Below, piece after piece: positions 1-64,000 of a stretch of DNA of 64,000 nucleotides. A model generated the notes under the pieces. That model ran no database searches. It was not told the origin of the DNA and worked only from the letters and a program-made list of their open reading frames with translations. Each line of letters begins with the position of its first letter. Within the stretch, counting starts at the first letter, position 1. Source of the stretch: Cupriavidus consociatus (lineage in GTDB: Bacteria; Pseudomonadota; Gammaproteobacteria; Burkholderiales; Burkholderiaceae). The DNA lies in NCBI RefSeq assembly GCF_017814975.1, contig NZ_JAGIQA010000010.1:124001-188000 (forward strand), read 5' to 3'. The position numbers were made by a program, and so were the translations under genes.

Positions 1-503
1 TCGGCGTGATCGTGGCAATGTGGCTGTTCGGCAAGCTGCGCCGCCGCCACTGGATGGAGGTGACCGACTTCATCGCGCCGATGATCCCGTGCGGGCTCGC
101 CGCCGGCCGCATCGGCAATTTCATCAACGGCGAGCTGTGGGGCCGCGCGACCGACCTGCCCTGGGGCATGATCTTCCCGCAGGCGGGCGACAACATTCCG
201 CGCCATCCGTCGCAGCTGTACCAGTTCGCCGGCGAGGGCGTGGCGCTGTTCATCATCCTGTGGCTGTTCGCGCGCAAGCCGCGGCCGATGGGTGCGGTCT
301 CGGGCGTGTTCCTGATCGGTTATGGCGCGTTTCGCTTTGCCGCCGAGTTCGCGCGCGAGCCGGACAGCTTCCTCGGCCTGCTGGCGCTGAAGATGTCGAT
401 GGGGCAGTGGCTGAGCCTGCCGATGATCCTGGCGGGCATCGCCATGGTGATCTGGGCCTACCGCCGCCAGCCCGGCGCCGGCGCGCCGCAGCCGGCGGCC
501 TGA
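1..503 (+). CDS. lgt: Prolipoprotein diacylglyceryl transferase, 3' part
   Basis: This is the C-terminal part of Lgt, the inner-membrane enzyme that moves diacylglycerol from phosphatidylglycerol to the lipobox cysteine of prolipoproteins. The gene enters from the left edge, so its start is not in the window. The visible part carries the Lgt signature [14 protein letters not shown] and the conserved HPSQLYQ segment, followed by membrane helices typical of the family. It ends with TGA at 501-503 and converges on the M48 peptidase gene 19 bases later. Identification is secure from the signature; only the missing 5' end limits it. Confidence 0.95.
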
Positions 504-522
504 ACACGGCCGCCGCGGCGGA

Positions 523-1557
523 CTATCTCCCGGCGCGGCGCAGCGCGTCGATGCGCGCCTGCGTATGCGGGTGCGTCGACAGGAAGTCCTGGCCGCGCTC
601 CGGTGGCGCTTCCGATGCTGGCGATGTCGCACCGGCGCCCGCACGCTGTTCCAGCCTGACCAGCACATCGGCCAGCGCCGCGGGCGGCAGGCCATTGCTC
701 TGCATGACTTCGATGGCGAAGTCGTCGGCTTCGCGCTCGTGGTCGCGCGAGTAGCGCAGCGTCAGCATGGCGGCCGGCACTCCTGCCAGAACCGTCGAGA
801 TGTCGCCGAACAGGTAGGCCGACAGCGCGCCCAGCGCCGAGGCCTGGATCACCTGCTGCAGGCCGTGGCGGCGCGCCACGTGGCCGGCTTCGTGCGCCAG
901 CACCCCCATCATGCCGGCACCGGTGCCGGCCAGGCCGACCAGCTCGTCGGTGACCACGATGATGCCGCCTGGCAGCGCCAGGGCATTGGCGCCGATTTCA
1001 CCGCCCTGGCGGAACAGGATCAGGTAGTCGTGTCCCGCGTCGGGCGGCCGCCTGAGCGCGGCAAAGCCCTGGCGGATGCGTTCCTGTTCGGCCTGCGGCA
1101 GCTGCGTCGGCTTGACCACGCCGTTGTCCAGGCTGGCCAGCGTCAGCCTGCCCAGATGGGCTTCCACTTCCGGCGGCACCGTGTGCGCCATCACGCCCGC
1201 GCCCCACGGTAGCAGCACGTAGTAGCCCAGCACCAGCACCGCCACCAGCGCCGCCACCGCCATCCCCGCCAGGCGCCAGCTGTTCTGCGCGCGCGACACC
1301 AGCCCTTCGCGGTGGCCGGTGGCGGCCAGCATGTGGTCGAAGGCGGCGTGGTCATTGATTTCGCAGAAGGCGCCGTCGGCGAACGTGACCAGCCGCGGCG
1401 CGCGCCGTACGCGTTCGGATACGCGCACATCGGACAGCGCGGCGCGGCGCAGTTCGGCGCCGCTGGGGTCGCGCAGCACGGCCTGCCGCGCTTCCACGGC
1501 CAGGGTCGCGGGGTGCGCACGCGAGGTGCGGCCATCGAAATAGGTGACTGGGATCAT
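523..1557 (-). CDS. Membrane-anchored M48 family metallopeptidase
   Basis: A 344-residue zinc peptidase of the M48 (Ste24/HtpX-like) type. The catalytic zinc motif HEAGH lies in VLAHEAGHVARRHG in the second half of the protein. The first ~90 residues form a small soluble domain, followed by one hydrophobic segment (AVAALVAVLVLGYYVLL) that should anchor the protein, leaving the peptidase domain outside the cytoplasm. The ATG at 1557 was chosen because it lies 26 bases after the stop of the DUF898 gene and begins the recognisable MIPVTYFDG N-terminus. The pair looks like a two-gene operon. The substrate is unknown; envelope protein quality control is a family-based guess. Confidence 0.85.
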   Translation of the reverse strand: MIPVTYFDGRTSRAHPATLAVEARQAVLRDPSGAELRRAALSDVRVSERVRRAPRLVTFADGAFCEINDHAAFDHMLAATGHREGLVSRAQNSWRLAGMAVAALVAVLVLGYYVLLPWGAGVMAHTVPPEVEAHLGRLTLASLDNGVVKPTQLPQAEQERIRQGFAALRRPPDAGHDYLILFRQGGEIGANALALPGGIIVVTDELVGLAGTGAGMMGVLAHEAGHVARRHGLQQVIQASALGALSAYLFGDISTVLAGVPAAMLTLRYSRDHEREADDFAIEVMQSNGLPPAALADVLVRLEQRAGAGATSPASEAPPERGQDFLSTHPHTQARIDALRRAGR

Positions 1558-1583
1558 GGTGCCAGGGCTGGCGGGCGCGGCAA

Positions 1584-2672
1584 TCACAGCGCGATGTCGA
1601 TGTCGTACCAGTCTACTGCGGCATCGCCCAGCGCACCGACCTGCTGCACCTCGCCGGCGACAAAGCTGTCGAGCGGGCCGGCGGCCAGCATCGTCACGCT
1701 TTCGACACGGTAACGCGCGGCGCGGACCCGCGCGAACGGCAGGTACAAGCCCAGCGTGAGCGCGATGGCGATCAGGTTGGTGACGAAGATAAAGATCATG
1801 CGGCCCGCACCGACCTGGCTGCGGAACGCGTGCGGGGCGAGCGTGGTGTGGCTCCACACGACGTTCTGCAGGCGCGCCATCAGGTAGGGGCTGACCGCCA
1901 GCAGGCCGAGGTAGAAGCCGGCAATCGCGAAGCCGAGGATCACCGCGGCGGCAAGGCCCTTGGCCCCGGGTGCCACCACCGCGCCCAGGACAAAGCTCAG
2001 CACGATGCCGGCGACAGCCGTGGCCAGCACCACGCCGAACGCCCGCAGGTAGACGCCATAGAACTCGCCGGCGCCGGCGGCAAAGCCGAACGGCGCCGTG
2101 CCGAAGCGCGTGTTGCTGTGCTGGTATTGCTTGAATCGCTGGTGCGCCAGCGGCCCGAGCAGCCCCAGCGTGAACACTGCTGCCAGCGGCCACAGCACGA
2201 ATACCTTGTAGGCCCCGGCATCGCCGCCGGTGAAGGCAAAGCGCAGGCCGCGGTAGCTGGAATTGGCCATGCGGAAGCGCAGCGAGCGCACCAGCAGCAG
2301 CGGAAACACCGCCAGCAGCGCTACCAGCATCGCCAGCGCGAGGAAGGGCGATACATTGGAGGCCAGCTGGAACGCAAGCGCGAGGCCGAACACGATGGCG
2401 CGCCCCTTCAGGATGGCGGAGGCCTTGCCGTGGTAATCGAAGCTGGCCCCATCGAGCCGCGTATTGCGATAGAAATACTGCAGCGTGCGCACCTTGGCCC
2501 AGGCGGAATAGATACCGAAGGTGACGATGGTCAGCAGTACGTTAACGATCCAGATACGGAAATACTCCGATCCCGAACCGGTGAAGGACAGCCGCAAAGG
2601 CTGCGGCGATGCCGGCGCCGTGTCAAAGGCCGCGGACGAGGAGAACGTAAAATCGCTGCTGCCGGCGTGCAT
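1584..2672 (-). CDS. DUF898 (YjgN-like) multi-pass membrane protein
   Basis: A 362-residue inner-membrane protein of the DUF898/YjgN family, whose function is not established. It has repeated blocks of hydrophobic helices and conserved family segments such as FGIYSAWAKVRTLQYFYRN and a second copy-like GLYLPFARVRAARY near the C-terminus, consistent with an internally repeated fold. It is first in a leftward pair with the M48 peptidase gene, a pairing often seen for this family. The start at 2672 gives the N-terminus MHAGSSDF. The upstream region holds several TGTTACA/TGTAACA heptamers that might control it. Confidence 0.85.
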   Translation of the reverse strand: MHAGSSDFTFSSSAAFDTAPASPQPLRLSFTGSGSEYFRIWIVNVLLTIVTFGIYSAWAKVRTLQYFYRNTRLDGASFDYHGKASAILKGRAIVFGLALAFQLASNVSPFLALAMLVALLAVFPLLLVRSLRFRMANSSYRGLRFAFTGGDAGAYKVFVLWPLAAVFTLGLLGPLAHQRFKQYQHSNTRFGTAPFGFAAGAGEFYGVYLRAFGVVLATAVAGIVLSFVLGAVVAPGAKGLAAAVILGFAIAGFYLGLLAVSPYLMARLQNVVWSHTTLAPHAFRSQVGAGRMIFIFVTNLIAIALTLGLYLPFARVRAARYRVESVTMLAAGPLDSFVAGEVQQVGALGDAAVDWYDIDIAL

Positions 2673-3401
2673 GGGCAGGCTCCCGGGAAAATGGAAATGC
2701 GTTTTGGCGAACGAAATGCGGCAAATATCTCTGCGCGCTTGTATCAGATATGCAACCGATCGAAATCAGGCCATTGCGGTGTGTCGTGCACATTCTCGCA
2801 TCGATAAATTAAGATCGCGGCACATTTTGCATATGCAATTGCCGACAGTCGGGTTTGTCTCGTTGGCGTCATGGGAAAACCCTCGTAACAATCGAGAAAC
2901 ATCCTGTTACACTGATCGTAATCTGTAACAAGTTTCGGATGCGTGTCATCAATGAATTCAAGGACTTAGATCCACTGGCACGGTAATCGCTAACGATACT
3001 GTTACAAGATGAGCGGCAAGCCACAGCCGCCACGGAAGCATGCAGGGAGGGTCCGTCAGGACCACTGGGGTCGGATGCTTCACGCTATAGAACAGGGCAA
3101 CGGGAAAATCCGCGCGCAAGCGCGTTTCAAGGGGGGCGCCGGGCCAGCGCCAGGTTTCCATGATGACCCACGCGGGTGGATGCAACGCGTATCCGCAGGC
3201 GATGTAGGCAGTTCAGTTGTCATTTTCAGGCGCGGGCGTTTCTTTGCAGGGAGGCATGGAAACGCCCGCCGCACCTCCTTCGCGCCATGCCGGCGTCTTT
3301 CGCGCAGGTACGAGAGCGCGTCCATTCAGCGCTTGATTCCGTTTTGAATCCCCTCTTCCGCATTGCAACATCGAAATCCCTTGTCTCGTCGCCGCCCTAA
3401 T
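2673..3401. other. Long divergent intergenic region
   Basis: About 730 bases separate the DUF898 gene from the GntR gene. The stretch from roughly 2690 to 3010 is clearly less GC-rich than the surroundings and carries the heptamer cluster described separately. The rest (3010-3400) is GC-rich, has only weak open frames without ribosome binding sites, and shows no recognisable RNA gene. I see no convincing protein-coding gene here. Confidence 0.6.
2884..3006. promoter_or_regulatory. Cluster of TGTTACA/TGTAACA heptamers
   Basis: TGTTACA at 2905-2911 and TGTAACA at 2924-2930 form a perfect inverted repeat with a 12-base spacer (centres 19 bases apart). A further TGTTACA lies at 3000-3006 and a near copy, CGTAACA, at 2884-2890. 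They sit in an AT-richer stretch between divergent genes, which is where operators are expected. Whether they serve the DUF898/M48 pair or the rightward genes is not visible. Confidence 0.45.
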
Positions 3402-3420
3402 CCATAATTATGAATTATGG
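3402..3420. promoter_or_regulatory. Probable GntR autoregulatory operator
   Basis: CCATAATT-ATG-AATTATGG is a perfect 8-base inverted repeat with a 3-base centre, AT-rich in a GC-rich neighbourhood, about 50 bases before the start chosen for the GntR gene. Such short AT-rich dyads are typical binding sites for FCD-type GntR regulators next to their own genes. The ATG in its centre would also begin an in-frame upstream extension of the regulator, but that extension is not family-like. Confidence 0.55.
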
Positions 3421-3469
3421 CGACTGGGACGCATGGTTCCGGCCATGGATTCCTCAACCGGGGGTGGCA

Positions 3470-4177
3470 ATGCGTATCGTCCAGCAAGCCCTGTACCTCG
3501 AGGTCGCAGACCGTCTGCGCGCCATGATCGATGCCCACACGCTGACGCCAGGCGCCTGGATCGACGAAAGCGCGATGGCCGAGTCGCTCGGCATCTCGCG
3601 CACGCCGCTGCGCGAAGCGCTGAAGGTGCTGGCTGCGGAAGGGCTGGTCCGGCTCGAGCCGCGCCGCGGTTGCTTTGTCAATAAATTGTCCGAGCAGGAC
3701 CTGGACGAGATCTTCCCGCTGATGGCGCTGCTCGAAGGACGCTGCGCCTACGAGGCCGCGCGCAATGCCACGCGTGCCGACCTGGACGCGCTGGAAGGCC
3801 TGCACGCCGACCTGGCTCGCTATGCGCAGGCCGGCGATATCGACGCCTACTACGAGACCAACGCGCAGATCCACGAGGCGATCCAGCGCCTGGCCGGCAA
3901 CCGCTGGTTGTCGGGATTGATCAGCGACCTGCGCAAGGTGCTGCGGTTGTCGCGCCACAAAAGCCTGAAGCTGCCGGGCCGCATCCACGAGTCCTGCGCC
4001 GAGCACCTGTCGGTGTTCGCCGCGCTCAAGGCGCGCGACCCTGAAGGCGCCGAGGCGATGATGAAGACCCATCTGCTGCGCCAGCGCGCGGCACTGCAGG
4101 CGCTCGATCACGCCGCCGGCGCGGCGCAGCCGACCCGGGCGCCGCCGGCGCTGCGCGTGGCCAGCGGCGACGACTAG
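3470..4177 (+). CDS. GntR-family (FCD domain) regulator of malonate genes
   Basis: A 235-residue transcription factor. Residues ~1-75 form the winged helix with the GntR recognition segment ESLGISRTPLREALKVL, and the rest is an FCD ligand-binding domain with the usual acidic and histidine metal/acid-binding positions (YETNAQIHEAI, HLSVFAAL). The start at 3470 (MRIVQQALYLEV) is preferred over the in-frame ATG at 3410 because the latter lies inside a palindromic operator-like site and adds 20 non-conserved residues. It is the first gene before mcd and is probably the malonate-responsive regulator, by analogy with MatR; that role is inferred from position. Confidence 0.85.
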   Translation: MRIVQQALYLEVADRLRAMIDAHTLTPGAWIDESAMAESLGISRTPLREALKVLAAEGLVRLEPRRGCFVNKLSEQDLDEIFPLMALLEGRCAYEAARNATRADLDALEGLHADLARYAQAGDIDAYYETNAQIHEAIQRLAGNRWLSGLISDLRKVLRLSRHKSLKLPGRIHESCAEHLSVFAALKARDPEGAEAMMKTHLLRQRAALQALDHAAGAAQPTRAPPALRVASGDD

Positions 4178-4253
4178 CTGCCCACGCTTCACGCCGCAGC
4201 ATGGCAAGTCCTCTACGTTCCACGTTCCGATCGTTGCACAAGGCAGGTACCGC

Positions 4254-5777
4254 ATGAACTCCTTCGACACGGGTGACCAGAAAATCAGCGCGCCGCTGGG
4301 CGAGAGCGAGCCGGCCGGCAGTAATTTCCTGTCGCGGCTGGGCCGCTGGTGGGGCCGCAAAGGCGAGGCCGAGGCCGCGACCAAGGCAGCCAACGGCGTG
4401 GCGCACGCCGACGGCGGAGTGCCGCTGGCAACGCGCGTGGCGCGGCGCCAGCGCGAGCAGTTGCGGCTGTGCTTCGATGCCCGCCTGACCGACGGTGCCG
4501 CCAATGCCGCTGCGCAGGCATGGCAGGCCGAGTACGAGGCCGCGGGCGAGGCCACCCGGCGTGCCATGCTGGAGCTGCTCGCGGAGGTCGCCAGCAGCAG
4601 CGGCGAAAAGGCCGCGGACGCCAAAGGCGAGGGCAAGGGTGATGGAAAGGGTGAAGCCAAGGGGGAAGCCAAGGGGGAAGCCAAGGCTGACGCGAAGCCC
4701 GACGGCAAGGGCGGCCATTCCGGGCTTACCCACGCCCTGTCCAGCGCCCGCATCCGCTTCTTCAAGCGTCTGGCCGCTCTCCACGGCCAGCGCGGCAGCA
4801 GCGCCTGCGGGCTGCACTTCCTGATCCAGCTGCGCGCCGACATGCTGCGCTGGCAGCGGCGGGTGCCTGGGCTGCGCGTGCTCGACGACGACCTCGAGGC
4901 GCTGTTCTCCAACTGGTTCGACGTGGGCCTGCTGGAATTGCAGCCGATCACCTGGGACTCGCCCGCCTCGCTGCTGGAGAAGCTGATCCGCTACGAGGCC
5001 GTGCACGAGATCGCCTCGTGGACAGACCTGCGCAACCGGCTCGACTCCGACCGCCGCTGCTACGCCTTCTTCCATCCGCGCATCCCGCGCGAGCCGCTGA
5101 TCTTCGTCGAGGTCGCGTTCGTTCCCGAGATGGCCGCCAATGTCCAGACATTGCTCGACGAGGCCGCGCCGCTGGAAGACCTGCGTCGCGTGAAGTGGGC
5201 CATCTTCTATTCGATCAGCAACACGCAGGCCGGCCTGCGCGGCGTCAGCTTCGGCAATTTCCTGCTCAAGCGCGTGATCGAGGAACTGCAGCGCGAATTC
5301 CCCAAGGTCAAGCAGTTCGCCACGCTGTCGCCGATTCCCGGGTTTGCCGACTGGCTGCGCAAGCAGGATGCCGATGCGGTGTCGCGCGCGCTCGGCGACA
5401 AGCGCCTGGCGCGCTGGCGCGAGCGCCACGGCGAGGCGCCGGCGGACGGGGCAGGGTGGCTGGCGGCGCTGTCGCCTGAAGCGCCCGCCGATGCCGACCC
5501 GCTGACGCGCGATACCGCGATGGCGCTGGCCGCGCATTACCTGGTGCGCGAGCGCCACCAGGCGCTGCCGGCGGACCCGGTGGCACGCTTCCATCTCGGC
5601 AACGGCGCCTGTGTCGAGCGGCTCAACTGGGCTGCCGACCTGTCGCGAAAAGGCCGAAGCCAGAGCTGCGGCATGATGGTGAATTACCTTTACGTGCCCG
5701 AGGCGCTGGATGACAATCTGGCACGCTTGGGTGCTGGCAACCCGCGCATCGGCCGTAGCGTCGGGAAGCTGCTGTGA
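4254..5777 (+). CDS. Malonyl-CoA decarboxylase
   Basis: A 507-residue malonyl-CoA decarboxylase of the MCD family, converting malonyl-CoA to acetyl-CoA and CO2. Family segments include the FFHPRIPREPLIFVEVAF stretch with catalytic-site surroundings, SISNTQAGLRGVSFGNFLLK, and the FATLSPIPGFADWL motif, and the C-terminal NGACVERLNWAADLS. Residues ~120-155 form a low-complexity Gly/Lys/Ala/Glu insert encoded by short tandem repeats, which is unusual for the family. It follows the GntR gene by 76 bases and works with the malonyl-CoA synthetase downstream to degrade malonate. The symbol matA is used for homologues in rhizobia. Confidence 0.93.
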   Translation: MNSFDTGDQKISAPLGESEPAGSNFLSRLGRWWGRKGEAEAATKAANGVAHADGGVPLATRVARRQREQLRLCFDARLTDGAANAAAQAWQAEYEAAGEATRRAMLELLAEVASSSGEKAADAKGEGKGDGKGEAKGEAKGEAKADAKPDGKGGHSGLTHALSSARIRFFKRLAALHGQRGSSACGLHFLIQLRADMLRWQRRVPGLRVLDDDLEALFSNWFDVGLLELQPITWDSPASLLEKLIRYEAVHEIASWTDLRNRLDSDRRCYAFFHPRIPREPLIFVEVAFVPEMAANVQTLLDEAAPLEDLRRVKWAIFYSISNTQAGLRGVSFGNFLLKRVIEELQREFPKVKQFATLSPIPGFADWLRKQDADAVSRALGDKRLARWRERHGEAPADGAGWLAALSPEAPADADPLTRDTAMALAAHYLVRERHQALPADPVARFHLGNGACVERLNWAADLSRKGRSQSCGMMVNYLYVPEALDDNLARLGAGNPRIGRSVGKLL

Positions 5778-5927
5778 CCCTGGTCCGGTCACGGGGATGG
5801 CCCCCGCCAGCGCGACGCTGCGCGCCGCGCTTCCTTGTCGGGACTTGGCAGTAGACCCATGCCACGGCGCCTGCTCGTGGCAATTTCGATCGACTTTCCG
5901 AAGAAAAGAGAGAGAGGAGACAGCAAG

Positions 5928-6941
5928 ATGAATCGTCGTCAGTTCAGCCTGGCCGCCTGCGCGCGCGCAGCGGGCATGGCACTGGGTGTGGCCGGCATCG
6001 GCGCCGCCACGCTGTTCGCGGCACCCGCCGCACATGCCGATGCCTGGCCGTCCAAGCCGGTTACCGTGATCGTGCCGTTCCCGGCCGGCGGCGGCACCGA
6101 TGCCTTTGCGCGCCCGCTGACCGCGCAGCTGTCCAAGCAGCTGGGCAAGCAGTTCGTGATCGACAACCGCGGCGGCGCCGGCGGCACGGTCGGTGCCAGC
6201 GTGGCGGCCAAGGCCGCGCCGGACGGCTACACCGTGTTCATCGGCGGTGCGCACCATGCGATCGCGCCGTCGTTCTACAAGAAGCTGGACTACGACATCG
6301 AGAAGGATTTCATCCCGGTGACGGTGATCGCCCAGCCGCCGCAGGTGGTGGTGGTCAATCCCAACCGCGTCAAGGCCAATACGCTGCAGGAGCTGATCGC
6401 CTATGCCAGGGCCAATCCCGGCAAGCTCAACTACGGCTCGGCCGGCAACGGCTCGGCCCACCACCTGGCGGGCGAGCTGTTCAAGATCCAGACCAAGACC
6501 TTCATCACCCATATCCCGTACAAGGGCGCCGGCCCCGCGCTGTCCGACCTGATCGCGGGCCAGGTCGACCTGATGTTCGACGGCCTGGGCTCGTCGGCAC
6601 AGCATATCCGTGCCGGCCGCATCAAGGCGCTGGCGGTGGCATCGAGCAAGCGCTCGGCAGCCTTCCCCAATGTGCCGACCGCGGCCGAGGCCGGGGTGCC
6701 GAACTACGAGGTCTCGACCTGGTATGCGATGTGGGTGCCCAAGGGTACGCCCAAGGAGATCGTCGAGCGCCTGTACGCCGAGACCGAGAAGGCGCTGAAC
6801 ACGCCGGAAATCAAACAAGTCTGGCTCAACAACGGCTCCGAGACGCCGGTCTTCACGCAGGAGCAGTTCGCGCAGTTCCAGCGTGCCGAGATCCGCCGCT
6901 GGGCGCAGGTGGTGCAGCAGTCCGGCGCCAAGATGGACTGA
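5928..6941 (+). CDS. Bug/TctC-family periplasmic solute-binding protein
   Basis: A 337-residue extracytoplasmic receptor of the Bug (tripartite tricarboxylate receptor) family. The N-terminus MNRRQFSLAACARAAG resembles a twin-arginine signal, followed by a hydrophobic stretch and AHA-DAWPS as probable cleavage site. The mature start WPSKPVTVIVPFPAGGGTD is the classic Bug ligand-binding opening. The ATG at 5928 has a purine-rich leader (GAGAGAGGAGA) and is preferred to the in-frame upstream ATG at 5835. It lies inside the malonate cluster, so malonate or a related dicarboxylate is the likely ligand. No TctA/TctB membrane subunits are encoded nearby. Confidence 0.9.
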   Translation: MNRRQFSLAACARAAGMALGVAGIGAATLFAAPAAHADAWPSKPVTVIVPFPAGGGTDAFARPLTAQLSKQLGKQFVIDNRGGAGGTVGASVAAKAAPDGYTVFIGGAHHAIAPSFYKKLDYDIEKDFIPVTVIAQPPQVVVVNPNRVKANTLQELIAYARANPGKLNYGSAGNGSAHHLAGELFKIQTKTFITHIPYKGAGPALSDLIAGQVDLMFDGLGSSAQHIRAGRIKALAVASSKRSAAFPNVPTAAEAGVPNYEVSTWYAMWVPKGTPKEIVERLYAETEKALNTPEIKQVWLNNGSETPVFTQEQFAQFQRAEIRRWAQVVQQSGAKMD

Positions 6942-6984
6942 CGGAGCGCGAGGCCATGCTGATCCGATGCACCGGGGCGCCGCG

Positions 6985-7767
6985 ATGAGCGGCATCGTCC
7001 TGTTTGCCACACAGGGCACCACGGCGACCGTGACGCTGTCGCACGCCGGCAAGCTCAATGCCATTTCCGCGCAGATGTGGCGCGAGCTGGCGGCGGGCTT
7101 CGCCCGGCTGGCCGCCGATCCCGCGCTGCGCTGCGTGGTGGTGCGCGGCGCCGACGGCAACTTTGCCGCCGGCGCCGACATCGCCGAGTTTCCCGCCGAA
7201 CGTGGCGAGGAGGCTGCGGTGCGGCACTACCACATGGCCACCATCGCGCCGGCGCTGGCCGCGGTGGCGCAATGCCCGCACCCGACCGTGGCGATGATCG
7301 AGGGCGTATGCGTAGGCGGCGGCCTGGAGATCGCGTGCCATTGCGACCTGCGCATCGCCGCCTCCGACAGCCGCTTCGGCGTGCCGATCAACCGGCTCGG
7401 CTTCCCGATGGCGCCGGGCGAGCTGCAAGGCCTGCTGGCGCTGGCCGGGCGCGCCGCCACGCTAGAAATCCTGCTGGAAGGCCGTGTCTTCGACGCCGCC
7501 GAGGCGCGTGCCAAGGGGCTGCTGACGCGCGTGGTGGAGCCAGGCGCACTGGCCGCCGAAGTCGATGCCACGGTGCGTCGCATTACGGCTGGCGCACCCG
7601 CCGCGGCGCGCATCAACAAGGCCACCATCCGCCGCCTGGCGCCGATGCCGGCGCCGCTGTCGCCGACCGAGCTCGACGCGCACTTCGTCTATGCTGAGGG
7701 CGCCGACCATGCCGAGGGCGTGGCCGCCTTCCTGGCGCGCCGGCCGCCGCAATTCCGGGGGGAGTAG
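6985..7767 (+). CDS. Enoyl-CoA hydratase/isomerase family protein
   Basis: A 260-residue crotonase-fold protein. It shows the oxyanion-hole segments AAGADIAEF near residue 65 and IEGVCVGGGLEIACHCDLRIA near residue 110. Substrate cannot be assigned from sequence: crotonase members hydrate, isomerise, hydrolyse or decarboxylate acyl-CoAs. It lies between the Bug receptor and the malonyl-CoA synthetase, which suggests a role in handling malonate-derived or substituted malonyl-CoA, but this is inference. The start at 6985 (MSGIVLF) is the family-like one; an upstream ATG at 6967 would add six residues. Confidence 0.88.
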   Translation: MSGIVLFATQGTTATVTLSHAGKLNAISAQMWRELAAGFARLAADPALRCVVVRGADGNFAAGADIAEFPAERGEEAAVRHYHMATIAPALAAVAQCPHPTVAMIEGVCVGGGLEIACHCDLRIAASDSRFGVPINRLGFPMAPGELQGLLALAGRAATLEILLEGRVFDAAEARAKGLLTRVVEPGALAAEVDATVRRITAGAPAAARINKATIRRLAPMPAPLSPTELDAHFVYAEGADHAEGVAAFLARRPPQFRGE

Positions 7768-7877
7768 TCCGGCAAATCTGCCAGAATGCGGGGTTGCCAT
7801 GCCTGCACCATCTGGCATCGGGGGCTTTTGCCCCTGCGTGACCCATACCGTTCCAAGCCTTTCGTTCGATCCACATC

Positions 7878-9431
7878 ATGAACGCCAACCTGTTCGCCCT
7901 GTTCGAAACCCGCTTTCCCGCCGACCGCACCGCCTGCTGCATCGAGACCCACGACGGCCTGTACTACAGCTGGGACGACCTCGACCGCGCCACCGCCAAG
8001 CTGGCCAACCTGCTGGCCTCGCTGAACCTGCCCGAAGGCGCGCGCGTGGCGGTTCAGGTCGAGAAGTCGCCCGAGGCCCTGTTCCTGTACCTGGCTACCC
8101 TGCGCGCGGGCTACGTCTACCTGCCGCTGAATACCGCCTACCAGGAGGCGGAAATCGACTATTTCGTCGGCAACGCCGAGCCGTCGGTGGTGGTGTGCAG
8201 CAGCAAGAATTTCGCCTGGGTCTCCAAGGTCGCGTTCCGCCACGGCGTCAACCATGTCTTTACGCTGGACGATGACCGCAGCGGCTCGCTGCTGGCACGC
8301 GCCGCCGGCAAGCGCGACAACTTTGCCACCGTCGCGCGCGAGGACGATGATCTCGCCGCCATCCTCTACACCTCGGGCACCACCGGCCGCAGCAAGGGCG
8401 CGATGCTGACGCACCGCAACCTGGCCTCCAATGCGCAGACGCTGCACGAATACTGGGGCTGGCGCAGCGATGACGTGCTGCTGCATATGCTGCCGATCTT
8501 CCATGTGCACGGCCTGTTCGTGGCCTCGCACGGCGCACTGCTGGCAGGCGCCAAGATGATCTGGACGCCCCGGCTCGACATGGCGCAGGTGCTGAAATTC
8601 CTGCCGCGCTCGACCGTGATGATGGGCGTGCCGACCTACTATGTGCGCCTGCTGCAGGAGCCGCGCTTCGACGACGACACCTGCCGCCGCATGCGGCTGT
8701 TTGTGTCAGGCTCGGCGCCGCTGCTGCTGGAAACCTTCGACGCCTTCCGCGAACGCACCGGCCATACCATCCTGGAGCGCTACGGGATGAGCGAGACGGT
8801 GATGCTGGTGTCCAACCCGTATGACCTGGCGCTGGGCGAGCGCATCGGCGGCACCGTCGGGATGCCGCTGCCGGGCGTGTCGGTGCGCGTGGTCGATGGC
8901 GAAGGCAAGGCGTGCGCGCCGGGCGAGATCGGCAATGTCGAAGTGAAGGGCCCCAACGTGTTTCACGGCTACTGGCGCATGCCGGAGAAGACCAGGGAAG
9001 AGTTCACCGGGGACGGCTGGTTCAAGACCGGCGATGTCGGCCGCTTTGGCGGCGCCATCGTCAGCCAGGCGGGTGAGCGCCAGGTGCCGGACAGCTACCT
9101 GACCATCGTCGGCCGCAGCAAGGACCTGATCATCTCGGGCGGCTACAACGTCTACCCGAAGGAAATCGAGAGCTTTATCGACGAGATGCCGGGCGTGGCC
9201 GAGAGCGCCGTGATCGGCGTGCCGCACGCGGACTTCGGCGAGGCAGTGGTGGCGGTGGTGGTGACGAAGCCGGGTGCGGAGATCGATGAGTCGGAAATGA
9301 TCGGTACGCTCAAGGGACGCATCGCCAACTTCAAGGTGCCCAAGCGCGTGCATGTGGTGGACGAGCTGCCGCGCAATACGATGGGGAAGGTGCAGAAGAA
9401 CGTGTTGCGGCAGCAGTTCGCGACGCTCTGA
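7878..9431 (+). CDS. matB: Malonyl-CoA synthetase (acyl-adenylating)
   Basis: A 517-residue acyl-CoA synthetase of the ANL superfamily, activating malonate to malonyl-CoA with ATP and CoA. The AMP-binding loop LYTSGTTGRSKGAMLTH is near residue 165, GWFKTGDVGRF near 380, the hinge GRSKDLIISGGYNVYPKEIE near 415, and the C-terminal catalytic lysine in NTMGKVQK near 505. The overall sequence, including the opening MNANLFALFETRF, is MatB-like. It lies 110 bases after the hydratase gene and ends the malonate cluster. Specificity for malonate is supported by the malonyl-CoA decarboxylase gene in the same cluster. Confidence 0.9.
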   Translation: MNANLFALFETRFPADRTACCIETHDGLYYSWDDLDRATAKLANLLASLNLPEGARVAVQVEKSPEALFLYLATLRAGYVYLPLNTAYQEAEIDYFVGNAEPSVVVCSSKNFAWVSKVAFRHGVNHVFTLDDDRSGSLLARAAGKRDNFATVAREDDDLAAILYTSGTTGRSKGAMLTHRNLASNAQTLHEYWGWRSDDVLLHMLPIFHVHGLFVASHGALLAGAKMIWTPRLDMAQVLKFLPRSTVMMGVPTYYVRLLQEPRFDDDTCRRMRLFVSGSAPLLLETFDAFRERTGHTILERYGMSETVMLVSNPYDLALGERIGGTVGMPLPGVSVRVVDGEGKACAPGEIGNVEVKGPNVFHGYWRMPEKTREEFTGDGWFKTGDVGRFGGAIVSQAGERQVPDSYLTIVGRSKDLIISGGYNVYPKEIESFIDEMPGVAESAVIGVPHADFGEAVVAVVVTKPGAEIDESEMIGTLKGRIANFKVPKRVHVVDELPRNTMGKVQKNVLRQQFATL

Positions 9432-9443
9432 CGTTCCGGGGTC

Positions 9444-9475
9444 TGCTGCCCCTCCCGCTTGCGGGAGAGGCAGCA
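9444..9475. repeat. Near-perfect hairpin repeat between convergent genes
   Basis: A 32-base hairpin, TGCTGCC-C-CTCCCGC-tt-GCGGGAG-A-GGCAGCA, with 15-base arms and one mismatch. It lies between the stop codons of matB and the SIMPL gene. It lacks a clear T-tract, so it is not a standard intrinsic terminator. Its CTCCCGC/GCGGGAG core matches the inverted repeats near 62.0-62.2 kb, suggesting one dispersed intergenic repeat family. Confidence 0.6.
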
Positions 9476-9496
9476 CGCAAGCGGTGCCCCGCCGGC

Positions 9497-10195
9497 TTAC
9501 TTCAGCATCTGCACCGACCCGTTCACCGATACCGTCACCTGTGTCTTGCCGCCTTCCACCGGGACTGGCACCGCGGCATCGGCCATCATTGCCTTGGCTG
9601 CGCCATACATGCGCGGCATCGGCGGCACCACGCCGCTTTCGCTCACGTTGACTTCCCGGATGGTGTAGCTGTTGTAGCCAAACAGCTTGGTGGTCGACTG
9701 CGCCTTGTTGCGGAACGACGCCACTGCCTGTTCGGCCAGCTTGGCCTCGGCCGCTTCGCGCGCTTCACGCGACAGCGAGAACGCGATGTTCTGCACCTGC
9801 ATCTGGCTGGCCAGCTCACCCGCCAGCTTCGACACCGCCGAGAAATCGCGCGACTTCAGGATGACCTCGGAACGCCCGCGCCATGTGCTGATGCGGCCGT
9901 TGCGGTCGGTGCTCGGGTGGATGGTGAAGCCGCCCGATTCCGCGGTCACGCCCTGCGTGCGCTTGGCCTGTGCCAGCACGGCCTGGGTGCGCGTGGACAG
10001 CGCCGTCGAAATCGCCGCGGGCTCTGCGCCTTCCTGTTCGGCGGCGAGCGTCAGGTGCACGATGTCGGTCGGCACTTCGCTCACGGCCTGTGCCGACAGT
10101 GACAGCACGCCGGACGGCGTTTCGGCCGGCCCGCCATGCGCCGAAGCGACGATGGCGGTGGTGCCCAGCAGGGTGGCGGCAAGCCATTGTTTCAT
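9497..10195 (-). CDS. SIMPL (DUF541) domain periplasmic protein
   Basis: A 232-residue exported protein of the SIMPL/DUF541 family. The start MKQWLAATLLGTTAIVASAHG is a typical Sec signal peptide with cleavage after AHG or nearby. The mature part opens with a VLSLSAQAVSEVPTDIVHLTLAAE segment characteristic of the family and ends in VTVSVNGSVQML. The ATG at 10195 was chosen because upstream in-frame sequence is arginine/cysteine-rich and not signal-like. Some family members influence oxidative-stress resistance or outer-membrane properties, but the molecular role is unknown. It is transcribed in the same direction as the TSUP permease gene, 94 bases downstream of it. Confidence 0.85.
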   Translation of the reverse strand: MKQWLAATLLGTTAIVASAHGGPAETPSGVLSLSAQAVSEVPTDIVHLTLAAEQEGAEPAAISTALSTRTQAVLAQAKRTQGVTAESGGFTIHPSTDRNGRISTWRGRSEVILKSRDFSAVSKLAGELASQMQVQNIAFSLSREAREAAEAKLAEQAVASFRNKAQSTTKLFGYNSYTIREVNVSESGVVPPMPRMYGAAKAMMADAAVPVPVEGGKTQVTVSVNGSVQMLK

Positions 10196-10289
10196 CTTGT
10201 TCTCCCGAAAAAACGTAGTGGCTATCAGACGGAACCGGCGCCTGAAACGTTCCGCGAGATTGCAAACGAATGTTGCGGACCCGGTGCTG

Positions 10290-11114
10290 TCAGAACGCCT
10301 GCCAAGCCTTCCACAGCATGTAGGACGCCAGGCACAGCAGCAGCACCGCAAAGGCCTTGCGCAGCTGCCCGACATCCATCCGGTGCGCGGTGCGCGCTCC
10401 CAGCGGCGCGGTCAGCATGCTGGCCGCGACAATGACGAGCAACGCCGGCAGGTAGATGTAGCCGATCGACCCCGACGGCAGCCCCGGCATCTGCCAGCCG
10501 CTCCAGACATAGCCCGCCACGCTGGCGGCGGCGATCGGGAAGCCCAGTGCCGCCGACGTCGCCACCGCGTTGTGGATCGGCACGTTGCACCAGGTCATGA
10601 ACGGTACCGAGACAAAGGCGCCGCCCGCGCCGACCAGGCTCGACAGGAACCCGATCACGCCGCCCGTGCCCAGCATGCCCGCCGCGCCCGGCAGTTGCCG
10701 GCTCGGCGCGGGGCGGTGGCTGCGCAGCATCTGCAGCGCGGAAAACCCGACAAACACGGCAAAGGCCAGCGACAGCCAGCTGGTCTTGAGCGCGGCAAAG
10801 ACCTTGCCGCCGCCGATCATGCCGCCCAGCACGATGCCCGGTGCCAGCGCCAGCACCACCGGCCAGCGCACCGCGCCGCGCTTGTGGTGCGCGCGCACCG
10901 ACGACAGCGACGTGAACAGGATGGTGCCCATCGACGTGGCAATCGCCATATGGACGATGGCTTCCGTGGGAAAGCCCAGCGCGGTGAACAGCAGCGTCAG
11001 GAACGGCACCATCATCATGCCGCCGCCGACGCCGAGCAGTCCGGCGCAGAAGCCGGTAAAGGCGCCGAGGGCCAGCAGCGCGGGAACCAGCACCGGCAGG
11101 GTGGCAAGCTGCAT
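10290..11114 (-). CDS. TSUP (TauE/SafE) family membrane permease
   Basis: A 274-residue multi-helix inner-membrane protein of the TauE/SafE (TSUP) family, putative exporters or importers of sulfur-containing anions and organic acids. The opening GAFTGFCAGLLGVGGGMMMVP and the second-half repeat GFLSSLVGAGGAFVSVPFM are the two glycine-rich halves of the internally duplicated fold. About eight hydrophobic helices can be traced. Its start lies 17 bases after the EVE gene's stop, so the two may be cotranscribed. The substrate is not predictable from sequence. Confidence 0.9.
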   Translation of the reverse strand: MQLATLPVLVPALLALGAFTGFCAGLLGVGGGMMMVPFLTLLFTALGFPTEAIVHMAIATSMGTILFTSLSSVRAHHKRGAVRWPVVLALAPGIVLGGMIGGGKVFAALKTSWLSLAFAVFVGFSALQMLRSHRPAPSRQLPGAAGMLGTGGVIGFLSSLVGAGGAFVSVPFMTWCNVPIHNAVATSAALGFPIAAASVAGYVWSGWQMPGLPSGSIGYIYLPALLVIVAASMLTAPLGARTAHRMDVGQLRKAFAVLLLCLASYMLWKAWQAF

Positions 11115-11131
11115 GGGTCAGCGCGCTGGTT

Positions 11132-11614
11132 TCAGCGCATCAGCTTGCCGGTAATGAAGCGCCATTCCGCCGGCGTAACCGGCGTGATCGAGAGCCGGTT
11201 GCCACGGCGCAGCACCACCATGTCGGCCAGTTCTTCATGCTCGCGCAGCGCCGCCAGCGGGATCAGCGCGCTCTTGCGCTCGAAGCGCACGTCGACCAGC
11301 AGCCAGCGCGGCACATCGGGCTTCGACGCGGCGTCGTAGTACGGGCTCCTGGAATCGAACTGGGTCGGGTCGGGGTAGGGCGTGGAGCAGACCTCGGCCA
11401 GGCCGGCAATGCCGGGCTCGGGGCACGACGAGTGGTAGAACAGCACACCGTCGCCGATCTGCATGGTGTCGCGCATGAAGTTGCGCGCCTGGTAGTTACG
11501 CACGCCGGTCCACGGCAGCGTTCCCTCGCGGGCGAGGTCGTCGATGCTGGCCTCGTCCGGCTCCGATTTCATCAGCCAGTACTGGCGGGCGCGTTTGTTC
11601 TGGTTCGGGCTCAC
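11132..11614 (-). CDS. EVE domain protein
   Basis: A 160-residue EVE-domain protein, a PUA-related fold thought to bind modified bases in DNA or RNA. The N-terminal RQYWLMKSEPDEASIDDL, the WTGVRNYQARNFMRD segment and GDGVLFYHSSCPEPGIAG are family hallmarks. The start is a GTG at 11614; an internal ATG at residue 15 would cut into the conserved first strand, so the GTG is preferred. It lies directly downstream of the 6S RNA gene on the same strand. Its cellular role is not established. Confidence 0.88.
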   Translation of the reverse strand: MSPNQNKRARQYWLMKSEPDEASIDDLAREGTLPWTGVRNYQARNFMRDTMQIGDGVLFYHSSCPEPGIAGLAEVCSTPYPDPTQFDSRSPYYDAASKPDVPRWLLVDVRFERKSALIPLAALREHEELADMVVLRRGNRLSITPVTPAEWRFITGKLMR

Positions 11615-11674
11615 GGCGCGGTTCGTGGATGAAGGGGTCGGGGTGCGCGGGCATGGCCGCGCGCGTGCGCAAAG

Positions 11675-11710
11675 AAAAAAGGCGATGGTTCAGAAAACCA
11701 CCGCCTTTTT
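11675..11710 (-). terminator. Intrinsic terminator after 6S RNA
   Basis: Reading leftward, AAAAAGGCGGTGGTT-ttctg-AACCATCGCCTTTTTT is a long stem closed by an uninterrupted T-run. It follows the 6S RNA 3' end by a few bases and would end that transcript before the EVE gene. Confidence 0.85.
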
Positions 11711-11715
11711 AGGGG

Positions 11716-11930
11716 GTCCCCGCCTCGGCCGCTGGGTCGGCATCCTGAACCCAAGTGAGGTTCAGAGTGGCTGCGGAAGTCGCATTTCGGGTACATCATC
11801 CACTCAGGGAGTCCAAGCCAGGCCCGGACTATGAATGCGACGACGCGCTCGCCCACGCGACATGATCCCGCACCATGCAATGCATATCGGTTCAAGGAGT
11901 TTATGACCCTCACGAACCAGGCAGGGAAAC
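11716..11930 (-). ncRNA. ssrS: 6S RNA
   Basis: Reading leftward from about 11930, a 5' segment TTCCCTGCCTGG pairs with the 3' segment CCGAGGCGGGGA as a closing stem. Inside lie TTGAACCGATAT, matching GAGCCGATAT of E. coli 6S, and the small hairpin CTGAACC-tcactt-GGGTTCAG, matching TTGAACC-AA-GGGTTCA of E. coli. A stem of GTCGCATT with AATGCGAC forms the apical arm. The gene lies just downstream of zapA, the usual place for ssrS. 6S RNA mimics an open promoter and binds sigma-70 RNA polymerase in stationary phase. Ends are estimated from pairing; about 215 nt is somewhat longer than the E. coli RNA. Confidence 0.8.
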
Positions 11931-12233
11931 TGTCAAACGTCTGACGCTACAACCGCTTCGACCGGTCGGGTAGGTGACCTGCCTGCGGGATGTCAGACGT
12001 TTGCCGTTTCTAACTAGGATGGGATGAAAACGGCGGCCGGGCGCGATAACCTGGCCAGTCAGCTGCACTTCTGTGGTGCCTCGTGCAGTCTGGCTACACT
12101 ATACACCGCGTCGCAGGCCTTACCAAGTCCACACGCGCGTATCGTTACATTTTGCGCGACAGCGCGGCATCCGCTGCACATCCTCCATTTTCACGGTATA
12201 TGGGGCTGCCAGGCCGGGTTTCAACCGGCCCCT

Positions 12234-12566
12234 TCAGCCCCGCGTGCCGGTACCCACGTGCGCGTACTGCCGCAACGCTTCGTCGGCGCGGTCGTTCAGC
12301 TCGCGGATGCGAGCGTGGATGGCCTCGACCGGGATCGTGCCCTCGGCTTGTTGCTTGCGCTGCAAGGCCAGCAGATCGGACGCGATCGAAATCGCGGCCA
12401 TCACCGCCACGCGCTCGACGCCTTTGGCGGCCATGCCGTTGCGCAGCTTGTTCATCTGCGTGTCGACCAGTGCCACGGCCTCGAGCAGCGCGGCCTCGTT
12501 CTCGGGCGCGATGGCAAAGCGGTACGGCTGGCCGGCGATATTGACTTCGACTTGCTTGTTGCTCAT
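12234..12566 (-). CDS. zapA: Cell division protein ZapA
   Basis: A 110-residue ZapA, a cytoplasmic protein that bundles FtsZ filaments at the division ring. The N-terminal MSNKQVEVNIAGQPYRFAI is the conserved globular head, followed by a helical coiled-coil tail (LLALQRKQQ onwards). Length is normal for beta-proteobacteria. Its ATG overlaps the stop of the preceding coiled-coil gene by four bases (ATGA), so the two are translationally coupled. 6S RNA lies downstream. Confidence 0.93.
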   Translation of the reverse strand: MSNKQVEVNIAGQPYRFAIAPENEAALLEAVALVDTQMNKLRNGMAAKGVERVAVMAAISIASDLLALQRKQQAEGTIPVEAIHARIRELNDRADEALRQYAHVGTGTRG

Positions 12567-12880
12567 GCGTGTTCTCCGGAGGCCTTGTGCGGCTCTGCGC
12601 CTGCCGTGGCGCCCTCGCCCAGCAGGTCGAGCTGGCGCGTGTCGCTGGCCGTCGGCAGCTTGTCAAGGATGGACTGGATGCGCAGTTGCGCTTCCTCGAT
12701 CTTGATGTTGAGCAGTTCGCGGTCGGCGGCCATGGCCTCGCGCTCGCTGCGCAACAGCGCGGCTTCACCCTCCAGCCGGGCGATCTCGTCGCGCAGCCGC
12801 TGGTTTTCCGCCGCCAGGGTGTCCGCATGGTGCAGCACGCGCCCGATCTTCGCGGCCAGTTGTTCGAGTTCGTTGAGCAT
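12563..12880 (-). CDS. ZapB-like coiled-coil protein (TIGR02449 type)
   Basis: A 105-residue protein dominated by a heptad coiled coil (LNELEQLAAKIGRVLHHADTL, ENQRLRDEIARLEGEAALL). Such short coiled-coil genes sit directly before zapA in beta-proteobacteria and are thought to act with ZapA at the divisome, in the manner of ZapB. Two starts are possible: ATG at 12880 (MLNELEQ) or ATG at 12892 (MTGPMLNELEQ); neither has a strong ribosome binding site. The C-terminal 25 residues are polar and disordered. Its stop overlaps the zapA start. Confidence 0.8.
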   Translation of the reverse strand: MLNELEQLAAKIGRVLHHADTLAAENQRLRDEIARLEGEAALLRSEREAMAADRELLNIKIEEAQLRIQSILDKLPTASDTRQLDLLGEGATAGAEPHKASGEHA

Positions 12881-13085
12881 AGGGCCTGTCATGATGGGAT
12901 AAAAGTCAGGTAACGCGATTCTAGCCGATGCGCCGGCGCGCACAATGCGAAGGAAAGCGTTTGTGACCGGGTACCTGCATGGAAGTTGCAGCCTTCTGCA
13001 CCCAAAACCCCGGCAGAGTTGTGACAAAGCACTATGGGCGCCGCGTTGACGCAGGTAGCGAAACTCCCTACACTCGCGCACGTTC

Positions 13086-13372
13086 CAGGTGCTCGCCCTT
13101 TTCGTCCCTGGCGAAAGGGCAGTTCAACGGGAAACAGGGAGCCTTGCCAGCCGCGCGCCGGAAGGGCCAACCTGTGCTGCCCCCGCAACGGTAAGCGACC
13201 GCGTGCGCATCCGCCAGCGCCAGCCACTTCCGCAGCCAGCCTGCCGGAAGGGCCGCCGGCAACGACCGGGATCCGATCCCGGCCACATGTCCACGCAGGA
13301 CCGGCCACACGCCACTGAACCTCAGGTTCGGGAAGGCGCCGGTTCCGAGTCGCCAGCCCGGATACCGGCCTG
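13086..13372 (+). promoter_or_regulatory. Cobalamin (adenosylcobalamin-class) riboswitch
   Basis: The 5' UTR of btuB contains the conserved cobalamin riboswitch elements in order: AGGTGC near 13087, the ACGGGAAACAGGG core strand near 13127, TGCTGCCCCCGCAACGGTAAGCG near 13172, the B12 box GCCACTG at 13311-13317, GGGAAGG near 13329, and the closing CAGCCCGGATACCGGCCTG ending at 13372. It should lower expression of the btuB-to-cobC genes when cobalamin is plentiful. A hairpin at 13425-13444 (GGAACGG/CCGTTCC) just before the btuB start may be part of the expression platform. Length (about 287 nt) reflects a long variable arm. Confidence 0.93.
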
Positions 13373-13460
13373 AACGCGGGCTGCCGCCGTGCGCGGCACG
13401 CCTCATCGCCATATGGTCCGCGGGGGAACGGGCCCGGCCGTTCCTACCTAGTCCTGCATC

Positions 13461-15368
13461 ATGCGTTCATCGCTCCACAGGTCGACCCGCCCGGCAGCCC
13501 CGGCGGTGCGTCCGCTCGTGCCCGCAACCTCGTCTGCGATTGCGGCAGCCATTGCCTCGTTCACCCTGGTCCCGGCCACCTCGTTCGCGCAAGCCGCCGA
13601 CAGCGGCAGCGCCCAACAGCTGGCCCCGGTGGTGGTGACTTCCACCCGCACCGCGCAATCCATTACCGAGGCGCTGCCGCACACGACGGTGGTGACGCAG
13701 GAAGATATCGTCAATTCGCAAGCGCCGGACCTGCGCACGCTGCTGCGCAACCAGGCCGGCGTGGAATTCTCGGCCAACGGCGGCATGGGCAGCAACACCA
13801 CGCTGTTCATGCGCGGCGCCAATTCCAACCAGACGCTGATCCTGATCGATGGCGTGCGCGTGTCATCGGCCAGCAGCGGCACCGCGCAGCTGGCCAACAT
13901 CCTGCCCGACCAGATCGACCGGATCGAAGTGGTGCGCGGCAACGTGTCGGCACTGTACGGCTCGGACGCGATCGGCGGCGTAGTGCAGATCTTTACCAAG
14001 AGCGGTGCGGGACAGGCCCCGGCGGCCAATGCGTCGGTGGAGTATGGCAGCAACAACACGCGCCAGGGCACGGTCGGCTACGGCGGGCAGGTGGGCGACA
14101 CCTCGTTCAACCTGACCGGTTCGGCGTTCAAGACCGACGGCTTTTCGTCGATCAATACGCAGCAGGCGCCGCGCGCCAACCCCAACGACAACCCGTACGA
14201 AAACCAGAGCGTGTCGGGCCAGGTGAAGCACCGCTTCACGCCCGACTGGGATGCGGGCTTCAGCGGCTACTACTCCAAGAGCAAGCTGTCGTTCGACAGC
14301 GCCTTCGGCCGCCCGACCGACGACAACCGCACCAACAGCGAGCTGTACGCGCTGTCGGCCTTCGTCAACGGCAAGGTCGGCGCCGACTGGACCACGCATT
14401 TCAAGCTGTCGCAGAGCGCGGACAACAGCGACACCTTCCTGAACGGGCGCGCCAACGGCACCTTCAATACCCGCAACCGCCAGTTCAACTGGCAGAACGA
14501 GTACGCGGTCGCCGCCAACCACACGCTGCTGTTCGGTACCGACTACCTGCAGCAGGAGCTGGTTTCGAGCGCCTACGGCGCGCCCACGCGCAACGTCTTC
14601 TCGGTGTTCGGCGGCTATGACGGGCGCATCGGCAAGCACCAGCTGCAGCTCAACGCGCGCAACGACCACTATTCCGACTTCGGCAACCAGGGCAGCTTCT
14701 TCGCCGGCTACGGCTATAACGTGACCGATGCGTTCAAGCTGATCGCCAACGTCAGCAACGCCTTCCGCGCGCCGACCTTCAACGAGCTGTACTTCCCCAA
14801 TTTCGGCCAGCCCAACCTGCAGCCCGAGCGCGCCAAGTCGGTCGAGGCGGGGGTGCAGTACACCACCGCCACGGCGGGGCTGCTGCGCGTGACCGCGTTC
14901 GAGACCCGCTACGACGACCTGATCGTGTCGGCGCTGCAGCCCAACGGCATGTTCCTGGCCGAGAACGTCAACAAGGCCAAGGTGCAGGGCATCGAGGCCT
15001 CGTGGCGCGCCACCGTCTACGGCACCGACCTCGGCGCCAGCGTGACCTTCCAGAATCCGGTCGACGAGCAGAACAACACCCAGCTGCTGCGCCGCGCCCG
15101 CCGCCACGCCGCGCTGGACGTGGGCCGCAACTTTGGCAACTGGCGCTTCGGCGGCGAATGGCTGGTATCGTCGTCGCGCATGGATGCCGGCTCGCGCCGC
15201 CTGGGCGGATACGGTATCGTCAACCTCAACGCCCGCTACAACCTCGACAAGCAATGGTTCGTTGCCGCCCGCGTCGAAAACCTGTTCGACAAGGACTACC
15301 AGCTCGCCTACCCCTACAACACGCAGGGGCGCGCGGGCTTCATCACGCTGGGCTGGCGCCAGCGATGA
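13461..15368 (+). CDS. btuB: TonB-dependent vitamin B12 outer-membrane receptor
   Basis: A 635-residue TonB-dependent receptor. The signal peptide ends near residue 44 (SFAQA), followed by a TonB box-like APVVVTSTRTAQS, a plug domain with LRNQAGVEFSANGG and DQIDRIEVVRGNVSALYGSDAIGGV, and a C-terminal beta-barrel ending in FITLGWRQR with the required terminal aromatic-rich strand. The riboswitch upstream and the btuCD, cob genes downstream identify the substrate as a corrinoid. It needs TonB-ExbBD from elsewhere. No clear ribosome binding site precedes the ATG, which is consistent with riboswitch control of translation. Confidence 0.93.
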   Translation: MRSSLHRSTRPAAPAVRPLVPATSSAIAAAIASFTLVPATSFAQAADSGSAQQLAPVVVTSTRTAQSITEALPHTTVVTQEDIVNSQAPDLRTLLRNQAGVEFSANGGMGSNTTLFMRGANSNQTLILIDGVRVSSASSGTAQLANILPDQIDRIEVVRGNVSALYGSDAIGGVVQIFTKSGAGQAPAANASVEYGSNNTRQGTVGYGGQVGDTSFNLTGSAFKTDGFSSINTQQAPRANPNDNPYENQSVSGQVKHRFTPDWDAGFSGYYSKSKLSFDSAFGRPTDDNRTNSELYALSAFVNGKVGADWTTHFKLSQSADNSDTFLNGRANGTFNTRNRQFNWQNEYAVAANHTLLFGTDYLQQELVSSAYGAPTRNVFSVFGGYDGRIGKHQLQLNARNDHYSDFGNQGSFFAGYGYNVTDAFKLIANVSNAFRAPTFNELYFPNFGQPNLQPERAKSVEAGVQYTTATAGLLRVTAFETRYDDLIVSALQPNGMFLAENVNKAKVQGIEASWRATVYGTDLGASVTFQNPVDEQNNTQLLRRARRHAALDVGRNFGNWRFGGEWLVSSSRMDAGSRRLGGYGIVNLNARYNLDKQWFVAARVENLFDKDYQLAYPYNTQGRAGFITLGWRQR

Positions 15369-15383
15369 GCGCACGGGCGCGCC

Positions 15384-16391
15384 ATGTCTGAGTTCCGGCG
15401 CGCCCTGGCGGTGTGGCTGGCGCTTGCCCTGGCGTCAGCCGCAGTCTTCGCGGCCTCCCTTGCGCTTGGCAGCGTCTCGCTCGATGCGCGCGAGCTGTGG
15501 CAGGCGCTCAGCGGCGCCGACACCGGTACCGCCGGCGCCATCGTGCGCGAACTGCGCCTGCCGCGCGCGGCTGCGGCCTTTGCCTGCGGCGGGCTGCTGG
15601 CGCTGTCCGGCGCGCTGATGCAGGTGCTGCTGCGCAACCCGCTGGCCGAGCCTTATGTGCTGGGCGTCTCCGGCGGCGCGTCGGTCGGCGCCTTGCTGGC
15701 GATGCTGGTGCTGGCGCCGTGGTGGGGCGTGCAGACGGCCGCCGCCGTCGGCGCGCTGTGCTCGATGCTGCTGGTGGCGACGCTGGCGCGGCGCGACCTG
15801 CTGCACCCGCAGGTGCAGGGCGGCCATCGCGAAGCGGGCGCGCGCCTGCTGCTGACGGGCGTGATCCTCGCCGCAGGGTGGGGCGCGGTGATCACGCTGA
15901 TCCTTGCCGTGGCGCCGGAATCGCGGCTGCGCGGCATGCTGTTCTGGCTGACCGGCGACCTTGGCGGCACCGCCAGCTACGGCGGCCCGCTGGCGACGAT
16001 GATCGTCGCGCTGCTGCTGGCCATGCCGATGGCGCGTGCGCTCAACGTGATGCTGCTCGGCGAGACCGTGGCGCAGTCGCTGGGCGTGCGCGTGGGCCGG
16101 GTGCGGCTGCTGACCTTCCTGCTGGCCTCGGTGTGCATTGCCGTGGCCATCACCACTGCCGGCTCGATCGGCTTTGTCGGCCTGGTCGTGCCGCACCTGG
16201 TACGGCTGGCGTGGGGCAACGACCAGCGCCTGCTGCTGCCGGCGGCGGTGCTGCTGGGCGGTGCGTTGCTGATGGCGGCCGACCTGATCGCGCGCACCGT
16301 GATCGCCCCGGCGCAGCTGCCGGTGGGCGTGATCACCGCGCTGCTGGGCGTGCCGACTTTCCTGTATCTGCTGTTGCGGAGGCCGCGATGA
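15384..16391 (+). CDS. btuC: Corrinoid ABC transporter permease
   Basis: A 335-residue permease of the FecCD/BtuC family with about ten membrane helices. Conserved segments include LRLPRAAAAFACGGLLALSGALMQVLLRNPLAEPYVLGVSGG (read in short pieces: LRLPR, GALMQ, NPLAEP) and GFVGLVVPHLVRLAWG near residue 265. It forms the membrane channel through which corrinoid delivered by BtuF crosses the inner membrane, powered by the ATPase downstream. It begins 15 bases after btuB and its stop overlaps the next start by four bases (ATGA), so the genes are coupled. Confidence 0.93.
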   Translation: MSEFRRALAVWLALALASAAVFAASLALGSVSLDARELWQALSGADTGTAGAIVRELRLPRAAAAFACGGLLALSGALMQVLLRNPLAEPYVLGVSGGASVGALLAMLVLAPWWGVQTAAAVGALCSMLLVATLARRDLLHPQVQGGHREAGARLLLTGVILAAGWGAVITLILAVAPESRLRGMLFWLTGDLGGTASYGGPLATMIVALLLAMPMARALNVMLLGETVAQSLGVRVGRVRLLTFLLASVCIAVAITTAGSIGFVGLVVPHLVRLAWGNDQRLLLPAAVLLGGALLMAADLIARTVIAPAQLPVGVITALLGVPTFLYLLLRRPR

Positions 16392-17236
16392 GCGCGAACG
16401 CCGATTGGTCGCAGCCGCTCGCGGCCTGCCCCGTGCTGGCGCTGCGCGAGGTGCGGCTGCGCACGGGCCAGCGCGTGCTGGTCGAGCACCTGACGCTGGA
16501 CATCGGCCCCGGCCAGTTGTGGTGCATCGCCGGGCCCAACGGCGCCGGCAAGTCCACGCTGATGACCGCGCTGGCGGGGCTGCGCCACGTGGATGGCGGC
16601 GCTGTCGAGATCGACGGCAAGCCTGCCGTGCAGGTGGCGCCGTCGGCGCTGGCGCGCCAGCGTGCCTACCTGCCGCAGGCAGTGCACGATACGTTCTCCA
16701 TGTCGGTGCTCGATGCGGTGCGCGTAGGCCGCCACCCGCACCTGTCCGGCTGGGGCTGGACCGGCAGCGAGGACGACCGCGTGGTGCGCGACACGATCCG
16801 CGCCATGGATATCGAGGCACTGGCGGCCCGCGACGTGCTGACGCTGTCCGGCGGCGAGCGGCAGCGCGCGTCGCTGGCAGCGGCGCTGGCGCAGCAGGCG
16901 CCGCTGCTGCTGCTCGACGAGCCGGTCTCGCACCTCGACCTGCGCCACCAGATCCTGGTGCTGGAGCGGCTTGCCGCGCTGGCCCACGCCGGTCACCACG
17001 CCATTGTGGTGATCCTGCACGACCTGACGCTGGCGCTGCGCTACGCCACGCACGCCTTGCTGATGGCTGAGGACGGCACCGCGCTGCACGGCCCGGCGGC
17101 ACAGGTACTGACTCCCGAACATTGCTCGCGCTCGCTGCGCACCCGCATCGTCAGCGTCAGCGACGGCGTGCATACTGCACTGATTCCCGATGGCGCCCCG
17201 GCGCCGCGACTCTTTACGCAAGACCCGAACCCATGA
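16388..17236 (+). CDS. btuD: Corrinoid ABC transporter ATPase
   Basis: A 282-residue ABC ATPase. Walker A GPNGAGKST is near residue 53, the signature LSGGERQR near 155, Walker B LLLLDEP near 176 and the switch histidine in VILHDLTLALRYA near 213. It couples to the BtuC-like permease; the start overlaps the btuC stop and its own stop overlaps the cobO start. The genomic setting between btuC and cobO supports corrinoid rather than siderophore transport, although the two families are similar in sequence. Confidence 0.92.
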   Translation: MSANADWSQPLAACPVLALREVRLRTGQRVLVEHLTLDIGPGQLWCIAGPNGAGKSTLMTALAGLRHVDGGAVEIDGKPAVQVAPSALARQRAYLPQAVHDTFSMSVLDAVRVGRHPHLSGWGWTGSEDDRVVRDTIRAMDIEALAARDVLTLSGGERQRASLAAALAQQAPLLLLDEPVSHLDLRHQILVLERLAALAHAGHHAIVVILHDLTLALRYATHALLMAEDGTALHGPAAQVLTPEHCSRSLRTRIVSVSDGVHTALIPDGAPAPRLFTQDPNP

Positions 17237-17865
17237 CCGATTCCCACAACCCCGCCACCGACGACCCGGAGCGCGACGCGCGCCACAAGGCGCGCATGGT
17301 GCGCAAGAAAGAAGTGATCGACGCCAAAATCGCCGCCGCGCAGGACGAGCGCGGCGTGATCGTCATCACCACCGGCAACGGCAAGGGCAAGTCCAGCTCC
17401 GGCTTCGGCATGGTGGTGCGCGCGCTCGGCCACGGCATGCGCGCCGGCGTGGTCCAGTTCATCAAGGGCGCGCAGCCGACCGGCGAAGAGATGTTCCTGC
17501 GCCGCTTCCCCGACGAATGTGCATTCCACGTGATGGGCGAGGGCTATACCTGGGACACCCAGGACCGCGCGCGCGACGTGGCCAAGGCCGAAGCTGCGTG
17601 GGAAGTGGCCCGCGGCATGCTGCGCGACCCGGCGATCGGGCTGGTGCTGCTCGACGAACTCAACATCGCGCTCAAGCTGCACTATCTTGATGTGGACCAG
17701 GTCGTCGCCGACCTGCGCGCGCGCCCGCCGATGCAGCACGTGGTCATCACCGGACGCGGCGCGCCGCCGGCACTGGTCGAGGCGGCCGATACCGTCACCG
17801 ACATGACGCCGGTCAAGCACGCCTTCCAACAGGGCATCAAGGCGCAGCGCGGCGTGGAAATGTAA
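17233..17865 (+). CDS. cobO: Cob(I)yrinic acid a,c-diamide adenosyltransferase
   Basis: A 210-residue CobO/BtuR-type ATP:corrinoid adenosyltransferase, which attaches the 5'-deoxyadenosyl group to cobalt(I). The P-loop GNGKGKSSS near residue 47 and VLLDELNIALKLHYLD near 140 are family hallmarks, and YTWDTQDRARD is conserved. The N-terminal 35 residues are charged and probably helical. It overlaps btuD by four bases. It acts on both de novo and imported corrinoids, which fits the neighbouring uptake system. Confidence 0.95.
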   Translation: MTDSHNPATDDPERDARHKARMVRKKEVIDAKIAAAQDERGVIVITTGNGKGKSSSGFGMVVRALGHGMRAGVVQFIKGAQPTGEEMFLRRFPDECAFHVMGEGYTWDTQDRARDVAKAEAAWEVARGMLRDPAIGLVLLDELNIALKLHYLDVDQVVADLRARPPMQHVVITGRGAPPALVEAADTVTDMTPVKHAFQQGIKAQRGVEM

Positions 17866-17906
17866 AGCCCGGTTGCCCCGATACAGACTTCCAGAGCCAC
17901 AGCATC

Positions 17907-18947
17907 ATGCAGTTTCCCGAAATCACTCCCCTCGACAACACGCTGCGTCCCGCGCTGCAGGCCGCCATCGACGACAAGACCAAGCCGCTCGGCGCGCTCG
18001 GCCGGCTCGAATCGCTGGGCCTGCAGCTCGGCCTGATCCTTGGCACGCAGCGGCCGGTGCTGCAGCGGCCGACGGTGATCGTCTTTGCCGCCGATCACGG
18101 CGTGGCCGACACGGGCGTCAGCGCCTATCCGGCCGAGGTCACCGCGCAGATGGTCCGGAATTTCCTCGCCGGCGGCGCGGCGATCAATGTGTTCTCGCGT
18201 CAGCACGGCATTGCGCTGGAAATCGTCGACGCCGGCGTGCGCGTGCCGTTGCCGGCGGCACCCGGGCTGGTCAACTGCCGCATCGCCGACGGCACCCGCA
18301 ACTTCGCGCAGGAACCGGCGATGACGCCGGAACAGGCCGCGGCGGCGATGACCGCGGGCATGGCGCGCGTGCTGAGGCATGCCCAGCAAGGCTGCAATGT
18401 GATCGGCTTCGGCGAGATGGGCATTGCCAATACCTCCGCCGCCGCTTGCCTGATGCAGCGGCTGACCGGGCTGCCGCTGGCGGACTGCATCGGCCGGGGC
18501 ACCGGACTGGACGATGCCGGCCTCGCACGCAAGCGCGAGGTGCTGGAAGGCGCGCTCGCGCTGCACGCCGATGCGCAGGCGCCGCTCGATGTGCTGGCGA
18601 CGTTCGGCGGCTTCGAGATCGCGATGATGGCCGGCGCCTTTCTCGCCGCCGCGGCCAGCCGCATGGTGATCCTGGTCGACGGCTTTATCGCCTCGGCGGC
18701 GCTGCTGGTGGCGCAGCGGCTTGACCCCAACGTGCTGCAGTACTGCGTGTTCACGCATTGCTCGCACGAACGCGGCCACCGCGCGCTGCTGGACCATTTT
18801 GGCGTCGAGCCGCTGCTGGCGCTGGATCTGCGCCTGGGCGAGGGCACCGGCGCCGCGCTGGCGTGGCCGCTGCTGGCATCCGCGGTGGCGTTCCTCAACG
18901 AGATGGCGACCTTCAGCGGCGCCGGCGTCAGCACGGCCTCGGCATGA
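17907..18947 (+). CDS. cobT: Nicotinate-nucleotide-dimethylbenzimidazole phosphoribosyltransferase
   Basis: A 346-residue CobT, which makes alpha-ribazole phosphate from nicotinate mononucleotide and 5,6-dimethylbenzimidazole for the lower ligand of B12. Family motifs include KPLGALGRLE near residue 28, VFAADHGVADTGVSAYP near 60, and GFGEMGIANTS near 175. The C-terminal glutamate in FLNEMATF is in the position of the catalytic base. It follows cobO by 41 bases and its stop overlaps the cobS start. Confidence 0.95.
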   Translation: MQFPEITPLDNTLRPALQAAIDDKTKPLGALGRLESLGLQLGLILGTQRPVLQRPTVIVFAADHGVADTGVSAYPAEVTAQMVRNFLAGGAAINVFSRQHGIALEIVDAGVRVPLPAAPGLVNCRIADGTRNFAQEPAMTPEQAAAAMTAGMARVLRHAQQGCNVIGFGEMGIANTSAAACLMQRLTGLPLADCIGRGTGLDDAGLARKREVLEGALALHADAQAPLDVLATFGGFEIAMMAGAFLAAAASRMVILVDGFIASAALLVAQRLDPNVLQYCVFTHCSHERGHRALLDHFGVEPLLALDLRLGEGTGAALAWPLLASAVAFLNEMATFSGAGVSTASA

Positions 18948-19759
18948 CTGTGCCGTCCGACCCCGCGCCCACGCCTGCCGGCCCTGGTGGCGAGCTGCGC
19001 TACTTTTTTACCGCGCTGGGCTATTTCACGCGTGTGCCGCTGCCGGGCCGGCTGGCACGATGGGTCGGATTCGAGCCGCATTACCTGCATGCCGCAGCGC
19101 GCTATTTCCCGCTGGTAGGCCTGCTGGTCGGCGGCGCCGGTGCGCTGGTCACGTGGGGCGCGCTGCAGTGGTGGCCGATCGGCGTGGCGGTGCTGCTGGG
19201 GATGGCGGCCACGCTGCTGCTGACCGGCGCCTTCCATGAGGACGGCCTGGCCGACTGCGTCGATGCCTTCGGCGGCGCATGGCAGCGCGAAGACGTGCTG
19301 CGCATCATGCATGACTCGCGCATCGGCGCGTTTGGCGCCATCGCGCTGGTGATGGCGCTGCTGCTCAAGTGGCAACTGCTGGTGGCGATCGGCATACAAG
19401 GCGGGCCGGCGATATTGCTGGCGGTGCTGGTGGGCGCGCACGCCGCCAGCCGCGCGATGGCGGTCAGCTACCTCGCCACGCTGCAGTACGTGCGCGCGGA
19501 AGGCAAGGCCAAGCCGGTGGCGCAGCGGCTCGCCGGCGCGGGGCTGGCGTTCGCGCTGCTGTGCGGGTTGGTGCCGCTGTGGCTGGTATCGCCGTCGTTC
19601 CTTGCGGCGGCCGTAGTGGCACTGCTGGTGTTGCGCGTGCTGCTCGGCCGCTACTTCGTGCGCCGCATCGGTGGCTATACCGGCGACTGCCTCGGCATGG
19701 CCCAGCAGTGCGCGGAGATCCTGATCTACCTGGTGGCATCGGCATGGACCTGGTCCTGA
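18944..19759 (+). CDS. cobS: Adenosylcobinamide-GDP ribazoletransferase
   Basis: A 271-residue integral membrane cobalamin synthase, joining adenosylcobinamide-GDP with alpha-ribazole (phosphate). The opening YFFTALGYFTRVPLPG, the segment GAFHEDGLADCVDAFGG near residue 100 with its acidic metal-binding residues, and MHDSRIGAFGA near 125 are diagnostic. Several hydrophobic helices follow. It overlaps cobT by four bases and cobC by 16 bases, so the three are probably coupled in translation. Confidence 0.95.
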   Translation: MTVPSDPAPTPAGPGGELRYFFTALGYFTRVPLPGRLARWVGFEPHYLHAAARYFPLVGLLVGGAGALVTWGALQWWPIGVAVLLGMAATLLLTGAFHEDGLADCVDAFGGAWQREDVLRIMHDSRIGAFGAIALVMALLLKWQLLVAIGIQGGPAILLAVLVGAHAASRAMAVSYLATLQYVRAEGKAKPVAQRLAGAGLAFALLCGLVPLWLVSPSFLAAAVVALLVLRVLLGRYFVRRIGGYTGDCLGMAQQCAEILIYLVASAWTWS

Positions 19760-20322
19760 TCCGCCATGCGCAGCCGGAGGTGGCTGCGGGCACTTGCTAC
19801 GGCTGCCTCGATCTGCCGCTGGTGTCGCCACTGATGCCGCTTGCCGCACAGATCGCGACGGGCCTGCCGGCGCCTGCGCGCATCGTCAGCAGCCCGCTGA
19901 CGCGCGCGCTCGGGACCGCACAGGCGCTGGTGCAAACCTTGCCGGCCGGCGTGCCGGCCATTGCCACTGAACCGCTGTTGCGCGAGCTGGACTTCGGCAG
20001 CTGGGAAGGCGTAGCGTGGGACGCGATCGACCGCGCCGCGCTGGATCAGTGGGCCGCGGACCTGCTGCATGCGCGCCCGCATGGCGGCGAGTCGCCGGCG
20101 CAGGCGATGGCGCGCGTGGTCGGCTGGGCCGACGCGCTCGATGTGCGGGACGATTGCTGCGTATGGGTGGTCGGCCATGCCGGGCCGATGCGCATGCTGG
20201 CCGCGCACTGGCTCGGCGTGCCGCTGTCGGTGACGGTCAACTGGGCGCTGGGCTTCGGCGCGAGCTGCCGCTTCCGGCTGGGCCCGGATGGAGCGCGGCT
20301 CGAATGGTGGAATCGAGAGTAG
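19744..20322 (+). CDS. cobC: Alpha-ribazole phosphatase (histidine phosphatase family)
   Basis: A 192-residue phosphoglycerate mutase-like phosphatase. The catalytic histidine lies in LIRHAQPE near residue 8 (a variant of the usual RHGET/RHGQT), a partner arginine in SSPLTRALGTAQ near 55, the acid in LRELDFGSWEG near 85 and the second histidine in VVGHAGPMRML near 147. It removes the phosphate from alpha-ribazole phosphate or adenosylcobalamin phosphate. It starts inside the end of cobS and ends the riboswitch-led operon, converging with btuF. Confidence 0.9.
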   Translation: MDLVLIRHAQPEVAAGTCYGCLDLPLVSPLMPLAAQIATGLPAPARIVSSPLTRALGTAQALVQTLPAGVPAIATEPLLRELDFGSWEGVAWDAIDRAALDQWAADLLHARPHGGESPAQAMARVVGWADALDVRDDCCVWVVGHAGPMRMLAAHWLGVPLSVTVNWALGFGASCRFRLGPDGARLEWWNRE

Positions 20323-20354
20323 AACCGAATCGCGGATGAAGCCGCGCCGGCCGG

Positions 20355-21269
20355 TCAGCGCGCCGGACGCCGGCTGCGCGCCACGTCGAGGTCCTTGCAG
20401 ATCTGCTCGATGCCTTGCACCACGCGCGGACCGGCGCGATTGACCAGGTCGCCGTCGATCACGAACAGGTTGTTGCGTGCCACCGCGGTGACTTGCTTCC
20501 AGCGCTGCCACATCGCGTAGTCGGGCAGCGGCTGGTCCGAGCGCGTGGCGCCCATGCCCGCGGTCAGCATGGCTTCCGGATTGCCGGCCACCACCGCCTC
20601 GACCGACACGGTCGGCACCAGCGGCGTCTCGGCCCCGAACAGGTTGCGCCCGCCGCACAGCGCCAGCATGTCGCTGACCAGGTGCTGGCCGTTGAGCGTC
20701 ATCAGAGGCTGCTGCCAGACCTGGTAGAACACGGTCACCGGCGGCCGCGCCGCGTAGGTCTTGCGCAGCGTCTCCACCTGCTGCCGAAAGCTGTCGGCGG
20801 CACGCCGCGCGGTTGCTTCCGTGCCCAGCAGCGTGCCCAGCTTCTCCACGTTTTCCGGGATCGATGCCAGCTTGCGCGGCTCGCTATAGAACAGCGGCAT
20901 GCCGAGGGCGCGCAGGCGGTCGGTCTGCTTCTGCGCATTGCCATGGCGCCAGACCACGATCAGATCAGGCTTGAGCGCGGCGATGCGCTCCAGGTCCAGC
21001 GCCTTGTTGTCGCCCACGCGCGGGATGTCGCGCGCCTGCGGCGGGTAGTCGCTGTAGTGGACCGTGCCGACGATGCGGTCGCCGCCGCCGGCGGCAAAGA
21101 TCATCTCGGTCACGTGCGGCGCCAGCGAGACCACGCGGCGCGCCGGCTGCGCCAGCGTGATGGTCTGGCCGGCATCGTCGACCACCGATACGGCGGCATG
21201 CGCCGCGGGTGCGGCAAATAGGGCGGTGGCGGCCAGCGCCGGGGCTATGGCGAACTTCAAGGCGTGCAT
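20355..21269 (-). CDS. btuF: Periplasmic corrinoid-binding protein
   Basis: A 304-residue class III substrate-binding protein. The signal peptide MHALKFAIAPALAATALFAAPAAHA is followed by a Fe/B12 periplasmic-binding domain with RRVVSLAPHVTEMIFAAGGGD and LDLERIAALKPDLIVVW. It should deliver cobalamin or cobinamide to BtuCD, although it is encoded on the opposite strand from btuCD and not under the visible riboswitch. The ATG at 21269 was preferred to an in-frame start at 21332 because it begins the signal peptide. It lies 8 bases after cobD. Confidence 0.9.
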   Translation of the reverse strand: MHALKFAIAPALAATALFAAPAAHAAVSVVDDAGQTITLAQPARRVVSLAPHVTEMIFAAGGGDRIVGTVHYSDYPPQARDIPRVGDNKALDLERIAALKPDLIVVWRHGNAQKQTDRLRALGMPLFYSEPRKLASIPENVEKLGTLLGTEATARRAADSFRQQVETLRKTYAARPPVTVFYQVWQQPLMTLNGQHLVSDMLALCGGRNLFGAETPLVPTVSVEAVVAGNPEAMLTAGMGATRSDQPLPDYAMWQRWKQVTAVARNNLFVIDGDLVNRAGPRVVQGIEQICKDLDVARSRRPAR

Positions 21270-21277
21270 GGTAAGGG

Positions 21278-22306
21278 TCAGGCGATTACAGCGGCCATGG
21301 CGGCCAGCGCGGCATCGAGCCGTTGCCAGCATGCCGGCCGGTCAGGCGGCAGGCCCAGGCGCAGGCTGGGCAGGCAACCGCCGGCGGCTTCGAAGTATCG
21401 GGTCCAGACGCCATGGCGCGCCAGCGCTTCGTGCAGCGCCAGCGCCTCGGCATGGGGCACCCAGCAAAACAACGGATGGACCACGGCGGTCAGCCCGTGG
21501 CGCGCCAGCAGCGTGCCGAGCCGCGCGCCGGACAGGCCTAGCTGCGCCCGGTTGGCCGCCTGCCACTGGCGGTCCGCCAGCGCATGCCGGGCGACGGCGC
21601 GCGCCGGCCCCGAGACGGTCCAGTGGCCCAGCCGCTCCTGCAGCGTATCGAGCAACGGCTGGTGCGCCAGCACGAAGCCACAGCGGATACCGGCAAGGCC
21701 ATAGAACTTGCCGATCGAGCGCAGCACCACCAGCCCTTCGGTGCCGCTGTCGGCGGCGACCGATGCCGCGGGCAGGCAATCGATGAATGCTTCATCGACC
21801 AGCAGCGTGCCGCCGCGTCCAGCAAGCGCGGCATGCCAGCGCAGCAGCGTTGCCGGCGGCAGCAGCCGTGCGGTCGGGTTGTTGGGATTGACGACGACCA
21901 GATGGTCGAGCGCATCGGCCAGGTCCGCGCGGGCGAAGTCCGCCTCGTCCAGCGGCACCACCGTGTGACCGGCCGCGGCGAAGGCCGGTGCGTACTCGCT
22001 GTAGCCGAGCGCGGCAATCCCGACGCGCCCCGGCCGCAGCAGGCCTGGCAGCGTACGGATCGCGGCCTGCGAACCGGCCACCGGCAAGGCTTGCGGCGCG
22101 CCGAATGCCTGGGCGGCCAGCTCGGCAAGCCCATCCTCGTCCTGCGGCAGCCGCTGCCACGCGGAAGCGGGCAGCGCCGGCACGGGATAGCCGTCGGGAT
22201 GGATGCCGGTGGACAAGTCGAGCCAGTCGGCTTCAGCGCGGCCGTAGCGGCGCACCGCGGCCAACAGGTTGCCGCCATGGCGGATCGGGGGAAGGGCAGG
22301 GCTCAC
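21278..22306 (-). CDS. cobD: Threonine-phosphate decarboxylase
   Basis: A 342-residue PLP enzyme of the aminotransferase I fold that makes (R)-1-aminopropan-2-ol phosphate for the B12 nucleotide loop. It has HGGNL near the N-terminus, VVNPNNPTARLLPP near residue 140, DEAFIDCLP near 175 and the PLP lysine in RSIGKFYGLAGIRCGF near 200. The start is a GTG at 22306 whose bases overlap the cbiB stop (GTGA), giving MSPALPPIRHGGN; a longer frame upstream is not coding-like. The symbol follows the Salmonella name; Pseudomonas-style naming is cobC. Confidence 0.88.
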   Translation of the reverse strand: MSPALPPIRHGGNLLAAVRRYGRAEADWLDLSTGIHPDGYPVPALPASAWQRLPQDEDGLAELAAQAFGAPQALPVAGSQAAIRTLPGLLRPGRVGIAALGYSEYAPAFAAAGHTVVPLDEADFARADLADALDHLVVVNPNNPTARLLPPATLLRWHAALAGRGGTLLVDEAFIDCLPAASVAADSGTEGLVVLRSIGKFYGLAGIRCGFVLAHQPLLDTLQERLGHWTVSGPARAVARHALADRQWQAANRAQLGLSGARLGTLLARHGLTAVVHPLFCWVPHAEALALHEALARHGVWTRYFEAAGGCLPSLRLGLPPDRPACWQRLDAALAAMAAVIA

Positions 22307-23277
22307 GTCGGTGCGGACACGGCAAGAACGGCCAGCGCGCTGGCGCCCGCAAGCGCCAGCCACAGCCACAAGGTGCGATGGACCAGCCGCAGGCACGCCA
22401 TCACGTGTTCCGCTTGCGGCGCGCTGCCGGCACCCAGCTGCGGGCGTTGTTCCATCTCGCCGTGATAGCGCGCGGGACCGCCAAGCCGCACGCCGACCGC
22501 GCCGGCTCCGGCCGCCATCACCGGACCGGCATTGGGACTGGACCACGCCGGCGCCTGCGTGCGCCAGCAGCGCAGCGCCTGTGTGGTGGCGCCCAGCAGC
22601 GCGTACGACAGCGCGGTCAGGCGTGCGGGAACCAGGTTGAGCACATCGTCGATGCGTGCCGCCGCCCAGCCGAAATATTGCAGCCGCGGCGTGCGGTAGC
22701 CCCACATTGCATCGAGGGTATTGGCCAGCCGGAACACGATCACCGCCGGCGCTCCGCCGAGCAGGAACCAGAACAGCGCGCCGAAGATGGCATCGTTGCC
22801 GTTCTCCAGCGCCGATTCGCAGGCGGCGCGCGCGAGCGCTTCGGCATCGGCATCGGCGGTATCGCGCGAGACGATGCGCGCGGTCAGCGTGCGCGCGGCA
22901 GGCAGGTCCGCGGCGGCAAGGGCGCCGGCAATCGGGGCGATATGCTGGTGCAGGCTGCGCGCGCCAAGCGCGGCGTACAGCGCGATGGCGTGCAGCCCAA
23001 GTGCCGCGAGCGGGTGCCAGCTTGCTGCCGCATCGACCAGCCACCATGCGAGCGCCGCCGGCGCCAGCACCAGTACGCACCAGCAGGCAAGGCCCGCCAC
23101 CCGCTGCCGCCATGGCGCGCCGCGGCGCCCGGGATCGTTGCAGCGTCGTTCGAGGGCCGAAGCGAGGCGGCCAAAGCCCACCAGCGGGTGGATGCGGCGC
23201 GGCTCGCCCAGCCACTGGTCAAGCAGAACGCCGGCCAGCGCCGCGGCCACGCAAGCCGGCCAGGCTTGCATCAGCAT
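22303..23277 (-). CDS. cbiB: Adenosylcobinamide-phosphate synthase
   Basis: A 324-residue membrane protein of the CbiB/CobD family, attaching aminopropanol (phosphate) to adenosylcobyric acid. Diagnostic segments are LLDQWLGEPRRIHPLVGFGRL near the N-terminus, IVSRDTADADAEALARAACES near residue 140, ENGNDAIFGALFWF and NTLDAMWGYR. Several helices are predicted. It overlaps the cobU stop by seven bases and the cobD start by four, so cobU-cbiB-cobD-btuF form one leftward transcription unit. Confidence 0.94.
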   Translation of the reverse strand: MLMQAWPACVAAALAGVLLDQWLGEPRRIHPLVGFGRLASALERRCNDPGRRGAPWRQRVAGLACWCVLVLAPAALAWWLVDAAASWHPLAALGLHAIALYAALGARSLHQHIAPIAGALAAADLPAARTLTARIVSRDTADADAEALARAACESALENGNDAIFGALFWFLLGGAPAVIVFRLANTLDAMWGYRTPRLQYFGWAAARIDDVLNLVPARLTALSYALLGATTQALRCWRTQAPAWSSPNAGPVMAAGAGAVGVRLGGPARYHGEMEQRPQLGAGSAPQAEHVMACLRLVHRTLWLWLALAGASALAVLAVSAPT

Positions 23278-23936
23278 GCGGGATCGGCGCCCTTGACCGG
23301 GACCGGGATGCCCGCCACCAGCAGCCGCACGCGGTCCGCGGCGGCGGCCAGCTTCTGGTTCAGGCGTCCCAGTTCATCGACGTAGAAGCGGGTGATCGCG
23401 CCCATCGGCACCACGCCGAAGCCGATCTCGTTGGAGACCAGGATCACGTGGCCGGGCAGCGTGGGCAGCGCGGTCAGCAGCGACTCGATTTCTTCGGTGA
23501 AGGCATCGGGCGGCGTGATCACGCCATGATCGGGATAGCTGCGGCCGTCGGGGAACAGCAGGTTGTTCATCCACAGCGTCATGCAGTCCACCAGGATGCA
23601 GCCGTCGTGGCGCGCGTTGGCATAGAGCGCATCGGCCAGCCGCACCGGCTCTTCCACCAGGCGCCAGTCGACGGGGCGGCGGGCGCGGTGCAGCGCGATG
23701 CGGACTTCGAGTTCCTGGTCGGCCAGTGCGGGATCCTGGCGCGCGGTGGCGATGTACGTGACCGGCCCGCCGGTGATGCCGGCATGGTCGCTCGCCAGCT
23801 GTTCGGCGTAGTGGCTCTTGCCGGAGCGCGCGCCGCCCAGCACCAGCGTCAGCTGCCGCGCGCCGGATGTGCCGGCCGCAAGCGGCTTCGCCGCGCTGGC
23901 GGTTGCGGGTTCAGGGGCGATGGCCGGGGTTTCCAT
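23271..23936 (-). CDS. cobU: Adenosylcobinamide kinase/guanylyltransferase
   Basis: A 221-residue bifunctional enzyme that phosphorylates adenosylcobinamide and adds GMP. The P-loop GGARSGKS is near residue 34, with TYIATARQDPA, LVDCMTLWMNNLLF near 120 and VSNEIGFGVVPMGAITRFYVDELGRLNQ (seen as VSNEIGFGVVP and FYVDELG) near 165. The start at 23936 gives a 28-residue Ala-rich extension before the core. It is the first gene of the leftward cob unit, divergent from cobQ across 85 bases. Confidence 0.94.
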   Translation of the reverse strand: METPAIAPEPATASAAKPLAAGTSGARQLTLVLGGARSGKSHYAEQLASDHAGITGGPVTYIATARQDPALADQELEVRIALHRARRPVDWRLVEEPVRLADALYANARHDGCILVDCMTLWMNNLLFPDGRSYPDHGVITPPDAFTEEIESLLTALPTLPGHVILVSNEIGFGVVPMGAITRFYVDELGRLNQKLAAAADRVRLLVAGIPVPVKGADPAC

Positions 23937-23954
23937 CCGCGTATTGTAGCCGCC

Positions 23955-23993
23955 GCATCCCACCCTCGCATCCCACCCTCGCATCCCGCCCTC
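23955..23993. repeat. Three 13-base tandem repeats between cobU and cobQ
   Basis: GCATCCCACCCTC is present twice in tandem (23955-23967, 23968-23980) and a third time with one change, GCATCCCGCCCTC (23981-23993), followed by a further GCAT. It occupies about half of the 85-base divergent promoter region, so it could alter promoter spacing. Confidence 0.8.
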
Positions 23994-24021
23994 GCATGAA
24001 GGCCGATGCGATAATCCGCCG

Positions 24022-25530
24022 ATGCATACCGATTCCCCGCTTTCCTTGCCGCCGGGTGCCCTGCGCGGCACGCTGATGGTCCAGGGCACCACCTCCGATG
24101 CCGGCAAGAGCACCGTGGTCGCCGGGCTGTGCCGCGTGCTGGCGCGCGCCGGCACGCGGGTGGCGCCGTTCAAGCCGCAAAACATGGCGCTGAACAGCGC
24201 GGTGACAGCGGACGGGGGCGAGATTGGCCGTGCCCAGGCGCTGCAGGCGCAGGCCGCGCGCTTGGCGCCGCATACCGACATGAACCCGGTGCTGCTCAAG
24301 CCCAGCAGCGACACCGGCGCGCAAGTGATCATCCACGGCCGCGCGCGGCTCGACCTCGATGCCCGCGCCTATCACGCCTACAAGCCCGAGGCGATGAAGG
24401 CGGTGCTGGCCTCGCACGCGCGGCTGGAGCAGGCCTATGACGTGGTGCTGGTGGAAGGCGCCGGCAGCCCTGCCGAGATCAACCTGCGCGAGCGCGATAT
24501 CGCCAACATGGGCTTTGCCGAGCGGGTCGATTGCCCGGTGGTGCTGGTCGCCGATATCGATCGCGGCGGGGTGTTCGCGCACCTGGTCGGCACGCTCGAT
24601 TGCCTGTCGGACAGCGAACGCGCGCGCGTGACCGGCCTCATCATCAACCGCTTTCGCGGCGACATTGGCCTGCTCGAGCCGGGGCTGGACTGGCTCACCG
24701 CGCGTACCGGCAAGCCTGTGTTCGGCGTGCTGCCATACCTGCACGGCCTGCACCTCGATGCGGAGGACGCCATCGTCGGCACGCAGGCTGCGAAGGCCGG
24801 AGCGCAGCGGCTGCGCGTGATCGTGCCGGTGCTGCCGCGCATCGCCAACCATACCGATTTCGACGCGCTGCGCGCCCATCCCCAGGTGGACCTGCAGTTC
24901 ATCGGTCCCGGCATGCCGGTCCCGCCCGCCGACCTGGTGGTGCTGCCCGGCAGCAAGAGCGTACGCGCCGACCTGGCCTTCCTGCGCGCCAACGGCTGGG
25001 AGGCGGCGCTGCAGCGGCACCTGCGCTACGGCGGCAAGCTGGTCGGCATCTGCGGCGGCATGCAGATGCTGGGCCGGCAGGTGCATGACCCCGATGGCCG
25101 CGAAGGCCCTGCCGGCAGCAGCGCGGGCCTGGGATGGCTCGACTACGAGACCACGCTCGCCGCCGAGAAACAGCTGCGCCAGGTCAGCGGGCGGCTGGCG
25201 GATACGGACGCGCCAGTGCGGGGCTACGAGATCCATCTCGGCGTCACCTCCGGCGCCGGGCTGGACCGGCCCGCGGTGTGGCTCGACCGCGGCGACGGCA
25301 CCATGCGCCCCGACGGCGCCTGCTCGGCCGATGGCCAGGTCATGGCGACCTACGTCCATGGCCTGTTCGACGACCCGGCGGGCTGCCAGGCGTTGCTGCG
25401 CTGGGCAGGACTGGATGGCGCGCAGGCAGTGGACCTCGATGCGCTGCGCGAAGCATCGATCGAGCGGCTTGCCGACACCCTGGCGGCGCACCTCGACCTC
25501 GGCGCAATGTTCGCACCGCTGCAACGCTGA
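24022..25530 (+). CDS. cobQ: Cobyric acid synthase
   Basis: A 502-residue glutamine-dependent amidotransferase adding four amide groups to (adenosyl)cobyrinic acid a,c-diamide. The N-terminal synthetase domain starts with [21 protein letters not shown] and [14 protein letters not shown]; the C-terminal class I glutaminase-like domain carries the nucleophile in [12 protein letters not shown] near residue 345 and the histidine in YVHGLFDD near 450. It is divergent from cobU. Its presence with cobO but no cobB/cbiA or ring-forming genes here implies that earlier steps are either encoded elsewhere or not made. Confidence 0.95.
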
Positions 25531-25625
25531 GCGCATGTTGCCGATCCGCCATTGCGCGGATCGTGCCGACTCCACGCAACATCTCCCTGTTAGAATCGCG
25601 AATCCTTCCCATTTGCATTCCGTCT

Positions 25626-25649
25626 CGATATGACTTTCAGGTCATATCG
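25626..25649. promoter_or_regulatory. Perfect palindrome before the PepSY gene
   Basis: CGATATGAC-tttcag-GTCATATCG is a perfect 9-base inverted repeat with a 6-base centre. It spans the first possible ATG of the PepSY gene and lies about 40 bases before the next in-frame ATG. Its position suggests an operator just downstream of a promoter; a possible -10 (TAGAAT, 25591-25596) lies upstream. It does not resemble a Fur box. Confidence 0.5.
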
Positions 25650-25686
25650 CCGCACGCTGCAGCGCTTCACCTACACAACTCAAGCC

Positions 25687-26880
25687 ATGGTCACCGGCCG
25701 CCTGCGCGTCGTCCTCGTCAAGCTGCATCTCTATATCGGGCTGACTCTCGGCCTGCTTTTTGTCCTGCTGGGCCTGACGGGCATGGCCATTGCGTGGCGC
25801 GATGAGCTCGATGCCTGGCTCAACCCGGATCTGCTGGTCGCCTCGGCGCCGGCTGCCGGCCCCGTTACGCCCGCCACCGTCAAGGCGGTGACCGAGCGCC
25901 TGGCCGCGCCGCCGTACGGCAGGCCCAACCTGCTGATGCTGCCGACCCACGACGACGGCGTCTTCACCGCCTGGTATCCCGTCAAGGGGCCGGAGGGCGT
26001 GGTGCAGGGCCGCTCGCGGCAGGTGATGGTCGATCCGGTGACGCTGGCCGTGAAGGGCGAGCGCGTGTGGGGCGAGCCCGGCGTTTCGCGCCGGCAGCTG
26101 CTGCCGACGCTGTTCCACCTGCACCGCTACCTGCTCAGCGGCGAGACCGGCAAGACCGTCATCGGGGTGGCGGGCATGCTGCTGCTGCTGACCACGCTGG
26201 TGGGCGTGGTGGTGTGGTGGCCCAAGACCAAACTGCGCGCATGGGGGCAGGCGTTCCGGATCAGCCATGGCGGCTCGTGGTCGCGCTTCAACTATTCGCT
26301 GCACCGGGCCGGCGGCATCCTGGCGGCTCCCGTGCTGGCCATCATTGCCTTCTCGGGCTGGTATCTGAACCTGCCGAAGTGGGTGACGCCGATCGTAGCG
26401 GGGGTGATGACAGTGACCCCGCCGGCGAAGCATGTTTCGGCGCCGCCCGCGTCCGACGCGCGCCCGCTCGACGCCGGCCAGATCATGGCGGCGGCGCGGT
26501 CCCAGTATCCCGACGCTCGGGTGACCCGCATCAGCTTCCCGCGCAAGCCGGGCGACGCCTTCGAAGTCCGGCTGCGCCAGCCGGATGAGGTGCGCAAAGA
26601 CAGCGGCGCGACCCGGCTCTGGCTCGACGCCTGGACCGGCACGCGGCTGGGCGTGAAGGACCCGCACGATGCGCCTGCCGGCGACACGCTGCTGAACTGG
26701 CTGTTCCCGCTGCATACCGGCGAGGCGTTCGGCCTGCCGGGACGGATCTTCGTCACGCTGTTCGGGCTGGCGCCGCTGGCCTTTGCGCTGACCGGCGTGC
26801 TGATCTGGTGGAAGCGGCGGCGCGGGCACCGCCGCCACGTCGTGAAAGCGGCGCAGCGCGCGGCCATGCGCCGGGCATGA
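25687..26880 (+). CDS. PepSY-associated transmembrane protein
   Basis: A 397-residue inner-membrane protein of the PepSY_TM family. It begins with the family's LVKLHLYIGLTLGLLFVLLGLTG helix, has PepSY-type periplasmic segments between helices, a second helix pair around LLLLTTLVGVVVWWPKTKLRAWG and RFNYSLHRAGGILAAPVLAII, and a final helix ending in a basic tail. Homologues often accompany iron or siderophore uptake genes and some reduce ferric chelates, but nothing here proves that role. The start at 25687 is preferred; an ATG at 25630 would add 19 residues but sits inside a palindrome. Confidence 0.82.
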   Translation: MVTGRLRVVLVKLHLYIGLTLGLLFVLLGLTGMAIAWRDELDAWLNPDLLVASAPAAGPVTPATVKAVTERLAAPPYGRPNLLMLPTHDDGVFTAWYPVKGPEGVVQGRSRQVMVDPVTLAVKGERVWGEPGVSRRQLLPTLFHLHRYLLSGETGKTVIGVAGMLLLLTTLVGVVVWWPKTKLRAWGQAFRISHGGSWSRFNYSLHRAGGILAAPVLAIIAFSGWYLNLPKWVTPIVAGVMTVTPPAKHVSAPPASDARPLDAGQIMAAARSQYPDARVTRISFPRKPGDAFEVRLRQPDEVRKDSGATRLWLDAWTGTRLGVKDPHDAPAGDTLLNWLFPLHTGEAFGLPGRIFVTLFGLAPLAFALTGVLIWWKRRRGHRRHVVKAAQRAAMRRA

Positions 26881-26910
26881 AAAAAGCAGGCCGGCGGCCT
26901 GCTTTTTTTG
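26880..26910. terminator. Bidirectional intrinsic terminator
   Basis: AAAAAAGCAGGCC-ggc-GGCCTGCTTTTTTT lies between the convergent PepSY and panC genes. The 7-base GC stem is flanked by A- and T-runs on both sides, so it can end both transcripts. Confidence 0.92.
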
Positions 26911-26934
26911 AACCCGCGAACCCGCGGCCCCGGC

Positions 26935-27912
<978 letters not shown>

Positions 27913-27950
27913 TCAAGTGGGACGGGGGCGGACCCTGCCCTACGGGTGGG

Positions 27951-28841
27951 TCAGGAAGGGCTGTACGCCAATCGCACATAAATTGGCGCGAACGGCTCGG
28001 CCTGGGTGATCTCGACCAGCGACTCGCGTGACAGCTCCAGCATGGCGATAAAGTTGACCACCACCACCGGCACGCCCTTGCCCGAGCGGACCGCGTCCTC
28101 GAACAGTTCCGAGAACTCCATGAAGCGCGCATGCTGCAGCCGGCGCAGGATCTGGCTCATGTGCTCGCGCACCGACAGCTCCTCGCGCGAGATCTTGTGG
28201 TGCTGGTTCAGCTTGGCGCGCTTGAGCACGTCGGCCCAGGCGGCCTGCAGGTCGATGGTCTCGACTTCCGGGAAGCGCGGCGCCAGGCTCTGCTCGATAT
28301 AGACCTGCGAGCGCAGGAAGTCGCGGCCGAGCTGCGGCACCGTGTCCAGCCGCTGCGCGGCCAGCTTCATCTGCTCGTACTCCAGCAGGCGGCGCACCAG
28401 TTCGGCGCGCGGGTCTTCGGCGTCTTCGTCGCTATCGGCCTTCTTGACCGGCAGCAGCATGCGCGACTTGATCTCGATCAGCATGGCCGCCATCAGCAGG
28501 TATTCGGCCGCCAGCTCCAGGTTGGTCTTGCGGATCTGCTCGATGTACGACAGGTACTGGCGCGTGACCTGCGACATCGGGATGTCGAGGACGTTGAAGT
28601 TCTGCTTGCGGATCAGGTACAGCAGCAGGTCCAGCGGGCCTTCGAACGTTTCCAGGAAAATTTCGAGTGCATCGGGCGGGATGTACAGGTCCTGCGGCAG
28701 CTTGAACAGCGGCTCGCCGTACAGGCGCGCGAAGGCCATCCCGTCGACCATGTCCGCGGGACCCGCGGCTGCGGCAGGGTTGTCGGCGCCGACGGCAGCC
28801 ACGGCGGGCAGCGACAGCTTGTCCTGGTCGGCTGTGCTCAT
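27951..28841 (-). CDS. scpA: Segregation and condensation protein A
   Basis: A 296-residue ScpA kleisin, which bridges SMC heads with ScpB in chromosome condensation. The family core begins at FLETFEGPLDLLLYLIRKQNFNVLDIPM (seen as FEGPLDLLLYLI) near residue 65, with LELAAEYLLMAAMLIEIKSRMLLP near 110 and a winged-helix C-terminus. A 40-residue Ala-rich N-terminal extension precedes the core. It is preceded 28 bases upstream by the DUF3460 gene. scpB is not in the window. Confidence 0.94.
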   Translation of the reverse strand: MSTADQDKLSLPAVAAVGADNPAAAAGPADMVDGMAFARLYGEPLFKLPQDLYIPPDALEIFLETFEGPLDLLLYLIRKQNFNVLDIPMSQVTRQYLSYIEQIRKTNLELAAEYLLMAAMLIEIKSRMLLPVKKADSDEDAEDPRAELVRRLLEYEQMKLAAQRLDTVPQLGRDFLRSQVYIEQSLAPRFPEVETIDLQAAWADVLKRAKLNQHHKISREELSVREHMSQILRRLQHARFMEFSELFEDAVRSGKGVPVVVVNFIAMLELSRESLVEITQAEPFAPIYVRLAYSPS

Positions 28842-28869
28842 CGCCGGTGGCAGGGCGCGCTGGCGGGGA

Positions 28870-29061
28870 TCAGTTGTCCTGCGAGTAGACGTACGGCTTC
28901 TGGGCCACGCGCGAAGCCTGGGCGCGGGCGCGCTCTTCCAGGTCGATCGGCGCCTTGTCCCACAGCAGGGCGCGGCCGTCGCGCTGCTCGGCTTCGAGCG
29001 TCGGGCGCTCTTGCTTGAGCTGCTTCAGGAACTGGGTGATCTCGGACTCGTACATGGCCAT
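28870..29061 (-). CDS. DUF3460 small protein
   Basis: A 63-residue cytoplasmic protein of DUF3460, a family confined to beta-proteobacteria. The sequence MYESEITQFLKQLKQERP is the family signature, followed by a highly charged helix and a short tail. It sits immediately before scpA on the same strand and is likely cotranscribed. Function unknown. The second ATG (29055) gives the more family-typical N-terminus MYESE; the first is annotated. Confidence 0.85.
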   Translation of the reverse strand: MAMYESEITQFLKQLKQERPTLEAEQRDGRALLWDKAPIDLEERARAQASRVAQKPYVYSQDN

Positions 29062-29299
29062 GGTGAAACCGTATGCGCCGCGTGGGCGTGTAATGGATGC
29101 AGTGGGGCAGGATTTTACAGTATCGGCCCGGCACGGGGTCGCATTTGGACCCCGGCACGCTTTCCGGGGGTAAGAAGATTCCGGCCACAGTGCGGTGTGT
29201 GGTCAAATACCGACTTCGTATGTGTGGACAAAGGGCGATGCCGAAAGACACCGCTATCACTGCTGACCCGGCGCCCGAGGCGCCGGGCGACAACCACGG

Positions 29300-31153
29300 A
29301 TGAGGATCGACCTGGCCAGGACGACAGCCCGCCCGGGCCGCCCCGACATGCCGGATGCGGCGCATCCGGCGTCTATCGCCCCCATCGCCCCGCTTCCCGT
29401 GCGGGCGCGCGCGGCGGCGTATGCGCTCGCCGCGATGCTGCTGATGCCGGCCGCGGCTCAGGGCGCCTACAAGGTCGAGGTCGAAGCCCCCAAGCCGATC
29501 AAGGAGATGCTCGAAGAGCACCTGGACCTGTCGCGCTACAAGGACCGCACCGACCTGTCGCAGGACCAGTTCGACTACATGGTAGAGACCGTGGGTGAGC
29601 AGGTGCGCCAGTTCACCTCGACCGAAGGCTATTTCGACCCGACCACCACCACCCGCGTCGAGGGCGAAGGCGACAAGCGCGTGGTCCACGTGGCGGTAGA
29701 CCCTGGCGCGCGCACGCTGATCCGCAATGTCGATGTCCAGGTGACCGGCCCGGCGGCGACGCGCTCGCCCGAGCAGGTGGCCGAGATGCAGGCCAAGTGG
29801 GGCTTGCCGGTGGGCGACCCGTTCCGCCAGGCGGACTGGGACAAGGCCAAGGAAGACGCGCTGGTGACCTTGCAGAGCCATAACTACTATGGCGCGCGGC
29901 TGGCCGCGTCGCAGGCGCGGGTTGAGCCAGACGACCTGCGCGCCGACCTGTCCGCGCACTACGCCAGCGGTCCGGCCTACCTGCTGGGGCCGCTCACGGT
30001 GAAGGGCACGCGCCGCTACCCGGAACAGATCATCTACAACGTCAATCCGCTCAGCGAGGGCGAGCCGTACCGCGTGGAGCGGCTGCTGGAGCTGCAGCGC
30101 GCGATCCAGAACCAGCCGTATTTCTCCAACGTGCAGGTCGACCTGGAACCGCCGCCGGATGCCGACAAGGCGCCCGATGGCGTCGTCACCGCGCCGGTGT
30201 CGGTGCGCGTGCGCGAATACCCCGTGCACCGGCTCAGCAGCGGCGTCGGCTTTACCACCGATACCGGCGCGCAGGTGGAGGGGCGCTATTCCTACTACAA
30301 CCTGTTCAACCGCGCCTGGACCTTCGACTCGCAGGCGCGGATCGAACAGAAGCGCACCTACATGTTCGCCGAGGCCGCGATGCCGCCGTCCCGCGGCGCC
30401 TACCGCAACAGCGTGTACAGCAGCTACGAGCGCACCATCGATATCGAGAACACCGACACCACCAGCCTGCGCGCGGGCCTGAAGCGCTCGCGCTCGCGCG
30501 AGAAGTACGATGTCACCACGTCGCTCGACTTCTACTACGACAAGCTGCTGCCCGAGGGCCAGGCCGCCCAGATCAGCAAGGCACTGGTGCCCGCCTTCGC
30601 CTGGACCCGGCGCGACGTCGACAACCCGGTGTTCCCGCGCCGCGGCAACGTGATCAGCACCCAGATCGGCGTGGCCGCGCGGGGTTTCCTCAGCGATGCC
30701 ACCTTCCTGCGCCTGTATGGCCGTATCCGCCAGTACATCCCGGTAGGCAAGCGCGACCTGGTGGTGGCGCGGCTGGAACTGGGCGCGGACCTGACCGGCG
30801 ACAGCTCGAGCCAGATCCCGGCAACGCTGCGCTTCCGCGCCGGCGGCACCGATTCGATCCGCGGTTACACCTACCAGTCGATCGGCACGCCCAGCGGTTC
30901 CAGCATTCTGCCCGCCAAGTACCTCGGCACCGGCAGCCTGGAGTACCAGTACTGGTTCAAGCCGGATTGGGGCGTGGCGGTGTTCTGGGACCTGGGCACG
31001 GCCGCCGACAACCTGCGCGGCGTGACGATCTATAACGGCGTGGGCGTCGGCGTGCGCTGGCGCACGCCGGTGGGCCCGCTGCAGCTGGACGTCGGCTACG
31101 GCATCCAGGAACAGCAGTTCCGGCCACATATCTCGCTGGGGGTCGCGTTCTGA
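29300..31153 (+). CDS. tamA: Outer-membrane translocation/assembly protein TamA
   Basis: A 617-residue Omp85-family protein. After a signal peptide ending near residue 55 (MLLMPAAAQG), POTRA-like repeats occupy about residues 60-270, then a 16-strand Bam/Tam barrel with the conserved FRAGGTDSIRGYTYQSIG region (VRGY/IRGY motif) near 515 and a C-terminal strand ending FRPHISLGVAF. TamA works with inner-membrane-anchored TamB in outer-membrane protein and lipid handling. The start at 29300 gives a long n-region; ATG at 29348 would shorten it by 16 residues. tamB follows 28 bases later. Confidence 0.92.
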   Translation: MRIDLARTTARPGRPDMPDAAHPASIAPIAPLPVRARAAAYALAAMLLMPAAAQGAYKVEVEAPKPIKEMLEEHLDLSRYKDRTDLSQDQFDYMVETVGEQVRQFTSTEGYFDPTTTTRVEGEGDKRVVHVAVDPGARTLIRNVDVQVTGPAATRSPEQVAEMQAKWGLPVGDPFRQADWDKAKEDALVTLQSHNYYGARLAASQARVEPDDLRADLSAHYASGPAYLLGPLTVKGTRRYPEQIIYNVNPLSEGEPYRVERLLELQRAIQNQPYFSNVQVDLEPPPDADKAPDGVVTAPVSVRVREYPVHRLSSGVGFTTDTGAQVEGRYSYYNLFNRAWTFDSQARIEQKRTYMFAEAAMPPSRGAYRNSVYSSYERTIDIENTDTTSLRAGLKRSRSREKYDVTTSLDFYYDKLLPEGQAAQISKALVPAFAWTRRDVDNPVFPRRGNVISTQIGVAARGFLSDATFLRLYGRIRQYIPVGKRDLVVARLELGADLTGDSSSQIPATLRFRAGGTDSIRGYTYQSIGTPSGSSILPAKYLGTGSLEYQYWFKPDWGVAVFWDLGTAADNLRGVTIYNGVGVGVRWRTPVGPLQLDVGYGIQEQQFRPHISLGVAF

Positions 31154-31181
31154 TGGCCGCCCTCGCGCCCGGGATGCCGGC

Positions 31182-34100
31182 ATGAGCGCCCACGACCTGC
31201 CCGACGTGCCCGGCGAGGGCACGCCCGAGGAGCCGAACCCGCCCGCGCCGCGCAAGCGCCGGCGCGTTTGGCGCGCGCTAGCCTGGTTGCTTGGCATCCT
31301 GTTGGTGCTGGTGATCGCGCTGATCGGCGCCGGCGTGGCGGCGTTGAGCACCGAGGCCGGCACGCGCCACCTGTGGACCCTGGCCACGCGGCTGTCGGCC
31401 GGCATGCTCAACGGCCGGCTCGAGGGCGGCACGGTCGCGCACGGCTTGCGCTTGCGCGACGTGGTCTTCGCCAGCGGCCAGACCCGCGTGACGGTGGACC
31501 GCGTCGATGGCAGCTGGGCCATGACGTGGCAGCCGCGCCGCCTGCACTTCGAATACCTGCGCATCGGCAAGGCCGAGGTCCGGCTGGGTCCGTCGGAGCC
31601 GAGCACCGAACCGGCGCAGATGCCGAAGTCGCTGGAACTGCCGCTGGCGATCGACGTCGACGCGCTGACGCTGGACCGGCTGGCGCTGCTGCAGGGCACG
31701 GCGCCTGCTGCCGAGCCGATGGTGTTCGCCAACCTGGCCGGCGCGCTGCACAGCGACGGCCAGCACCATCGCGTCAGCGTGGACAAGCTGGAGACGCCGT
31801 ACGGCAAGCTCGCGGCCAATGCCCAGATCGGCGCACGCGCGCCCTTCCCGCTCAGCGCCGAGGCGCTGCTGGAAGCGAGCTGGCAAAAGGAATCCTTTGC
31901 CGTCAACGCCACCGCCAGGGGCACGCTCGAAGCCTTGCGCGCCGAGCTGCAGGCCAACGGCGACCGCATCCATGCGCGCGCCGGCGCCGACCTGACGCCG
32001 TTCGGCAAGGTGCCGTTCACCCAGTTGCTGGTCGATGGCGAGCGCATCAACCCGCGGCTGTTCAGCCCCACCGCGCCGCAGGCCAACCTGACGGTGCATG
32101 CCGAACTGCGCCCGGTGGATGGCGCGGCGGCGACTCCGGCGGCGCCCGCATCCGCACCCGCAGCATCCGTCCCCCCCGCATCCGCACCTGCCGCGGTGCC
32201 GCCGCCCGCGCCGCTTGCCGTGGCCGGCGATGTCGAAATCCTCAACCTCGAAGCCGGCCCGCTCGACAAGGAGCGCCTGCCCGTGCATTCGGTGCGCGCC
32301 CACGTCGAACTGAGCGAAATGACGCAGGCCATCAGCGACCTGCGCGTGGCGCTGACCGGCAAGGCCGAAATCACCGGCGGCGGCACGCTGCGCGATGGCC
32401 GTGGCGGCTTCGACCTTGACGTGCGGCGGCTCGATCCCGCGGCGCTGCATGGCTCGCTCACCAGCGCCAGCCTGTCCGGCCCGGTGGTGCTGCGCATGGA
32501 GCCCGGCCGGCAGAGCGTGGCGCTAGACCTGTCCGGCGCCGCGCTCAAGCTGTTCGCCGATGCCAGCATGGACGCCGACACCGTCACGCTGGGCACGCTG
32601 CGCGCGACCGTCGGCCCCGGCGTGCTGAGCGCGGAAGGCAAGCTCGGGCTGAAGGACAAGCAGCCCTTCAGCTTCAAGGGCAAGCTGGCGTCGTTCGATC
32701 CGTCGCGGCTGGCCAAGGTGGCTGCGGGCCGCATCAACGCTGACTTCAGCGTCAGTGGCGAGATTGCTCCGGTGCTTGGCGTGGCACTCGATTTCGCCGT
32801 GCACGAGAGCGAATACGCCGGCCTGCCCATGACCGGCGGCGGCAAGGTCCGGCTCGCCGGCGAGCGGCTGCTGCCGAGCGAGGCCGCGCTCGACATGGCC
32901 GGCAACCAGGCCAACCTGCGCGGCAGCTTCGGCGCGCGCGGCGACCAGCTCAGGCTGGCGGTCGACGCGCCGCAGCTGGAGCGGCTCAAGTTCGGCGTGG
33001 CCGGCAAGCTCAAGCTCGATGCCATCATCACGGGAACGCTGAAGAAGCCCGAGGTAGTGGCCGACTACAACGCGCAGGCGCTTGAGGTCGGGCCGCACAA
33101 GGTGGCCAGCGCCAGCGGCCGCGCGGAAGTGCGCGGCGGGCTGGAGGGACCGCTGTCGGTGCAGCTTGCGGCGCGCGACTACCGCGGGCCGCAGGCCAGC
33201 CTCAGCACGCTCGATGCCACCCTCAACGGCACCCAGGCCAGCCACGTCTTCGATGTCAAGGCGGCCGGCACGCTGAACCGCCGGCCGCTGCAGCTGGCGC
33301 TGGCGGGGCAGGGCGCGTGGAAAGGCAAGGATGGCTGGAACGGCACCATCCGCACGCTCGAAGAGCGCAGCACCGTCAACCTGCGGCTGGCCGCACCGAC
33401 GCAGCTGCTGGTCGCCGACCAGCGCGTGCGCCTCGGTGCCACGCGGCTGGTGCTGGACAACGCCACGCTCGCCATCGACAGCTTCGACTGGGACCATGGC
33501 CGCATCCGCAGCCAGGGCGCGCTGAACGGCCTGCAAGTCGGCCACGTGCTCGAACTGATGGAAACCATCACCGGCGAGAAGCCGCCGGTGCGCTCCGACC
33601 TGGTCATCGACGGCCGCTGGAACCTGGCGCTGGCCGAGACCGCGAGCGGGTTTGCCGAAGTGCGCCGGCGCAGCGGCGACCTGTCGGTCAATGCCGGCCG
33701 CGGCTTTACCACGATGGGCCTGGGCGAGACCAGCCTGCGCGCCGAAGCGGGCGGCAACCGCATCGCGCTGCGCGGGGGCATGGTGTCGGGGCGCATCGGC
33801 AAGGTGGCGGTCGATGCCTCGGCGGGGCTGGTGCAGGAGCAGGGCCTGCAGACGGTGGGGCCGGCGTCGACGCTGGCGGGCACTGTCACGGTCGACGTGC
33901 CACGACTGAAATCGCTCGAGGCGCTGACCGGGCCGCAGTATGCCTTCGACGGGCGCCTTGCCGCCGCGTTGCGGCTGGGCGGCACGGTCGGCGCGCCGCT
34001 GCTGGCCGGCACCGTCGATGGCGACAACCTCGCCGTCACGCTGTACGACCTGGGCCTGCGCCTGACCGATGGCACCGTGCGCGTGGCGCTGGACCAGAAC

Positions 34101-35309
34101 ACGGTGGAGCTGAAGCACGTCGAGTTCCACGGCGGCGACGGCAAGATCACCGCCACCGGCAACGTCAAGCTCGGCGAAGCCGATCCCAACCTGACCGGCA
34201 AGATCGTCGCCGACAAGCTGCAACTGTTTGCCAGCCCGGAACGCACGCTGGTGGTGTCGGGCGACGCCAGCATCGCCAACGAGAACAAGCAGATCGTGAT
34301 CCGCGGCAAATTCCGCGTCGACCGCGGCCTGTTCGATCTGCCCAAGGCCGGCGCGCCGGTGCTGGGCGACGACGTGGTGGTAATCCGCCGCAAGGACCAG
34401 CGCGCGGTCAAGACCGCCGCGACGCCGGTGGTGCCCGAGACCAAGCCGGCGAGCAAGTTCAGCCCGGTGATCGACCTGACCGTTGACCTGGGCAACGACT
34501 TCCGCTTCCGCGGTGCGGGCGCCGACCTGCTGCTGGCCGGCCAGCTCGGGGTCAAGAGCGAACCGCTGGTGCCGCTCAAGGCCGTCGGCACGGTGCGCGT
34601 GACGGATGGCACCTACGAGGCGTTCGGCCGCAAGCTGAACATCGAGCGCGGTATCATCAATTTCAACGGGCCGATCGACAACCCGAACATGAATATCCGG
34701 GCCATGCGCCGCAACCAGGAAGTGGAGGCGGGCGTCGAGGTGACCGGCACGGTGCGGCTGCCGCGCGTGCGGCTGGTGTCGGAGCCCAACGTGCCCGACG
34801 AAGACAAGCTGTCCTGGCTGATGTTCGGCTACGGCGCCGAAAGCGCCGCCGCGGGGCAGCAGCGCCAACTGGGCGGTGCCGCGCTGGGCGGCGCGGCGCT
34901 CGGCCTGATCGGCGGCAAGGCGGGCAAGGGTATCGTCTCGCATTTCGGCATTGACGAGTTCTCGATCGGGCCCAGCACCGCTGGCCTGAACGACCAGCAG
35001 GTGGTCAGCATGGGCAAGGCCATCACCGACCAGATCGCGGTGGGCTACGAACAGAGCCTGACCTCGGCTTCCAACGTGGTGAAGCTGACCTGGCAGTTCT
35101 CGCGGCGCTGGTCGCTGATTGCAAAGGGCGGCTCCATCAACGGATTGTCGGTCTTGTTCAACCGCCGCTTCGACAGCTGGGCGATCCTGTTCTCGGGCGC
35201 CTCGAACCGCAGCGGCACCAGCAGGAGCCAGGATGACGGCCAGACACTCGATCCGGAAAGTGCGGCGGCGGCCGCTTCGGCAGTCATCGCCGAACCCGTG
35301 CGCCGCTGA
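31182..35309 (+). CDS. tamB: Translocation and assembly module protein TamB
   Basis: A 1375-residue AsmA-like/DUF490 protein. A single N-terminal membrane anchor (WLLGILLVLVIALIGAGVAAL, residues ~37-57) is preceded by a Pro-rich basic cytoplasmic segment. The long beta-rich periplasmic part is expected to span towards the outer membrane, and the conserved DUF490 domain lies in the last ~350 residues with DLTVDLGNDFRFRGAG and LSWLMFGYGAES. An Ala/Pro-rich linker lies near residues 310-345. It acts with TamA. The stop is one base before the next ATG, so a downstream lipoprotein is coupled. Confidence 0.93.
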   Translation: MSAHDLPDVPGEGTPEEPNPPAPRKRRRVWRALAWLLGILLVLVIALIGAGVAALSTEAGTRHLWTLATRLSAGMLNGRLEGGTVAHGLRLRDVVFASGQTRVTVDRVDGSWAMTWQPRRLHFEYLRIGKAEVRLGPSEPSTEPAQMPKSLELPLAIDVDALTLDRLALLQGTAPAAEPMVFANLAGALHSDGQHHRVSVDKLETPYGKLAANAQIGARAPFPLSAEALLEASWQKESFAVNATARGTLEALRAELQANGDRIHARAGADLTPFGKVPFTQLLVDGERINPRLFSPTAPQANLTVHAELRPVDGAAATPAAPASAPAASVPPASAPAAVPPPAPLAVAGDVEILNLEAGPLDKERLPVHSVRAHVELSEMTQAISDLRVALTGKAEITGGGTLRDGRGGFDLDVRRLDPAALHGSLTSASLSGPVVLRMEPGRQSVALDLSGAALKLFADASMDADTVTLGTLRATVGPGVLSAEGKLGLKDKQPFSFKGKLASFDPSRLAKVAAGRINADFSVSGEIAPVLGVALDFAVHESEYAGLPMTGGGKVRLAGERLLPSEAALDMAGNQANLRGSFGARGDQLRLAVDAPQLERLKFGVAGKLKLDAIITGTLKKPEVVADYNAQALEVGPHKVASASGRAEVRGGLEGPLSVQLAARDYRGPQASLSTLDATLNGTQASHVFDVKAAGTLNRRPLQLALAGQGAWKGKDGWNGTIRTLEERSTVNLRLAAPTQLLVADQRVRLGATRLVLDNATLAIDSFDWDHGRIRSQGALNGLQVGHVLELMETITGEKPPVRSDLVIDGRWNLALAETASGFAEVRRRSGDLSVNAGRGFTTMGLGETSLRAEAGGNRIALRGGMVSGRIGKVAVDASAGLVQEQGLQTVGPASTLAGTVTVDVPRLKSLEALTGPQYAFDGRLAAALRLGGTVGAPLLAGTVDGDNLAVTLYDLGLRLTDGTVRVALDQNTVELKHVEFHGGDGKITATGNVKLGEADPNLTGKIVADKLQLFASPERTLVVSGDASIANENKQIVIRGKFRVDRGLFDLPKAGAPVLGDDVVVIRRKDQRAVKTAATPVVPETKPASKFSPVIDLTVDLGNDFRFRGAGADLLLAGQLGVKSEPLVPLKAVGTVRVTDGTYEAFGRKLNIERGIINFNGPIDNPNMNIRAMRRNQEVEAGVEVTGTVRLPRVRLVSEPNVPDEDKLSWLMFGYGAESAAAGQQRQLGGAALGGAALGLIGGKAGKGIVSHFGIDEFSIGPSTAGLNDQQVVSMGKAITDQIAVGYEQSLTSASNVVKLTWQFSRRWSLIAKGGSINGLSVLFNRRFDSWAILFSGASNRSGTSRSQDDGQTLDPESAAAAASAVIAEPVRR

Positions 35310-35310
35310 C

Positions 35311-35913
35311 ATGCGCGACAAGCCCCTCTTAGCCAACTACGCGTCGCCGCGACGCCTTGCCGCCATGGGACTGATTGCCTCTGTGCTTGCGCTGTTCGGC
35401 TGCGACCAGCGCAAGGTCGATGAAGCGATGAAGAAGGCGGGCGAGACCGCGCGCAACACCTGGAACGCGATCAAGCCCGACAGCGAGCTGTTCAAGGGCA
35501 TCGTGCCCGGCCAGTCCACCGAGGAAGAGCTGCGGCGCCAGGCCGGCAAGCCCGAGATCATCTGGGAAGAGGCCGACGGCGGCCGCCGGCTGGAATACCC
35601 GCGCGGGCCCGAGGGCACCACCACGTGGATGGTCACCATCGGCGCCGATGGCAAGGTCGCGCGCATCGAGCAGGTGCTGACGCCGGAGAACTTCGCGCGC
35701 GTGCGCGCCGGCATGAGCAAGGACGATATCCGGCGCCTGCTGGGCAAGCCGACCAAGGTCGAGGCCTTCGCGCTGAAGAAGGAAGAGGTGTGGGGCTACC
35801 GCTGGATGGAGACCTCGACCGACAAGGCTTTCTTCAATGTGCATTTCAACAGCGACGGCACGGTGACGACGACTTCGCGCAGCGACGATCCGTCGAAGAT
35901 GCAGGGCGGCTGA
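35311..35913 (+). CDS. BamE/SmpA-like outer-membrane lipoprotein
   Basis: A 200-residue lipoprotein whose lipobox is LALFGC near residue 31, giving a mature protein starting CDQRKVDEA. Two similar segments, IVPGQSTEEELRRQAGKP near residue 70 and RVRAGMSKDDIRRLLGKP near 130, resemble the start of the BamE (SmpA/OmlA) fold and suggest an internal duplication. It begins one base after the tamB stop and is probably translated with it, pointing to a role with TamAB in outer-membrane assembly; that role is inferred from position and fold similarity. Confidence 0.8.
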   Translation: MRDKPLLANYASPRRLAAMGLIASVLALFGCDQRKVDEAMKKAGETARNTWNAIKPDSELFKGIVPGQSTEEELRRQAGKPEIIWEEADGGRRLEYPRGPEGTTTWMVTIGADGKVARIEQVLTPENFARVRAGMSKDDIRRLLGKPTKVEAFALKKEEVWGYRWMETSTDKAFFNVHFNSDGTVTTTSRSDDPSKMQGG

Positions 35914-35930
35914 GGCTTCCTCAGGGCTAA

Positions 35931-35967
35931 AAAAAAACGGCGGCCGCCCGAAGGCGCCGCCGTTTTT
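35931..35967. terminator. Bidirectional intrinsic terminator
   Basis: AAAAAACGGCGGC-gcccgaaggc-GCCGCCGTTTTT lies between the convergent lipoprotein and metG genes; A- and T-runs flank an 8-base GC stem. Confidence 0.9.
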
Positions 35968-35982
35968 CCCTGGCGATCCGTT

Positions 35983-38043
35983 TCAGCGGATGCGCATGCC
36001 CGGCACGGCGCCGCCGTGCGGTTCCAGGATGTACAGGCCCGGGGCGGCCTTTTCGTCAGCGGCCGATGCCGCCAGGACCATGCCCTCGGACATGCCGAAC
36101 TTCATCTTGCGCGGTGCCAGGTTGGCCACCACCACGGTCAGCTTTCCGACCAGCTGCTCCGGCGTGTAGGCCGACTGGATGCCCGAGAAAACATTGCGGG
36201 TCTTGCCCTCGCCCAGGTCCAGCGTCAGCTGCAACAGCTTGCTGGAGCCTTCGACCTTCTGGCACTCGACGATCTTCGCCACACGCAGATCGACCTTGGC
36301 GAAATCGTCGATGGTGATGGTCTCGGCCACCGGCTCGATCGACGGTGCCGCGGCGGCGGGCGCCGCCGTGGCCTGCAGCGATTCGCGGTTGGCCGCCAGC
36401 AGTGCGTCGACCTGCTTGGCATCGACGCGCGTCATCAGGTGCTGGTAGGCCTGCACCGGGTTGGCCGCGGACAGCTGCTTGTCGATCGCGCGCCAGTCGA
36501 GCGGCTCGACGTTCAGGAAGCGTTCGACGCCGGCGGCCACGTTCGGCACCACCGGCTTCAGGTACACCGTCAGCAGGCGGAAGGCTTCCAGCGACACCGA
36601 GCACGCGGCGTGCAGCGCGGCGCGCTTGCTCTCGTCCTTGGCCAGTTCCCAAGGCTTCTCGGTGTCGACGAAGGCGTTGACCGTGTCGGTGAGCTCCATC
36701 ACCTGGCGCAGCGCCTTGCTGTACTCGCGTGCTTCATACAGCTGCGAGATCTGCGGCGCGGCCTGGCGCAGCTGCTCCAGTAGCGGATGCGCCAGCGCGG
36801 CCTCGTCGACCTTGCCTTCGAAGCGCTTGACCAGGAAGCCCGCCGCACGGCTGGCGATATTGACGTACTTGCCGATCAGGTCGCTGTTGACCCGGGCGAT
36901 GAAGTCGTCCAGGTTCAGGTCCAGGTCTTCCATGCTCGCATTGAGCTTGGCGGCGAAGTAGTAGCGCAGCCATTCCGGGTTCATGCCGGTGTCGATGTAG
37001 CTCTGCGCGGTGATGAAGGTGCCGCGCGACTTGCTCATCTTGGCGCCGTCCACCGTCAGGAAGCCGTGCGCGAACACGTTGGTCGGGGTGCGGTAGCCCG
37101 AGAAGCGCAGCATCGCCGGCCAGAACAGCGTGTGGAAGTACAGGATGTCCTTGCCGATGAAGTGGTACTGCTCGGCGGTCGAGTGCGGGCCGACCCAGGC
37201 GTCGAAGTCGATGCCGCGCTGCTGCGCCAGGTTCCTGAAGCTGGCGTAGTAGCCGATCGGCGCGTCCAGCCACACATAGAAATACTTGCCGGGCGCGCCG
37301 GGGATCTCGAAGCCGAAGTAGGGCGCGTCGCGCGAGATGTCCCAGTCGGACAGGGTCGAGGCCTCGCCCTCGCCGCCGAGCCATTCCTGCATCTTGTTGG
37401 CAGCCTCGGGCTGCGCCAGGTCGGCCACCCATTCGCGCAGGAAGGTCTCGCAGCGCGGATCGGACAGCTTGAAGAAGAAGTGCGTCGACGACTTGCGCAC
37501 CGGCGTGGCGCCCGACACGACTGAATACGGGTTCTTCAGGTCGGTCGGCACATAGGTGGTGCCGCAAACTTCACACGAGTCGCCGTACTGGTCCTTGGCG
37601 CCGCACTTCGGGCACTCGCCCTTGATGAACCGGTCCGGCAGGAACATGTTCTTGACCGGGTCGAAGAACTGCTCGACATCGCGCTCGGCGATCAGGTCCT
37701 CGGCCTTCAGGGCCAGGTAGATCTTCTCGCACAGCTCGCGGTTTTCTTCCGCGTCGGTGCTGTAGTAGTTGTCGAACGACACCAGGAAGCTGTCGAAATC
37801 GCGCTTGTGCTCGGTCCAGACGCGATCGATCAGCTCCTTCGGGGTGATGCCTTCCTTCTCCGCACGCAGCATCACCGGGGTGCCGTGTGTGTCGTCGGCG
37901 CCGACGTAGTAGACCTCGTTGCCCATCATGCGCTGGAAACGCACCCAGATATCGGTCTGGATATATTCCACCAGGTGGCCGATATGGATCTGGCCATTGG
38001 CATAAGGCAGGGCGGATGTGACGAGGATGCGACGTGCGGTCAT
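35983..38043 (-). CDS. metG: Methionyl-tRNA synthetase
   Basis: A 686-residue class I aminoacyl-tRNA synthetase. The HIGH motif appears as [12 protein letters not shown] near residue 20, the zinc knuckle as [18 protein letters not shown] near 145, and KMSKSRGTF near 340. A C-terminal tRNA-binding (EMAP/Trbp111-like) domain, starting at about residue 580 with [20 protein letters not shown], is joined by an Ala-rich linker. It is the long MetG form that dimerises through this domain. It is divergent from none of its immediate neighbours; the OmpA-family gene lies upstream on the same strand behind a terminator. Confidence 0.97.
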
Positions 38044-38207
38044 AGACGGAGGGCCGGTCAGGAGCGGGGAATATCAGTGGCGACGGCGCTGCGCGCGGCG
38101 CGGGCGCGTGCCGGGGAGGGGTATTTTAGCAACGTCGTGCCGCAGGTGCGCCGGTTCCGCATGGCGGAATCCTCCGAAATGGCGCGGGGGATTGGCTGCA
38201 AGCGGTC

Positions 38208-38240
38208 AAAAAAAAGCGCCGGTCAGTGCCGGCGCAGCTT
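38208..38240 (-). terminator. Intrinsic terminator after the OmpA-family gene
   Basis: Read leftward, GCGCCGG-cactga-CCGGCGC is followed by a run of eight T. It lies downstream of the OmpA-family lipoprotein gene and before metG, isolating the two. Confidence 0.88.
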
Positions 38241-38341
38241 TCCACAACGGAAAAGGAGGAGAAATCAGGCACCGCCCGGGAGGTCAGCCACCCATCGCGA
38301 GCCAGCAACGGTGGCAAGCGGTACCTGTTTCTATGACTAGG

Positions 38342-38980
38342 TCATCCCTGAATTGGTTTCAAAAAAATTTCGACGCGGCGATTTTGTTGCCGGCCGGCCT
38401 CGGTGGCGTTGTCTGCAACGGGCTGGGCCTGGCCCCGGCCCTCGGCCGTCAGGCGGTTCCGTGCGACGCCGCGGTCACCCAGATAGCTCGCCACGCTCTG
38501 GGCCCGGCGCTGCGACAGCTGCATGTTGTAGTTGGGGTTGCCGGTGCTGTCGGTATGGCCCACGACGCTGGCGCTGACATCCTGGTGCTGGCCCAGCGTC
38601 TGGGCGACCTGGTCGAGCACGGAGCGGAACGACGGCTTGATGCTGGCGCTGTCGGTATCGAAGGTCACCTGGCTGGGGATGTTCACCTTCAGCGAGCCGT
38701 CCGGCTGCTCGGTGATCTGGGTGCCGGTGCCGGCGGTGTCCTTGTTCAGCTTGCCACGGATGGCATTCCAGTTATAGCCGGTCGCACCGCCGACGGCACC
38801 GCCCACGGCCGCGCCGACCAGCGTGCCGGTGGTATTGCCGCCGATCAGGTTGCCAAGCCCGGCGCCCACTGCGGCGCCTACGCCGGTACCGACCGCCGTG
38901 TGGGTCTGCTGTTCGGTGGCGCAACCCGCGGCCAGCAGGGTGGCGGCGGCGAGCGAGGCGGTGACGAGCTTGATCTTCAT
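38342..38980 (-). CDS. OmpA-family lipoprotein with glycine-zipper domain
   Basis: A 212-residue lipoprotein with the lipobox LLAAGC near residue 20. A glycine-rich zipper follows (GTGVGAAVGAGLGNLIGG and GTLVGAAVGGAVGGATG, residues ~30-70), then a C-terminal OmpA-like peptidoglycan-binding domain with VTFDTDSASIKPSF and VVGHTDSTGNPNYNMQLSQRRA. It should sit in the outer membrane and hold peptidoglycan. The ATG at 38980 has a strong AAGGAGA ribosome binding site, so the in-frame start at 39103 is rejected. A terminator follows the gene. Confidence 0.92.
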   Translation of the reverse strand: MKIKLVTASLAAATLLAAGCATEQQTHTAVGTGVGAAVGAGLGNLIGGNTTGTLVGAAVGGAVGGATGYNWNAIRGKLNKDTAGTGTQITEQPDGSLKVNIPSQVTFDTDSASIKPSFRSVLDQVAQTLGQHQDVSASVVGHTDSTGNPNYNMQLSQRRAQSVASYLGDRGVARNRLTAEGRGQAQPVADNATEAGRQQNRRVEIFLKPIQG

Positions 38981-39341
38981 GCGTTCTCCTTCTGATGATC
39001 CCGTAAATGTTCCTGGTACCGCATGCGGATGGTAACTCCATGGCGATACCGCGGATAACCCTTTTGTACGCGTTTGCGGCGGCGCGACCGGCTCGGTGGC
39101 CAATGCCGGGTGCGTGTCCGCCCAACCGCACTACAATATGGATATGGCGGCCCGCGCACAAGTGCAAGGTTGTGAGATTTGTAAATGTCTGTAATCCCAC
39201 ACCTGGTGCAGGGGTTTGCCCGCGCTTCTCCGGCTGCCCATGGCCGTTGCTTCATACTTTGATACATTAGGTGCCAGGCCAGCCGGTGGCGCCGGCCTAC
39301 GGTCCATCCCCCACATTCAGAAAAACCAAGCGGAGTTTGTC
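38981..39341. other. Divergent intergenic region
   Basis: About 360 bases between the leftward OmpA-family gene and the rightward apbC gene. A possible rightward -10, TACAAT at 39132-39137, lies about 200 bases before apbC without a good -35. No RNA gene or convincing small gene is visible. Confidence 0.5.
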
Positions 39342-40430
39342 TTGAGCGTCAGCACTGAGCAGGTCACCGAAGCCCTGCGCACCGTCATCGACCCCAACAC
39401 GGGCAAGGACCTGGTGTCCACGCGCTCGGCCCGGAACATCCGGGTCGACGGCGGCGAGGTTTCGCTGGAAGTCGAACTGGGCTATCCCGCCAGGAGCCAG
39501 CTGGACCCGATCCGCAAGCTGGTGGTTGCTGCCGTGCGGGAAGTGCCGGGCGTCACCAATGTCAGCGTGGCCGTGACCATGAAGATCGTCGCGCACGCGG
39601 TGCAGCGGGGCGTCAAGCTGCTGCCGGGCGTGAAGAACGTGATTGCCGTCGCCTCGGGCAAGGGCGGGGTGGGCAAGTCGACCACCGCCGTCAACCTGGC
39701 GCTGGCGCTGGCCGCCGAGGGCGCGCGCGTGGGCATGCTCGATGCCGATATCTACGGCCCCAGCCTGCCGATGATGCTCGGCATCGACGGCCGCCCTGAA
39801 TCCGCCGATGGCCAGACCATGGAGCCGCTGGAAGGCCACGGCGTGCAGGCCAACTCGATCGGCTTCCTGATCGAGCAGGACAACCCGATGGTGTGGCGCG
39901 GGCCGATGGTCACCTCGGCGCTGGAGCAGTTGCTGCGCCAGACCAACTGGCACGACCTCGACTACCTGATCGTCGACATGCCGCCGGGCACCGGCGATAT
40001 CCAGCTGACGTTGTCGCAGAAGGTGCCGGTCACCGGCGCGGTGATCGTCACCACGCCGCAGGACATCGCGCTGCTCGATGCCAAGAAGGGCCTGAAGATG
40101 TTCGAGAAGGTGGGCATCCCCATCCTCGGCATCGTCGAGAACATGGCGGTGTACTGCTGCCCGAACTGCGGCCATGTCGAGCATATCTTCGGCCAGGGCG
40201 GCGGCGAGAAGATGTGCGCCGACTATGGCGTGGAGCTGCTGGGCAGCCTGCCGCTGAACCTGCAGATCCGCGAGCAGGCCGATTCGGGCCGCCCCACCGT
40301 GGTGGCCGAGCCCGACAGTCCCGTGGCCGAGCTGTACCGTGGCATCGCGCGCAAGGTGGCGATCAAGGTCGCCGACAAGGCGCGCGACATGACCAGCAAG
40401 TTCCCGAGCATCGTCGTGCAGAACACCTGA
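39342..40430 (+). CDS. apbC: Iron-sulfur cluster carrier protein ApbC/Mrp
   Basis: A 362-residue P-loop scaffold/carrier for [4Fe-4S] clusters. The N-terminal ~90 residues are a MIP18/DUF59-like domain; the ATPase domain has the deviant Walker A ASGKGGVGKSTTAVNLA near residue 105, DADIYGPSLPMML near 135 and the cluster-binding CPNCG (CxxC) near 275. The start is taken as TTG at 39342, giving SVSTEQVTEALRTV, with CGGAG about 7 bases upstream; the frame stays open upstream but without family-like residues. It lies next to an iron-sulfur-rich formate dehydrogenase module, which may draw on it. Confidence 0.92.
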   Translation: MSVSTEQVTEALRTVIDPNTGKDLVSTRSARNIRVDGGEVSLEVELGYPARSQLDPIRKLVVAAVREVPGVTNVSVAVTMKIVAHAVQRGVKLLPGVKNVIAVASGKGGVGKSTTAVNLALALAAEGARVGMLDADIYGPSLPMMLGIDGRPESADGQTMEPLEGHGVQANSIGFLIEQDNPMVWRGPMVTSALEQLLRQTNWHDLDYLIVDMPPGTGDIQLTLSQKVPVTGAVIVTTPQDIALLDAKKGLKMFEKVGIPILGIVENMAVYCCPNCGHVEHIFGQGGGEKMCADYGVELLGSLPLNLQIREQADSGRPTVVAEPDSPVAELYRGIARKVAIKVADKARDMTSKFPSIVVQNT

Positions 40431-40457
40431 GCGCGCGGCTTGCCGCGCCAGAGAGCC

Positions 40458-41006
40458 ATGGAAGCCGAAACCACGCCCGTGCCGAAGTCGCCGCCACCCG
40501 GCGCCCGTCCCGCCGTCACCATGGCGGTGGTGATGCGTAAAATTGCGCTGGCCAGCCGCTGGCAGCCATGGAAATGGCAGCTCGATGCGGTGCTGCCGGA
40601 CCTGGGCGAGTTCGGCACGCATGCAGTCTGCCTGGAACACGATGAACACGGCGCGCGCTGGCTGTATCCCGGCTTCGAGGTCGAACTGTTCCGCGACCAG
40701 GGCGAGGGCTACTACCTGAACCTGACCTCGACCACGCCATGCTGGTTCGTGCTGTGGCGCATGCCCGAGGACGAGGACGGCGGTGGCACCGGTGAAGACG
40801 CTCATCCGGTGCCGATGACGGTCACGCTGTCGTACAACGAAGCCGGCCGCTGGCTCGACGCCGGCGAGATCGTCGAGAACGTGCCGCTGGCGCCGGAGCA
40901 GCGCGACTGGCTGCAGGCCTACGTCAGCGAGCATTACCGGCCCGAACCCAAGCAGCGGCGCCGGCCCGAATCCTTCAAGGCGCCGCAGGACCGCGCGCGC
41001 TACTGA
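40458..41006 (+). CDS. DUF3305 protein of the formate dehydrogenase cluster
   Basis: A 182-residue cytoplasmic protein of DUF3305. The domain begins around VVMRKIALASRWQPWKWQLDAVL and includes a tryptophan-rich core (HDEHGARWLYPGFEVELFRDQGEGYYLNL, seen in parts). Functions are unknown; the family is typically encoded beside DUF3306 and formate dehydrogenase genes, so an assembly or regulatory role in that enzyme is plausible. The start at 40458 is uncertain; ATG at 40521 fits the domain start better and the first ~20 residues are Pro-rich. It lies 27 bases after apbC. Confidence 0.75.
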   Translation: MEAETTPVPKSPPPGARPAVTMAVVMRKIALASRWQPWKWQLDAVLPDLGEFGTHAVCLEHDEHGARWLYPGFEVELFRDQGEGYYLNLTSTTPCWFVLWRMPEDEDGGGTGEDAHPVPMTVTLSYNEAGRWLDAGEIVENVPLAPEQRDWLQAYVSEHYRPEPKQRRRPESFKAPQDRARY

Positions 41007-41037
41007 TCCTGCTATCCGCGTAAGCCCCCGTAAGCCG

Positions 41038-41697
41038 ATGAGCGATTCGTCCTTCCTGTCACGCTGGTCGCGCCGCAAGGCCGCGGTGCGGGAGGGTGTG
41101 GCCGTGCCGGCGGAACCGGCGCAGCCTGCCGAGACGCCATCGTTGCCCGTGCCACCGGAAGCTGCGGCCGCGGTGCCGGAGGCCGAGCCGGAAGTTCCGC
41201 CGCCGACCCTGGCGGACGTGGCGGCGCTGCACCCCGGCGACAACATTGCGCGCTTCGTGGCGCGCGGCGTCGATGAAACGGTCAAGCGCGCCGCGCTCAA
41301 GACGTTGTTTGCCGATCCGCACTTCAATGTGATGGACGGCCTCGATACCTACATCGACGACTACAGCAGGCCCGACCCGATCCCGCCCGAGATCCTGCGC
41401 CAGCTGCGCCAGGCCGAGTCGCTGGGGTTGTTCGAGCCGACCGACGAGGAGCGCGCGGCAGCCCAGGCGGCCGCCGCCGCACAGCCGGACGCGCCAGCGG
41501 ATGCCCACGTGGATGCACAAGCGGACGCTAAACCGGACGCCCAGGCGGACGATGTACCGCCGGCGGCGCCTGCCTTGGCCAGCGACCCGGCCGTTGCTAC
41601 GGACATACCCGCATCCTCCGAAACGCCGCCGCCGGTGGCCAGTCAAAGCGCAAAACAGGGCCCGCAAGACCCGCAAGATCAGGATAAGTGCGCGTAG
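41038..41697 (+). CDS. DUF3306 protein of the formate dehydrogenase cluster
   Basis: A 219-residue DUF3306 protein. The conserved core is FLSRWSRRKAAV at the start and DETVKRAALKTLFADPHFNVMDGLDTYIDDYS near residue 80-110, followed by LPEILRQLRQAESLG-like sequence. Both flanks are disordered: Ala/Pro/Glu-rich before the core and an Ala/Asp repeat tail after it (DAHVDAQADAKPDAQADD). It follows the DUF3305 gene by 31 bases and precedes the polyferredoxin. Role unknown; association with formate dehydrogenase is by context. Confidence 0.78.
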   Translation: MSDSSFLSRWSRRKAAVREGVAVPAEPAQPAETPSLPVPPEAAAAVPEAEPEVPPPTLADVAALHPGDNIARFVARGVDETVKRAALKTLFADPHFNVMDGLDTYIDDYSRPDPIPPEILRQLRQAESLGLFEPTDEERAAAQAAAAAQPDAPADAHVDAQADAKPDAQADDVPPAAPALASDPAVATDIPASSETPPPVASQSAKQGPQDPQDQDKCA

Positions 41698-41794
41698 CCC
41701 GACCGGGCAGCGCAGCCTACAATAGGCATCCCACAATCCGCCGGGCCGCAGATCCTCGCAAGAAGGACGTCCGGACCGGTCAGCCGCATTCGCC

Positions 41795-43972
41795 ATGCCG
41801 ACGCTGATCTGCAATTGCAACGACACCATGCCGCTTGACGGGGCGGCGCTGTCGGAAGCCTGTCAGGGCCCGCAACAAGGTTCGCAACACGGTCCGCTTA
41901 AGGTCCACCATCTGCTGTGCCGGCGCGAAATTGGCGCCTTCACCGCTGCGCTGGACGGCACCGACGATGTCATCGTGGCCTGCACGCAGGAGCGCGCGCT
42001 GTTTACCGAAGTCGCCGCGCAGACCGCGCAAGGCCAGGATGGCCGGCCGGTGGTGACCGCGCCGGTCCGCTTCGTCAATATCCGCGAGACCGGTGGCTGG
42101 TCGCAGGGCGCGCGGCGCGATCCGCGTACCGCCAATGCCAAGATCGCCGCGCTGCTGGCGGTGGCTGCGTTGCCCGAACCGGAGCCGGTGCCCGTGGTGG
42201 ACTACCGCTGCGACGGCTCGGTGCTGGTGCTGGGCCCCGCGCAGCGCGCGCTGCCCTGGGCCGAACGGCTTGCGTCCATGCAGTTCGAAGTCACGGTACT
42301 GCTGACGGGCAGCGCGCCGGGCGAGGCCGCTGCCGCGCAGCCTTTCGGGCGTACTTATCCGGTCCATAGTGGACGGCTGTCCGCGCTTGCCGGATGGCTT
42401 GGTGCCTTCGAGGCCAGCTGGGAAACCGGCGCGGGACGCAGCAACCCCATTGACCTGGACCTGTGCACCCGCTGCAATGCCTGCATCGACGCCTGCCCCG
42501 AAAATGCGATCGATTTCAGCTATCAAATCGACCTGTCCCGGTGCCGCTCGCACCGCGACTGCGTGCGCGCCTGCGGCGCGGCCGCGGCCATCGATTTCGA
42601 CCGGCCGCAGGGCACCGTGCAGGGCCGCTTCGACCTGGTCTTCGACCTGTGCGACCAACCGGCCTTCACCATGCACCAGCCGCCGCAAGGCTACCTGCAC
42701 GCCGGCGCCGATCCGGCGCGGCAGCAAGCGCTGGCGCTGACGCTGGCGGGCCTGGTAGGCGAGTTCGAGAAGCCGAAGTTCTTTCGCTACAAGGACAGCC
42801 TGTGCGCGCATGGCCGCAACCAGACCACCGGCTGCACGGCTTGTATCGACATTTGTTCGACCCGGGCGATCCAGTCGCGCTGGCATGACGGCAAGGGCCG
42901 CATCGAAGTCACGCCCAGCCTGTGCATGGGCTGCGGGGCCTGCACCACGGTGTGCCCCAGCGGTGCCATCAGCTATGGCTATCCCGGTCCGGAGACGACC
43001 GGCACGCGTCTGCGTACGCTGCTGGCCGCTTACCGGAAGGCCGGCGCACGCGACCCGATCGTGTTGCTGCACGGCGAGGAATATGGCACGCCCGCCTTGC
43101 TGGCGCTGGGCCGCGCCGCGCGCGCGGGTCGTGCCGACGGCGTGCCCGCCAATGTGATGCCGCTGTCGCTGTTTCACCCGGCCGCGGCCGGGCTGGAGCT
43201 GTGGCTGGCCGCGCTATGCTGGGGCGCCAGCCGCGTGGCGGTGCTGCTAACCGGCGATGAGGCGCCGCAGTACCGCACCGCGTTGCGTGAACAGATGGAA
43301 GTCGGCCGCGCATTGCTGGCGGGACTGGGCTACGACGCCGAAGTTCTGTCGCTGGTCGAGGCGGCCGATACGCCGAAGCTGGATGCGGGCCTGTCCGCGT
43401 TGCGTCCGGGCCGCAATGCGCTGCCGCCGGCGCCGTTCGGCGCCGTTGCGGCCAAGCGCGAGATGCTGGACTTCGTGCTTGAGCATCTGGTGCGCCACGC
43501 GCCGGTGCCCGCCGACATCGTGCCGCTGCCGGCGGCCGCGCCGATTGGCGCGATTGCCGTCGATACCGGCAAGTGCACCTTGTGCATGGCGTGCGTCGGC
43601 GCCTGCCCGGCGCAAGCCCTGCGCGACAACCCCGAGCGCCCGGTGCTCAGCCTGATCGAACGCAACTGCGTGCAGTGCGGCCTGTGCGAGAAAACCTGCC
43701 CGGAAGATGCGATCACGCTGGTGCCGCGCCTGCTGGCCGGCGAGGCCGCACGCCACCCGGTCACGCTCAACGAGACCCAGCCGTTCCATTGCGTGCGCTG
43801 CGCCAAGCCGTTCGGCACGGCGCAGATGGTGGAATCGATGCTGGTCCGGCTGGCCGGCCACCCGGCGTTTGCCGGCGCCGCCGCCGAACGGCTGAAGATG
43901 TGCCCGGATTGCCGCGTGGTCGACATGATGGAGCACGATACGGGCACTGTGAGCGGGGCCACGCTGCGCTGA
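41795..43972 (+). CDS. Large polyferredoxin linked to formate dehydrogenase
   Basis: A 725-residue cytoplasmic iron-sulfur protein. Ferredoxin-type clusters are visible as CTRCNACIDACPENAI near residue 224 with CRSHRDCVRAC after it, CTACIDICSTRAI near 347, CMGCGACTTVCPSGA near 378, CTLCMACVGACPAQA near 594 and CVQCGLCEKTCPEDA near 625; further Cys pairs (HCVRC, CPDC) lie at the C-terminus. The first ~215 residues (MPTLICNCND...) and a central ~190-residue segment have no clusters. It has no signal peptide. It lies between DUF3306 and the TorD-like gene. Electron transfer to or during assembly of formate dehydrogenase is inferred. Confidence 0.85.
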   Translation: MPTLICNCNDTMPLDGAALSEACQGPQQGSQHGPLKVHHLLCRREIGAFTAALDGTDDVIVACTQERALFTEVAAQTAQGQDGRPVVTAPVRFVNIRETGGWSQGARRDPRTANAKIAALLAVAALPEPEPVPVVDYRCDGSVLVLGPAQRALPWAERLASMQFEVTVLLTGSAPGEAAAAQPFGRTYPVHSGRLSALAGWLGAFEASWETGAGRSNPIDLDLCTRCNACIDACPENAIDFSYQIDLSRCRSHRDCVRACGAAAAIDFDRPQGTVQGRFDLVFDLCDQPAFTMHQPPQGYLHAGADPARQQALALTLAGLVGEFEKPKFFRYKDSLCAHGRNQTTGCTACIDICSTRAIQSRWHDGKGRIEVTPSLCMGCGACTTVCPSGAISYGYPGPETTGTRLRTLLAAYRKAGARDPIVLLHGEEYGTPALLALGRAARAGRADGVPANVMPLSLFHPAAAGLELWLAALCWGASRVAVLLTGDEAPQYRTALREQMEVGRALLAGLGYDAEVLSLVEAADTPKLDAGLSALRPGRNALPPAPFGAVAAKREMLDFVLEHLVRHAPVPADIVPLPAAAPIGAIAVDTGKCTLCMACVGACPAQALRDNPERPVLSLIERNCVQCGLCEKTCPEDAITLVPRLLAGEAARHPVTLNETQPFHCVRCAKPFGTAQMVESMLVRLAGHPAFAGAAAERLKMCPDCRVVDMMEHDTGTVSGATLR

Positions 43973-43999
43973 GCCGCCATCGACACAATTCATCACGAC

Positions 44000-44632
44000 A
44001 TGACAGATTTCCAGCCGATCCAGCTTACCGCCGCACCGCCCGCCGACGATGCCGAGGACACCGCACGCGCCGACCTGTATGGCCTGCTGGCCACGCTGTT
44101 CTATCGTCCCCCCGATGCCGCGCTGCTGCACCACATCGCGGCTAACCGCGCCGTCGGCGAAGACGCCGATACGGTACTGGGCAAGGCGTGGAACGCGTTG
44201 TGCGACGCAGCAGCCGAGACCACGGCGGCTGAGGCTGAGGAGGAATACCGGCAACTATTCGTCGGCGTGGGCCGGCAGGATGTGTTCCTCTATGGCTCGT
44301 TCTACCTGACCGGCTTTCTCAACGAGCGCCCCCTGGTGGCGCTGCGCGAAGACCTGGCCCGCTATGGCCTGGAGCGCCACGACGGCGTAAGCGAGACCGA
44401 AGACCACATCGCCACGGTGTGCGAGGTGATGCGCTTCCTGGTGGCAGGCGATGATTTGTCGGTGTCCAACCTCGGCGAGCAGCAGCGCTTCTACGCGCGG
44501 CACCTGCAGCCCTGGGTCGAGAAATTGTGCGATGCAGTGAACGCGCACCCGCAGGCGCGGTTCTATCGCAGCGTCGCCGCATTGCTGGCCGCTTTTGCCA
44601 ATGTCGAGGCGCTGGCGCTGGAGATGAACTGA
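44000..44632 (+). CDS. TorD/DmsD-family redox enzyme maturation chaperone
   Basis: A 210-residue cytoplasmic chaperone of the TorD family, all-helical, which protects Tat signal peptides and helps insert the molybdenum cofactor. It has ADLYGLLATLFYRPPD near residue 25, EYRQLFVGVGRQDVFLYGSFYLTGFLNERPL near 80 (the conserved YxxLF and loop), and HIATVCEVMRFLV near 135. It follows the polyferredoxin by 27 bases and precedes the Tat-bearing structural genes, so FdhA is its probable client. Confidence 0.88.
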   Translation: MTDFQPIQLTAAPPADDAEDTARADLYGLLATLFYRPPDAALLHHIAANRAVGEDADTVLGKAWNALCDAAAETTAAEAEEEYRQLFVGVGRQDVFLYGSFYLTGFLNERPLVALREDLARYGLERHDGVSETEDHIATVCEVMRFLVAGDDLSVSNLGEQQRFYARHLQPWVEKLCDAVNAHPQARFYRSVAALLAAFANVEALALEMN

Positions 44633-44657
44633 GGACCGCAGGTCAGGAAAAACCCTT

Positions 44658-44713
44658 GCATATCATGGTCTTTCCTGCAAGATGATTCTAGAATATGCAT
44701 AACAACGCATAAC
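44658..44713. promoter_or_regulatory. AT-rich dyads and direct repeats before the formate dehydrogenase structural genes
   Basis: The 122-base gap after the chaperone gene is AT-rich and holds ATTCTAGAAT (44685-44694, a 10-base palindrome), an inverted pair GCATAT (44658-44663) and ATATGC (44693-44698), and the direct repeat GCATAAC at 44697-44703 and 44707-44713, ten bases apart. This is the likely promoter/operator for the small Tat gene and fdhA onwards. No clear -35/-10 or -24/-12 pair could be fixed. Confidence 0.5.
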
Positions 44714-44754
44714 GGCGAAAACCATCGGGCTTTGACAGCCGAGGAGCCCCCCAC

Positions 44755-44970
44755 ATGAGAGAGAAGCCAACCCGGGTCGCGCGCCGCTCGTTTCTCGCGG
44801 GCGCTGGAGTTGTGGCTGCCGCAACGGGCGCGGCAGCGCTGACAGCGCGTGGGCCGGCACTACCGGACCAGGCCGCCGCTCTGCCGGAACCCGCCGACAC
44901 CTCGTCGGACAACAAGGGCTACCGGGTCTCGGAACACATTCGCAAGTACTACCGGACCACACTGGTGTAA
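44755..44970 (+). CDS. Small Tat-signal protein of the formate dehydrogenase region
   Basis: A 71-residue protein with an N-terminal twin-arginine signal (VARRSFLAGAGVVAAATGAAAL) and a short mature part ending in YRVSEHIRKYYRTTLV. It matches what is called 'formate dehydrogenase region TAT target' (TIGR02811). Its ATG has a GAGGAG ribosome binding site. It precedes fdhA by 69 bases. The mature peptide is short and has no cysteines, so it is not a redox carrier; it may be a small subunit or assembly partner. Confidence 0.85.
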   Translation: MREKPTRVARRSFLAGAGVVAAATGAAALTARGPALPDQAAALPEPADTSSDNKGYRVSEHIRKYYRTTLV

Positions 44971-45039
44971 ATGCCAGGGCGGCGTGGTTCGCCGCGCCGC
45001 CAGCAACCGGACGGCTCTCGTCCGCATCTGAGGTGAGAC

Positions 45040-48000
45040 ATGATCTTGACCCGCAAACGCGCGGCGCAGGGCGCATCCGCCCGCCTCGCTGACGGCGTCG
45101 CCAACCGGCACGACCCTGCCGGCGCGCAAGCCGGAACCGGACGCCTCTCACAGCGGCTCGCCGCAAGCCTGGCCGGCGCCATGCCGACCATGGACCGCCG
45201 CAGCTTTCTCAAGCGCTCGGGCATCGGCGTCGGTGCCGGCCTGGCGGCGTCGCAACTGACGCTGCTGCGCAAGGCCGAAGCCGCAGACGACAAGAAGGCT
45301 GCCGCCGACGGCAAGAGCGGCATCGTCGTGCGCCGCACCGTGTGCGGCCACTGCTCGGTCGGCTGTGCGGTCGACGCGGTGGTGCAGAACGGCGTGTGGA
45401 TTCGCCAGGAACCGGTGTTCGATTCGCCCCTCAACATGGGCGCGCACTGCGCCAAGGGCGCCGCGCTGCGCGAGCACGGCCACGGCGAATACCGGCTGAA
45501 GTACCCGATGAAGCTGGTCAACGGCAAGTACCAGCGCATCGGATGGGACCAGGCGCTGGACGAGATCACCGCGAAGATGAAGGAGATCCGCCAGCAGACC
45601 GGCCCGGACTCGCTGTTCTTCATCGGCTCGTCCAAGCACAGCAACGAGCAGTCCTATCTGCTGCGCAAGTGGGTTTCGTTCTTCGGCACCAACAATACCG
45701 ACCACCAGGCGCGCATCTGCCACTCGACCACCGTGGCGGGCGTGGCCAATACCTGGGGCTACGGTGCGATGACGAACTCGTACAACGATATGCAGAACTC
45801 GAAGGCTGCGCTGTACATCGGTTCGAACGCGGCCGAGGCGCACCCGGTATCGATGCTGCACATGCTGCATGCCAAGGAAAATGGCTGCAAGATGATCGTG
45901 GTCGATCCGCGCTTCACCCGCACCGCGGCCAAGGCGCACCACTATGTGCGCATCCGCTCGGGCACCGACATCGCTTTCCTGTTCGGGATGCTGTACCACG
46001 TGTTCAAGAACGGCTGGGAAGACCAGAAGTACCTCAACGACCGCGTCTACGGCATGGACAAGGTCAAGGAAGAAGTGCTGGCCAAGTGGACGCCGGACAA
46101 GGTCGAGGAGGTCACCGGCGTGCCCGAGGCGCAGGTCTACATGGTCGCCGAGATCATGGCCAAGAACCGCCCCAGCACGCTGGTCTGGTGCATGGGCCAG
46201 ACCCAGCACACCATCGGCAACGCGATCGTGCGCGCATCGTGCATCGTGCAGCTGGCGCTGGGCAATATCGGCGTGTCGGGCGGCGGCGCCAACATCTTCC
46301 GTGGCCACGACAACGTGCAGGGCGCCACCGATGTCGGGCCCAACCCCGACTCGCTGCCCGGCTACTACGGCCTGGCCACCGGCGCGTGGAAGCACTACGC
46401 GGCGGTGTGGGGCGTGGACTACGAATGGATCAAGAAGCAGTTCGTCTCGCAGACGATGATGGAGAAGTCCGGCACCACGGTGTCGCGCTGGATCGATATC
46501 GTCACCGAGAAGAACGAGTTGATCGACCAGGACAACAATGTGCGCGGCGTGTTCTTCTGGGGCCATGCGCCCAACTCGCAGACGCGCGGGCTGGAAATGA
46601 AGAAGGCGCTGGACAAGCTCGACCTGCTGGTGGTGGTCGATCCTTACCCGTCGGCGACCGCGGCCATGGCCAACATGCCGCCGGCCGAGGGCGACAAGGT
46701 CAACCCGAACCGCGCCGTGTACCTGCTGCCGGCATGCACGCAGTTCGAGACGTCGGGCTCGTGCACGGCCTCGAACCGCTCGCTGCAATGGCGCGAGAAG
46801 GTCATCGAGCCGCTGTTCGAGTCGATGCCCGACCACACGCTGATGCAGGCGTTCGCCGAAAAGCTCGGCTTCGGCAAGGAGCTGTCGAAGAACTACAAGA
46901 TGATCGAGGTCAAGCGCGCCGGCCGCACCTGGATGGAACCGGAGCCGGAATCGATCCTGCGCGAAATCAACGCCAGCAACTGGACCATCGGCTACACCGG
47001 CCAGTCGCCCGAACGGCTGAAGTCGCATATGCGCAATATGCAGATGTTCGACGTCAAGACGCTGCGCTGCAAGCAAGGCAAGGACCCCGTCACGGGCTAC
47101 GACCTGACCGGCGACTACTTCGGCCTGCCGTGGCCGTGCTACGGCACGCCGGAGCTGAAGCACCCGGGCTCGGCCAACCTGTATGACACCAGCAAGCACG
47201 TGATGGACGGGGGCGGCAACTTCCGCGCCAACTTTGGCGTGGAGCGCGATGGCGTCAACCTGCTGGCCGAGGACGGCTCGTATTCAGCGGGCGCGGAGAT
47301 CACCACCGGCTATCCGGAATTCGACCACGTGCTGCTGAAGAAGCTGGGTTGGTGGGACGACCTGACCGAGGCCGAGAAGGCCAAGGCCGAAGGCAAGAAC
47401 TGGAAGACCGATCTCTCCGGCGGCATCCAGCGCGTGGTGCTGAAGAACCATGGCTGCCATCCGTTCGGCAACGCCAAGGCGCGGGCGGTGGTGTGGAACT
47501 TCCCGGACCCGATCCCGCAGCACCGCGAGCCGCTGTACTCGACGCGGGCCGACATGGTCGCCAAGTACCCGACCCACGACGACAAGATGGCGTTCTGGCG
47601 GCTGCCGACGCTATACAAGTCGGTGCAGCAGCGCAATATCGAGAACAAGGTCTACGAGAAATTCCCGATCATCCTGACCTCCGGGCGGCTGGTCGAGTAC
47701 GAGGGCGGCGGCGAGGAAACCCGCTCCAACCCGTGGCTGGCCGAGCTGCAGCAGGAGAACTTCGTCGAGATCAACCCGCGTGCGGCCTCCGATCGCGGCA
47801 TCCGCAACGGCGACTTCTGCTGGGTCAGGACGCCGACCGGCGCCGCGCTGAAAGTGCGCGCGCTGGTGACCGAGCGGGTCGGGCCGGATACCGCGTTTAT
47901 CCCGTTCCACTTCTCGGGCTGGTGGCAGGGCAAGGACCTGAGGGACTACTACCCCGAAGGCGCGATGCCGGTGGTGCGGGGCGAAGCCGTCAACACGGCC

Positions 48001-48078
48001 ACCACGTATGGCTACGACTCGGTGACGATGATGCAGGAGACCAAGACCACCGTTTGCCAGATCGAGCGGTTTGCATAA
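45040..48078 (+). CDS. fdhA: Formate dehydrogenase catalytic (molybdopterin) subunit
   Basis: A 1012-residue Tat-exported molybdenum/tungsten formate dehydrogenase alpha subunit. The Tat motif DRRSFLKRSG lies at residues ~51-60 behind an extended n-region; the [4Fe-4S] site is CGHCSVGCAVDAV with a distal CAKG near residues 100-145. The active-site residue is cysteine, in ARICHSTTVAGV near 226, not selenocysteine: there is no in-frame TGA. The C-terminus carries the dinucleotide-binding domain (FPIILTSGRLVEYEGGG; VRTPTGAALKVRALVT). A GAGGTGAG ribosome binding site supports the start. It should oxidise formate in the periplasm, passing electrons to FdhB. Confidence 0.95.
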   Translation: MILTRKRAAQGASARLADGVANRHDPAGAQAGTGRLSQRLAASLAGAMPTMDRRSFLKRSGIGVGAGLAASQLTLLRKAEAADDKKAAADGKSGIVVRRTVCGHCSVGCAVDAVVQNGVWIRQEPVFDSPLNMGAHCAKGAALREHGHGEYRLKYPMKLVNGKYQRIGWDQALDEITAKMKEIRQQTGPDSLFFIGSSKHSNEQSYLLRKWVSFFGTNNTDHQARICHSTTVAGVANTWGYGAMTNSYNDMQNSKAALYIGSNAAEAHPVSMLHMLHAKENGCKMIVVDPRFTRTAAKAHHYVRIRSGTDIAFLFGMLYHVFKNGWEDQKYLNDRVYGMDKVKEEVLAKWTPDKVEEVTGVPEAQVYMVAEIMAKNRPSTLVWCMGQTQHTIGNAIVRASCIVQLALGNIGVSGGGANIFRGHDNVQGATDVGPNPDSLPGYYGLATGAWKHYAAVWGVDYEWIKKQFVSQTMMEKSGTTVSRWIDIVTEKNELIDQDNNVRGVFFWGHAPNSQTRGLEMKKALDKLDLLVVVDPYPSATAAMANMPPAEGDKVNPNRAVYLLPACTQFETSGSCTASNRSLQWREKVIEPLFESMPDHTLMQAFAEKLGFGKELSKNYKMIEVKRAGRTWMEPEPESILREINASNWTIGYTGQSPERLKSHMRNMQMFDVKTLRCKQGKDPVTGYDLTGDYFGLPWPCYGTPELKHPGSANLYDTSKHVMDGGGNFRANFGVERDGVNLLAEDGSYSAGAEITTGYPEFDHVLLKKLGWWDDLTEAEKAKAEGKNWKTDLSGGIQRVVLKNHGCHPFGNAKARAVVWNFPDPIPQHREPLYSTRADMVAKYPTHDDKMAFWRLPTLYKSVQQRNIENKVYEKFPIILTSGRLVEYEGGGEETRSNPWLAELQQENFVEINPRAASDRGIRNGDFCWVRTPTGAALKVRALVTERVGPDTAFIPFHFSGWWQGKDLRDYYPEGAMPVVRGEAVNTATTYGYDSVTMMQETKTTVCQIERFA

Positions 48079-48104
48079 GCCACAGGACAGAGCAGAGGAA
48101 CATC

Positions 48105-48839
48105 ATGGCACGCATGAAATTCATCTGTGACGCCGAGCGCTGCATCGAGTGCAACAGCTGCGTCACAGCCTGCAAGAACGAGCACGAGGTGCCGTGGGGT
48201 GTGAACCGGCGCCGCGTGGTCACCGTCAACGATGGCGTGGTCGGCGCCGAGAAATCGATCTCGGTGGCCTGCATGCACTGCTCCGACGCACCGTGCATGG
48301 CGGTGTGCCCGGTCGACTGCTTCTACCGCACCGACGACGGCGTGGTGCTGCACGACAAGGACGTGTGCATCGGCTGCGGCTACTGCTCGTATGCCTGCCC
48401 GTTCGGCGCGCCGCAGTTCCCGTCGGCCGGCACCTTCGGCGTGCGCGGCAAGATGGACAAGTGCACGTTCTGCGCCGGGGGCCCGGAGAAGAACGGCAGC
48501 GAGGCCGAGTTCGAGAAGTACGGGCGCAACCGGCTGGCCGAAGGCAAGCTGCCCTTGTGCGCGGAGATGTGCTCGACCAAGGCGCTGCTGGGCGGCGATG
48601 GCGACGTGATTGCCGACATCCTGCGCAACCGTGTGATCAAGCGCGGGACCGGCGGCGACGTGTTCGGCTGGGGCACTGCCTATGGCGTGCCCAAGCCCGC
48701 GCCAGGGGCGCCGGCAGCGCCGGCTGGTCCCGCCGGGCCAGACGCGCCCGGGGCCCGCTCCACGCCGGCCGCACCTGCCGCGCCGGCTGCACCGACTACC
48801 CCCGCCGCAACCGGCGCTCAGGGAGGGCAGACATCATGA
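48105..48839 (+). CDS. fdhB: Formate dehydrogenase iron-sulfur subunit
   Basis: A 244-residue four-cluster ferredoxin subunit. The cysteine groups are CIECNSCVTACKNEHEVPWG near residue 13, CMHCSDAPCMAVCPVDCF near 56, CIGCGYCSYACPFGAPQF near 89 and CTFC...CAEMC near 122-155. The last ~45 residues are Ala/Pro-rich and look disordered. It has no signal of its own, so it is probably carried out with FdhA. It links the catalytic subunit to the membrane cytochrome b. Its stop overlaps the next start by four bases. Confidence 0.94.
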   Translation: MARMKFICDAERCIECNSCVTACKNEHEVPWGVNRRRVVTVNDGVVGAEKSISVACMHCSDAPCMAVCPVDCFYRTDDGVVLHDKDVCIGCGYCSYACPFGAPQFPSAGTFGVRGKMDKCTFCAGGPEKNGSEAEFEKYGRNRLAEGKLPLCAEMCSTKALLGGDGDVIADILRNRVIKRGTGGDVFGWGTAYGVPKPAPGAPAAPAGPAGPDAPGARSTPAAPAAPAAPTTPAATGAQGGQTS

Positions 48840-49072
48840 GCCGCGCCTGTGCCATCACCCTGCTGACACTGTGCGGCGCGCTGCTGGCCGCGTGCGGCGA
48901 AAAGCCGCAGACCATCAACCAGTCGCACCGCAAGGCCGACGCCCAGGCCTACCAGGGCGCGCCCGACGACCCCTTCGTCGCCAAGGGCTGGACTGCGGGC
49001 GACAAGACCAGCTGGCATAACCAGATCCGCCAGCGCAACCAGTACCAGAACGAGTACAACCGCGTGCAATGA
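48836..49072 (+). CDS. Small lipoprotein in the formate dehydrogenase operon
   Basis: A 78-residue lipoprotein with the lipobox LLAAC near residue 20 and a mature part rich in Gln and Asn (NQIRQRNQYQNEYNRVQ at the end). The conserved-looking core is DDPFVAKGWTAGDKTSWHNQIR. It is encoded between fdhB and the cytochrome b gene with an ATGA overlap to fdhB, so it is made with the enzyme. I do not recognise a named family; a structural or assembly role at the periplasmic face is a guess. Confidence 0.8.
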   Translation: MSRACAITLLTLCGALLAACGEKPQTINQSHRKADAQAYQGAPDDPFVAKGWTAGDKTSWHNQIRQRNQYQNEYNRVQ

Positions 49073-49136
49073 AAGCGCCGCAGTGGGGAGGTGCCGCCAT
49101 CCGCGCGCAGGCTCCCGATGACCTGAAGGAGGGCGT

Positions 49137-50369
49137 ATGACGCCGTCGCACAATGCATGCCGCAGCGGGCAGGGCGCCGGGTGGTGGCGCCGCTGGCTGG
49201 CGGCCGGCGCGCTGGCACTGATGGCCGTGGCTGGAAGCGCCGCGGCCCAGGCTCCCGCTCCGGGGCCGTCGACCGGCCCGGCCACGGCGTCGGACAACGC
49301 CGGCGCCAACAATCCGGCCACGCATCCGGCGCAACCGCTGGCCGGCATTGCTTCGGAAAACATTTTCAATGTGCCGCGCCGCGACATCGCCGCCGAGGCC
49401 CAGTCGCAGCAGCAACGCACTGTCACGCAGCCCGGCAACAACGCGCCGGTCTGGCGCGAGGTCAACTCCGACCAGCGCCACTACAGCAGCCTCCCCGACA
49501 GGGAAGCCGGCGTGCTGATCCAGCGCACCGGCCAGCAATGGCGCCTGTTCCGCAACGGCGTAATCACCGTCTGGGGCGGCTGGCTGCTGCTGGTGGTCCC
49601 GCTGGCTATCCTTGGCTTCTACCTGTGGCGCGGCACCATCCCGCTGCGCGAGCCGCGCACCGGACGCATGATCGAGCGCTTTACCCCGCTGGAGCGCATC
49701 GTCCACTGGACCATGGCGATCTCGTTCGTGGTGCTGGCGGTGTCGGGCATCATCATGCTGCTGGGCAAGCATTTCCTGCTGCCGCTGATGGGGCACATGC
49801 TGTTCGGCTGGCTCAGCTACATCCTGAAGAACCTCCACAACGTAGTCGGGCCGGTGTTCACGGTGTCGGTGATCGCTGCCTTCGTGGTGTTCGTGCGCGA
49901 TAACCTGCCCAGCCGCGATGACGTGCGCTGGATCACCCGCCTTGGCGGGCTCACTTCGGGCAAGCACGTGCCGAGCGGGCGCTTCAACGCCGGCGAGAAG
50001 ATGTGGTTCTGGGTCGGCGTGTTTATCTTCGGCATCGTGCTGTCGGCCTCGGGCTGGGTGCTCGACATGATCGTGCCGGGCATGGATTACTACCGCGCGA
50101 CCATGCAGATCGCCAACGTGATCCACGGCATTTCCGCCGCGCTGATGATCGCCATGGCGTGCGGCCATATCTACATGGGCACGGTTGGCATGGAAGGCGC
50201 ATACCGCGCCATGCGCGACGGCTGGGTCGACGAAGCGTGGGCAAAGGAGCATCACGAGCTCTGGTACGACGACATCCAGTCCGGCAAGATTCCGGCGCAG
50301 CGCTCCCCCGGTCCGGCCAGTCCGGAGGCGGCGGGCCGGGCCGCGCGGCATACTCCCGGCGAAGCTTGA
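49137..50369 (+). CDS. fdhC: Formate dehydrogenase cytochrome b subunit
   Basis: A 410-residue membrane subunit. An N-terminal signal-like helix is followed by a ~90-residue periplasmic segment rich in Ala/Gln, then four core helices with haem-ligating histidines in LERIVHWTMAIS, LKNLHNVVGPVF and NVIHGISAALMIAMACGHIYMG. This matches the FdnI/FdhC cytochrome b556 type, passing electrons from FdhB to the quinone pool. A strong AAGGAGGG ribosome binding site precedes the ATG. The added periplasmic domain makes it longer than the ~220-residue FdnI. Confidence 0.92.
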   Translation: MTPSHNACRSGQGAGWWRRWLAAGALALMAVAGSAAAQAPAPGPSTGPATASDNAGANNPATHPAQPLAGIASENIFNVPRRDIAAEAQSQQQRTVTQPGNNAPVWREVNSDQRHYSSLPDREAGVLIQRTGQQWRLFRNGVITVWGGWLLLVVPLAILGFYLWRGTIPLREPRTGRMIERFTPLERIVHWTMAISFVVLAVSGIIMLLGKHFLLPLMGHMLFGWLSYILKNLHNVVGPVFTVSVIAAFVVFVRDNLPSRDDVRWITRLGGLTSGKHVPSGRFNAGEKMWFWVGVFIFGIVLSASGWVLDMIVPGMDYYRATMQIANVIHGISAALMIAMACGHIYMGTVGMEGAYRAMRDGWVDEAWAKEHHELWYDDIQSGKIPAQRSPGPASPEAAGRAARHTPGEA

Positions 50370-50405
50370 TCAGGCAGGACACCCAACACTTCGGGAAGAT
50401 GGATC

Positions 50406-50789
50406 ATGACACGCACCCTGACGCTGATCGCCCTGGCCGCTGGCGCCACCCTGAGCGCCGGCGCGCTGGCCAAGCTGCCGCCACCCAGCGAAGCCCAGCA
50501 GGCCAAGGCTGCCGAGACGAAGGCCCGCGCCGCCTGGTCGGACAAGGTCGCCGCCTTCCAGCTATGCCGTGCGCAGGACAAGATCGCGACACGCTACTAC
50601 GCGGAACGCCAGGCACAGGGCAAGGACGCGCGCGCGGCGGTGCAGACCGCGCCGTGTGCCGATCCCGGACCATTCGTTGCGCCCGTGGCGGCGGCCCCGG
50701 CAGCGCCGGTGCCCGCGGTCGCGAGCACTGGTGCCGACGCCAAACCAGTTGCGCCCGGCGCGGTACAATCTCCCGCAAAGGCACCGTAA
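50406..50789 (+). CDS. Small exported protein of the formate dehydrogenase operon
   Basis: A 127-residue secreted protein with a signal peptide ending near residue 22 (LSAGALA). The mature part starts KLPPPSEAQQAKAAETKARAAW, contains two cysteines (FQLCRAQDK and APCADPGPF) that could form a disulfide, and ends in an Ala/Pro/Val-rich tail. It lies 36 bases after fdhC and before fdhD. No named family recognised; a periplasmic accessory role is inferred from location. Confidence 0.72.
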   Translation: MTRTLTLIALAAGATLSAGALAKLPPPSEAQQAKAAETKARAAWSDKVAAFQLCRAQDKIATRYYAERQAQGKDARAAVQTAPCADPGPFVAPVAAAPAAPVPAVASTGADAKPVAPGAVQSPAKAP

Positions 50790-50853
50790 CCGCAGCCCCG
50801 ATGGTCGCCTGGACGGCACGGGGCACCTTCCAGCAGCCCTGAGCCTTCCTGTC

Positions 50854-51684
50854 ATGATCCTGCGCCCCGAGCTTACCCAGGCAGCCGTTCCGCTGATCGA
50901 AGAGGTCGAAGTCGTCGACGAGCAGGGCCGCGTGCGCGCGGCCTACCTGCCGGGCGAGCGCCCGCTGACCGTCTACCTCGACAAGCGCGAACTTGTCACG
51001 CTGATGACGCTGGGCGGCGCGCCCGAGCACCTCGTGCTGGGCTACCTGCGCAACCAGCGCCTGGTCGAATCGGTCGAGGATATCGCCGCGGTACAGGTCG
51101 ACTGGGAAACGGAATCCGCCGCCGTCACCACCCGCACCGGCGTCGATCGCATCGAGGAGCGCACCGCGCGCCGCGTGGTGACCACCGGCTGCGGGCAGGG
51201 CACGGTATTCGGCTCGCTGCTGGACGAGGTCGACAATATCCGCCTGCCGGTGGACGCCATGCTCGACCAGGACACCCTGTACGGCATTATCGACACCATC
51301 CGGCTGCAGCAGTCGGTCTACAAGCAGGCCGGCTCGGTCCATGGCTGCGCGCTGTTCAAGGGGACCGAGTTGCTGATGTTCGTCGAGGACGTCGGTCGCC
51401 ACAACGCGGTCGACGCAATTGCCGGCCGCATGTGGCTGGAAGGCATGACCGGTGCCGACAAGATTTTCTACACCACCGGCCGCCTGACATCGGAAATGGT
51501 CATCAAGGGGGCGCAGATGGGCATCCCGTTCCTGCTGTCGCGCTCGGGCGTGACGCAGATGGGGTACCAGATGGCCAGGCGGGTCAACCTGACCCTGTTT
51601 GCGCGCTGCACCGGCAAGCATTTCCTGCTCTATACGGGACGCGAACGGTTCCGCCATCGGATTCCGGAAGACGCGGTTGCCTGA
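50854..51684 (+). CDS. fdhD: Formate dehydrogenase accessory sulfurtransferase FdhD
   Basis: A 276-residue FdhD, which passes sulfur from IscS to the molybdenum cofactor so that formate dehydrogenase becomes active. Motifs include [19 protein letters not shown] near residue 50, [11 protein letters not shown] near 110 with the candidate sulfur-carrying cysteine, [14 protein letters not shown] near 175 and [27 protein letters not shown] near 205. The loop shows one cysteine rather than a CxxC pair. The start at 50854 (MILRPELTQ) is the first family-like ATG. It ends the formate dehydrogenase module. Confidence 0.93.
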
Positions 51685-51805
51685 TTGTGGCTCAAGGGGC
51701 ACTTCATTGCCTGGGAACGGATGCGGTGTTGTCTCAACGGAACGCGGGCGGAATGGTTGTACAATGCGGCGCACTCCGAGCCAGTGTGTCTACCTCCCAA
51801 CCTCT

Positions 51806-52372
51806 ATGAGCATCAAATCCGACAAATGGATCCGCCGCATGGCGGAGCAGCACGGCATGATCGAGCCGTTCGAGCCAGGCCAGGTCCGGGAGGCCGACGG
51901 GCGCAAGATCGTGTCGTACGGCACTTCGAGCTACGGCTACGACATCCGCTGTGCCGACGAATTCAAGATCTTCACCAACATCAACAGCACCATCGTCGAC
52001 CCGAAGAATTTTGACGAGAAGTCCTTCGTGGACTTCAAGGGTGATGTCTGCATCATTCCGCCGAATTCCTTTGCGCTGGCGCGGACGATGGAATATTTCC
52101 GCATCCCGCGCAGCGTGCTGACCATCTGCCTGGGCAAGAGCACCTACGCGCGTTGCGGCATCATCGTCAACGTGACCCCGTTCGAGCCGGAATGGGAAGG
52201 TTATGTGACGCTGGAGTTTTCCAACACCACGCCGCTGCCCGCCAAGATCTACGCCGGCGAAGGCTGCGCCCAGGTGCTGTTCTTCGAAAGCGACGAAATC
52301 TGCGAGACCTCGTACGCCGACCGGGGCGGCAAGTACCAGGGTCAGCACGGTGTCACACTGCCGAAGACCTGA
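51806..52372 (+). CDS. dcd: dCTP deaminase
   Basis: A 188-residue dCTP deaminase converting dCTP to dUTP, the main source of dTTP precursor in many Gram-negative bacteria. Motifs include [22 protein letters not shown] at the N-terminus, [44 protein letters not shown] (seen as KSTYARCG and PFEPEWEG with the catalytic glutamate) and [12 protein letters not shown] at the end. Length is typical. A TACAAT box at 51760-51765 about 40 bases upstream may be its -10. Confidence 0.96.
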
Positions 52373-52378
52373 TCGCAT

Positions 52379-52531
52379 TACAATGCCGGCGTTTGCCGGA
52401 AGGGCCGCTGCGCGATGACCGCGCGGGGCGCCCAGACCTGACGTGAGAGCCACATGTCGCCGTCGCAGGGGAACCCCTGCCGGCCATGTGGCTCAAGTCC
52501 TTTATGTCCTGCTTTCCATCAAGGATGCCCG
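52379..52531 (+). promoter_or_regulatory. Candidate promoter and structured 5' leader of the decarboxylase gene
   Basis: TACAAT at 52379-52384 is a candidate -10. The following ~140 bases hold several hairpins: CCGGC-gttt-GCCGG near 52386, GCGCG-atgac-CGCGC near 52411, and a long stem at 52447-52494. In the last, GAGCCACATG pairs with CATGTGGCTC, GCCG with CGGC and GCAGGGG with CCCCTGC around an aa loop: 21 base pairs interrupted only by two 2-base bulges on one side. No T-run follows, so it is not a plain terminator. It ends about 35 bases before the decarboxylase ATG. Confidence 0.6.
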
Positions 52532-54802
52532 ATGAAATTCCGCTTCCCCGTCATCATCATTGACGAAGACTTCCGCTCCGAGAACATCTCAGGCTCGGGC
52601 ATCCGCGCGCTGGCCGAGGCGATCGAGAAAGAGGGCATGGAGGTCATGGGGCTGACCAGCTACGGCGACCTGACGTCATTCGCGCAGCAGGCCAGCCGCG
52701 CCTCGACCTTTATCGTGTCGATCGACGACGATGAGTTCGTGCGCGACGACGACCAGCCCGAAGCCGCCGCGATCGAAAAGCTGCGCGCCTTCGTTACCGA
52801 AGTGCGCCGCCGCAACTCTGACCTGCCGATCTTCCTCTACGGCGAAACCCGCACCTCGCGCCATATCCCCAACGATATCCTGCGCGAGCTGCACGGCTTC
52901 ATCCATATGTTCGAGGACACGCCAGAGTTCGTCGCGCGCCATATCATCCGCGAGGCCAAGGTCTACCTGGACACGCTGGCGCCGCCCTTCTTCAAGGCGC
53001 TGATCGACTACGCGCAGGACAGCTCGTATTCGTGGCACTGCCCGGGCCACTCGGGCGGCGTGGCGTTCCTGAAAAGCCCGGTTGGCCAGGTGTTCCACCA
53101 GTTCTTCGGCGAGAACATGCTGCGCGCCGACGTCTGCAATGCGGTGGACGAACTCGGCCAGCTGCTCGACCACACCGGTCCGGTGGCCGCGTCGGAGCGC
53201 AATGCCGCGCGCATTTTCAACTCGGACCACATGTTCTTCGTCACCAACGGCACCTCGACGTCGAACAAGATGGTGTGGCACGCCAACGTGGCCCCGGGCG
53301 ATATCGTGGTGGTGGACCGCAACTGCCACAAGTCGATCCTGCACGCGATCATGATGACGGGCGCGATTCCCGTGTTCCTGATGCCGACGCGCAACCACTA
53401 CGGCATCATCGGCCCGATCCCCAAGAGCGAGTTCGATCCCGAGACCATCCGCCGCAAGATCGCCAACCACCCGTTCGCCAGCAAGGCCAAGAACCAGAAG
53501 CCGCGCATCCTGACGATCACGCAAGGCACCTATGACGGCGTGCTGTACAACGCCGAGCAGATCAAGGAAATGCTGGCGGCCGAGATCGATACGCTGCATT
53601 TCGATGAAGCGTGGCTGCCGCACGCAGCGTTCCACGACTTCTATCGCAACATGCACGCGATCGGTAAGGACCGCCCGCGCAGCAAGGACGCGCTGGTGTT
53701 CGCCACGCAGTCCACGCACAAGCTGCTGGCCGGCCTGTCGCAGGCCTCGCAGATCCTGGTGCAGGATTCCGAGACGCGCAAGCTGGACCGCTACCGGTTC
53801 AACGAGGCGTACCTGATGCACACCTCGACCAGCCCGCAGTACTCGATCATCGCCTCGTGCGATGTGGCCGCGGCGATGATGGAAGCCCCGGGCGGCACCG
53901 CGCTGGTGGAAGAGAGCATCCAGGAGGCCATGGACTTCCGGCGCGCCATGCGCAAGGTGGAGGGCGAGTACGACGCCGGCCAAAACGGCGACTGGTGGTT
54001 CAAGGTCTGGGGTCCGGAGGCGCTGATCGAAGATGGCATCGGCGATCGCGAAGAGTGGATGCTGAAGGCCAACGAGCGCTGGCACGGCTTTGGCGACCTG
54101 GCCGACGGCTTCAACCTGCTCGACCCGATCAAGGCCACCATCATCACCCCGGGCCTGGACGTGGATGGCGAGTTCAGCGAGCGCGGCATTCCGGCGGCGA
54201 TTGTCACCAAGTACCTGGCCGAGCACGGCATCATCATCGAGAAGACGGGCCTGTACTCCTTCTTCATCATGTTCACCATCGGCATCACCAAGGGCCGCTG
54301 GAACTCGCTGGTGACCGAGCTGCAGCAGTTCAAGGACGACTACGACCAGAACCAGCCGCTGTGGCGCGTGCTGCCAGAGTTCGTCGGCAAGTATCCGCAG
54401 TACGAGCGCATGGGCCTGCGTGACCTGTGCGATGCCATCCACAGCGTGTACAAGGCCAACGACGTGGCGCGGGTGACCACCGAGATGTACCTGTCGGACA
54501 TGGAGCCGGCGATGAAGCCGTCGGATGCGTGGGCCATGATGGCGCACCGCGAGATCGAGCGCGTGCCGGTCGACGACCTCGAAGGCCGCGTCACTGCCAT
54601 CTTGCTGACGCCGTACCCGCCGGGCATCCCGCTGCTGATCCCGGGCGAGCGCTTTAACCGCACCATCGTGCAGTACCTGAAGTTTGCACGAGAGTTCAAC
54701 AAGCTGTTCCCGGGCTTCGAGACCGATATCCACGGGCTGGTGGAGGACGAGGTGGACGGCAAGACAGCTTATTTCGTCGACTGCGTGAAGCAGTTAGCCT
54801 GA
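52532..54802 (+). CDS. Ornithine/lysine/arginine decarboxylase
   Basis: A 756-residue fold-type I PLP decarboxylase of the large Orn/Lys/Arg group. An N-terminal receiver-like wing domain (residues ~1-130) is followed by the catalytic domain with SYSWHCPGHSGGVAF near 165, FVTNGTSTSNKMVWH near 235, DEAWLPHAAFHDFY near 355 and the PLP lysine in STHKLLAGLSQASQIL near 395, then the C-terminal domain. Whether the substrate is ornithine, lysine or arginine cannot be settled here. It follows dcd and a structured leader. The ATG at 52532 is preferred over one at 52454 that lies inside the leader hairpin. Confidence 0.92.
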   Translation: MKFRFPVIIIDEDFRSENISGSGIRALAEAIEKEGMEVMGLTSYGDLTSFAQQASRASTFIVSIDDDEFVRDDDQPEAAAIEKLRAFVTEVRRRNSDLPIFLYGETRTSRHIPNDILRELHGFIHMFEDTPEFVARHIIREAKVYLDTLAPPFFKALIDYAQDSSYSWHCPGHSGGVAFLKSPVGQVFHQFFGENMLRADVCNAVDELGQLLDHTGPVAASERNAARIFNSDHMFFVTNGTSTSNKMVWHANVAPGDIVVVDRNCHKSILHAIMMTGAIPVFLMPTRNHYGIIGPIPKSEFDPETIRRKIANHPFASKAKNQKPRILTITQGTYDGVLYNAEQIKEMLAAEIDTLHFDEAWLPHAAFHDFYRNMHAIGKDRPRSKDALVFATQSTHKLLAGLSQASQILVQDSETRKLDRYRFNEAYLMHTSTSPQYSIIASCDVAAAMMEAPGGTALVEESIQEAMDFRRAMRKVEGEYDAGQNGDWWFKVWGPEALIEDGIGDREEWMLKANERWHGFGDLADGFNLLDPIKATIITPGLDVDGEFSERGIPAAIVTKYLAEHGIIIEKTGLYSFFIMFTIGITKGRWNSLVTELQQFKDDYDQNQPLWRVLPEFVGKYPQYERMGLRDLCDAIHSVYKANDVARVTTEMYLSDMEPAMKPSDAWAMMAHREIERVPVDDLEGRVTAILLTPYPPGIPLLIPGERFNRTIVQYLKFAREFNKLFPGFETDIHGLVEDEVDGKTAYFVDCVKQLA

Positions 54803-54830
54803 ACCTGCCAGCGAATCCGGCACCGGAAGG

Positions 54831-54855
54831 AGCCCCGCCCATGCGGGGCTTTTTC
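54831..54855 (+). terminator. Intrinsic terminator
   Basis: AGCCCCGC-ccat-GCGGGGCTTTTTC follows the decarboxylase stop by about 30 bases and ends that transcript just before the leftward toxin gene. Confidence 0.9.
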
Positions 54856-54858
54856 TTG

Positions 54859-55275
54859 CTAGCTGAACGGATTCAGCAACTCCACCCCCGTCCCGCTGAA
54901 ATCCTCCACATTCCGGGTGACTATCGTCAGGTCGTGGATCAGCGCCGTCGCGGCAATGAACTTGTCCAGCGCATGCTCCGGACGCGGCACGCGCAGCCGT
55001 CCCCATATCTGGGCGACGTCCGCGTCGACTGGCAACACATGCCGGCTGAAATCCTGCAGCACGGCCGTCAGCCATTGCTCTAGTGCCTCGGCCTGCGCCG
55101 TGTCGCCGCGATGGCGGATCAGCGCAATGCCGCGCCGCAACTCCCCCACGGCCAGCGCGGACAGGTAGAGCGTCGAACCATCGCGCGCCGCCTGCCGGAA
55201 GAACGCGCGCACGCCGGGATTGGCGCGTTCGCGCTTGCGTGCCTCGCTGATGACATTGGTATCAATCAAATACAC
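54859..55275 (-). CDS. PIN-domain ribonuclease toxin (FitB/VapC-like)
   Basis: A 138-residue PIN-domain endoribonuclease toxin. The acidic metal site is seen in YLIDTNVISEARK (first Asp) at the N-terminus, ELRRGIALI (Glu) near residue 48, DKFIAATALIHDLTIVTRN (second and third Asp region) near 105. The start is a GTG at 55275 with a GAGG ribosome binding site; it overlaps the antitoxin stop by 14 bases, typical of toxin-antitoxin pairs. It is more like FitB than classical VapC in sequence order. The catalytic residues appear intact, so it is probably functional. Confidence 0.88.
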   Translation of the reverse strand: MYLIDTNVISEARKRERANPGVRAFFRQAARDGSTLYLSALAVGELRRGIALIRHRGDTAQAEALEQWLTAVLQDFSRHVLPVDADVAQIWGRLRVPRPEHALDKFIAATALIHDLTIVTRNVEDFSGTGVELLNPFS

Positions 55276-55498
55276 GCGGCGCCTCGCCAGAATCCTGACC
55301 GCGTTGAAAATCGGCATCCTCGCCGACGTCCGGCATGCTGGCCAGCGCTTCGGCAAAGCTGCGTCGTCGCGTGCCACCCAGTGCCAGCGCCAGGATGGCC
55401 CTGTGCTCGGCTTCGGCGCTGCGGCCATTTGCAGCGGCCTGCTCGCGCAGGCGCTGGACCAGGGATTCATCGATGCCACGAACGAGCAGGGTTGCCAT
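55262..55498 (-). CDS. Ribbon-helix-helix antitoxin (FitA-like)
   Basis: A 78-residue antitoxin. The N-terminal MATLLVRGIDESLVQRLREQAAANGRS is an Arc/MetJ-type ribbon-helix-helix of the FitA kind, followed by AEAEHRAILALAL and an acidic C-terminal tail that should fill the toxin active site. The ATG at 55498 was chosen because it starts the DNA-binding strand; upstream in-frame residues are not coding-like. It should repress its own promoter, where a palindrome is visible. Confidence 0.87.
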   Translation of the reverse strand: MATLLVRGIDESLVQRLREQAAANGRSAEAEHRAILALALGGTRRRSFAEALASMPDVGEDADFQRGQDSGEAPRVFD

Positions 55499-55510
55499 CT
55501 TGCGCTCCTC

Positions 55511-55543
55511 ATTATCGGATGGCCGGATGCTAGCATTGATAGC
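55511..55543 (-). promoter_or_regulatory. Candidate promoter/operator of the toxin-antitoxin pair
   Basis: Leftward, GATAAT (55511-55516) is a possible -10 only about a dozen bases before the antitoxin ATG. Upstream lie ATGCTAGCAT (55527-55536, perfect 10-base palindrome) and GCTATCA (55537-55543). GCTATCA matches seven of eight bases of the TGCTATCA half-site I recall for Neisseria FitA. Together they would overlap the -35 region, suiting autorepression. Confidence 0.45.
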
Positions 55544-55779
55544 GTCGTGCCGCTCAGGTATATGTCCGGATGCGTGCAACTTGTGGCGAGGTCTTGCGGC
55601 AGGAGGGAAGGGCAGTGGCGTGACGGGATGCATGGCGCGGCTCCGTGAGTTGGCGGGAACAGGCGCCCAGTGTGCGCTGCGCCCGAATGCCGGTCGATGA
55701 GGCGATTCGCATTTCCCGCACCACGCCGCTGGCTAGCGCATCGCTTGCGCCACCTGTGAAGCGCAGCGGCGGCGCAATG
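55544..55779. other. Intergenic stretch without visible features
   Basis: Between the antitoxin promoter and the TRAP operon terminator. No supported gene or structure seen. Confidence 0.5.
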
Positions 55780-55805
55780 AAAAAGCCCCGCATCACTGCG
55801 GGGCT
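55780..55805 (-). terminator. Intrinsic terminator of the TRAP operon
   Basis: Leftward, AGCCCCGC-agtgat-GCGGGGCTTTTT follows the dctM stop by about 30 bases. Confidence 0.88.
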
Positions 55806-55835
55806 CGTGGGCGCTGCGGCAGGTAACCGCGACGC

Positions 55836-57572
55836 TCAGTTCTTCTTCTCGAACTCGAACTGCGGCGCGGCCGGCTCGCCCTGCTCGGCAGCGCCAGGCA
55901 GTTCGAGCGTACCGGGCGCGGAGGCGGCGCCGGGGCCCGGGACTGTGGGCTTTTCCGCCTCCCCGCCAAGCGGGATGCTGACCTCCGCCGAGCCGCTGTG
56001 CTTGAGCGTCCCCTTGTCCAGCAGCCCCGTCACCATGCCCGGCCAGAACATCACCGCGACCACCATCACCATCTGCAGGCCGACCCAGGGCAGCGCACCC
56101 CAGTAGATATCGGAGCTCTTCACTTCCTTCGGCGCGATGCCGCGCAGGTAGAACAGCGCGAAGCCGAACGGCGGGTGCATGAACGAGGTCTGCATGTTCA
56201 CGCACAGCATCACGCCGAACCACACCAGCGCGGCCGTCGCCGCGGCTTCCGGGTTGCCGCCCATCGAATCGGCCACCACCGGCGCCAGCACCTTGACCGC
56301 CACGGGCGCCAGCATCGGCACCACGATGAAGGCGATCTCGAAGAAGTCCAGGAAGAAGGCCAGGAAGAAGATGAACAGGTTCACCACGATCAGGAAGCCG
56401 ATCCAGCCGCCCGGCAGCGAGGTGAACAGGTGCTCGACCCAGGCGCCGCCGTCCACGCCCTGGAACACCACCGAGAAGCAGGTGGAGCCGATCAGGATGA
56501 ACACCACCATCGCGGTGATGCGCGCGGTGGACTGGTAGGCATCGACGATCAGCAGGCGCAGCTCGGTCATCTGGCCGGCGCGGATCAGCAGCCAGAGGAT
56601 GACCAGGTACACCACGGCCAGCGGAATGCGGAACGCGTGCGAGCCGAAGGCGAAGACGCCCACTGCGGCCGCCACCAGCGTAGCGACGATGCCGACACGG
56701 TAGACCTGGCGGTCGATCCTGGTGAAGGCCTTGTCGCGGATCACCGCCAGCACCAGCGCGCCGACCGCGCCCATGGCGCCCGATTCCGTCGGCGTGGCGA
56801 TGCCCAGCATGATCGTGCCCAGCACGAGGAAGATCAGCACCGCGCACGGGATGATGCCGCGCAGGCATTTGCGCCACAGCGCCAAGCCGCGCAGCGTGCG
56901 CGCCTCGGCCGGCACCGGCGGCAGCCAGTCAGGTTTGAGGCGGGTCAGCACAAAGGTGTACAGCGCGAAGAATCCGATCTGCAACACAGAGGGACCCCAC
57001 GCACCCAGGTACATGCTGCCCACGTCGGCGCTGCCCATCGGCGTCTTGAGCTGGTCGGCCAGCACCACCAGCACCAGCGACGGCGGCACCAGCTGCGTGA
57101 TGGTGCCCGAGGCGGCCAGCACGCCGGTGGCGTACTTCATGTTGTAGCGGTAGCGCATCATCACCGGCAGCGAGATCATCGCCATGGCGATCACCTGCGC
57201 GGCCACCGTGCCGGTGATCGCGCCCAGGATAAAGCCGACGATGATCACCGAGTAGCCCAGGCCGCCGCGCACCGGGCCGAACAGCTGGCCCATCGAGTCC
57301 AGCATGTCCTCGGCCAGCCCGCACTTCTCGAGGATGGCGCCCATGAAGGTGAAGAACGGGATCGCCAGCAGCAGCTCATTGCCCAGCACGCTGCCGAACA
57401 CGCGGCTAGGCACGGCCTGCAGGAAACTGAGCGGGAAGTAGCCCCATTCGATCGCCAGGAAGCCGAAGGCCAGGCCCACCGCCGACAGGGAAAATGCGAC
57501 CGGGAACCCGATCAGCATGAATAGCACCAGGCCGCCGAACATCATCGGCGGCATATATTCCAACGGAATCAT
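55836..57572 (-). CDS. TRAP transporter large permease (DctM-like), extended
   Basis: A 578-residue integral membrane protein of the TRAP large-subunit family. The family start MIPLEYMPPMMFGGLVLFMLIGFPVAFSL (read in parts) and FFTFMGAILEKCGLAEDMLDSMG, ITGTVAAQVIAMAMI and TITQLVPPSLVLVVLADQL are typical. It is longer than the usual ~430 residues: an extra helical insert (~residues 270-360, with IRDKAFTRIDRQVYRVGIVATLV) and a Pro/Gly/Glu-rich ~50-residue tail. It overlaps dctQ by four bases. Substrate unknown. No periplasmic receptor gene is next to it. Confidence 0.9.
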   Translation of the reverse strand: MIPLEYMPPMMFGGLVLFMLIGFPVAFSLSAVGLAFGFLAIEWGYFPLSFLQAVPSRVFGSVLGNELLLAIPFFTFMGAILEKCGLAEDMLDSMGQLFGPVRGGLGYSVIIVGFILGAITGTVAAQVIAMAMISLPVMMRYRYNMKYATGVLAASGTITQLVPPSLVLVVLADQLKTPMGSADVGSMYLGAWGPSVLQIGFFALYTFVLTRLKPDWLPPVPAEARTLRGLALWRKCLRGIIPCAVLIFLVLGTIMLGIATPTESGAMGAVGALVLAVIRDKAFTRIDRQVYRVGIVATLVAAAVGVFAFGSHAFRIPLAVVYLVILWLLIRAGQMTELRLLIVDAYQSTARITAMVVFILIGSTCFSVVFQGVDGGAWVEHLFTSLPGGWIGFLIVVNLFIFFLAFFLDFFEIAFIVVPMLAPVAVKVLAPVVADSMGGNPEAAATAALVWFGVMLCVNMQTSFMHPPFGFALFYLRGIAPKEVKSSDIYWGALPWVGLQMVMVVAVMFWPGMVTGLLDKGTLKHSGSAEVSIPLGGEAEKPTVPGPGAASAPGTLELPGAAEQGEPAAPQFEFEKKN

Positions 57573-58111
57573 TGAACCGGCCTCTCGTACTTGGATTCGA
57601 TGCGCACCAGGCCCTTGAGGGCGGCGAAGCGCTTGATCAGTTCGGACACACCCTGCAGCGTCAGCAGGGCGAAGCCGATGGGCACCACCAGCTTGATCGG
57701 GTAACGCGGCAGGCCGCCGGAGTTGCCCGATTGCTCGAGGATGCGCCACGAGGGCAGGAACAGCGATTCCCACGACAGCCACGTGAACAGGATGCACGAC
57801 GGCAGCAGGAACACCACGATGCCGAAGATGTCGATCCAGTGCTGCGCGCGTTCCGACACGTTGCCGTAGATCAGGTCTACGCGCACGTGTTCATTGCGCT
57901 GGAAGGTGTAGGAGGCGCCGAACATCACGGCAATGGCAAACATGTACCACTGCAGTTCGAGTGGCCAGTTATCGCTCAAGTTGAAGCCGTAGCGCAGTAG
58001 GGCGTTGCCTGCGCTGATCAGGCACGACAGCAGGATCATGATGTTTGCAAGCCTGCCCGTGTGCTGATTCAACCTGTCGATCTGTCGTGACAGACCAAGC
58101 AAGTAATACAT
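57569..58111 (-). CDS. TRAP transporter small permease (DctQ-like)
   Basis: A 180-residue membrane protein with four predicted helices, including NIMILLSCLISAGNALLRYGF, LELQWYMFAIAVMFGASYTF, DIFGIVVFLLPSCILFTWLSW and KLVVPIGFALLTLQGVSELIK. The QRNEHVRVDLIYGNVS segment is typical of DctQ proteins. It pairs with the large permease, whose start overlaps its stop. A receptor (DctP or TAXI type) must be encoded elsewhere. A terminator separates it from argH. Confidence 0.88.
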   Translation of the reverse strand: MYYLLGLSRQIDRLNQHTGRLANIMILLSCLISAGNALLRYGFNLSDNWPLELQWYMFAIAVMFGASYTFQRNEHVRVDLIYGNVSERAQHWIDIFGIVVFLLPSCILFTWLSWESLFLPSWRILEQSGNSGGLPRYPIKLVVPIGFALLTLQGVSELIKRFAALKGLVRIESKYERPVQ

Positions 58112-58225
58112 GGGTTGTCTCCCCGGTTTTTGCGGCGCCTAGTTTATCTGTAACAAAAAGTGGCGGCGCTAGGGGCTACTACCTACGGACGATGGCGAGA
58201 TTGCGCCAAAGCGGATAGCGCCAAT

Positions 58226-58263
58226 GAAAAAAGCCACCAGGCTCGCGCCACGGTGGCTTTTTC
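58226..58263. terminator. Intrinsic terminator after argH
   Basis: AAAAAAGCCACC-aggctcgcgccac-GGTGGCTTTTTC lies between argH and the TRAP genes. Leftward it would end the argH transcript; A- and T-runs make it usable both ways. Confidence 0.85.
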
Positions 58264-58307
58264 TTGCGTAAAACTTACACGAAACTTACAGCGCGTTGTC
58301 CGGCTTC

Positions 58308-59720
58308 TTACAGCGCAGCGCGGGCCGCCGCAATGGCAGCTCGCACCTGGTCCGGCGCGGTGCCGCCGATATGGTCGCGCGCGGCGACCGAGCCTTCCAG
58401 CGTCAGCACGGCATGCACATCGTCGCCGATCAGCGCGGCCTTGTCGCCCAGGCCGGACACGTCGCGCAGCTCTGCCACGGTCAGGTCGGCCAGGTCACAC
58501 TGGCGGCTGTCGCAGGCACGGACAGCGTGGGCCACGGCTTCGTGGGCATCGCGGAAGGGCAGGCCCTTCTTGACCAGGTAGTCGGCCAGGTCGGTGGCGG
58601 TGGCGTAGCCCTGCAGCGCGGCCGCGCGCATCGCTTCGGGCTTGACGGTGATGCCCGGCACCATGTCGGCGAAGATGCGCAGCGTGTCCACGACGGTGTC
58701 GACCGTGTCGAACAGCGGCTCCTTGTCTTCCTGGTTGTCCTTGTTGTACGCCAGCGGCTGGCCCTTCATCAGCGTCAGCAGGCCAATCAGGTGGCCATTG
58801 ACGCGGCCCGTCTTGCCGCGCGCCAGTTCGGGCACGTCGGGGTTCTTCTTCTGCGGCATGATCGAGCTGCCGGTGCAGAAGCGGTCGGCGATGTCGATAA
58901 AGCCCACGCGCGGGCTCATCCACAGCACCAGCTCTTCCGAGAAGCGCGACACGTGCGTCATGACGAGCGCGGCGGCGGCGCAGAATTCGATGGCGAAGTC
59001 GCGGTCCGACACGGCGTCCAGCGAATTGCGGCAGACGCCATCGAAGCCCAGTTGCTGCGCCACGAACTCGCGGTCGATCGGATAGCTGGTGCCGGCCAGC
59101 GCGGCGGCGCCCAGCGGCAGGCGATTGACGCGCTTGCGGCAGTCGGCCATGCGCTCGGCATCGCGGGTGAACATTTCCACGTAGGCCAGCAGGTGGTGGC
59201 CGAAGGTGACCGGCTGCGCGACCTGCAGGTGGGTGAAGCCCGGCAGGATGGTGTCGGCGTTCTGGTCGGCCAGGTCGAGCAGCGCGGTGCGCAGCGCGCC
59301 AAGCAGGGCGATGATGCTGTCGATCTCGCTGCGCAGCCACAGGCGGATGTCGGTCGCGACCTGGTCATTGCGCGAGCGGCCGGTGTGCAGGCGCTTGCCG
59401 GCATCACCGACCAGCGCGGTCAGGCGCGCCTCGATATTCAGGTGGACGTCTTCCAGGTCCAGCTTCCATTCGAAATTGCCGGCCTCGATCTCGCCCTTGA
59501 TCTGGGCCATGCCGCGCTCGATCTCGGCGCGGTCGGCCTCGGCAATGATGCCCTGCCTGGCCAGCATGGCCGCGTGGGCCAGCGAACCCTGGATGTCGAA
59601 CAGGGCCAGGCGCTTGTCGAAGAACACCGAGGCGGTGTAGCGCTTCACCAGGTCGGACATCGGTTCGGAGAAGCGGGCGGACCAGGCTTCGCCTTTCTTG
59701 GCAAGTTGGGAGGTGGACAT
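58308..59720 (-). CDS. argH: Argininosuccinate lyase
   Basis: A 470-residue fumarase/aspartase-superfamily lyase, splitting argininosuccinate into arginine and fumarate. The superfamily signature [16 protein letters not shown] lies near residue 280, with [23 protein letters not shown] near 110 and [20 protein letters not shown] near 160. The ATG at 59720 ([13 protein letters not shown]) is chosen since upstream in-frame sequence lies beyond a good promoter -10. It stands alone between terminators. Confidence 0.96.
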
Positions 59721-59808
59721 GGACGTCGGCTGCAGTGGCTCGCCGCGGGCGGCCGGCGCAAATGAGCGGCGGCGGGTGCTGGCGAATTGGAGATTTGGGA
59801 AAAGGGCG

Positions 59809-59814
59809 ATTATA
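59809..59814 (-). promoter_or_regulatory. Probable argH promoter -10
   Basis: TATAAT on the reverse strand, perfect consensus in very GC-rich surroundings, about 90 bases before the argH ATG. A good -35 hexamer is not visible at 17 bases. Confidence 0.55.
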
Positions 59815-59853
59815 TCGTCCGTCGGGGGCATGGCGGAGCCGGCCGGGCGCCCG

Positions 59854-60600
59854 TTACAGCGGGTTGTGGAGCACAGGCCCCTTGAAGACCACCGGGCCGC
59901 TCGGTCCGTCGGCATTGGGCGAGCCGCCGGTCGGCTCGATGCTGACCGCCAGGGCCGGCACCGCGGCGGGAGGCTCGGCCATCGCCAGGCGGGCCTGCGG
60001 CGCCCGTCCGATCACGCCGAGCGAGCGCGGCTTGCCGTCGGCCAGCAGGGCCCACAGCTGCAGCACCTGTCGCTCATTCAGCTTCAGGTGATCAAGGCGC
60101 CGCACGATCAGGCTGCGTGCGCTCGCGTCCCAGGACACCAGCATGGCGGGCTGCGCGCGGTCGTCGTTGAGCACGGCGATGACCGCAGCCGGTGCGGCTT
60201 CGCGTTGCTGTCCTATCTGCATGCCGATTCCGATCGACAGCACCGTCACCACGGCCATTGCCGCCGCCGCGCCGCGCCAGAATACCGGCGTCGACCACAG
60301 ACGCTGCCACCAGCCGGCTGCCGGTTGTTCGGCGGGCCTGGCAGGCTTGTTGGCCTCGACGGGCGGCTTCCAGCCGAGCCGGGCTTCGATGCCGCACCAG
60401 ACCTTGTCGACCGGTTCCGCCGTCGCCTGCAGCTCTGAAACGCCGGCCAGCCGGTCCTGCCAGCACAGGATGGCGGCGTGCACCGCCGGCTCTTCGCGCG
60501 CGAGGTGTTCCATGCGCCGGCGCGCGCCACCGCGCAGCACGCCCAGCGCGTACTGGGCGGCAAGGCGGTCGAGCAGCTCGGGGTGGGCGGCCAGCTTCAT
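59854..60600 (-). CDS. Anti-sigma factor (RskA-like)
   Basis: A 248-residue membrane protein. The N-terminal ~75 residues form an anti-sigma zinc-less domain typical of RskA-type proteins ([28 protein letters not shown]), a single helix ([20 protein letters not shown]) lies near residue 120, and the periplasmic part has the conserved [17 protein letters not shown] and [18 protein letters not shown]. It should hold the ECF sigma factor at the membrane. It overlaps the sigma gene by four bases (ATGA), translational coupling that keeps the pair in balance. Confidence 0.88.
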
Positions 60601-61214
60601 GTCGCCGCCTCCATGCAGTGGCGCAGCCGTTCCAGGCCGCGGCGCACCCAGGACTTGACCGTGCCCAGCGGCACGCGTAGCCGCGCCGCCAGTTCGGCAT
60701 GGCTCAGGTCGTGCAGGTACGCCAGCACGATGGCCTGCCGCTGCGGCTGCTCCAGCCGTTGCAGGCAGCGGTTCAGCGCGCGCGCCTGCTGGCTGGCATC
60801 GGCCAGTTCGGCGGGCCCGGCGGCGGCGTCGGCCAGCCACTCGCCCAGGTCTTCTTCCAGCTCGACGGTCTGCGCCACGCGCGCGGCGGCGGCGCGGCGC
60901 AGGCAGTCGAGCGCCCGGTTGCGCACGATCGCGGTCATCCAGGTCATCGGCGCGGCCAGGTGCGGCCGGTAGTCGCCGGCGTGGTGCCAGATGCTGACAA
61001 AGCTTTCCTGCACGACGTCCTCCGCCCAATCGCGCCTGCCGGTGATACGCAGGGCGAGGCCAAACAGTTTCGTTGCGGTGAGGTCATAGAGGCCGCGCAG
61101 GGCCTGGCGGTCGCCCACGGCCACGGCCTGCAGCAGTGCCTCCAGCCGATCGGGACTGGCAGGCGCGGCATAGGACGGCTGGGAAGCGGACGGCACCGGG
61201 ACGGGTCCTCGCAA
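60597..61214 (-). CDS. ECF-type RNA polymerase sigma factor
   Basis: A 205-residue extracytoplasmic-function sigma factor. Region 2 is visible as LYDLTATKLFGLALRITGRRDWAEDVVQESFVSIWHHA (seen in parts: WAEDVVQESFVSIW) near residue 65, region 4 as LSHAELAARLRVPLGTVKSWVRRGLERLR near 170. It resembles SigK-like ECFs paired with RskA anti-sigmas. The target promoters are unknown; the divergent ferritin-like gene 126 bases away is a natural candidate. Confidence 0.93.
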   Translation of the reverse strand: MRGPVPVPSASQPSYAAPASPDRLEALLQAVAVGDRQALRGLYDLTATKLFGLALRITGRRDWAEDVVQESFVSIWHHAGDYRPHLAAPMTWMTAIVRNRALDCLRRAAAARVAQTVELEEDLGEWLADAAAGPAELADASQQARALNRCLQRLEQPQRQAIVLAYLHDLSHAELAARLRVPLGTVKSWVRRGLERLRHCMEAAT

Positions 61215-61340
61215 GGGAGCTTTGCCGGATTATAGGTAGCGCCGCATCCAAACGCGCGGCGCGTGCGTAGAAGTGACAGGCGCAAGCCCGGCACCCCGGC
61301 CAACGGGGCGCCACGTTGTCATCCCTCACAGGAGAACACC

Positions 61341-61952
61341 ATGGACCGCATGTCACAGACACCCGCGCACGAGGCGGGAACCATCGTCACGCTGCCGGAT
61401 GCCCGCCGGCGGGGCTTGCTCAAGGCGCCCGGCCTGTTCGCGCTCGGCTCGCTGGCCGTCATCACGCTCGGGGAGTCGATGCCGGCGTGGGCGCAGACGC
61501 AGTCGGGCAGCACCCGGGACGACATCAATATCCTGAACACCGCGCTGGGGCTGGAATACCAGGCCATCGCCGCCTACCAGGTCGGCGCCGAAAGCGGGCT
61601 GCTGCAGAAGCCGGTGCTGGCCACCGCGGTGAAGTTCCAGGACCACCACAAGGCCCATGCGCAGGTGCTGGCCGGGACGGTGTCGAAGCTGGGTGGAACG
61701 CCGGTGGTGGCGAAGAAAGCGTCGGAATACAAGTTCCCGACCGAGAGCCTGAAGAACCAGGCCGATGTGCTGCGCTTCGCCGCCGGGCTGGAGAAGGGCG
61801 CGACCGCCGCCTACCTTGGGGTGCTGCCCAACTTCCACAATCGCGAGCTGACCCGGGCCGCCGGCAGCATCCTCGGGGACGAGGCAATGCACTGGGCCGT
61901 CCTGCTGCATGCCCTGGGCGAGGACCCGGTGCCGGGGGCGTTTGTGGGCTGA
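61341..61952 (+). CDS. Exported ferritin-like domain protein
   Basis: A 203-residue protein with an N-terminal export signal (ARRRGLLKAPGLFALGSLAVITLG) of Tat-like character, ending near MPAWAQT, then a four-helix ferritin-like domain (Ferritin_2 type). Possible metal ligands are in LGLEYQAIAAYQ near residue 75, KFQDHHKAHAQVLA near 100, GLEKGATAAYLG near 155 and LGDEAMHWAVLL near 182. A strong AGGAG ribosome binding site precedes the ATG. It is divergent from the ECF sigma gene and may be under its control. Metal or redox role is inferred from fold. Confidence 0.83.
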   Translation: MDRMSQTPAHEAGTIVTLPDARRRGLLKAPGLFALGSLAVITLGESMPAWAQTQSGSTRDDINILNTALGLEYQAIAAYQVGAESGLLQKPVLATAVKFQDHHKAHAQVLAGTVSKLGGTPVVAKKASEYKFPTESLKNQADVLRFAAGLEKGATAAYLGVLPNFHNRELTRAAGSILGDEAMHWAVLLHALGEDPVPGAFVG

Positions 61953-61996
61953 GGCGTTTAGATCGGCTGAATTGGCTGAAACTTGCCGATTGTTTG

Positions 61997-62166
61997 CTCC
62001 CCTCTCCCGCTAGCGGGAGAGGGGCAGGGGGTGAGGGCAGGCGTTGGCAGGCCTGCAGGGGGTCGATTTGCCGGCAGATCGGGGTCTGGCACCGGGGAGG
62101 CCGCCCGCCCGTTGCAGGCGCCAGCCCTCACCCCCGGCCCCTCTCCCACTGCGCGGGAGAGGGGTG
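61997..62166. repeat. Inverted pair of ~42-base GC-rich repeats
   Basis: Copy A (61997-62039) reads CTCCCCTCTCCCGC-tag-CGGGAGAGGGG followed by CAGGGGGTGAGGGC. Copy B (62124-62166) is its near reverse complement, GCCCTCACCCCCGGCCCCTC then TCCCACTGCGCGGGAGAGGGGTG. Each contains its own hairpin, and the two can also pair with each other across an 84-base spacer. They fill most of the gap between the ferritin-like and ppc genes. They look like a dispersed intergenic palindromic repeat. Confidence 0.75.
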
Positions 62167-62191
62167 CAAACCGGCAGCCTGACCGCGGCCG

Positions 62192-64000
62192 TCACCCCGT
62201 ATTGCGCAACCCCGCCGCCACCCCATTGATCGTCAGGTGGATCCCCCGCCGTACGCGGATATCGTCGCCGTCCTTGCCCGCCCGGTAGCGCTTCAGCAAT
62301 TCCACCTGCAGGTGGTTCAGCGGATCCAGGTAGGCAAAGCGGTTCTTGATCGACCGCGCCAGCAGCGGGTTGTCCGCCAGCCGGTCCTGGTGCCCGGTGA
62401 TCAGCGCCAGCATCTCGCTGGTCAGGTGCCATTCCTTGCTGATGCGGTTGAACACGTTGCGGCGCAGCGCCGCGTCGTCGCACAGCTGCGCGTAGCGCGA
62501 AGCCACCGCCAGGTCGGTCTTGGCTAGCACCATGTCCATGTTGGACAGCAGCGTGGAGAAGAACGGCCAGGTCTTGACCATGCGGCGCAGCGTGGTGACG
62601 GCGGACTTGCGGGCCTTGTCGTCCGGCGCGCGGTCCAGCAGCGCCTTCACCGCGCTGCCGAAGCCGTACCAGCCCGGCAGCAGCAGCCGGCACTGGCCCC
62701 ACGAGAAGCCCCACGGGATCGCCCGCAGGTCTTCGATGCGGCGGTGCTTCTTGTCCATCAGCTTGCGCGACGCCGGGCGCGAACCCAGGTTCAGGTCGGC
62801 GATCTCGGTGATCGGCGTGGTGGCGAAGAAGTAGTCCTTGAAGCCCGGGGTCTCGTAGACCAGGTCGCGGTAGGCCGAGAAGGCGCGGTCGGACAGCTGC
62901 TGCATCACCGCCTCGAACATGTCGAGGTCCTTGGGCGCGTTCTGCTGCGGCAGCAGCGACGCTTCCAGTGTCGCGGCGACCACCGTCTCCAGGTTGCGCC
63001 GGCCGATCTCGGCGTTGGCGAACTTGCTGTTGATGATCTCGCCCTGCTCGGTCAGGCGGATCTGGCCGTTGACCGTGCCCGGCGGCTGCGACAGGATCGC
63101 GTCGTAGGTCGGGCCGCCGCCGCGGCCGACCGTGCCGCCGCGGCCATGGAACAGGCGCAGCTTGACCTTGCGTTCCTCGAACAGCTGCACCAGCGCCAGC
63201 TCGGCCTTGTACAGCTCCCAGTTGGAGGTCAGGAAGCCGCCGTCCTTGTTGGAGTCCGAATAGCCGAGCATCACTTCCTGCTCGACGCCATGGTGAGCGA
63301 TCACCGAATCGAAGCCCGGCAGGTCCAGCAGCGACTGCATGATGCCGGCGGCGTTGCGCAAGTCCTCGATGGTCTCGAACAGCGGGATCACCATCAGTTC
63401 CATGCGCGCCGGGTCGGACTTGCTGCCCAGCGTGCCCTGCAGCATGCCGGACTCCTTCTGCAGCAGCATCACTTCGACCAGGTCCGACAGCGTCTCGGTG
63501 TGCGAGATGATGTAGTTGCGCGCGATGCGCTTGCCGTAGCGCTTGCGCAGCTCGCGCGCGGCGGCAAAGATCGCCAGTTCCTTGCGGGTCTGCTCGGAGT
63601 ACTCATGCCACGGCAGCGTCAGCAGGCGCGGCTGGCGCAGCTCGGCCAGCAGCAGTTCCAGCTTGCGCTGCTCGGGCAGGGCGGCGTAGTCGGCGGCAAT
63701 GCCCGCGGCGGCGAACAGCTCGGCGATGACGGCTTCGTGCACGTCCGACACCTGGCGCATGTCGACCGACGCCAGGTGGAAGCCGAACACGCCGATGGCC
63801 CGCGCCAGCGCGTCGATGCGCGCGCCTGCCAGTGCCTGGCCGTGGTTTTCGCGCAGCGAGTCGATCACCACCTGCACGTCGGCGGCGAAGGCCTCGGCGT
63901 TGTCATAGGGCTCGGCCGGCGCCACCGGGCGGCGCGGCGCGGCATGGCCGGTCAGCGTCTTGCAGGTGGCGGCCAGGCGCGCGTAGATGCCGATCAGCGC
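62192..64000 (-). CDS. ppc: Phosphoenolpyruvate carboxylase, C-terminal part
   Basis: The last ~600 residues of PEP carboxylase, which adds bicarbonate to phosphoenolpyruvate to make oxaloacetate for the TCA cycle. The gene continues beyond the right edge. The active-site region is seen as [32 protein letters not shown] and [17 protein letters not shown] (Lys/Arg-containing catalytic loop), with the regulatory C-terminus ending in the invariant RNTG. The residues for catalysis visible here are intact. Confidence 0.97.

Follow-up and report, generated by a model that had tools for sequence, protein, structure and literature searches.

Locus and leader structure

The window, that is, the whole 64,000-nucleotide stretch of Cupriavidus consociatus DNA that was analysed, contains a structured leader between the dCTP deaminase gene dcd and a gene encoding an Orn/Lys/Arg decarboxylase. 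The features of this locus, with the evidence for each, are the following:

51806..52372, plus strand: dcd, dCTP deaminase, the upstream neighbour (Pfam PF22769 and NCBIfam TIGR02274, above cut-off)
52379..52384, plus strand: TACAAT, putative -10 box of the leader promoter (recurrence of the box across gaps)
52386..52399, plus strand: small hairpin 1 (fold)
52402..52433, plus strand: small hairpin 2, variable in sequence and length in relatives (fold; variability by eye)
52447..52456, plus strand: invariant 5' arm GAGCCACATG (the same in 56 of 59 gaps, which are those with the element)
52457..52484, plus strand: inner part, composed of a 2-base bulge, a 4-bp stem, a 2-base bulge, a 6-bp stem and a GAAC loop (21-29 bases and variable in relatives)
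52485..52494, plus strand: invariant 3' arm CATGTGGCTC (comparison across gaps)
52497..52502, plus strand: anti-Shine-Dalgarno GTCCTT (complementary at 6 of 6 positions, G-U allowed, to AAGGAT at 52521-52526)
52521..52526, plus strand: Shine-Dalgarno (SD) AAGGAT (sequence; RNAalifold consensus pairing with the anti-SD)
52532..54802, plus strand: Orn/Lys/Arg decarboxylase gene (PF01276, PF03711 and PF03709; best PDB match 6q6i_A)

The main hairpin (52447-52494) has a minimum free energy (MFE) of -34.4 kcal/mol, compared with a mean of -16.8 kcal/mol for dinucleotide shuffles (z -6.06, with 0 of 200 shuffles as good), and the whole leader (52379-52531) is also more stable than its shuffles (z -4.35, again 0 of 200). 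The hairpin is real and not a chance fold. An initial annotation of this DNA had described it as a 48-base element with a stem of 21 base pairs and two small bulges. The fold and the bulges are confirmed, the latter being TC at 52457-52458 and TC at 52463-52464, both on the 5' strand, whereas the number of pairs has to be corrected to 20 (10+4+6), closed by a GAAC loop. The same annotation was right in placing two smaller hairpins and a TACAAT box ahead of the main hairpin, and its estimate of about 35 bases from the hairpin end to the start codon is close to the 37 bases measured up to the ATG at 52532. It had also reported that no T-tract follows the hairpin, in agreement with a terminator scan that returned 0 terminator-like sites in 52300-52560; the hairpin does not have the make-up of an intrinsic terminator, in which a GC-rich stem is followed at once by a run of T.

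The leader had not been assigned to any RNA class that could be named, and a scan against Rfam release 15 agrees with this, as no family matched it at the gathering threshold and the best match at E values up to 10 was RAGATH-25, with 15.1 bits versus 49. Elsewhere in the window (11713-11930, minus strand), the scan matched 6S RNA (RF00013) with 47.3 bits, the gathering score being 46.4.

Distribution of the hairpin

The hairpin is widespread in Cupriavidus. A plain DNA search with the gap, which did not demand exact arms, matched 54 of 60 genomes of the genus, and exact arms are present in all 54. The inverted-repeat pattern GAGCCACATG-N12-42-CATGTGGCTC is found in 56 of the 60, at one locus each, while the reversed control pattern gave 0 matches in the same genomes; 54 of these 56 had thus come in through DNA similarity and two through the exact-arm pattern. 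Protein-based checking of the six genomes missed by the DNA search found exact arms in two, no such hairpin in three and no match in one. The decarboxylase gene is present and the hairpin absent in G029, G034 and G048, and the hairpin is therefore not indispensable; G047, which is 54% complete, has no decarboxylase match. In hairpinless G048 the decarboxylase match contains one TAG. All 56 genomes that have the hairpin carry it between dcd and the decarboxylase gene.

Beyond the genus, a family sample of 249 genomes contains the exact-arm pattern in 29, all of them among the 30 sampled Cupriavidus, and in 0 of the 219 genomes from other genera. A covariance model applied to 72 loci without exact arms (68 outside the genus and the 4 of hairpinless Cupriavidus) returned nothing convincing, the best E value being 0.43. 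Within the window's genome, the DNA search, a relaxed pattern and the covariance model all point to a single place, and the covariance-model hits elsewhere have E values of 0.98 or worse, excepting the same place on the opposite strand. The window contains 3 copies of the half-site GAGCCACATG with one mismatch at most, fewer than the 6.89 expected by chance, and two of these copies belong to the hairpin itself. No plasmid relatives were found at E 1e-5. A REP-like or other repeat element was considered and rejected, given that 56 of the 60 genomes have a single locus instead of the many copies expected of such an element.

Some gaps contain additional sequences. Two loci (L033 and L034) have a large inverted repeat with ATTCCCGCCTGCGCGGGAATGACG, which differs by one base in L034, between the promoter box and the hairpin, and the hairpin downstream of it is untouched. 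We take this repeat to resemble the dRS3-type repeats of Neisseria. In G012, an intact hairpin is located 129 bases from the ATG, with a GC-rich inverted repeat, recognised by eye, lying between them.

Invariance of the arms and pairing of the inner part

The full gap was read in 59 genomes, 56 of which have the hairpin, in 40 distinct sequences. The two 10-base arms, 20 positions in all, show no difference among the 56, and none of the 59 gaps contains a version with altered arms. Substitutions were counted on a tree built from neighbouring coding sequence. On this tree, 21 fourfold sites at the start of the decarboxylase gene show a mean of 3.2 changes (0 to 11, with none at 2 of the 21), the 8 bases ahead of the hairpin 3-11 changes each, the 8 bases after it 0-6 and the inner positions examined 0-11, the value for the arm positions being 0 by definition of identity. 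The constraint extends slightly inwards: the GC directly ahead of the 3' arm is also fixed (56 of 56), and the G preceding it is present in 55 of 56; the base facing the fixed GC, inner position 3 of the 5' strand, is less constant, with G in 51 of 56. These counts have to be read against a genus that is little diverged at the decarboxylase start (mean pairwise identity 0.92), where 113 of the 162 positions after the start codon are also invariant, with a longest invariant run of 11 bases. What sets the arms apart is that they are non-coding, mutually paired and located amid variable surroundings. Judging from these comparisons, very strong purifying selection acts on the hairpin in 56 of the 60 sampled Cupriavidus genomes.

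As the arms never vary, their ten pairs yield no covariation for pairing. The inner part (21-29 bases) varies yet pairs, with 93.6% of cells paired compared with 30-42% in controls with slid partners. Of five measures, three lie above every one of the 500 shuffles, namely the cells paired, the both-side changes (15 versus 4.1) and the covariation score (0.089 versus 0.053), whereas the pairs changed on both sides (4 versus 2.7) were reached by 103 of 500 shuffles and the further pair types (10 versus 7.9) by 46 of 500; these inner-stem counts are rough, since the underlying alignment (A1) is a plain sequence alignment that is imperfect in the divergent inner stems. Among the 40 hairpins, the inner part alone beats composition shuffles moderately (1 to 83 of 200 as good), and in four dissimilar representatives the inner-stem pairing reaches a Fisher p of 0.013. 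The initial annotation had named a lack of conserved pairing in relatives as grounds for giving up its reading; with the hairpin present in 56 of 60 genomes the reading survives, though the invariant arms contribute no covariation to it. The number of unpaired bases beside the arms (5', 3') is (2,0) in 35 of the 40 distinct hairpins, (2,1) in 3 and (1,1) in 2. This bulge is mostly one-sided, and the element therefore has a strand direction.

The adjoining anti-Shine-Dalgarno tract

One or two bases 3' of the hairpin lies a short tract, GTCCTT, GTCTTT or GTTCTT (GTCCAT in G012), which is complementary to the SD sequence (AAGGAT or GAGGAC). Allowing G-U pairs and trying eight offsets, 6 of 6 positions match in 15 of 15 distinct combinations versus 0.75 expected from shuffles of the same 14 bases, although the combinations are related by descent and are not 15 independent cases. 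They omit the G012 locus (L177) and L018, where the SD lacks a G, both of which were included in the count per genome: here the best match in 54 of the 56 genomes covers 6 of 6 positions; of the other two, the one with a G missing from its SD reaches 4 of 5 and the other 5 of 6. In an RNAalifold consensus of 49 distinct rows, with a linker in place of the hairpin's inner part and based on a flank alignment that leaves out L033, L034 and L177, the anti-SD/SD helix was chosen. The helix is short and absent from the MFE fold of the window's leader, where GACGTGA pairs with TTATGTC instead. A leader with two states might account for this alternative pairing.

Putative promoter box and probable transcript start

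A box of the form [TC]A[CGT]AAT, followed by GC, CC or AT, is present near the dcd stop in 57 of the 59 gaps, and it reads TACAAT in 48 of the 57. Its offset from the dcd stop is 5-6 bases in 48 cases and 16-22 in 9. In L121, one of the two gaps that do not match, the sequence is CACAAT with TC after it; no TACAAT-like box was found in the G012 gap. A scan of 52300-52560 returned no promoter-like hexamer pair. From the conserved box, the transcript most likely starts a few bases 3' of it.

Proposed mechanism

The reading that we favour, with belief and doubt about evenly balanced, is that the hairpin is a cis-acting leader element of the decarboxylase mRNA, present genus-wide in Cupriavidus, that would be read by a factor and would set access to the SD sequence. 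Transcription would begin just past the TACAAT-like box that follows dcd, and the nascent leader would fold into the two variable hairpins and then the invariant one, after which the short tract one or two bases past it would pair with the SD. The lower 10-bp stem and the mostly one-sided bulge would provide the docking site for a specific trans-acting factor; the fixed sequence of both arms makes a protein the probable candidate. Once bound, this factor would either stabilise the neighbouring SD-sequestering helix, possibly stacked on the hairpin stem, or release it, and would in this way determine the level of decarboxylase translation. Control by RNA structure had already been suggested in the initial annotation, and it gains support from the hairpin conserved in the gap of 56 of 60 genomes together with the adjoining, conserved anti-SD/SD complementarity. 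The response to polyamines or amino acids that the annotation offered as an example is conjecture.

With regard to its class, the leader shows the sequence traits of a protein-binding cis-regulatory RNA, that is, a hairpin of fixed sequence near the SD at a single locus. A protein-binding element appears likelier than a small-molecule riboswitch because what is conserved amounts to one hairpin with invariant arms and the anti-SD tract, while the upstream hairpins vary by eye. The invariant bases are mostly in the paired arms; a small-molecule riboswitch would be expected to have an aptamer with conserved unpaired bases and to bind a ligand. A bolder version, which we put forward tentatively and consider doubtful, is that the arms and the bulge are recognised by a dedicated RNA-binding protein, which might be the decarboxylase itself, and that this protein feeds back on its own translation via the anti-SD helix. 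If this were true, it would represent a stem-specific control of amino-acid decarboxylation or polyamine synthesis that works with neither an aptamer, a leader peptide nor a terminator. Nothing in the open-licence papers searched was recognised as dealing with the decarboxylase leader of Cupriavidus, and the main text of a start-site study of C. metallidurans (PMC7563307) does not contain the word decarboxylase. As a leader that is absent from Rfam and has a fully invariant stem in one genus, the Cupriavidus element offers a tractable single-locus system for direct tests of a possible RNA-based control of amino-acid decarboxylation.

Alternative explanations

The hairpin could also belong to the gene upstream, as the 3' end of the dcd mRNA, either terminator-like or processed and exonuclease-blocking, and be situated before the decarboxylase only secondarily. 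Its position 41-156 bases past the dcd stop is compatible with this, as is G012, where it stays near dcd and far from the ATG, and in Burkholderia/Paraburkholderia and Pandoraea a different hairpin occupies the place and is followed by T-rich sequence (e.g., GTTCTTTTT, GTTTTTTT) up to the SD. However, the window's gap has no terminator-like site, a plain terminator has no need of 20 invariant bases, the adjoining anti-SD is conserved, and in the other genera the T-rich tail lies so near the SD that a transcript with an upstream start would need to read through the tail; we regard this explanation as fairly unlikely. Alternatively, the arms may form an inverted repeat that a regulator of the decarboxylase promoter binds as DNA, which would explain why they are fixed in sequence beyond mere pairing, why both half-sites read GAGCCACATGNC in most genomes (the left one in 53 of 56) and why the repeat is downstream of the putative -10. 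This reading is a little less probable still. A DNA operator is disfavoured by half-site spacings that range from 21 to 29 bases (22 versus 27 amounts to about half a helical turn) and by an inner part that stays paired with a mostly one-sided bulge, and since each genome has one copy, whole sites do not add up to a regulon. The hairpin could instead be a 5' structure, insensitive to any signal, that stabilises the decarboxylase mRNA or is processed by RNase III. This would fit the very stable stem and the other hairpins upstream in the leader, but stability alone permits compensatory changes in the arms and the 40 distinct hairpins contain none, so that this explanation has a low likelihood.

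The remaining two explanations are less likely still. A free-standing small RNA ending at the hairpin would match the promoter-like box and the compact structured region of about 105 bases; there is no T-tract, however, nor a second genomic location, and the position before the decarboxylase is fixed, which makes it very improbable. The least credible is that a leader peptide starting at an ATG within the stem (MWLKSF...) controls the decarboxylase. The invariance of ATGTGGCTC and the MWLKSF start in 40 of 55 readings would agree with it, yet the reading frame is not constant with respect to the gene (29, 17 and 10 of 56), the C-terminus shows no conservation, six genomes have MWLSP... instead, no SD was seen ahead of the stem ATG, and the Leu codon is always CTC while dcd and the decarboxylase gene use CTG in 55 of their 62 Leu codons. 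A stem leader peptide was rejected on the basis of this codon use and of the two stem ATGs, which show no conserved frame and the second of which yields a peptide with no conserved C-terminus.

Comparison with other genera and known systems

Hairpins of other designs are found in the same gap outside Cupriavidus. A stem of the GACCGC...GCGGTC type precedes the decarboxylase in 32 of 52 loci (L066-L117), and in Burkholderia, Paraburkholderia and Caballeronia the stem is followed, by eye and by fold, by GTTC or GTTT and a T-rich stretch up to the SD (GGAG). The typical hairpin of this Burkholderia group, GACCGCTG...CAGCGGTC, has similar arms and a loop that varies, and its T-rich tail runs directly up to the SD; together with this tail, it possibly constitutes an attenuator. 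The Pandoraea-type loci L107 and L111 contain GAGCCAG...CTGGCTCGTTTTTTT. A terminator scan scored neither of the two examples from other genera that were tried on the sense strand. The best simple hairpins reach -9 to -12 kcal/mol in four Ralstonia loci, and range from none to -18 kcal/mol in ten loci of the Polynucleobacter group.

The Burkholderia/Paraburkholderia/Caballeronia and Pandoraea loci thus share with Cupriavidus a strong hairpin in the dcd-decarboxylase gap, with pyrimidines and the SD directly after it and with arms that are, by eye, similar within a lineage. They differ from Cupriavidus in the stems themselves (GACCGCTG/CAGCGGTC and GAGCCAG/CTGGCTC, respectively) and in the T-rich tail, which gives them a terminator- or attenuator-like appearance by eye. 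This suggests that the gap often holds a hairpin just before the SD, which perhaps acts by attenuation in some genera and in another mode in Cupriavidus. Hairpin designs in this gap differ between genera: those of the Burkholderia group and Pandoraea look like terminators by eye, and the four Ralstonia loci folded have no stem of comparable strength. This makes the gap a place where a shift in the way a leader acts could be followed.

Regulatory leaders of comparable genes have been described in other bacteria. The control of speF operates via a translated leader ORF. The speF leader of Salmonella has regulatory elements before an ornithine decarboxylase gene (PMC6386406), and the Cupriavidus leader resembles it in that such elements lie ahead of a gene for an Orn/Lys/Arg-type decarboxylase. 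Unlike speF, the Cupriavidus leader has no conserved ORF from its two stem ATGs and no Rfam match. A different parallel is offered by the autoregulatory leaders of ribosomal-protein genes, such as the mRNA structure before rpsF (PMC4647458). Although the gene in Cupriavidus encodes a metabolic enzyme and the protein partner is putative, the reading of an mRNA structure before a gene by a specific protein, as in the ribosomal-protein leaders, is the pattern proposed here for the Cupriavidus decarboxylase leader.
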